The position numbers and the translations under genes are program-made. A model generated the notes under the pieces. That model had not been told where the DNA came from. It ran no database searches and saw nothing but the letters and a program-made list of their open reading frames with translations. Of a DNA stretch of 22,764 nucleotides, positions 1 to 22,764 are shown one piece after another; positions within the stretch are counted from its first letter, which is position 1, and each line of letters opens with the position of its first letter. The stretch is from Rhodospirillaceae bacterium (GTDB lineage: Bacteria; Pseudomonadota; Alphaproteobacteria; MPNO01; UBA2964), in assembly GCA_002724505.1 (NCBI GenBank), contig PBOV01000149.1, forward strand, positions 1-22,764, read 5' to 3'.

Positions 1-140
1 TCCAGTGGCTATTCCGTAGATCTGGGCACGTTCCCACGCGTTACTAACCCGTCCGCCGCTCGCCCGAAGGCGCGCTCGACTTGCATGTGTTGGGCCTGCC
101 GCCAGCGTTCGTTCTGAGCCAGGATCAAACTCTCAAGTTT
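1..140 (-). rRNA. rrs: 16S ribosomal RNA, 5' end only (partial)
   Basis: Read on the minus strand, the segment begins with the universal 16S start (AGAGTTTGATCCTGGCTCAG lies at about 113-132) and continues through the V1 hairpin into the conserved GCGGACGGGT and AACGCGTGGG blocks before the window edge. Alignment by eye to the E. coli 5' end puts the mature start at about base 140. The short V1 loop and overall pattern resemble Alphaproteobacteria. Only about 140 of roughly 1,480 bases are present, so finer placement is not possible. The rest of the operon lies off the left edge. Confidence 0.97.
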
Positions 141-383
141 ACGGTTTCCTCTCAATCGCCGAAGCGATTTCAAGGCGTAATCTTAAGACCCGTCCAAGCT
201 ATAAGCATGCGTAACTAGTAGTTACTTACTTCTAGATGCGCATGCGAACTTGAACGTGATCGTACACCAACACGTCGCCGCCTGCGCATCCCTTCCATCA
301 TTCACATTTCAAATAGCTCAGTTTTTGACTACAATAACCGCAGGCAAAACCTGTCGCACCCTAGCCTCCTAGGGCAGCGAGGA
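141..383 (-). other. 16S rRNA precursor leader
   Basis: This is the transcribed leader between the rRNA promoter and mature 16S. On the minus strand it carries a boxA-like sequence (307-317) followed by a GAAGGGATGCGCAGGCGGCG block (about 276-295). That block resembles the GAAGGGAT...GCGG leader segment I recall from alphaproteobacterial rrn operons. Several short inverted repeats occur near 205-250, as expected for the 5' half of the RNase III processing stem, but the 3' partner is outside the window. No coding sequence is seen. Confidence 0.7.
307..317 (-). promoter_or_regulatory. boxA-like rRNA antitermination site
   Basis: The minus strand reads GCTATTTGAAA, matching 9 of 11 positions of a GCTCTTTGACA-type boxA. 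It lies in the 16S leader about 65-75 bases downstream of the expected transcription start, the normal place for NusB/NusE loading. The assignment is by pattern and position only. Confidence 0.55.
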
Positions 384-389
384 GCCGGG

Positions 390-418
390 GTTATACGGCT
401 AACCCCCCAACCTGTCAA
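390..418 (-). promoter_or_regulatory. Sigma-70 promoter of the rRNA operon
   Basis: On the minus strand a perfect -35 TTGACA (413-418) is separated by exactly 17 bases from a -10 TATAAC (390-395). The bases after the -10 are GC-rich (CCCCGGCTCC), the discriminator type linked to stringent control of rRNA promoters. Upstream of the -35 (about 421-480) the sequence is A/T-rich with A- and T-runs, like an UP element. The start site should fall near 382-384. Confidence 0.85.
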
Positions 419-420
419 AC

Positions 421-620
421 GCTTTTCGTAATAAAAATAACACAAAACGAAATTAAATTAGCGCTCTTATTTTTTTACCACAACTCTGTAAACCGCAGAG
501 ATCAGAAAACTAAGGTTCGCAGCAGCATACAGCCTATAAATTTACAGACCTTATTATTGTAGTGTTTAATAAAAAGAGAGTCATTCAAAAGAACGGGAGC
601 TCGGGATTTTTCCTCCTAAA
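421..620. other. AT-rich intergenic region, no gene seen
   Basis: This stretch lies between the rRNA promoter and the terminator of the EamA gene. The part next to the promoter is A/T-rich and may act as an UP element. A 5-bp inverted repeat (CTCTG/CAGAG near 484-500) has no T-run and no obvious role. No open frame with a ribosome site or family resemblance was found. Confidence 0.5.
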
Positions 621-650
621 TAAAAAAATTTAAGCACCGATGCCGTGCTA
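621..650 (-). terminator. Rho-independent terminator of the EamA gene
   Basis: On the minus strand, about 20 bases past the stop of the EamA gene, AGCAC (645-649) and GTGCT (633-637) form a 5-bp stem with a 7-base loop. TAAA and seven T residues (622-628) follow. The stem is short, so efficiency is uncertain, but position and T-run fit. It would insulate the EamA gene from the rRNA promoter, which fires in the same direction. Confidence 0.6.
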
Positions 651-670
651 TACCAAATGACAAAATTGTT

Positions 671-1555
671 TTAAGAAATTTTAGTTTCTTTTCTTGCCAT
701 CCAAGTAGTAGCTAAAATTATTACTGCGGCGCCAATCCATGTCCACATTTCTGTTTTCTGATTAAAGGCAAATAGGGCTATTAACGCTACTAGCGGAAGC
801 CTGAAAAATAAAATTGGAGATACAAGGCTTGCATCCGCAAGGCTAAAAGAGCGTGTTAAACAAAATTGAGCGCTTATTCCTGCTACCCCAAATAAGAGTA
901 AATAAGGCCAAGTCTCTAGTGGTATAGGTTCCCACCAAATTATAGCCGGTATTAAAGCAAAGGGAATCGTGAATACAAAATTATAGGTCATGATAATTTT
1001 TAATTGATCATACCTTGCAAGGTACCTAGCGTATGTGTCCGAGACCGCGTGTGTGGCAGCAGACGCAATTGCGAATAAAATTCCATAATTAATCTCCGTG
1101 AACCCGGGACGAACAATAATTAGGACACCCCCAAACCCAATAAGTGTCGCGAGAACCCGGTGCGCATAAATTTTTTCTCCCAGAAGCCAAACAGCACAAA
1201 ACATCGTAAAAATTGGAAGGGTAAATTGGAGTGCCACAGAGTCGGCGACATTAATGAGCATTAGCGAATAATAACCTGTACACATGCCTAAGAAGCCAAA
1301 AGCTGCTCTAGTTGCATGTTTTATTGGAACCGCTGTTTTAAGTTGTTTCATCCCCCCACTAAGTAAAACCGTTGGAACAAAAATTAACATGCCCAATACT
1401 TGTCTGAAGAGAACTGCCTGAAACACAGTCAGCCCATAATCTTGAAGAGTTTTGACCAGAGTTAACGAACACGAAAAGAATATCGTCGCTCCGCACATCC
1501 ACAAAATCCCGGGAATAGGGAAATGTCGATCTTCGGTGGGGCGAGAACTATTCAT
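671..1555 (-). CDS. EamA/DMT-family transporter
   Basis: This is a 294-residue inner-membrane protein of the drug/metabolite transporter superfamily (EamA, RhaT-like), which mostly exports metabolites or amino acids; the substrate cannot be told. The sequence shows about ten hydrophobic segments in two homologous halves of roughly 140 residues. A typical LGEK motif follows a transmembrane helix near residues 125-128, where the first half ends (GVLIIVRPG). The length is normal for the family (about 290-300). The ATG start is preceded by a weak AAAGGCG. It is divergent from the bicupin-eutA operon, with 207 bases between them, and has its own terminator before the rRNA promoter, so it is probably monocistronic. 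Confidence 0.9.
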   Translation of the reverse strand: MNSSRPTEDRHFPIPGILWMCGATIFFSCSLTLVKTLQDYGLTVFQAVLFRQVLGMLIFVPTVLLSGGMKQLKTAVPIKHATRAAFGFLGMCTGYYSLMLINVADSVALQFTLPIFTMFCAVWLLGEKIYAHRVLATLIGFGGVLIIVRPGFTEINYGILFAIASAATHAVSDTYARYLARYDQLKIIMTYNFVFTIPFALIPAIIWWEPIPLETWPYLLLFGVAGISAQFCLTRSFSLADASLVSPILFFRLPLVALIALFAFNQKTEMWTWIGAAVIILATTWMARKETKIS

Positions 1556-1681
1556 CGCCTTTATCCCGATGTCTAGCTCGCCAAATTATGAATTCGCGAA
1601 AGAAAGCGACATTTATTTTTTTCGTCATTTCTTCGACAAACAACTCAACTAACTCCGAGGTTAAATACAAAGGCCACTGAT

Positions 1682-1710
1682 TTGCGATAAAAGACAATAA
1701 AAGTTATTAT
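1682..1710 (+). promoter_or_regulatory. Candidate sigma-70 promoter of the bicupin-eutA operon
   Basis: TTGCGA (1682-1687) and TATTAT (1705-1710) are separated by 17 bases, 52 bases before the bicupin ATG, in the divergent region with the EamA gene. The -10 matches 5 of 6 consensus positions and the -35 matches 4 of 6. No operator palindrome was recognised next to it. Confidence 0.45.
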
Positions 1711-1762
1711 GCACCTCATCAGACACTACAAGTCACATAATTGATATAGAGAGATAAAATTA

Positions 1763-2983
1763 ATGGCACCACATGACGGCCCCGACGGACATACCCATGA
1801 GTGGGCGGCACCCACCGACAAGTTAACCCGAGCAGGTTTAGGCACCTTTAAGGCTCCTAAATCTCCCTATGATTTGTGGATGGAAGCTCAAGACATCCCG
1901 ATTTATCGAGATATTGGTGTTAGTAAAGTTCAAAACTTGCCGATGACTAAATGGGACCTAATGGGTGGCAACGCTTCCTTCATTCAGCTTTATGGTACAG
2001 AGGGTATGTGGGGATGCCATATAATTGAAGTCCCGGGCGCTGGCTCCCTCAATCCAGTTAAGCACATCTATGAACAGCAGTATTTCGTTGTTGAAGGTCG
2101 TGGCTCAACGGAAGTCTGGGAAGAGGGCCAAGAAGACAAGGTTCATGTCTTCGAGTGGCAGAAGGGGTCTTTATTTTCAGTACCGCTGAACGCGATGTAT
2201 AGAGTGGTCAACGCGTCATCAAGTCCCGCGCTTCTGCTCGGTGGTAATACCGCCCCAAATGTCATGAATATATATGAAAACCCAGACTTTATTTTTAACT
2301 GTCCATACCAATTCCGTGATCGTTTCGATCCAGATCGGGAAGATTATTACAAGCCTAGTGATGAAATTCTCGCTGACCCTATCCGTGGCTTGGCGATGAC
2401 GCAGACAAATATTGTTCCAGATATCGTGGATTGCGAACTGCCGCTTGATAATCGTCGATCGCCAGGATATCGCCGTATAGAACCACACATGACCGATAAC
2501 AATTTTTATCTGTGGATTGGTCAACACGAAACCGGCCGTTACTCCAAGGGCCATGCTCATGGCTCAGCCGCAGTCTTAATTTGCATAAAGGGTAAGGGCT
2601 ATACCTATACGTGGCCCGCGATACATGGCCAGACCCCCTGGAAAGATGGCAAAGAAGAATTCGTAATGAGGCAGGATTATGAGCCTGTTGGCATGGTCTC
2701 AGCCGCACCTATGAGTGGAGACTGGTACCACCAACATTTCGGTATTAGCGCTGGACCTCTTCGACTAACGGCCTGGTTCGGACCCCATCATCCGGGACGC
2801 AAAGTTAAACGCCCTGGTGAAAAAGCTCTCGACTTTGGCGCCATCGACGTCCGCGATGGCGGAACGGCAATTGGATACGATATGGAGGATCCATATTTAC
2901 GTAACGAGTTTGGGGAATACCTTAAAGAAGTCGGAGCCGAAACCCAAATGGAACCGGAACTCTATGAGAGCAAGGCTAATTAA
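1763..2983 (+). CDS. Bicupin protein encoded with EutA-like reactivase
   Basis: This 406-residue cytosolic protein (no signal peptide) has two cupin barrels, at about residues 80-165 and 245-345, like gentisate-dioxygenase-type bicupins. In the first barrel the metal motif is worn down: H101 is followed by I-Y-E instead of HxH, and the second-motif His is replaced by Y146 (PLNAMY). The second barrel keeps a plausible site: H264 and H266 (GHAHG) plus H323/H325 (WYHQHF), although the usual motif Glu is absent. The protein is clearly paralogous to the bicupin at 11971-13092, sharing PLNA-Y, TN-PD, GH-HG and HQHF landmarks. The gene ends 2 bases before the eutA-like GTG, so the two are probably translationally coupled. 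GAGAG lies upstream of the ATG. The reaction is unknown; a metal-dependent dioxygenase or isomerase is possible. Confidence 0.88.
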   Translation: MAPHDGPDGHTHEWAAPTDKLTRAGLGTFKAPKSPYDLWMEAQDIPIYRDIGVSKVQNLPMTKWDLMGGNASFIQLYGTEGMWGCHIIEVPGAGSLNPVKHIYEQQYFVVEGRGSTEVWEEGQEDKVHVFEWQKGSLFSVPLNAMYRVVNASSSPALLLGGNTAPNVMNIYENPDFIFNCPYQFRDRFDPDREDYYKPSDEILADPIRGLAMTQTNIVPDIVDCELPLDNRRSPGYRRIEPHMTDNNFYLWIGQHETGRYSKGHAHGSAAVLICIKGKGYTYTWPAIHGQTPWKDGKEEFVMRQDYEPVGMVSAAPMSGDWYHQHFGISAGPLRLTAWFGPHHPGRKVKRPGEKALDFGAIDVRDGGTAIGYDMEDPYLRNEFGEYLKEVGAETQMEPELYESKAN

Positions 2984-2985
2984 AC

Positions 2986-4476
2986 GTGGCCGACACCTCA
3001 GAAGGTGGACGGTTCTCCAGTAGTGACCGCCATATTGCAGATGAAGAAGAAATTGAACTAACTAGCGTGGGCGTTGATATCGGTTCATCAACGTCCCATT
3101 TAGTTTTTTCTCGCGTTTTAATGGAACGCGTTGGTGCGCGTTATATTGTCGCCCAGCGCGAAACCATCCACGAGCCACCGATCCAGCTTACGCCATATGC
3201 CAATGGCGACGATATTGACGCAATGGTCCTTGGCGAATTTATCGAAGCCAGCTTCAAGAGTGCTGGCATCGCGCGGTCAGACGTTGATACCGGGGCGTTA
3301 ATTTTAACGGGTGTTGCTGTACGCCGCCGGAATGCTCGTGCCATCGGTGATCTTTTTGCCGCCGAAGCTGGAAAATTTGTAGCTGTTAGCGCCGGCGATG
3401 GGCTAGAGGCAACTATGGCCGCGCATGGTTCTGGCGCAGTCAAAAGATCTTCCAAAAGCGATGGGCTAACGGTCAATGTTGATATAGGGGGCGGCACAAC
3501 AAAGATTGCCCATTGCCGTGCGGGCAAAGTCGAACGGGTGACAGCTGTAGATTGTGGCGCACGACTGATTGTTTTAGACGAAAGTGGCAGGATTATAAGG
3601 TTAGAACCTACCGGTAAGGCGCATGCAGATGATGTTGGTGTAACCCTAAAGATTGGCTCTCAACCCTCTCGCGATGAACTTGATAGAATTGCTGAAGTAA
3701 TGGCGACGCGGATTGTCGAAGCCACCGGACTATCTAAGCTATCTTCGAATACGGAAGGGATGCTTCTGCTACCCCCATTGCCAATGATTGATGGTATTGA
3801 CGCCCTGACGTTTTCTGGTGGTGTTTCGGAATTTGTATACGGAAATGTTGAGAGGGGGTTTGGTGATCTTGGACCACAACTTGCAAAACATGCTCGCGAT
3901 AAATTTAAAGCGACGGGTGCCTCGATTGAACAGCCCGTCGCCACCATACGCGCCACTGTCGTGGGCGCCTCGCAGTATACCGTTCAGCTTTCCGGCACAA
4001 CGATTTACATTGAACCCCGTGATACCGTGCCGTTGAAGAACGTCCCAGTTATCGTCCCCGAATTCGACTTTACCAAACCCTCAATCAACGAAAACCAAAT
4101 CAAAAATGCAATTGAAATAGCGTTAACACGACTTGACCTTGTCGATAATGAAACTCCAGTTGCTCTTGGTTTTCGTTGGAAAGGGTCTGCCAGTTTCTCC
4201 CGGCTTAACCAATTTGGTGAAGGCTTAAAAGCTGCTCTTTTCGCACAATTAGTAAACAACCAACCCCTAATCCTTATTAGTGATGGCGATATCGGTGGAC
4301 TAGTCGGCATTCATCTTAGAGAGGAAATGAATATAGAAACTCCTGTGATTTCTATAGATGGGATTACGCTGAACGAATTTGACTATATCGATATCGGCGA
4401 GATCATCCCCTCCTCCGGCGCGGTCCCAGTCGTCATCAAGTCATTAGTGTTCCCATCTTCGACGACTATGAGATAG
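2986..4476 (+). CDS. eutA: EutA-like ethanolamine ammonia-lyase reactivase
   Basis: This 496-residue ATPase-fold protein belongs to the EutA family. EutA uses ATP to swap damaged cobalamin for fresh adenosylcobalamin in ethanolamine ammonia-lyase (EutBC). Seen here are a phosphate-binding loop GVDIGSSTSHLVFS (about 29-42), a second loop VNVDIGGGTTK (163-173), the GSGA stretch (148-151), and FSGGVSEF (276-283), all as in EutA. Enteric EutA is about 467 residues, so the length is normal with a slightly long acidic N-terminus. The start is GTG, 2 bases after the bicupin stop, with AAGG about 10 bases upstream. No eutB or eutC is in the window; either the lyase is elsewhere or this protein serves another partner. 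Family assignment is firm, the role is open. Confidence 0.9.
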   Translation: MADTSEGGRFSSSDRHIADEEEIELTSVGVDIGSSTSHLVFSRVLMERVGARYIVAQRETIHEPPIQLTPYANGDDIDAMVLGEFIEASFKSAGIARSDVDTGALILTGVAVRRRNARAIGDLFAAEAGKFVAVSAGDGLEATMAAHGSGAVKRSSKSDGLTVNVDIGGGTTKIAHCRAGKVERVTAVDCGARLIVLDESGRIIRLEPTGKAHADDVGVTLKIGSQPSRDELDRIAEVMATRIVEATGLSKLSSNTEGMLLLPPLPMIDGIDALTFSGGVSEFVYGNVERGFGDLGPQLAKHARDKFKATGASIEQPVATIRATVVGASQYTVQLSGTTIYIEPRDTVPLKNVPVIVPEFDFTKPSINENQIKNAIEIALTRLDLVDNETPVALGFRWKGSASFSRLNQFGEGLKAALFAQLVNNQPLILISDGDIGGLVGIHLREEMNIETPVISIDGITLNEFDYIDIGEIIPSSGAVPVVIKSLVFPSSTTMR

Positions 4477-4509
4477 CAAACAAACGGTTAGCAAAGAAGT
4501 CCATCTGTG

Positions 4510-4538
4510 TTGGCATTGCGGTAAAGCATCGTTAAGGT
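4510..4538 (+). promoter_or_regulatory. Candidate promoter of the Bug receptor gene
   Basis: TTGGCA (4510-4515) and TAAGGT (4533-4538) are 17 bases apart in the 105-base gap before the receptor gene. The -35 matches 5 of 6 consensus positions and the -10 is weak. A separate promoter is plausible because the gap after eutA is much larger than within the operon, but read-through from the operon cannot be excluded. Confidence 0.35.
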
Positions 4539-4581
4539 CTGATCATTCGGTTAAAAATTAAATTAATTTCGGGGAGATTTT

Positions 4582-5889
4582 ATGTTTAAATCTAAATTGA
4601 CAACATCATTATCTATTTGTTTGGCAATTGGTGTAGGTGCTATTTCTGCATCAGCTAACGAGGTCGCTGAGTTTTACAAGGGAAAGAGAGTAACGATGCT
4701 CGTTGGGTCTGGTCCCGGTGGCGGGTACGACACTTATGCCCGACTAGTTAGTCGCCATATGGGTCGACATATTCCCGGCAACCCAACTTTTATCACTATG
4801 AATAAAACCGGCGCAGGTTCGATAATTGCGACCAATTTCATGGTAAACATTGCGCCTAAAGACGGTACGATTGTGGGTGGAGTTCAAAGATCAATCGCCT
4901 TAGTCCAGCTTTTAGGAACACCTGGTGTTAAATTCAAATCCGCCGAGCTTAACTGGCTTGGTAGTTTGGCAAAGGAAGCTGGCGTCTGCGGATTAGCAAC
5001 ACGTGCTGCAACCTCATTTGATTCTGTGTTTAAAAAACAATTCACTATGGGGGGTGCTGGACAAAATTCTACGGAGTGGTGGCCCGCACTTTTCCGCAAT
5101 CTCATGGCGGCAAAGTTCAAGCTAATTAGAGGGTACCCAGGCACACCGCAAATTCATATGGCCATCGAAAAAGGCGAACTTGATGGTGTTTGTCAATCTT
5201 GGGCTTCTTTTGAAAAAATCGGGAAAAAGATGCTAAAGGACGGAACAATGAAGCCGTTAGTGCAGGTATCTCTCCACCCTGACCCTGCAATGACAAAGTT
5301 AGGAGTTCCGAGACTACAGGAGTTTATTACTAAGGATAATCTAGCCAAAGGTCAGAATTTAGAAGACGTTAAATTATTCTTCAAACTGACCGTGGTACCA
5401 CCCCTAATGGGAAGGCCTTTCGCCATGGCACCAGGCATACCAAAAGCGCGCGCTGATGCTATGAAAAAAGCATTTATTGATATGTCGAAGGACCCAAAAT
5501 TTCTTGCTGACGCAAAACGTCTAAAACGCGATATCGAGGTGGTTACTGGAGACGAAATTCAGGAAATTATAGCTGAATTAGCGAAGACGCCTAAGGCAAA
5601 ACTAGCCGCTCTAAAAGGTCACTTTAAGTTCAAAGGACCTGTTGAAAAAATTGTATTAAAAATTATCGTCGACGAGGGAAAAGTTATTAAGACAAAACGT
5701 GGAGGTCGTCGAATTACAATAAAAACTACAGGTAAGGGTAAAAAACGAACTGCAAAGGTCTCCGGTAAAAAAACCAAAGTTACAATCAATGGAAAGAAAG
5801 CAAAACGTAAGGCAATTAAGGTTGGCATGAATTGTGCCTTCCATTATTACGGTAACAAGACTAGAGCTAAGAAAATCATCTGTAATTAA
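4582..5889 (+). CDS. TctC/Bug periplasmic receptor with basic C-terminal domain
   Basis: This is a substrate-binding protein of the tripartite tricarboxylate transporter (TTT) type. A signal peptide spans residues 1-25 (cleavage after SASA), then comes the Bug fold with GSGPGGGYDTYAR and the TGAGS loop near the N-terminus and a PGIPKARADAM helix near residue 290. Bug proteins are usually about 320-330 residues. Here 88 extra residues (about 348-435) follow, roughly one third Lys/Arg, with alternating beta-like stretches and two Cys (418 and 434) that could pair in the periplasm. No TctA/TctB membrane genes are present, which is common for these receptors. The ATG has a strong GGGGAG ribosome site. 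A hairpin terminator follows closely. The ligand is unknown; the position suggests uptake of a substrate for the bicupin-eutA or DapA-like genes. Confidence 0.88.
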   Translation: MFKSKLTTSLSICLAIGVGAISASANEVAEFYKGKRVTMLVGSGPGGGYDTYARLVSRHMGRHIPGNPTFITMNKTGAGSIIATNFMVNIAPKDGTIVGGVQRSIALVQLLGTPGVKFKSAELNWLGSLAKEAGVCGLATRAATSFDSVFKKQFTMGGAGQNSTEWWPALFRNLMAAKFKLIRGYPGTPQIHMAIEKGELDGVCQSWASFEKIGKKMLKDGTMKPLVQVSLHPDPAMTKLGVPRLQEFITKDNLAKGQNLEDVKLFFKLTVVPPLMGRPFAMAPGIPKARADAMKKAFIDMSKDPKFLADAKRLKRDIEVVTGDEIQEIIAELAKTPKAKLAALKGHFKFKGPVEKIVLKIIVDEGKVIKTKRGGRRITIKTTGKGKKRTAKVSGKKTKVTINGKKAKRKAIKVGMNCAFHYYGNKTRAKKIICN

Positions 5890-5910
5890 TTAACTATAAG
5901 CTCAATAAGG

Positions 5911-5941
5911 CCCTCGGGGTACAAACCCGGGGGATCTTTTT
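5911..5941 (+). terminator. Rho-independent terminator after the Bug receptor gene
   Basis: CCCTCGGG (5911-5918) pairs with CCCGGGGG (5926-5933; one G-U pair) in an 8-bp GC-rich stem with a short loop. TCTTTTT follows at 5935-5941. It lies 22 bases after the stop codon and ends the bicupin-eutA-receptor region. Confidence 0.85.
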
Positions 5942-6104
5942 GGGCTAAACTTGGTAATCTAAATCTCTTAACGGCATTAAATTAATGACCCACTCACTAT
6001 TTTGTTCAAGATGTCTTGGCCTACACAGCACCCTAGTTTATTAAAATTCCAACCTGGATTTCGTACGACTTAGTTCATGGACAATTTACTGCAGGAGTAC
6101 TTCA

Positions 6105-7067
6105 ATGCCGCGCTTTAAAGATTTTATGCCCGCTGGGGTAATTCCCGCAACTTTACTGGCATTCAACCAAGACTTTTCTATAGATGAGCCTTCTACACGT
6201 GCACATCTCAGGCATGTTGGAAATGTATCTGGGATCAGCGCAATTACTGTTAATGGGCATGCCTCAGAGGTCCACGCTTGTGAACAAAAAGAGCAGCGAC
6301 GTATTCTAGATATCTCGCTTGATGAAGTTGGCGACAAATTGCCTCTGATAAACGGTGTATGGGCTGATGGGAGCCATCAAGCCGCACAAATAGCTAAATG
6401 GTCTGAAGCTGCAGGTGCTTCATGCTTACTAGTGTTCCCACCACAACCAATAATGATGATGCAAGGTCAGATGAAAGCGGAAATGGGACTCACCCATTTT
6501 GAGACTATTGCTGAAGCTACCGACCTACCCATTATCGCATTCCAATATCCGTTAGAGCAGGGTTATCGCATGGAAACATTGCACCGGATGATCGAAAAAA
6601 TTCCAAACCTTGTCGCTATTAAGGATTGGAATATGGGTCAGATTCATGAACAGCATGTGCGCGAGCTACAGTCCTCAGTTCGGCCGTTCAACGTTTTGAC
6701 GACCAACAGCGCTTGGCTCATGAGTTCTTTAACCATGGGAGCCAGGGGATTACTGTCAGGTTCCGGCAGTGTCATAGCTGATTTACAGGTGGCTCTATTT
6801 AATGCCATACAAAAAGGCGATCTCAAACAGGCCCAAAAACTTAACGATAGGATTTACCCAACCGCAAAATGCTTTTACGGGCCTCCTGCAACGGATATGC
6901 ATAACCGTATGAAAGAAGCACTTGTGATGTTAGGACGAATGCCTAGTGCGTTAGTTCGACCGCCATTGGTTAAACTAACCGAGGCAGAACTCAAAGACGT
7001 GCGTCAAGCCATCGACGATGCAGGTCTTTCTTATGAAGGCGCAGCTTCCCTGCGGCACGCCGCGTAA
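6105..7067 (+). CDS. DapA/NAL-superfamily aldolase or lyase, non-canonical
   Basis: This 320-residue (alpha/beta)8 protein is in the dihydrodipicolinate synthase / N-acetylneuraminate lyase family, whose members make or break C-C bonds of 2-keto acids through a Schiff base. The Schiff-base lysine is K173 in NLVAIKDW. Two signature sites differ from true DapA: the GTTGE loop reads NGHASE (50-55), and the catalytic Tyr three residues before the conserved Pro is F146, with a Tyr (Y148) directly before P149 (AFQYP). It is therefore unlikely to be the lysine-biosynthesis enzyme. The ATG has AGGAG at 6093-6097. It stands alone between a terminator and the repeat-protein gene. Related enzymes often sit near TTT receptors in catabolic loci; the substrate is unknown. 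Confidence 0.85.
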   Translation: MPRFKDFMPAGVIPATLLAFNQDFSIDEPSTRAHLRHVGNVSGISAITVNGHASEVHACEQKEQRRILDISLDEVGDKLPLINGVWADGSHQAAQIAKWSEAAGASCLLVFPPQPIMMMQGQMKAEMGLTHFETIAEATDLPIIAFQYPLEQGYRMETLHRMIEKIPNLVAIKDWNMGQIHEQHVRELQSSVRPFNVLTTNSAWLMSSLTMGARGLLSGSGSVIADLQVALFNAIQKGDLKQAQKLNDRIYPTAKCFYGPPATDMHNRMKEALVMLGRMPSALVRPPLVKLTEAELKDVRQAIDDAGLSYEGAASLRHAA

Positions 7068-7223
7068 GTAAGTATTTAATCCATTGGTTTAAATTTTAGG
7101 TCATCGTCAACAGTCACTTTAAACCCCAGGCGATTTGTTGGGGTTGCGCTGACCACAATATCGAAAACTCATTTTCCAAAATTGAACAAACAATGACTTT
7201 CAAAAACCGCTAATTATCGAGCG

Positions 7224-7970
7224 ATGAATAATAGCCTAAAATTTTTATTTATTTTGTTTTGCCTAGTGCACGGATTTAGCCCTTTTTTGGTTCCAGCTCA
7301 GGCACAAAAAGCAACGCCAATTTATTGCGAAAATAATGGCTTTGCAGTCCTCGCAGACGAAATCAAAAAAGCACAAAACTCAGATACGCCGGTCGCCCTA
7401 ATCATTGAGGCTCAGCGCGCATACAAACGTGCCAGGCGATGGAGGATGCGCGCCCGTACGGCCGAATGCGAAGGTTTATTGCGTAATGCGTTAAGTGATT
7501 TACGACTTAGAGGGAGCGGGGAAATAGTTAGAAGTTCGAGATGTGACCAAAAGGGTCTCCACATTCTATTTTCTGCACTCCGAAAGGGCCGTAAAGCTAA
7601 GCTCAACCACAAACTGATTAGATCAGTCCAGTCCCGCTATCTAATTTCCAAGAAACTACTGTCACAAAACAAGCTGAAACAATGCTCGCGTCAAATTTCA
7701 GCAGGCCTAAAAACTTTAAAAGTTGCTCACGCTGCACAAAAAGAAAAAACAAAGAATCTCGCGCGCGGTGTTAAGTGCAACGACAGCGGTTTTAGCGCTC
7801 TTAATATTGAGATGCGTACCGGCCGGACAAGGGATATCGCTCCTAGCGCCATAAGTAGGGCGAAAACTCATTATCGCAAAGCTCGACGATTACGTCGAAA
7901 GAAAAACGTGAACGCATGTGCCGCTCAGCTAAATTCTGGGCTTACCGTTATTCGGCGGGCGCAGGAATAG
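7224..7970 (+). CDS. Exported protein of three Cys-paired helical repeats
   Basis: I do not recognise the family. The 248-residue product has an N-terminal signal peptide (about 1-27, ending PAQA) and is very basic (many Arg/Lys). The mature part is three repeats beginning at C35, C107 and C185. Each has a second Cys exactly 47 residues on (C82, C154, C232), a Gly at +4 (G39, G111, G189), a Leu at +8 (L43, L115, L193) and a Tyr at +32 (Y67, Y139, Y217). An L-x2-(L/I) helix pattern follows the second Cys. The content looks mostly helical, and each repeat probably closes with a disulfide in the periplasm. The start ATG has only a weak GAG upstream. It is convergent with the broken LLM gene, 27 bases away. 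Function is unknown. Confidence 0.8.
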   Translation: MNNSLKFLFILFCLVHGFSPFLVPAQAQKATPIYCENNGFAVLADEIKKAQNSDTPVALIIEAQRAYKRARRWRMRARTAECEGLLRNALSDLRLRGSGEIVRSSRCDQKGLHILFSALRKGRKAKLNHKLIRSVQSRYLISKKLLSQNKLKQCSRQISAGLKTLKVAHAAQKEKTKNLARGVKCNDSGFSALNIEMRTGRTRDIAPSAISRAKTHYRKARRLRRKKNVNACAAQLNSGLTVIRRAQE

Positions 7971-7997
7971 TAGTCTTCCGATCTACATTACTTCTTT

Positions 7998-9089
7998 CTA
8001 TTGGCGCAAGCCAAGCCGCTGCATCCGAGGTAATATTTCATTTCTGATCACAGGCATGTCGTCGACATAGTTTACGAGCCCAATAGCCATACCGCTAAGC
8101 CCACACCCCGCCAGAAATTCAAACTGTTTAGCGACCCCATCATAACTGCCAACGATAGGATAGGTTCCAGTACCGCTGATGATTGCCTCCTTCATCTTAG
8201 CTAGCTTAGGTCCAGAGGATGAGCCGCCCTTGGTACGAATTTTGATTGTATGCTCAGCCGCCTCCCAGTCACCCTTCTCATGGACAATATAGTGATAAAA
8301 CTCTTTCGCTTCTTTTTCAGTGGATTTCGTAATGACATGGCCACTAGCGTAAATACCCGCTCCATTCTCTGGTGCAATTTTCGTCAGATCTTCAATCTTG
8401 GCTGCCAATTCATCCAGCTCGCGGATTGACGTAAACAGGCAATCACAATGGCGTGCCGCAAATGATCGTCCAACTGGCGAGTTTCCTGCACTAACTAAAA
8501 ACGGTCGTTCATCTCCGTAGGGTCTTGGTTTACATTTTACATTTTTAAGATTGAAGAATTTTCCTTGATAATCAAAGGGTTCTTTCTCCGACCAGATACG
8601 TTTCACGATAGTGATCCATTCTTCGGAATATTCGTACCGCTCATCGTGGTCACGGATGCCAACGCCATGCATTTCATGCTCGTCAACATTCTAACCAGAG
8701 ACAATATTAAGACCAAAACGGCCCTGACCAATATGGTCGGCTGTTACCATTTGTTTAGCACAAAAAACTGGTCCAATCATAGACACATGAACCGTCCCGA
8801 AAATCGAAATCCCTTTAGTTACCGCCAATAAACCAGACGCCCAGGTCAGAGTTTCATATGTTGAGCTAGCTGTATCCGTAATCCCGCCATAGCCACGCCA
8901 ACGTCCGATTGGCAGAATGAATTCAAGCCCTGCCTCGTCGGCTAGTTGTGCAGCCTTTAAATTGTTTTCCCATGATGCATCCCAATATTCCGGTGCCAAT
9001 GTCATAGTTAGGCCACCAGAACAATTCATGCCAAACAAGCCCAACTTAAACCTGTTGTCATTGTACATCCGAGTGCCGATCCGGCTCAT
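7998..9089 (-). pseudogene. RutA/SfnG-like LLM flavin monooxygenase, in-frame TAG
   Basis: A single reading frame of 364 codons encodes a luciferase-like monooxygenase of the RutA (pyrimidine oxygenase) / SfnG type, which uses FMNH2 and O2. It runs from MSRIGTRMYNDN through GRFGLNIVSG, then a TAG at 8691-8693, and continues in the same frame with NVDEHEMHG to IVGSYDGV and the C-terminus. In RutA and SfnG the residue after VTG/VSG is Trp, so TGG to TAG is the likely change. Everything else looks intact: no frameshift, normal length (about 360). It could be a fresh pseudogene, a sequencing or assembly error, or read-through. A ribosome site (GTAGGG) precedes the start. The carbonic anhydrase gene is 74 bases upstream on the same strand. 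Confidence 0.82.
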
Positions 9090-9163
9090 TCCCTACCCCT
9101 GATTTTGATAATTATAATACCAACGTTTAACGCCTAAAATGAATGGAATCCAAGGAACCCGCT

Positions 9164-9790
9164 TTAACCCAGCCGAGCAAAGTCTTCGATCCCACTAACA
9201 GTCACGTCAAGATCGTTAACCAAGCCCGTACTCAGACTGTAAACCCAACCATGAATGTTCAGCACCTGTCCATTCTTCCATGCCTCACGAACGAAAACAT
9301 CAGAGGCCACATTCCGTACCTGAGAAACAACATTAAGTTCACACAGGCGGTCCAATCGGTCACTCTTATTTTGGATGTCATCAAGCTCTGCCTGGTGCTG
9401 CTCTTTAACTTCGCGAACAGGATGCAGCCAGTGATCGATGGCCCCAGCTGTTTTACCCTCTGCTGCGGCAGCAACACCACCACAGCCGTAATGCCCGACC
9501 ACGAGTATATGTTTAACCTTCAACTCGTCCACAGCATATTGCAGGACTGAACGATAGTTGGCGTCTTGGGGCGGCGCAAGATTGGCGACGTTCCGATGTA
9601 CAAAAAGCTCACCGGGCGCAAGACTAATGATTTCATTGGGCAGTACACGGCTATCAGAACAACCAATCCAGAGATACTCTGGCACTTGCCGGCTTTCTAG
9701 ACGTCTAAAAAAGTCTTCATCTTCAGAGACCATCCGGCCCGCCCAAGCTCGGTTCCTTGCCTTTAAATGATCAAGCATGTTAACTGCCAT
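9164..9790 (-). CDS. can: Beta-class carbonic anhydrase
   Basis: This 208-residue cytosolic enzyme interconverts CO2 and bicarbonate. The zinc ligands are visible as C44 (CSDSR, 44-48), H100 and C103 (HYGCGG, 100-105), and D46-R48 form the catalytic dyad. The order and spacing match E. coli Can (C42, D44, H98, C101). The length is typical (E. coli 220). The first ATG has no clear ribosome site; a second ATG four codons in is equally possible. The broken LLM gene follows 74 bases downstream on the same strand, but a functional link is not obvious. Family assignment is very secure; the symbol is by similarity to Can/CynT. Confidence 0.93.
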   Translation of the reverse strand: MAVNMLDHLKARNRAWAGRMVSEDEDFFRRLESRQVPEYLWIGCSDSRVLPNEIISLAPGELFVHRNVANLAPPQDANYRSVLQYAVDELKVKHILVVGHYGCGGVAAAAEGKTAGAIDHWLHPVREVKEQHQAELDDIQNKSDRLDRLCELNVVSQVRNVASDVFVREAWKNGQVLNIHGWVYSLSTGLVNDLDVTVSGIEDFARLG

Positions 9791-10021
9791 ATTTATTCGA
9801 AGTAACGATCGTCAACGTCTTCGGCAAAGTGATTTGTGTCAAGGCTCTCTATCGCTAGTTTAACGATTTTATTTCCAATAGGTTTTCAAGCAATCTCATC
9901 CTCAACGACACGAAACCTAAAGACGCTTTGGGGAATTAAATAAATTTTATAAAGGGCGTTCTTGACTACCCCTTTAAATTTTTTAATTCTTTGTAAAAAA
10001 TAAATTAAGTCGGTGTAACCG

Positions 10022-10429
10022 ATGTCAGAATTTTTGCTGAACGAAACTCTAACCTCTGATACCGTTCCAGTAACCAGCTGGCCGCTGTGTCGCGTGTTGC
10101 TAATGAATGATACCCGGTACCCTTGGTTGATCCTTGTTCCCGCTCAGCCAGATATAAAAGAAATCTACGAGCTTTCCCTCAGCGATCAATCGCAGTTGAT
10201 GTCAGAACTTTGTCGAGCATCACGGGCTTTGTCCAATTTACTTTCACCAGACAAAATCAACATCGGTGCGCTTGGGAATATAGTGCCGCAACTTCACATT
10301 CACGTGATCGCGCGCTTTCGTTTAGACGCGGCCTGGCCTAACGCGGTTTGGGGCAGTCATCCGCCGATACCATACAAACCAAAATTGTTAAAAGAGACGC
10401 AAAACAAATTTCAAAAAGCTTTATCCTAA
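10022..10429 (+). CDS. HIT-domain protein
   Basis: This 135-residue protein belongs to the histidine-triad superfamily of nucleotide hydrolases and transferases. The triad reads QLHIHVI (about residues 90-96), with Gln for the first His while the middle (nucleophile) and last His are kept. The preceding NIGALGNIVPQ is typical of a small HIT subgroup that I recall from Proteobacteria. The length is normal for HIT proteins. The start has only a weak ribosome site (GGTGT). It is read alone, with 231 bases before it and 140 after. The substrate is unknown. Confidence 0.85.
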   Translation: MSEFLLNETLTSDTVPVTSWPLCRVLLMNDTRYPWLILVPAQPDIKEIYELSLSDQSQLMSELCRASRALSNLLSPDKINIGALGNIVPQLHIHVIARFRLDAAWPNAVWGSHPPIPYKPKLLKETQNKFQKALS

Positions 10430-10569
10430 TAATCTCATTATTCCGGATAATCTTACCTACAAAAGTGTCCAAATTTACCTAATGGAAACAACCATGGAGT
10501 AATGGAAAGAAATTTGAGATTATAGCTAGGAAGGGCAATAAGCCCGCCCGCTTTAAATAAGGAATTAAA

Positions 10570-11766
10570 ATGAGACGTGCCGCAATCGTTAGCCCACTCC
10601 GTTCCGCCGTCGGTGTATTTGGTGGTTCCCTCCGATCTGTTCCCGTAGAAAAAATGTCTGCAGCGGTAATTAGCGCAATACTGGAGCGCACTGGGATTTC
10701 TCCAAAAAAAATCGAAGAAGTTATCTTTGCACAAAGTTACGCCAGCGGCGAAACGCCTTGCGTGGGACGATGGGCAGCATTAGAGGCAGGCCTACCAATC
10801 GAGACTGCCGGCATGCAGATCGACCGGAGGTGCGGTGGCGGACTGCAGTCAGTGATCACTGCAGCCATGATGGTGCAAACAGGGGCTACTGATGTTGTAA
10901 TTGCAGGTGGTGTAGAAAGCATGAGCAACGTCGAATATTACACGAACGATATGCGATGGGGTAAGCGCGCTGGCTCAGTCAAGATGCATGACAGATTAGA
11001 TCGTGGTCGTGAACGCTCACAACCTGTTGAACGGTTTGGTGAAATCTCCGGAATGATTGAAACTGCTGAAAATCTTGCAATAGAATATCAAATTTCTCGA
11101 GAAGAAGCAGATGAATATGCCATGCGAAGTCAAAAACGCGCCGCGGCTGCGTGGGAAAATCGCGTATTTACTGATGAGGTAGTTCCGATTTCCGTTCCGC
11201 AACAGCGTGGTGATGACCTAGTCTTCGATAAAGATGAGGGCGTACGTCCTGACGTCAGTATGGATAAACTTAGTAAACTCCGAACCATTATGAAAGACGG
11301 TACAGTCACTGCTGGTAATGCCAGTCAGCAAAATGATGCCGCAGCTGCCTGTCTGGTGGTTGCTGAAGAACTGTTGACAGACCTTAAACTTGATCCCATT
11401 GGATACCTAAACGGCTGGAGCGCAGTCGGGTGCCACCCTGCAACTATGGGGATAGGTCCAGTTGGCGCAGTGCAAAAGCTCTTCGCCAAATCCGACTTAT
11501 CACTGGATGATATGGATTTGGTCGAAATTAATGAAGCGTTTTCCTGTCAGGTTTTAGCCTGTTTAAAAGGCCTCGCATGGAACGACCCCGATCGCTTAAA
11601 CGTCAACGGTTCGGGTATTTCCCTCGGACACCCAATCGGTGCAACTGGGGTTCGAATTATGACTTCATTGTTGCACGAACTAAAACGCCGGAATGGAAAA
11701 TATGGTTTGGAAACAATGTGCGTGGGGGGAGGACAAGGAGTGGCAGCTTTATTTGAGGCGGCCTAA
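10570..11766 (+). CDS. Acetyl-CoA acetyltransferase family thiolase
   Basis: This 398-residue thiolase condenses or cleaves acyl-CoA and acetyl-CoA. The active-site residues are C88 (DRRCGGG), H354 (GHPIGATG) and C384 (CVGGGQG), with the NEAF motif at 321-324. Length and order match the acetyl-CoA acetyltransferase / 3-ketoacyl-CoA thiolase family. The nucleophile region reads RRCGGG rather than the common RxCGSG, a minor variant. The ATG has GGA at 10561-10563, six bases upstream. It is alone between the HIT gene and a terminator. Whether it works in beta-oxidation, aromatic degradation or polyhydroxyalkanoate synthesis cannot be decided here, because no neighbouring dehydrogenase or hydratase is present. 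Confidence 0.92.
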   Translation: MRRAAIVSPLRSAVGVFGGSLRSVPVEKMSAAVISAILERTGISPKKIEEVIFAQSYASGETPCVGRWAALEAGLPIETAGMQIDRRCGGGLQSVITAAMMVQTGATDVVIAGGVESMSNVEYYTNDMRWGKRAGSVKMHDRLDRGRERSQPVERFGEISGMIETAENLAIEYQISREEADEYAMRSQKRAAAAWENRVFTDEVVPISVPQQRGDDLVFDKDEGVRPDVSMDKLSKLRTIMKDGTVTAGNASQQNDAAAACLVVAEELLTDLKLDPIGYLNGWSAVGCHPATMGIGPVGAVQKLFAKSDLSLDDMDLVEINEAFSCQVLACLKGLAWNDPDRLNVNGSGISLGHPIGATGVRIMTSLLHELKRRNGKYGLETMCVGGGQGVAALFEAA

Positions 11767-11809
11767 TTAGAAAATTAAAATAAGCCGCAATATGAAAGAC
11801 GAGAAAGCG

Positions 11810-11835
11810 ATGCTCCCTAGCATTTTTTTGTTTTT
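11810..11835 (+). terminator. Terminator after the thiolase gene
   Basis: ATGCT (11810-11814) and AGCAT (11819-11823) form a 5-bp stem with a CCCT loop, followed by TTTTTTT, G and TTTTT through 11835. The stem is short but the T-tract is long, and it lies 43 bases after the thiolase stop. Confidence 0.55.
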
Positions 11836-11884
11836 CTTAGTCCGCGAATAGGGTGTTTAATAGCCCGTATCAAGCCTTTGCTGA

Positions 11885-11913
11885 GAAGGGCACATTTATA
11901 AGATTTGCCCTTC
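11885..11913. terminator. Inverted repeat between convergent genes, possible terminator
   Basis: GAAGGGCA (11885-11892) and TGCCCTTC (11906-11913) are perfect 8-bp arms around a 13-base loop, in the gap between the convergent thiolase and bicupin 2 genes. Neither side has a proper T-run, so it may be a weak bidirectional terminator or an mRNA 3'-end stabiliser. Confidence 0.4.
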
Positions 11914-11970
11914 GTTTACTTCAATAACAGTAGAGGGTTACTTTCAGTAAATTTAGCTCCCAAAAATGCG

Positions 11971-13092
11971 TCACGTAAATTGGGACTCATCAATAAAGTG
12001 TCCCATGCCTGATTCGGCTCCAGCCTTCTTCATTGCCTCTAAAAACATCTCGTGGATACGCGGGTCTTGGTCTTGATATTCGATTTGGGCTCCGCCCTTA
12101 TTCACATCCACATCCATCCCCATAAAGATACGCCGTTTCTCTTCCATCAAAGGGTAGCGCGACCCTCCGCAAGCGATCGCTAGATAGCGAGTCGGCGTCG
12201 CAGACGCGTTGAAATGCTGATGAAACATCATATCCGGTGGCGCGAAGACCGTACCATGGCTCCAATCAACCCGAGTAAACTCCTCGTTCCCTTCGTACCA
12301 AAGGAGAGAATAGCCATGACCGGTTACGCACATAACATGAAAATCTGCGCCATGGCGATGGCCCTTTTTATACGTTCCCACCGGCATTTCAGACATGTGT
12401 GCGTGCATTGCCCCGTCTGCTAAAACGAACATCATATTCGAGCCGCCAGCCTCACGGGCTTCCCATTTTTGAAGCTCAAATGTTTGCAAGTCAGGTATAA
12501 AATTGGTCTCCCACATATGCCGGCCGGGCCTTTTTGGAATAAATGTACCTTCGCCCGAATAGTAATCAGCTGAACCTTCACGAGCGGGAAAACGGAACGG
12601 GTTTTCAAACACAAACCTATGATCATGAAACACATTCATTATCATTGGCATGTTGTTGGTCGATGACAGCCGTGCGGGCTCACGGCCCGAGCCATTGAAA
12701 TGCTGATATTTAGCGTTTAATGGCAGAGCAAAGAGGCTACCCTTTCCCCATTCGAAGCTATGCTTGGTGCCGTCTGCCGTCTCCACCTGGGTGCTGCCTT
12801 GACCAGAAAGGCAATAGACAACCTCCTCAAACATATGCTGCTGTTGTGACGTTGAGCCACCCGGCTCAAGTTCTAGTACAAATACTGATAGCCAATCGCC
12901 TCGGCCCTTAAGATGGGCTAAACCGCCATTACAACCAAACCGATCCCACTTCTGAACCGGCACATCTGGCAAATGAATTCCGAAATCTTCCGTAACGGGT
13001 ACGCCTTCGCCTTCAGCCCAGTCTAAAAATGGATCGGCGAGAAACGGCTTATCCCCCTCTTGTGATCTAATCTCGTCTTGCAACGTATCCAT
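11971..13092 (-). CDS. Second bicupin protein, paralogue of the first
   Basis: This 373-residue protein has two cupin barrels without a signal peptide. The first barrel has H86 and E89/E90 but no HxH, and Y129 stands where the second-motif His is expected. The second keeps H245 and H247 (GHRHG) and H291/H293 (FHQHF). It shares the landmarks KGSLFALPLNAKY, TNFIPDL and GHGY with the bicupin at 1763-2983, so the two are homologous. The start is set at the ATG at 13092 because GGAG (13099-13102) lies six bases before it; an upstream in-frame TTG at 13146 would add 18 residues but has no such site. It is divergent from the hydrolase-LLM-TetR operon across 286 bases with two palindromes. Gentisate-dioxygenase-like chemistry is a guess; the substrate is unknown. 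Confidence 0.87.
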   Translation of the reverse strand: MDTLQDEIRSQEGDKPFLADPFLDWAEGEGVPVTEDFGIHLPDVPVQKWDRFGCNGGLAHLKGRGDWLSVFVLELEPGGSTSQQQHMFEEVVYCLSGQGSTQVETADGTKHSFEWGKGSLFALPLNAKYQHFNGSGREPARLSSTNNMPMIMNVFHDHRFVFENPFRFPAREGSADYYSGEGTFIPKRPGRHMWETNFIPDLQTFELQKWEAREAGGSNMMFVLADGAMHAHMSEMPVGTYKKGHRHGADFHVMCVTGHGYSLLWYEGNEEFTRVDWSHGTVFAPPDMMFHQHFNASATPTRYLAIACGGSRYPLMEEKRRIFMGMDVDVNKGGAQIEYQDQDPRIHEMFLEAMKKAGAESGMGHFIDESQFT

Positions 13093-13098
13093 CGCTTT

Positions 13099-13102
13099 CT
13101 CC
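13099..13102 (-). promoter_or_regulatory. Ribosome binding site that sets the bicupin 2 start
   Basis: GGAG on the minus strand lies six bases before the ATG at 13092. It favours this start over the TTG 54 bases upstream, which lacks a comparable site. Confidence 0.7.
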
Positions 13103-13157
13103 AAATTCCTTTTAAAAGAGTGTTTTCGGTAAAATTTTTCCACCAAATTCTAAATTC

Positions 13158-13175
13158 GCGCTATCCTAGTAGCGC
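13158..13175. repeat. 18-bp palindrome in divergent promoter region
   Basis: GCGCTA (13158-13163) and TAGCGC (13170-13175) are perfect 6-bp arms around TCCTAG. It lies between the bicupin 2 and hydrolase genes, close to the likely start of bicupin 2 transcription. An operator or a 5'-leader hairpin are both possible. Confidence 0.5.
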
Positions 13176-13196
13176 ATTACAATGAAACGCAAGAAG

Positions 13197-13209
13197 TGAC
13201 CGACGGTCA
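13197..13209. promoter_or_regulatory. 13-bp palindrome, candidate TetR-family operator
   Basis: TGACCG-A-CGGTCA is a perfect palindrome with one central base. On the minus strand it includes TTGACC, a possible -35 element for bicupin 2. A TetR-family gene closes the operon on the other side of this divergent region, so autoregulation plus control of bicupin 2 is a reasonable inference. Binding is not shown. Confidence 0.5.
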
Positions 13210-13289
13210 AAATCTTTCGTTTTGATTTCCAAAAAATAGCCCAAATTTTTCTCTCTATGTATCTGTTATTATTTGATATTTTGTACCCC

Positions 13290-13318
13290 TTGCCGCCAAT
13301 AGAAATATCCGATTAAAT
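13290..13318 (+). promoter_or_regulatory. Candidate promoter of the hydrolase-LLM-TetR operon
   Basis: TTGCCG (13290-13295) and TTAAAT (13313-13318) are separated by 17 bases, 60 bases upstream of the hydrolase ATG. Both boxes are imperfect and the area is A/T-rich, so other choices exist. Confidence 0.3.
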
Positions 13319-13378
13319 AAGAATGGAAATTCTGTTTTAGGTGTCAGGCTTTAGAACTTCACGTGGGGGATTAATAAA

Positions 13379-14164
13379 ATGGCCGATCACAAGGCTGAAA
13401 CGTTAAATATCAATGGATGTTCTATAGAACTGCGGCGCGGGGGGAGTGGCCCACCCCTGATGTTTTTGCATGGCGCCGGTGGTGTCAGTACTTGGGCGCC
13501 CTATCTTGATGCGCTCGCTGATCGCTTTGACGTTATTGTTCCCAGCCACCCTGGCTTTGGCAGTTCAGATGATCCCGATTGGCTCGATACCATTTCTGAT
13601 ATGGCCTATTTCTATCTTGATTTTATAGAAGAGCTTGGGCTCAAAGATATTCATCTCGTTGGCAATTCGCTTGGTGGCTGGATCGCCTCAGAAATCGCGA
13701 TTCGTAACGCCGAACGCCTCAAGACCCTCACCCTGGTCTCTGCGGCGGGAATAAACGTCGTTGGTGTCCCGATGGGTGACATCTTTTTGTGGAGCAACGA
13801 AGAAGCGGCGCGCAAGATGTTCTTCAATCAAGATATAGCTGAGCAACGTATTGCCCTTGCTGCGGAGATGACCGATGAGCAAAAAGACATTCAGCTAAAA
13901 AACTATTTCACCACCGGCAAACTTTCCTGGAATCCGCGCTTTCATAATCCTGATCTTATTAAGTGGCTGCATAGGATTAAGATACCGACCATGCTGATTT
14001 GGGGGGAAAACGATAAAATTTTTCCGCCAGCCTATGGCAAAGCATTCAGAGAGGCCATTGTCGGATCGGAATTGCGTATCATTCCGGAATGCGGACACCT
14101 ACCCCACCAAGAAAAGCTTGAGGAATTTCTTGCGGGCGTCAAAGACATTACATCTAAGAATTAG
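13379..14164 (+). CDS. Alpha/beta hydrolase
   Basis: This 261-residue cytosolic serine hydrolase resembles the meta-cleavage-product hydrolase and esterase group. The oxyanion-hole motif HGAGG is at 31-35, the nucleophile is S97 in GNSLGG (95-100), the acid is D212 (GENDKIF) and the base is H240 (CGHLPHQE). The length is normal (260-290). GGGGGA lies eight bases before the ATG. The LLM oxygenase gene starts 15 bases after its stop, and the TetR gene follows, so the three form an operon. An oxygenase plus a hydrolase suggests oxidative ring or chain cleavage followed by C-C or ester hydrolysis, but the substrate cannot be named. Confidence 0.92.
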   Translation: MADHKAETLNINGCSIELRRGGSGPPLMFLHGAGGVSTWAPYLDALADRFDVIVPSHPGFGSSDDPDWLDTISDMAYFYLDFIEELGLKDIHLVGNSLGGWIASEIAIRNAERLKTLTLVSAAGINVVGVPMGDIFLWSNEEAARKMFFNQDIAEQRIALAAEMTDEQKDIQLKNYFTTGKLSWNPRFHNPDLIKWLHRIKIPTMLIWGENDKIFPPAYGKAFREAIVGSELRIIPECGHLPHQEKLEEFLAGVKDITSKN

Positions 14165-14179
14165 CAAGGGAGCGGTCAA

Positions 14180-15343
14180 ATGCGGTTTTCCTTTTTTCAT
14201 CTAATGCCATACAGCGCTGTCGATCTCGACGCCATAGAACACACCGCCTGGATTAAATTTTCCAATAGTAATTACGACCCTAAAGAAGGCCATAAGCTTT
14301 ACAACCGTTACCTCGATGAACTTGAATTCGCCGACAAGTTAGGGTTTGACGGTATCTGCGTTAACGAACATCACCAGACTGCCTATGGTATTATGCCTCA
14401 ACCCAGCGTGCTCGCTGGTGCTCTATCGCGTCGAACCAAAAGTGCAAAAATTTGTGTCTTGGGACGAGCCCTACCTCTGACAGAAAACCCTCTATCAATA
14501 GCCGAAGAATATGCCATGATTGACAATGTTACTGGTGGTCGACTCATCGCCGGTTTCGTACGTGGCATCGGCTGCGAATACCATTCTTATATGGTTAATC
14601 CCTCCAGCTCTCTGGCTAAATTCCATGAGGCACATGATCTGATTTTGCAGGCATGGACCCAACCGGGGCCGACAACCTTCGAGGGTAAATATTACCGCTT
14701 TCAATATGTAAATATGTGGCCTCGTCCCTATCAAGAACCGCATCCACCAATTTGGATCCCATCGCAAGGATCATCGGAGACAAAAGATTGGGCTTCTCAC
14801 CCCGACCGCAAGTACACAATGCTCATGACCTTCAGCCCAATAAAAAATGTAGTCCGCAACATGAATGCTTATGCCGACAAATGTCTGGAGTACGGATACA
14901 AATGTCAACCAGACCAACTAGGCTGGGCTTTGCCTCTCTACGTTGCCGAAACCGATGAGAAGGCCATAGAGGAGGCACGACCACACATCCAAAATTTCTT
15001 TAATAAGTTCGTGTTAGCGCCTACGGAATATCGAATGCCGCCAGGGTATTCCTCTATTAATTCATATAAGATGATTTTGGAAAACAAGATGAAGTTCCGG
15101 GAGCAATTCCTCAGCATCGAGATGCTGATGGAAAATGGCATGTTTATCTGTGGCAGCCCATCAACCGTCGTCGAAAAGCTCGAAGCTTACCAAGCTGAGA
15201 TGGGATATGGTAACCTCGTGATCATGGGGCAGTTTGGCACCCTAGATCATGAACACACCAAAAAGAGCATGCAGCTATTCGCTGAGGATGTGATGCCTAA
15301 ACTCCGGCATATAGGTGAGCCCGACGCTGTGGCTGCCGAATAA
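14180..15343 (+). CDS. LLM-class flavin-dependent oxygenase
   Basis: This 387-residue bacterial luciferase-like monooxygenase uses reduced FMN and O2. Seen are the N-terminal strand RFSFFHLMPY, the ADKLGFDGICVNEHH segment (about 51-65), the TGGRLIAGFVRG segment near residue 118, and the P-P-I-W strand near 190, in the order usual for the family. The length is slightly above the common 340-370. AGGGAG precedes the ATG. It lies 15 bases downstream of the hydrolase gene and just before the TetR gene. No flavin reductase is in the operon; the one at 21227-21709 could supply FMNH2 (inference). The substrate is unknown, and it is not close to the RutA-like gene at 7998-9089. Confidence 0.92.
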   Translation: MRFSFFHLMPYSAVDLDAIEHTAWIKFSNSNYDPKEGHKLYNRYLDELEFADKLGFDGICVNEHHQTAYGIMPQPSVLAGALSRRTKSAKICVLGRALPLTENPLSIAEEYAMIDNVTGGRLIAGFVRGIGCEYHSYMVNPSSSLAKFHEAHDLILQAWTQPGPTTFEGKYYRFQYVNMWPRPYQEPHPPIWIPSQGSSETKDWASHPDRKYTMLMTFSPIKNVVRNMNAYADKCLEYGYKCQPDQLGWALPLYVAETDEKAIEEARPHIQNFFNKFVLAPTEYRMPPGYSSINSYKMILENKMKFREQFLSIEMLMENGMFICGSPSTVVEKLEAYQAEMGYGNLVIMGQFGTLDHEHTKKSMQLFAEDVMPKLRHIGEPDAVAAE

Positions 15344-15356
15344 ATCAATCGTAACA

Positions 15357-16007
15357 ATGCTGCAGACTATCTATCTTGATCAAGATTACGGCCGAACGCC
15401 TCAACAAAATCGAAGCCGCCAGACTCTTACGCGAATTGTACAGGCGGCAGAGGCGCTGTTCGCCGAACGAGGCTATGACGGCACCACCGTCAATCAGATT
15501 GTTAACAAGGCGCGCTGCTCAGTCGGCGGCTTCTATGCTCGTTTCAAGGACAAGGAAAGCCTATTTCTCCATATCCACGATCGACAATGCGACTTGCTAA
15601 TTAAACGCGTTAATTTTCTTGGCGACTTAGTACGAGCAGAAAATGCTTCTCTGGAGACGGTTGTCCGACAAAGTGTACGAACACTCTTTCTCTTCGCGGG
15701 CCAAAGACGCGAACTGACAAGGATGTTTATACAACGGAGTGGTGTCGATGGAGAATTCCATGCCCGCTACGCCAGAACTTGGGGAAGAGTTAGAGATCGA
15801 CTGCGTCCCATCATGCTCGCGCGCAAAAACGAGATCCAGACCGGTACAGACCCGATACGAGCAATCGATTTTACGCTGCAGCTGATGCATAGTCTGTGGG
15901 CAAATGACGTACTACATCACAAAATGAAAGATATAACCGGCCAGGAAACAGGTGAGGCATTAATTAACGATCTGACAAACACCTGTCTTGCATGGCTTGG
16001 TCTATAA
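15357..16007 (+). CDS. TetR/AcrR-family transcriptional regulator
   Basis: This 216-residue repressor-type protein has an N-terminal TetR DNA-binding domain: IVQAAEALFAERGYDGTTVNQI (about 27-48) with the recognition region through GGFYARFKDKESLF (about 57-70). The C-terminal ligand domain (about 80-216) is not recognisable. The start chosen is the ATG 13 bases after the LLM stop; a GTG at 15315, overlapping the LLM gene, would add 14 residues that do not look like TetR sequence. Neither has a strong ribosome site. As the last gene of the hydrolase-LLM operon, it probably senses the operon's substrate and acts at the palindromes near 13158-13209 (inference). Confidence 0.9.
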   Translation: MLQTIYLDQDYGRTPQQNRSRQTLTRIVQAAEALFAERGYDGTTVNQIVNKARCSVGGFYARFKDKESLFLHIHDRQCDLLIKRVNFLGDLVRAENASLETVVRQSVRTLFLFAGQRRELTRMFIQRSGVDGEFHARYARTWGRVRDRLRPIMLARKNEIQTGTDPIRAIDFTLQLMHSLWANDVLHHKMKDITGQETGEALINDLTNTCLAWLGL

Positions 16008-16164
16008 TGCAGCCTATCCCAACAAAACAAAATTTAATTACCCCGACGCTTCTATAGAAAAATGTTTGATTGCATTAATAGAGGAGACAATAGGGTCGAA
16101 GAATTTATTCTTTACTAGCGTTATATTTTTTCCTAAATCGTTAATTCGTGGCAAATAAATCTAA

Positions 16165-17094
16165 TCACGAAAAACCAACTATCTCATCTATTTTTTCTAA
16201 ATCCTCCTCGGTCATATCCCACGAGGCGCCGGCTGCATTCTTCGCCAACTGCTCGTAGCGGGTTGCACCAGCTATGACACTTGCGGTCTCTTCTTGAGAA
16301 ATAAGCCATGAAATCGCCAAAGTGAGAAGGTCATAGCCGCGGGAGTTAGCAAAATCTTTTAATGTTTCAAGCTGGTCATAATTGGCGCTGCCCAGCCGGT
16401 CATCACCCGCAAGGCGGCTACCTTCAGGGGCTTTTTTTCCGCGTATATATTTGCCGGTGAGTAAACCCATCTCCAGCGGGTAATAAGGCAAAACCCCAAT
16501 TGCATTTTTCTTACAAATTGGTACTAGTTCCTCCTCAATCCCGCGCTGCAAAACATTCCATTTATTTTGTGCTGTGACGAATCCCTGGTAACCTGCGTTC
16601 GCGGCAACCCCAATTGCTTTTGTCAATTGATCGCCAGAAAAATTGGAACAGCCAAACAACCTAATTTTACCCTCATCCCTGAGATCGTTGAATGTGCCCA
16701 GCGTTTCCTCAATCGGTGTTGTTGGGTCGGGGCGGTGGATTTGGTACAAATCAATACAGTCTGTATTTAGCTTTTGTAAGCTAAGGTCAATTGCGATTTT
16801 GATATTTTCACTTGACCCCCGTCCCTTGCCATCAACATGTAGCATGTTATAGCCCACCTTGGTGGCAAGAGTGACTCGATCCTGGCGTCCCTTCAGCGCA
16901 TTGCCGATATATTCTTCTGACAAACCATTTCCATAGCCCTCGGCTGTATCAAAGAAGGTGATTCCAGCGTCAAGAGCGCCGTTGATGACGCTTGTCGTTG
17001 CCTCTTGGTCGATACGCCGGCCAAAGGCATTACAGCCAAGGCCAACGACTGTTATCTCAAAGCCGTCATCACCGCCAATGCGTCGTGTTTTCAT
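16165..17094 (-). CDS. Aldo/keto reductase
   Basis: This 309-residue NAD(P)H-dependent oxidoreductase has the (beta/alpha)8 barrel of the AKR superfamily. The catalytic tetrad is D49 (FFDTAEGYG), Y54, K79 (LATKVGY) and H120 (YQIHRPDP). GCSNFSGDQL near residue 150 and SVIAGATRYEQL near 275 form the cofactor side. Length and order are typical of the YajO/PdxI-like or AKR11-13 types. The ATG has no strong ribosome site. The decayed TauD fragment lies just upstream on the same strand, and the gene is convergent with the TetR operon. Substrate unknown. Confidence 0.92.
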   Translation of the reverse strand: MKTRRIGGDDGFEITVVGLGCNAFGRRIDQEATTSVINGALDAGITFFDTAEGYGNGLSEEYIGNALKGRQDRVTLATKVGYNMLHVDGKGRGSSENIKIAIDLSLQKLNTDCIDLYQIHRPDPTTPIEETLGTFNDLRDEGKIRLFGCSNFSGDQLTKAIGVAANAGYQGFVTAQNKWNVLQRGIEEELVPICKKNAIGVLPYYPLEMGLLTGKYIRGKKAPEGSRLAGDDRLGSANYDQLETLKDFANSRGYDLLTLAISWLISQEETASVIAGATRYEQLAKNAAGASWDMTEEDLEKIDEIVGFS

Positions 17095-17119
17095 GGCTAT
17101 TACCCCGTCAACTGTTCAG

Positions 17120-17409
17120 CTTAATTCTAACACTTAGAAGGCATAGGAACACCTTGGGTTGATAAATTAGCGAATATCCTGGCCAATTCGGTTTTCTCTA
17201 TTTGCATTTTTCTGGAACGGCGCACAGTGAAAAGACAATGAAGGAAAAGCTATTATAATATTATAAATCCAAGCCTGTTTGATTGAACTGACTACCTCGC
17301 TGCCCAGCTCTTTGCTCAGGTCCACGCCAGTTATTGCTACGCCAAGCACATCGGAAATGGGTGTCACCTTTATCAAAATTTGATGCTTATCCCCAGCCAG
17401 AGCGAACAT
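17120..17409 (-). pseudogene. TauD/TfdA dioxygenase remnant, N-terminal part
   Basis: From the ATG at 17409 the frame reads IKVTPISDVLGVAITGVDLS followed by a KQAW helix. This is the usual N-terminus of Fe(II)/2-oxoglutarate dioxygenases of the TauD/TfdA family (V-P-L-G-ITGVDLS...A-W). After residue 54 or so the likeness stops and the frame ends at 17167. In another frame the stretch ELARIFANLSTQGVPMP resembles the next family segment (FARxFGxL...), pointing to a frameshift, and then the sequence ends at the aldo/keto reductase gene. About 220 residues including the HxD iron motif are missing. It is thus a decayed, non-functional gene. Boundaries are approximate. Confidence 0.6.
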
Positions 17410-17411
17410 GT

Positions 17412-17446
17412 CATACCTAATTATTAGGATAATCATATTAGGTATG
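17412..17446. promoter_or_regulatory. Nested inverted repeats, candidate operator
   Basis: CATACCTAAT (17412-17421) and ATTAGGTATG (17437-17446) are perfect 10-bp arms. Inside, CCTAATTATTAGG (17416-17428) is itself a palindrome, so the half-site ATTAGG occurs three times (one inverted, two direct, 14 bases apart). It sits between the TauD remnant and the MFS gene, 60 bases before the MFS start. It may be a regulator site left from the original dioxygenase-transporter pair. Confidence 0.5.
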
Positions 17447-17506
17447 GTAGGCAAACCAATCGCATACGTTTATAGACAAATTGCGAGCATCCCAAGGCTA
17501 TAAAAA

Positions 17507-18790
17507 GTGAAATCAGTGTCTACATCCGACAGTCCAAATTTATCCTTCCGGGCCGAATTTACAGCATATGCAACAGCTTTTATCAGCATCGGCATCCTGC
17601 CGATGGTCCAGCTAATTGTTCCCCTCTGGTGCCTGATCAGCCTCGGTATGTCTGCAACAATGATTGGTGTCGCAGCAGGGGCTCGTTCTTTACTAGCTGC
17701 CATATTCTCTATTCATAGCGGCGCTGTTCTAGATAGGCTCGGCGTGCGCCGAGTTATGATCTGGTGTACAATCGCAAGCGTAGTTCTCACCCTTATATAT
17801 CCACTAGTTCCACTCATAAGCTCTATAATTTTAATTCAGCTTATCCTGATCGTTATCCTTCAGTTGGTAACTGGCTTTATGCATACTATCGGATGGATCG
17901 GCTGCCAAACCCAGATCGGCCAGCTAACTAAGGGGTCGCCCAAATATATGGGGAGATTTACCTCTGTCTCTAACTTCGCAAACTTTTTTAGCCCGCCTCT
18001 TGCTGGGTGGGCATGGGATATTGGACAGGCAACACCCGTTGGCGGTGCCTGGTCAGCGTTTGGTATTATAGCCGCGTGCAATATTGCGCTGTGGATATCA
18101 GCCTCTCTAATGCCTGTTCCTGCGGCTGTGACCATACCCAAGGAACGGCCAAGAATACGCGACCTTTGGCCCTCCTTCCTCGACTATAAAGAAGCATTTC
18201 GGTTATTTCTTATTCCATCAGTAGCTTTCGTCGTGATGGCGTCTTTATTCATGAATGGCCTAATCCAGGTCCGTATGAATTTTATGTCAATATATATGGA
18301 GTCTATTGGTTATGAAGGTCGTATAATCGGATTTTTAACTGGTTTTGCCTATTTGATAGCTGGCCTAACGGCACTTCCAACCGAACGGGCTAAGAAATAC
18401 CTAGCGCCCCATTGGATTGTCGTGGTTATGATCTTGTTATCAGCCGTTGGTAACGCCATGGTGCCAGTTTTTGAAGGGATCCCGGGATTAACGTTGAGTA
18501 CTATAATTTTTGGCGCTGGTGTCGGACTTGGGATGGCCTATATTCTAATGCTACTTTCGCGAAGCGTCCCAGTAAGTCAGTTTGGCCTCAGCGTTGGTCT
18601 TCGTACAACTGGTAATCGCCTGGGCGCTACTATTGTACCCCCTATCGCGGGTCTTGCGATCGATTTAGCGGGAAATAATATCGGTATGGGTTTTTATGTT
18701 ATGTCAATCCTCTTCACCGCTGGAGCTATTGGATTGATCTATCTAGCCATTCGTTCTACCAATATTCAGGAAAATTTTTCAAAAGAATGA
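17507..18790 (+). CDS. MFS transporter
   Basis: This 427-residue inner-membrane protein has about twelve hydrophobic segments. The conserved motif A between helices 2 and 3 appears as GAVLDRLGVRRVM (about 71-83). Length and pattern are standard for the major facilitator superfamily; the substrate is unknown, with drug- or metabolite-efflux types as likely as uptake. The start is GTG with AAGGC eight bases upstream. It is divergent from the TauD remnant, across a palindromic element. The sulfhydrylase gene follows after 71 bases, so co-transcription is possible. Confidence 0.9.
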   Translation: MKSVSTSDSPNLSFRAEFTAYATAFISIGILPMVQLIVPLWCLISLGMSATMIGVAAGARSLLAAIFSIHSGAVLDRLGVRRVMIWCTIASVVLTLIYPLVPLISSIILIQLILIVILQLVTGFMHTIGWIGCQTQIGQLTKGSPKYMGRFTSVSNFANFFSPPLAGWAWDIGQATPVGGAWSAFGIIAACNIALWISASLMPVPAAVTIPKERPRIRDLWPSFLDYKEAFRLFLIPSVAFVVMASLFMNGLIQVRMNFMSIYMESIGYEGRIIGFLTGFAYLIAGLTALPTERAKKYLAPHWIVVVMILLSAVGNAMVPVFEGIPGLTLSTIIFGAGVGLGMAYILMLLSRSVPVSQFGLSVGLRTTGNRLGATIVPPIAGLAIDLAGNNIGMGFYVMSILFTAGAIGLIYLAIRSTNIQENFSKE

Positions 18791-18861
18791 ATTGGGCCTG
18801 ACGCGTATTTCATGAATAATGTCTCACAAAAATTAAAGTTTCTAAAAAATTGGAGGACTAG

Positions 18862-20151
18862 ATGACCGATAGCAAAAACCCTGAGACCATTGCACTTCAT
18901 GCTGGATGGCGAAAAGACGAGACGACTAATTCTGTTGCTGTTCCCATTTATCAGACAACCTCCTATCAGTTTGATAGCCCGGATCATGCCGCTAAACTTT
19001 TTGGTTTGCAGGAATTTGGTAATATTTATACCCGGATTATGAATCCAACCAACGACGTGCTGGAGAAACGCATTACCGCTCTCGAGGGCGGCGCCGCCGG
19101 ATTAGCATTGAGTTCCGGCCAGGCCGCAGAGTTCATTGCTATTACAAATATTGCCCATGCAGGTGATAATATAGTCAGCTCTACCGACCTTTACGGCGGC
19201 ACATGGAACCTACTGAAGAATACACTTGCCACAATGGGGATTGAGTGTCGGTTCGTCGACCCTTCCAATCCTGAAGAGTTTCGTGCTGCCACTGACGACA
19301 AAACACGCTGCTACTTTGCGGAAACTCTACCGAACCCTAAACTGGAGGTTTTTCCTATTGCCGAAGTTGCTGCTATTGGTCGCGAACTTGGCGTGCCCCT
19401 AATCATAGACAATACAGCGGCACCAATTCTCTGTCGTCCATTCGACCACGGCGCAGCTATCGTTTTACACTCAACGACTAAGTTTATTGGTGGGCATGGT
19501 ACCTCTATAGGTGGCGTTATTATAGACGGCGGTAATTTTGATTGGGAAGCTCATCCAGAACGGTTCCCAATGTTAAATAAGCCTGATCCAAGCTACCACG
19601 GTGCGGTTTGGGTAGAGGCTGTTAAGCCCATTGGTCCAGTCGCATACATCATCAAAGCGCGCGTTACGCAATTGAGGGATATTGGCGCGGCAATGAGCCC
19701 AGCCAACGCCTTCCAGTTTATTCAGGGGATGGAAACTTTGCCATTACGTATGGAACGACATTGCGAAAATGCTCGAAAGGTCGCCGAATATCTCTCAGAA
19801 CATAGCAAAGTTACTAAAGTTATATTCCCCGGTGTGATGAAGGGGGAACCTCGTGCCCGGGCCGATCGTTATCTAAAGGGTGGTTATGGCTCACTTCTTG
19901 GATTCGAGGTTGCCAGCGGCGCAGAGGGAGGTAAAAAATTTATTGAAGCGCTAAAGTTGTTTTATCATGTCGCCAATATCGGTGATGCTAGAAGCCTCGC
20001 AATTCATCCTGCAACGACAACGCATTCACAGCTAGTAGCTGAGGAGCAGTTGGCTTCGGGTGTTACGGAAGGCTATATCCGGCTATCGGTCGGTATCGAG
20101 CATATCGACGATATTCTAGCTGATTTAGCTCAGGCGCTAAACGCGTCCTAA
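18862..20151 (+). CDS. metY: O-acetylhomoserine sulfhydrylase (PLP enzyme)
   Basis: This 429-residue enzyme of the Cys/Met-metabolism PLP family converts O-acetylhomoserine and sulfide to homocysteine. The PLP lysine is K207 in STTKFIGGHG (204-213). SSGQAAEF (84-91), YGGTWNLL (111-118), ETLPNPKLEV (154-163) and the long C-terminal insert typical of O-acetylhomoserine aminocarboxypropyltransferases (about 430 residues, longer than MetB/MetC at about 390) support MetY over cystathionine synthase. A GGAGG ribosome site precedes the ATG. No SAM riboswitch was recognised in the 71-base leader. hemB follows after 23 bases, probably in the same transcript. The substrate could be O-succinyl- instead of O-acetylhomoserine. 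Confidence 0.9.
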   Translation: MTDSKNPETIALHAGWRKDETTNSVAVPIYQTTSYQFDSPDHAAKLFGLQEFGNIYTRIMNPTNDVLEKRITALEGGAAGLALSSGQAAEFIAITNIAHAGDNIVSSTDLYGGTWNLLKNTLATMGIECRFVDPSNPEEFRAATDDKTRCYFAETLPNPKLEVFPIAEVAAIGRELGVPLIIDNTAAPILCRPFDHGAAIVLHSTTKFIGGHGTSIGGVIIDGGNFDWEAHPERFPMLNKPDPSYHGAVWVEAVKPIGPVAYIIKARVTQLRDIGAAMSPANAFQFIQGMETLPLRMERHCENARKVAEYLSEHSKVTKVIFPGVMKGEPRARADRYLKGGYGSLLGFEVASGAEGGKKFIEALKLFYHVANIGDARSLAIHPATTTHSQLVAEEQLASGVTEGYIRLSVGIEHIDDILADLAQALNAS

Positions 20152-20174
20152 TAGAATTATAAGTTAGGCAAAAA

Positions 20175-21170
20175 ATGCCAAAACCCCGATTTCCAACAAC
20201 ACGAATGCGGCGTAACCGCTATGACGAATGGACACGCCGCCTTGTTGCAGAGAGCCAGCTAACAGCGAACGACCTTATCTGGCCGGTGTTTGTGCATAAT
20301 GGTCATGAGCCAAAGATCGATATTCCAAGCCTGCCTGGTGTTTCACGCCTTTCTATTAGCCAGCTCGTCACAGAGGTGGGGAGGGCAAAATCTTTTGGCA
20401 TTCCCCTTGTCGCTGTATTCCCTGTTATAGACCCCGTTCTCAAAACAGATGAAGCCGAAGAGGCCTATAACGCAGATAATTTAATCTGCCGTGCTGTGGC
20501 TGCAATAAAAGAAACCCATCAAGGAATTGGTGTCATGTGCGACGTCGCACTCGACCCCTTTACCAGCCACGGTCATGACGGGCTGTTACGGGACGGTTAT
20601 ATCGTGAATGATGACACCCTCGAAGTTCTTTGCAAGCAGGCTATCGTACAAGCGAGGTCGGGCTGCGATGTTATCGCCCCAAGCGACATGATGGATGGAC
20701 GAGTAGGCGCAATTCGGGCCGCCCTTGATGCTGAGGGTTTTGAGAATATCCGTATAATGTCTTACGCAGCTAAATACGCCTCCGGTCTTTATAGTCCCTT
20801 TCGCGATGCTGTTGGGTCAGCGTCTAACCTCAACGGTGCTAGCAAAAATACCTACCAGATGGATCCGGCCAACTCCGATGAGGCTTTACGCGAAGCTGCC
20901 CTGGATATTGAAGAAGGTGCTGACATGCTGATGGTCAAGCCAGGCCTGTTTTATCTTGATATTCTTCAGCGTATAAAGAAAAAATTTGCAATGCCGACCT
21001 TTGCTTATCAGGTTAGCGGAGAATACGCGATGCTTAAGCTTGCAAGCCAGCAAGGTCTAGTTGATGGAGAACAGGTATTGAGAGAAGCGTTGCTTTCTTT
21101 TAAGCGCGCAGGAGCTAATGGCATTCTCACCTACGCAGCGTTAGATGCGGCAGAGAAACTGGCGGGTTAA
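20175..21170 (+). CDS. hemB: Delta-aminolevulinic acid dehydratase (porphobilinogen synthase)
   Basis: This 331-residue enzyme joins two aminolevulinate molecules into porphobilinogen in heme, siroheme and cobalamin synthesis. Both Schiff-base lysines are visible: K200 (SYAAKYAS) and K255 (LMVKPG). The metal site reads DVALDPFTSHGHDG (123-136) without the cysteines of zinc enzymes, as in the Mg-dependent alphaproteobacterial type. The length is normal. It starts 23 bases after metY and ends before a convergent flavin-reductase gene. Identification is secure. Confidence 0.97.
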   Translation: MPKPRFPTTRMRRNRYDEWTRRLVAESQLTANDLIWPVFVHNGHEPKIDIPSLPGVSRLSISQLVTEVGRAKSFGIPLVAVFPVIDPVLKTDEAEEAYNADNLICRAVAAIKETHQGIGVMCDVALDPFTSHGHDGLLRDGYIVNDDTLEVLCKQAIVQARSGCDVIAPSDMMDGRVGAIRAALDAEGFENIRIMSYAAKYASGLYSPFRDAVGSASNLNGASKNTYQMDPANSDEALREAALDIEEGADMLMVKPGLFYLDILQRIKKKFAMPTFAYQVSGEYAMLKLASQQGLVDGEQVLREALLSFKRAGANGILTYAALDAAEKLAG

Positions 21171-21226
21171 CCTGGTGCTATTCACCAAAGAGTTTCATAC
21201 CCTCTGAGGCTAATCATCGTGTCTCG

Positions 21227-21709
21227 TTAAAAAGAAATTTCCTTGTAACCGCCGCGATAGTAGAGGATGGGTTTGGTATCCTCATTGGCCGCCGTCATCC
21301 GCTCGACTTCCCCAATGACAATAACATGATCACCGCCATCAATAATTGAGTCCCCGCGACACTCGAGATTAGCCAGACAGCCGGGTATAATTGGCACTCC
21401 ACTATCCCAAGTATCGAAATTGAATCCCTGCCACTTGTCAGGACCACTTTTGGCAAAGCGATTGGAAACATCAATTTGGTCAACTGCTAAAATATTTATA
21501 GCAAAAGCTTTCCCAACAGCAAATGAGTCGAAGCTCGCGACCTTGCGATCCAGACAGAACAAAATCATCGCTGGTTCGAGAGACACCGATGTAAAGGAAT
21601 TTGCGGTTAAACCAATCGGCGCACCGTCCACATCGAGAGTTGTAATAACTGTAATTCCAGTTGCAAAACAGCCGACAGTATTCCGGAATTCCCGTGGATC
21701 AATTGTCAT
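21227..21709 (-). CDS. Flavin reductase-like split-barrel protein
   Basis: This 160-residue FMN-binding split-barrel protein is like HpaC and related flavin reductases, which deliver FMNH2 or FADH2 to two-component oxygenases. Typical segments are FRNTVGCFATGITVIT (about 8-23), GLTANSFTSVSLEP (33-46), and a GGDHVIVIGEV segment near the C-terminus. The length is normal (about 160-170). GAGGG lies upstream of the ATG. It is followed upstream on the same strand by the thioesterase gene, 80 bases away, so both may be co-transcribed. It could partner the LLM oxygenase at 14180-15343; this is inference. Confidence 0.92.
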   Translation of the reverse strand: MTIDPREFRNTVGCFATGITVITTLDVDGAPIGLTANSFTSVSLEPAMILFCLDRKVASFDSFAVGKAFAINILAVDQIDVSNRFAKSGPDKWQGFNFDTWDSGVPIIPGCLANLECRGDSIIDGGDHVIVIGEVERMTAANEDTKPILYYRGGYKEISF

Positions 21710-21789
21710 TTAGGGCCCTCACCCGTCAACCATCTCATTATGGTAATCATGGCGTGACGTGATGGAGTTGTCAAAAACATGCCATTTCC

Positions 21790-22212
21790 TTACTTATTCA
21801 GGGGCGCCGTATAGTAGAGGCCGCGGCCACTAGCAACTAGCTTCTTATCGCCATCAAAGACCTCTGCTTCAGCCGTCGAGAATGTGCCGCCGATTCGGAT
21901 AATTCTGCCAACAGCCCGGAGATCACCGGGCGATGCAGCGCGGTGATAATCGACTCGCATATCAACCGTCGGCGCCGGCGCGCCAAGCTTGGCGGCAATC
22001 ATAAAGTCAGCCGCGACATCAACCAATGCTCCAAGAATTCCGCCATGAGTAACTCTTGCCTTCGGATTGGATATCATTTCCTCACGCCAACTCATCTTGA
22101 TTTCTATCTTTTCTTCATCAAGGTCAATAATTTCGAGACCCATCCAGTCGTTGAAGTGGTTGGCGATCAAGCGCACCTGTAATTCCTTAACGGTTTTTAC
22201 GTTGGCAGCCAT
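21790..22212 (-). CDS. PaaI-family hotdog thioesterase
   Basis: This 140-residue hotdog-fold protein hydrolyses acyl- or aryl-CoA thioesters in its family. The active-site segment is THGGILGALVDVAADF, with H56-G57-G58 and D65. A further conserved stretch, VDYHRAASPGDL, follows. The start is the ATG at 22212 because AGGAG (22220-22224) lies seven bases upstream; a longer frame back to 22269 adds 19 residues rich in Arg without family likeness. The flavin reductase gene follows downstream after 80 bases on the same strand. It is divergent from bpt. The acyl-CoA substrate is unknown. Confidence 0.9.
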   Translation of the reverse strand: MAANVKTVKELQVRLIANHFNDWMGLEIIDLDEEKIEIKMSWREEMISNPKARVTHGGILGALVDVAADFMIAAKLGAPAPTVDMRVDYHRAASPGDLRAVGRIIRIGGTFSTAEAEVFDGDKKLVASGRGLYYTAPLNK

Positions 22213-22219
22213 GCATTTT

Positions 22220-22224
22220 CTCCT
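22220..22224 (-). promoter_or_regulatory. Ribosome binding site that sets the thioesterase start
   Basis: AGGAG on the minus strand lies seven bases before the ATG at 22212. This supports a 140-residue product and argues against the longer upstream start at 22269. Confidence 0.75.
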
Positions 22225-22393
22225 GATTATATTAGCGATTAACCTGTCGTGCCGTCTCCTTTCCGTCAAGAGCTACATCTAAAATTGATAGTCGAATTCT
22301 ACGGAGTTACCGAGAGGAAAAAATTTTGCTCGCTTGACGTATATTTATAGAGATTTATGCTGAAACTTTGAAATTGTGGTTAAGTAGAACTTA

Positions 22394-22764
22394 ATGAATC
22401 GGCCCGTAGAACTCCGCCAGCACCGTTTTTTTATGGGAACGCGAGCTTTACCCTGCCCATATATTCCAGGCCGCATAGAACGCAAGGTTGTCACAGATCT
22501 GTCGAATCCGGACGCCCTGGAGCTGTATGATAATCTCGCGCGTGCTGGATTTAGGCGGAGCCATAGTCTTGCCTACCGCCCCGCTTGTCCTGCATGTACC
22601 GCCTGTATTCCCGTTCGAATAAGAGTAGAAGATTTTCATTGGTCACGTTCATTTCGAAGGTTAATCAAACGGAATGAATATCTAACCATCCGCGACATGG
22701 CAGCGCACGCAACGATTGAACAATATCATCTATTTACACGCTACCAAAGATGCCGCCATTCAGA
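22394..22764 (+). CDS. bpt: Aspartate/glutamate leucyltransferase, partial
   Basis: The frame is open from the ATG to the window edge (123 codons) and encodes the N-terminal half of a Bpt protein, which transfers Leu from Leu-tRNA to proteins with N-terminal Asp or Glu and so marks them for ClpS/ClpAP degradation. Seen are CPYIPGRIERK (21-31), GFRRSHSLAYRPAC (52-65) with the Cys cluster C65, C68, C71, and the IPVRI strand with SRSFRR. The family length is about 240-250, so about half is missing at the right edge. The ribosome site is weak. It is divergent from the thioesterase gene across 181 bases. Confidence 0.93.
   Translation, partial: MNRPVELRQHRFFMGTRALPCPYIPGRIERKVVTDLSNPDALELYDNLARAGFRRSHSLAYRPACPACTACIPVRIRVEDFHWSRSFRRLIKRNEYLTIRDMAAHATIEQYHLFTRYQRCRHS

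Follow-up and report, generated by a model that had tools for sequence, protein, structure and literature searches.

EutA is described to free damaged cobalamin from ethanolamine ammonia-lyase (EutBC) in an ATP-requiring reaction (PMC5821096). A helper protein is also described for UbiD enzymes: LpdD is a chaperone which delivers prFMNH2 to them (PMC10865409). LpdD is a dedicated helper of UbiD decarboxylase, as is proposed here for a UbiD-linked clade of EutA-like proteins. The two are set apart by description, LpdD being small and resembling a proteasome assembly chaperone, whereas the EutA-like protein is a predicted ASKHA ATPase.

BcrAD/HgdC-type activators of radical enzymes, at about 260 aa, are much smaller than the 496-aa EutA-like protein of this study. 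These activators carry an iron-sulfur cluster. Metallochaperones of the HypB, UreE/UreG and CobW families have His-rich stretches and NTPases of their own, on other folds. Salicylate 1,2-dioxygenase and gentisate 1,2-dioxygenase, which are similar in fold to the bicupin of this locus, have no known EutA partner. Gentisate dioxygenase uses its first cupin domain, and Fe(II) dioxygenases are prone to oxidation.

At the locus analysed here, a EutA-like gene follows a bicupin gene. No paper describing a bicupin-EutA or a UbiD-EutA system was found in the open-licence PubMed Central literature. The EutA-like protein is read, with a probability of about 0.58, as an ATP-driven helper, either a reactivase or a maturation factor, that acts directly on the bicupin or UbiD enzyme encoded beside it, and its help probably goes through loading or exchange of a metal or cofactor.

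The gene pair in the window

The window, i.e. the whole stretch of 22,764 nucleotides that was analysed, is one contig (C140) of a genome of 2.45 Mb which is 69% complete. An earlier note on this DNA had placed a bicupin gene and a EutA-like gene 2 nt apart, and the reading frames have the places and spacing given there. The features are listed below; GVDIGSSTSH, DIGGGT and SGGVSE are what we take to be the phosphate-1, phosphate-2 and adenosine-type motifs of an ASKHA ATP site.

1763..2983, plus strand: bicupin, 406 aa, salicylate/gentisate-dioxygenase-like fold (ORF)
2063..2074, plus strand: H101 and E104, first cupin domain (alignment)
2552..2560, plus strand: HxH of the second cupin domain, H264 and H266, putative metal ligands (nearly invariant alignment columns)
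2729..2731, plus strand: H323, third putative His ligand of the second cupin domain (alignment)
2981..2988, plus strand: junction of TAA stop, 2-nt gap and GTG start
2986..4476, plus strand: EutA-family predicted ASKHA ATPase, 496 aa, GTG start (ORF, PF06277)
3070..3099, plus strand: phosphate-1 motif GVDIGSSTSH, residues 29-38 (conserved in EutA alignments)
3481..3498, plus strand: phosphate-2 motif DIGGGT, residues 166-171 (conserved in EutA alignments)
3814..3831, plus strand: adenosine-type motif SGGVSE, residues 277-282 (conserved in EutA alignments)
4582..5889, plus strand: TctC-like substrate-binding protein of a tripartite tricarboxylate transporter (clusters with TctC-like proteins of other EutA loci)
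6105..7067, plus strand: DHDPS-family aldolase/lyase (PF00701, 115.7 bits)
11971..13146, minus strand: second bicupin, 33% identical, an internal control from a score group unlinked to EutA

A Pfam scan of 18 proteins of the window (genes 15315-16007, 17507-18790, 21790-22269 and 22394-22762 and small ORFs lay outside it) gave no match to EutB, EutC or any microcompartment or B12-enzyme family, in line with the earlier note. HemB/ALAD, encoded at 20175-21170, is a general tetrapyrrole gene.

No Pfam or NCBIfam family was matched by the window bicupin, and its profile match to 3bu7 was weak (E 1.7e-4). Its identification as a bicupin comes from the alignment with relatives, an AF2 model (pLDDT 91.5) and fold matches. 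It looks like a ring-cleaving dioxygenase, which is a putative activity. Salicylate and gentisate 1,2-dioxygenases are alike in fold but only about 12% identical, and MncA and oxalate decarboxylase rank above them in the Foldseek search. In contrast to gentisate dioxygenase, the window bicupin has a complete three-His set (H264, H266 and H323), a putative metal site, in its second domain. H325, near H323, is likewise conserved. At the third ligand position of the first domain (position 146), a Tyr is present where most relatives have His. At least one complete ligand set was retained in 70/70 aligned bicupins: in both domains of 41, in the first only of 5 and in the second only of 24. The first-domain set was thus lost in 24/70, the window protein included, and the second-domain set in 5/70. 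Relatives of the window bicupin at E <= 1e-20 number 1834.

The EutA-like protein matched PF06277 at 376.5 bits against a cut-off of 27, its residues 24-489 covering positions 2-474 of the 475 in the profile; the only other Pfam match was a weak one to BcrAD. It scored far below the NCBIfam EutA equivalog cut-offs (best 315.5 bits vs 598 or more). Compared with E. coli EutA, the ethanolamine ammonia-lyase reactivase, it is 32% identical over 482 aligned positions, shares the whole PF06277 profile and has the ATP-site motifs at the same places; it differs in its partners, the window protein having no EutB or EutC neighbour and those of its branch being a bicupin or UbiD. Its model matched ASKHA proteins across residues 23-492, and it is on this basis an ASKHA ATPase with predicted ATPase activity. 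No P-loop GTPase fold or G3E/HypB-type family was matched by it in the Pfam and fold searches. Exopolyphosphatases were the top fold matches and Ppx/GppA enzymes outscored activators, while ASKHA kinases and filament proteins, AnmK among the matches, scored like activators. Because these proteins match as well or better, the fold alone does not indicate a reactivase. Diol dehydratase reactivase was absent among the fold matches listed, which carries no weight either way.

Conservation and co-occurrence of the two genes

Relatives supplied 40 EutA regions, and a genome scan with eight aligned EutA copies as query added 80 named loci. Removal of duplicates (L079=L076, L080=L075, L123=L046, L126=L049, L155=L064) left 119 distinct loci; before it the figures were 124 loci, 136 EutA matches, 96 adjacent, 83 upstream, and 85 pairs with r 0.90 and 84/85 agreement. 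The duplicates are still counted in the stop-to-start gaps and in the trees. A neighbour cluster in which antisense frames over bicupin and EutA genes were mixed with true Rieske oxygenases (c3) was left unused, and adjacency was recounted by tblastn.

By this count over the 119 distinct loci, which is no census since the named ones are the 80 best among at least 512 confirmed matches, a bicupin lay within 450 nt of EutA in 91/131 EutA matches. The bicupin was upstream on the same strand in 78 of the 91, downstream in 11 and on the opposite strand in 2. In the same sample, a UbiD decarboxylase lay within 400 nt in 11/131 EutA matches, one of them also beside a bicupin. This one is L083, where the order is bicupin-EutA-UbiD, the tblastn coordinates put the gaps at roughly 10 nt, and the UbiD was confirmed. 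The median stop-to-start gap was 9 nt over 81 upstream pairs (nearest possible start taken, five duplicates included); it was 30 nt or less in 53/81, and seven pairs overlapped by 4 nt. In one clade the gene order is reversed and bicupin and EutA are still together. Two loci, L095 and L112, have two divergent pairs each, a clade I pair and a clade II pair, every bicupin being with its own EutA clade. The hosts listed comprise Alpha-, Beta-, Gamma- and 'Delta'-proteobacteria, Candidatus Binatia, Chloroflexota and one actinobacterium, Microbacterium. Adjacent homologues are thus widespread beyond the genome of the window (91/131 matches, 119 loci, best 80 of 512 included), and because the adjacency is conserved widely it is not a matter of chance.

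Four EutA copies were found in the genome assembly of the window: that of the window, one in a second bicupin-EutA pair (C48), one in a UbiD-EutA-NicO run (C156) and one beside an aldo/keto reductase (C123). The last was rejected as own-genome evidence; its contig shares 99.4% identity with a SAR202 genome across 12.9 kb and is taken, on this sequence match, for a contaminating SAR202 contig. The C123 copy is still among the EutA matches of the adjacency counts and in the 115-row tree.

Fusion proteins were sought with the joint window bicupin and EutA query, the bicupin part being scored, and no reliable fusion was found among 19 long proteins. Five of the 19 had a EutA domain, all single-member entries. 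P0132, P0134, P0136 and P0140 read as frameshifted. P0129 has an in-frame join, lacks the bicupin end and stops mid-EutA; it may be a fusion, but a single truncated metagenome protein is too little to claim one. A 978-aa open frame in L138 was also rejected, the bicupin being in another frame and overlapping the EutA start by 4 nt.

The presence of the two genes was compared in 27 genomes of the order. Both were present in 21, neither in 5, only the bicupin in 1 and only EutA in 0 (Fisher p 7e-5). A bicupin lay within 600 nt in 33/51 EutA matches, fragments included. When the 75 bicupin matches were divided by score, EutA linkage was 18/19, 10/10 and 4/5 in three groups, 0/19 in the fourth and 1/22 in the fifth, where a piece of a split gene lay beside EutA. 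Among 299 Pseudomonadota genomes, a bicupin at E <= 1e-20 was present only in the genome of the window (1/299). All of 11 genomes chosen for a EutA without a directly adjacent bicupin encoded bicupins (2 to 31 matches each); four had one 1 to 3 kb from EutA, and seven had none in the fetched locus. Further such loci, e.g. L084, L090, L105 and L158, lay outside this search.

Pairwise distances of EutA and bicupin correlated with r 0.90 over 80 distinct adjacent pairs (best of 1000 permutations 0.194), with no control for the organism tree. For the 54 clade I pairs among the named loci, duplicates counted, the correlation was 0.76. Between nearest-neighbour bicupins the EutA clade agreed in 79/80 pairs. 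The adjacency, the matching trees and the matching presence and absence lend strong support to the earlier proposal of a joint role for the two proteins.

Other neighbours in the 119 distinct loci were TctC-like proteins (38), TctA (24), alpha/beta hydrolases (19) and Rieske ferredoxins (10); one member each of the TctA, hydrolase and ferredoxin clusters was checked with Pfam. Rieske oxygenase and molybdenum hydroxylase were also identified by Pfam at EutA loci. In the window, the TctC-like gene begins 105 nt downstream of EutA and is probably on the same transcript; its product has no Pfam match of its own and was named by eye.

These neighbours look catabolic, and ASKHA folds include many kinases and phosphatases, as seen in the exopolyphosphatases on top of the fold matches and in AnmK among them. 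The EutA-like protein could accordingly be a metabolic kinase or ATP-dependent activating enzyme acting on a pathway substrate or product, with bicupin and UbiD catalysing neighbouring steps. We consider this unlikely. The protein is similar over its full length to EutA and to no kinase family; the pairing tracks the bicupin subfamily and no single pathway, and transporters and hydrolases vary whereas the pair stays. Where two EutA clades lie side by side in a cluster, each accompanied by its own bicupin, cognate helpers are the better fit.

A plain operon partnership, in which the genes are co-regulated and travel together while neither protein acts directly on the other, is a rather improbable account. 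Bacterial operons often have short gaps and catabolic neighbourhoods, joint inheritance or transfer as a unit also makes trees match, and much of the pattern could come from ordinary operon co-occurrence within a single catabolic pathway. However, both gene orders exist, presence and absence match at the level of whole genomes (21/0/1/5 for both, EutA only, bicupin only and neither), and bicupins are encoded elsewhere in 7/7 genomes whose fetched EutA locus held none. A direct helper of the bicupin or UbiD enzyme is the preferred reading.

Separation from EutB and classical EutA

EutB was found in 1/27 genomes of the order and not in the genome of the window (69% complete). For the wider sample, EutB was sought in the genomes of 50 of the 80 named loci (49 genomes, four of them shared with the order sample); a bicupin lay within 450 nt of EutA in 49 of these 50 loci, the exception being L090. 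EutB was present in 7/49 pair-carrying genomes against 61/299 in the Pseudomonadota background (Fisher p 0.44), many of the 49 being incomplete assemblies, which lowers the EutB count, and the 299 being highly complete. The pair goes with EutB no more than the background does. EutA at E <= 1e-30 was found in 5/299 Pseudomonadota genomes: that of the window and four with EutA directly beside EutB.

In a careful EutA tree of 61 rows, the EutB-linked rows, few as they are (4), were separated from the 57 others with branch support of 100/100. This tree kept 61 of 115 rows, leaving out the long-branched G222_eutB and L122_8864 and 52 others; a quick tree of all 115 rows agrees with the split. Group I (41 rows), in which the bicupin is mostly upstream, includes the window protein. 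The 8 rows of group II are long proteins with the bicupin mostly downstream or near. In group III (8 rows) four members are linked to UbiD, two have the bicupin upstream, and the remaining two are beside neither gene. Neither of the two outcomes that the earlier note had named as refuting was seen: the adjacency is not confined to this genome, and cupin-linked EutA is not nested inside EutB-linked EutA, forming a branch that also includes UbiD-linked rows, and does not always occur with EutB (1/27, 7/49).

A role of the EutA-like protein as reactivase of some cobalamin enzyme from another part of the genome, the bicupin being incidental, accords with the description of EutA as removing damaged cobalamin (PMC5821096) and with the cobalt or nickel transporter genes near some EutA copies, but it is very improbable in view of the EutB counts (1/27 in the order, 7/49 vs 61/299 in the background, EutB being the B12 enzyme surveyed), the separate branch of the EutA tree and a conserved neighbour that is a bicupin and no B12 enzyme. 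The option of such an enzyme, raised in the earlier note, is disfavoured.

Metal hints and a proposed mode of action

Since EutA is described to remove damaged cofactor from EutBC, the simplest extension is that the EutA-like branch opens the bicupin or UbiD enzyme. In the proposed scheme, the ASKHA core would bind and hydrolyse ATP, and the rest of the protein would move against its cognate bicupin and open it. From the opened bicupin, a lost, wrong or oxidised metal could be expelled or a new one inserted. For the UbiD-linked clade, prenylated FMN or its metal would be what is exchanged, and in the His-rich clade both tails would hold metal for delivery. Physical contact, dependence on ATP, and metal or cofactor as the item moved are what we infer.

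His-rich tails were present at both ends in 19/19 clade-II EutA proteins examined; the window protein and its clade are without them. Ni/Co transporter genes, called by sequence patterns that we take to mark them, recur in 15/119 distinct loci (best 80 of 512 included). Pfam confirmed the call in L007, L133, L134 and L113, and L068 was added from its neighbour cluster. No Ni/Co transporter was found in the window. NicO is present in 40/49 pair-carrying genomes anyway, and only 3 NicO matches fell inside one of the 50 loci. As its other option, the earlier note had this EutA branch serve some other partner, perhaps by swapping a metal or cofactor in the bicupin itself. The His-rich clade, the Ni/Co transporters and the UbiD-linked clade speak for this option, with the swap itself kept as a conjecture.

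The HypB, UreE/UreG and CobW metallochaperone families are alike in NTP use, which would apply to the EutA-like protein as well, and in His-rich tails with Ni/Co transporters nearby. They differ in that the EutA-like fold is ASKHA/EutA, and that the His tails occur only in clade II and are absent in the window protein. Put more broadly, and only tentatively since we lean somewhat against it, the proteins may form an ASKHA metallochaperone/reactivase family in which ATP drives loading or swapping of the bicupin metal and of the prFMN or metal of UbiD, one clade having a His-rich metal store.

These results suggest that EutA-type ATPases with a client other than a B12 enzyme are present in many unrelated bacteria, and the pairing hints at an undescribed way in which such enzymes could have their metal or cofactor loaded or repaired. 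The textbook role of EutA is that of a B12-enzyme reactivase, and matches to EutA models invite a misleading name for cupin- and UbiD-linked genes. If the partner is truly a cupin or UbiD, ATP-driven enzyme repair would be broader than B12, and members of the large uncharacterised bicupin family may look inactive in the laboratory merely for want of the helper. If the metal reading holds, the EutA-like proteins would be a new kind of metallochaperone, and if the family reading is true, enzyme repair would be the work of a wider family to which the classical B12 reactivase belongs as one branch.

Histidine-rich tails of EutA proteins and EutB genomes

The EutA proteins of several fetched loci (L134, 11581-13299; L048, L054, L055, L061, L157 and others) carry N-terminal tails resembling HEHGPDADHDHD, and the C-terminal tails of the same proteins are mostly HGHSHDHSH-like. 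These two kinds of tail strongly suggest metal binding by the EutA proteins that carry them. In the sample of 299 Pseudomonadota genomes of high completeness, a EutA match at E <= 1e-30 was absent from 57 of the 61 genomes bearing EutB. Most EutB enzymes in this sample thus apparently manage without any close EutA.

Genes around the bicupins

Features of the window and of locus L006:
window 11971-13146, minus strand: second bicupin, of a score group free of EutA
window 13379-14164: alpha/beta hydrolase gene, divergent from the second bicupin
L006 3169-4542: 457-aa protein upstream of a pair like the second bicupin-EutA pair of the genome (contig C48)

The second bicupin of the window and its neighbours probably form a separate catabolic cluster. 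A luciferase-like monooxygenase gene and a TetR-like gene (assigned by eye) are likewise divergent from this bicupin. The 457-aa protein of L006 is kept 5' of C48-type pairs in 7 distinct loci, and a Pfam scan of its residues 1-284 returned no family match.

Elsewhere in the window, a luciferase-like monooxygenase gene at 7998-9089 is split into two open parts by a single in-frame stop; locus L076 has a homologous open frame of 363 aa. The TctC-like binding protein (4582-5889) ends in an unusual lysine-rich C-terminal tail.

Sources of the loci and bicupin numbers

Locus L008, on contig C123 of the window's genome assembly, is 99.4% identical over 12.9 kb to the SAR202 isolate OSU_TB62 (L103), and this contig is therefore probably a contaminant. 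The bicupin-EutA pair is also present in L135 and L154, from metagenome assemblies titled Bordetella parapertussis and Klebsiella pneumoniae; these species labels look doubtful and no weight was placed on them. Bicupin matches number 15, 24 and 31 in the genomes of L103, L085 and L087, respectively (Chloroflexota: SAR202 and relatives). Judged by these matches, the bicupin family is greatly expanded in these Chloroflexota.
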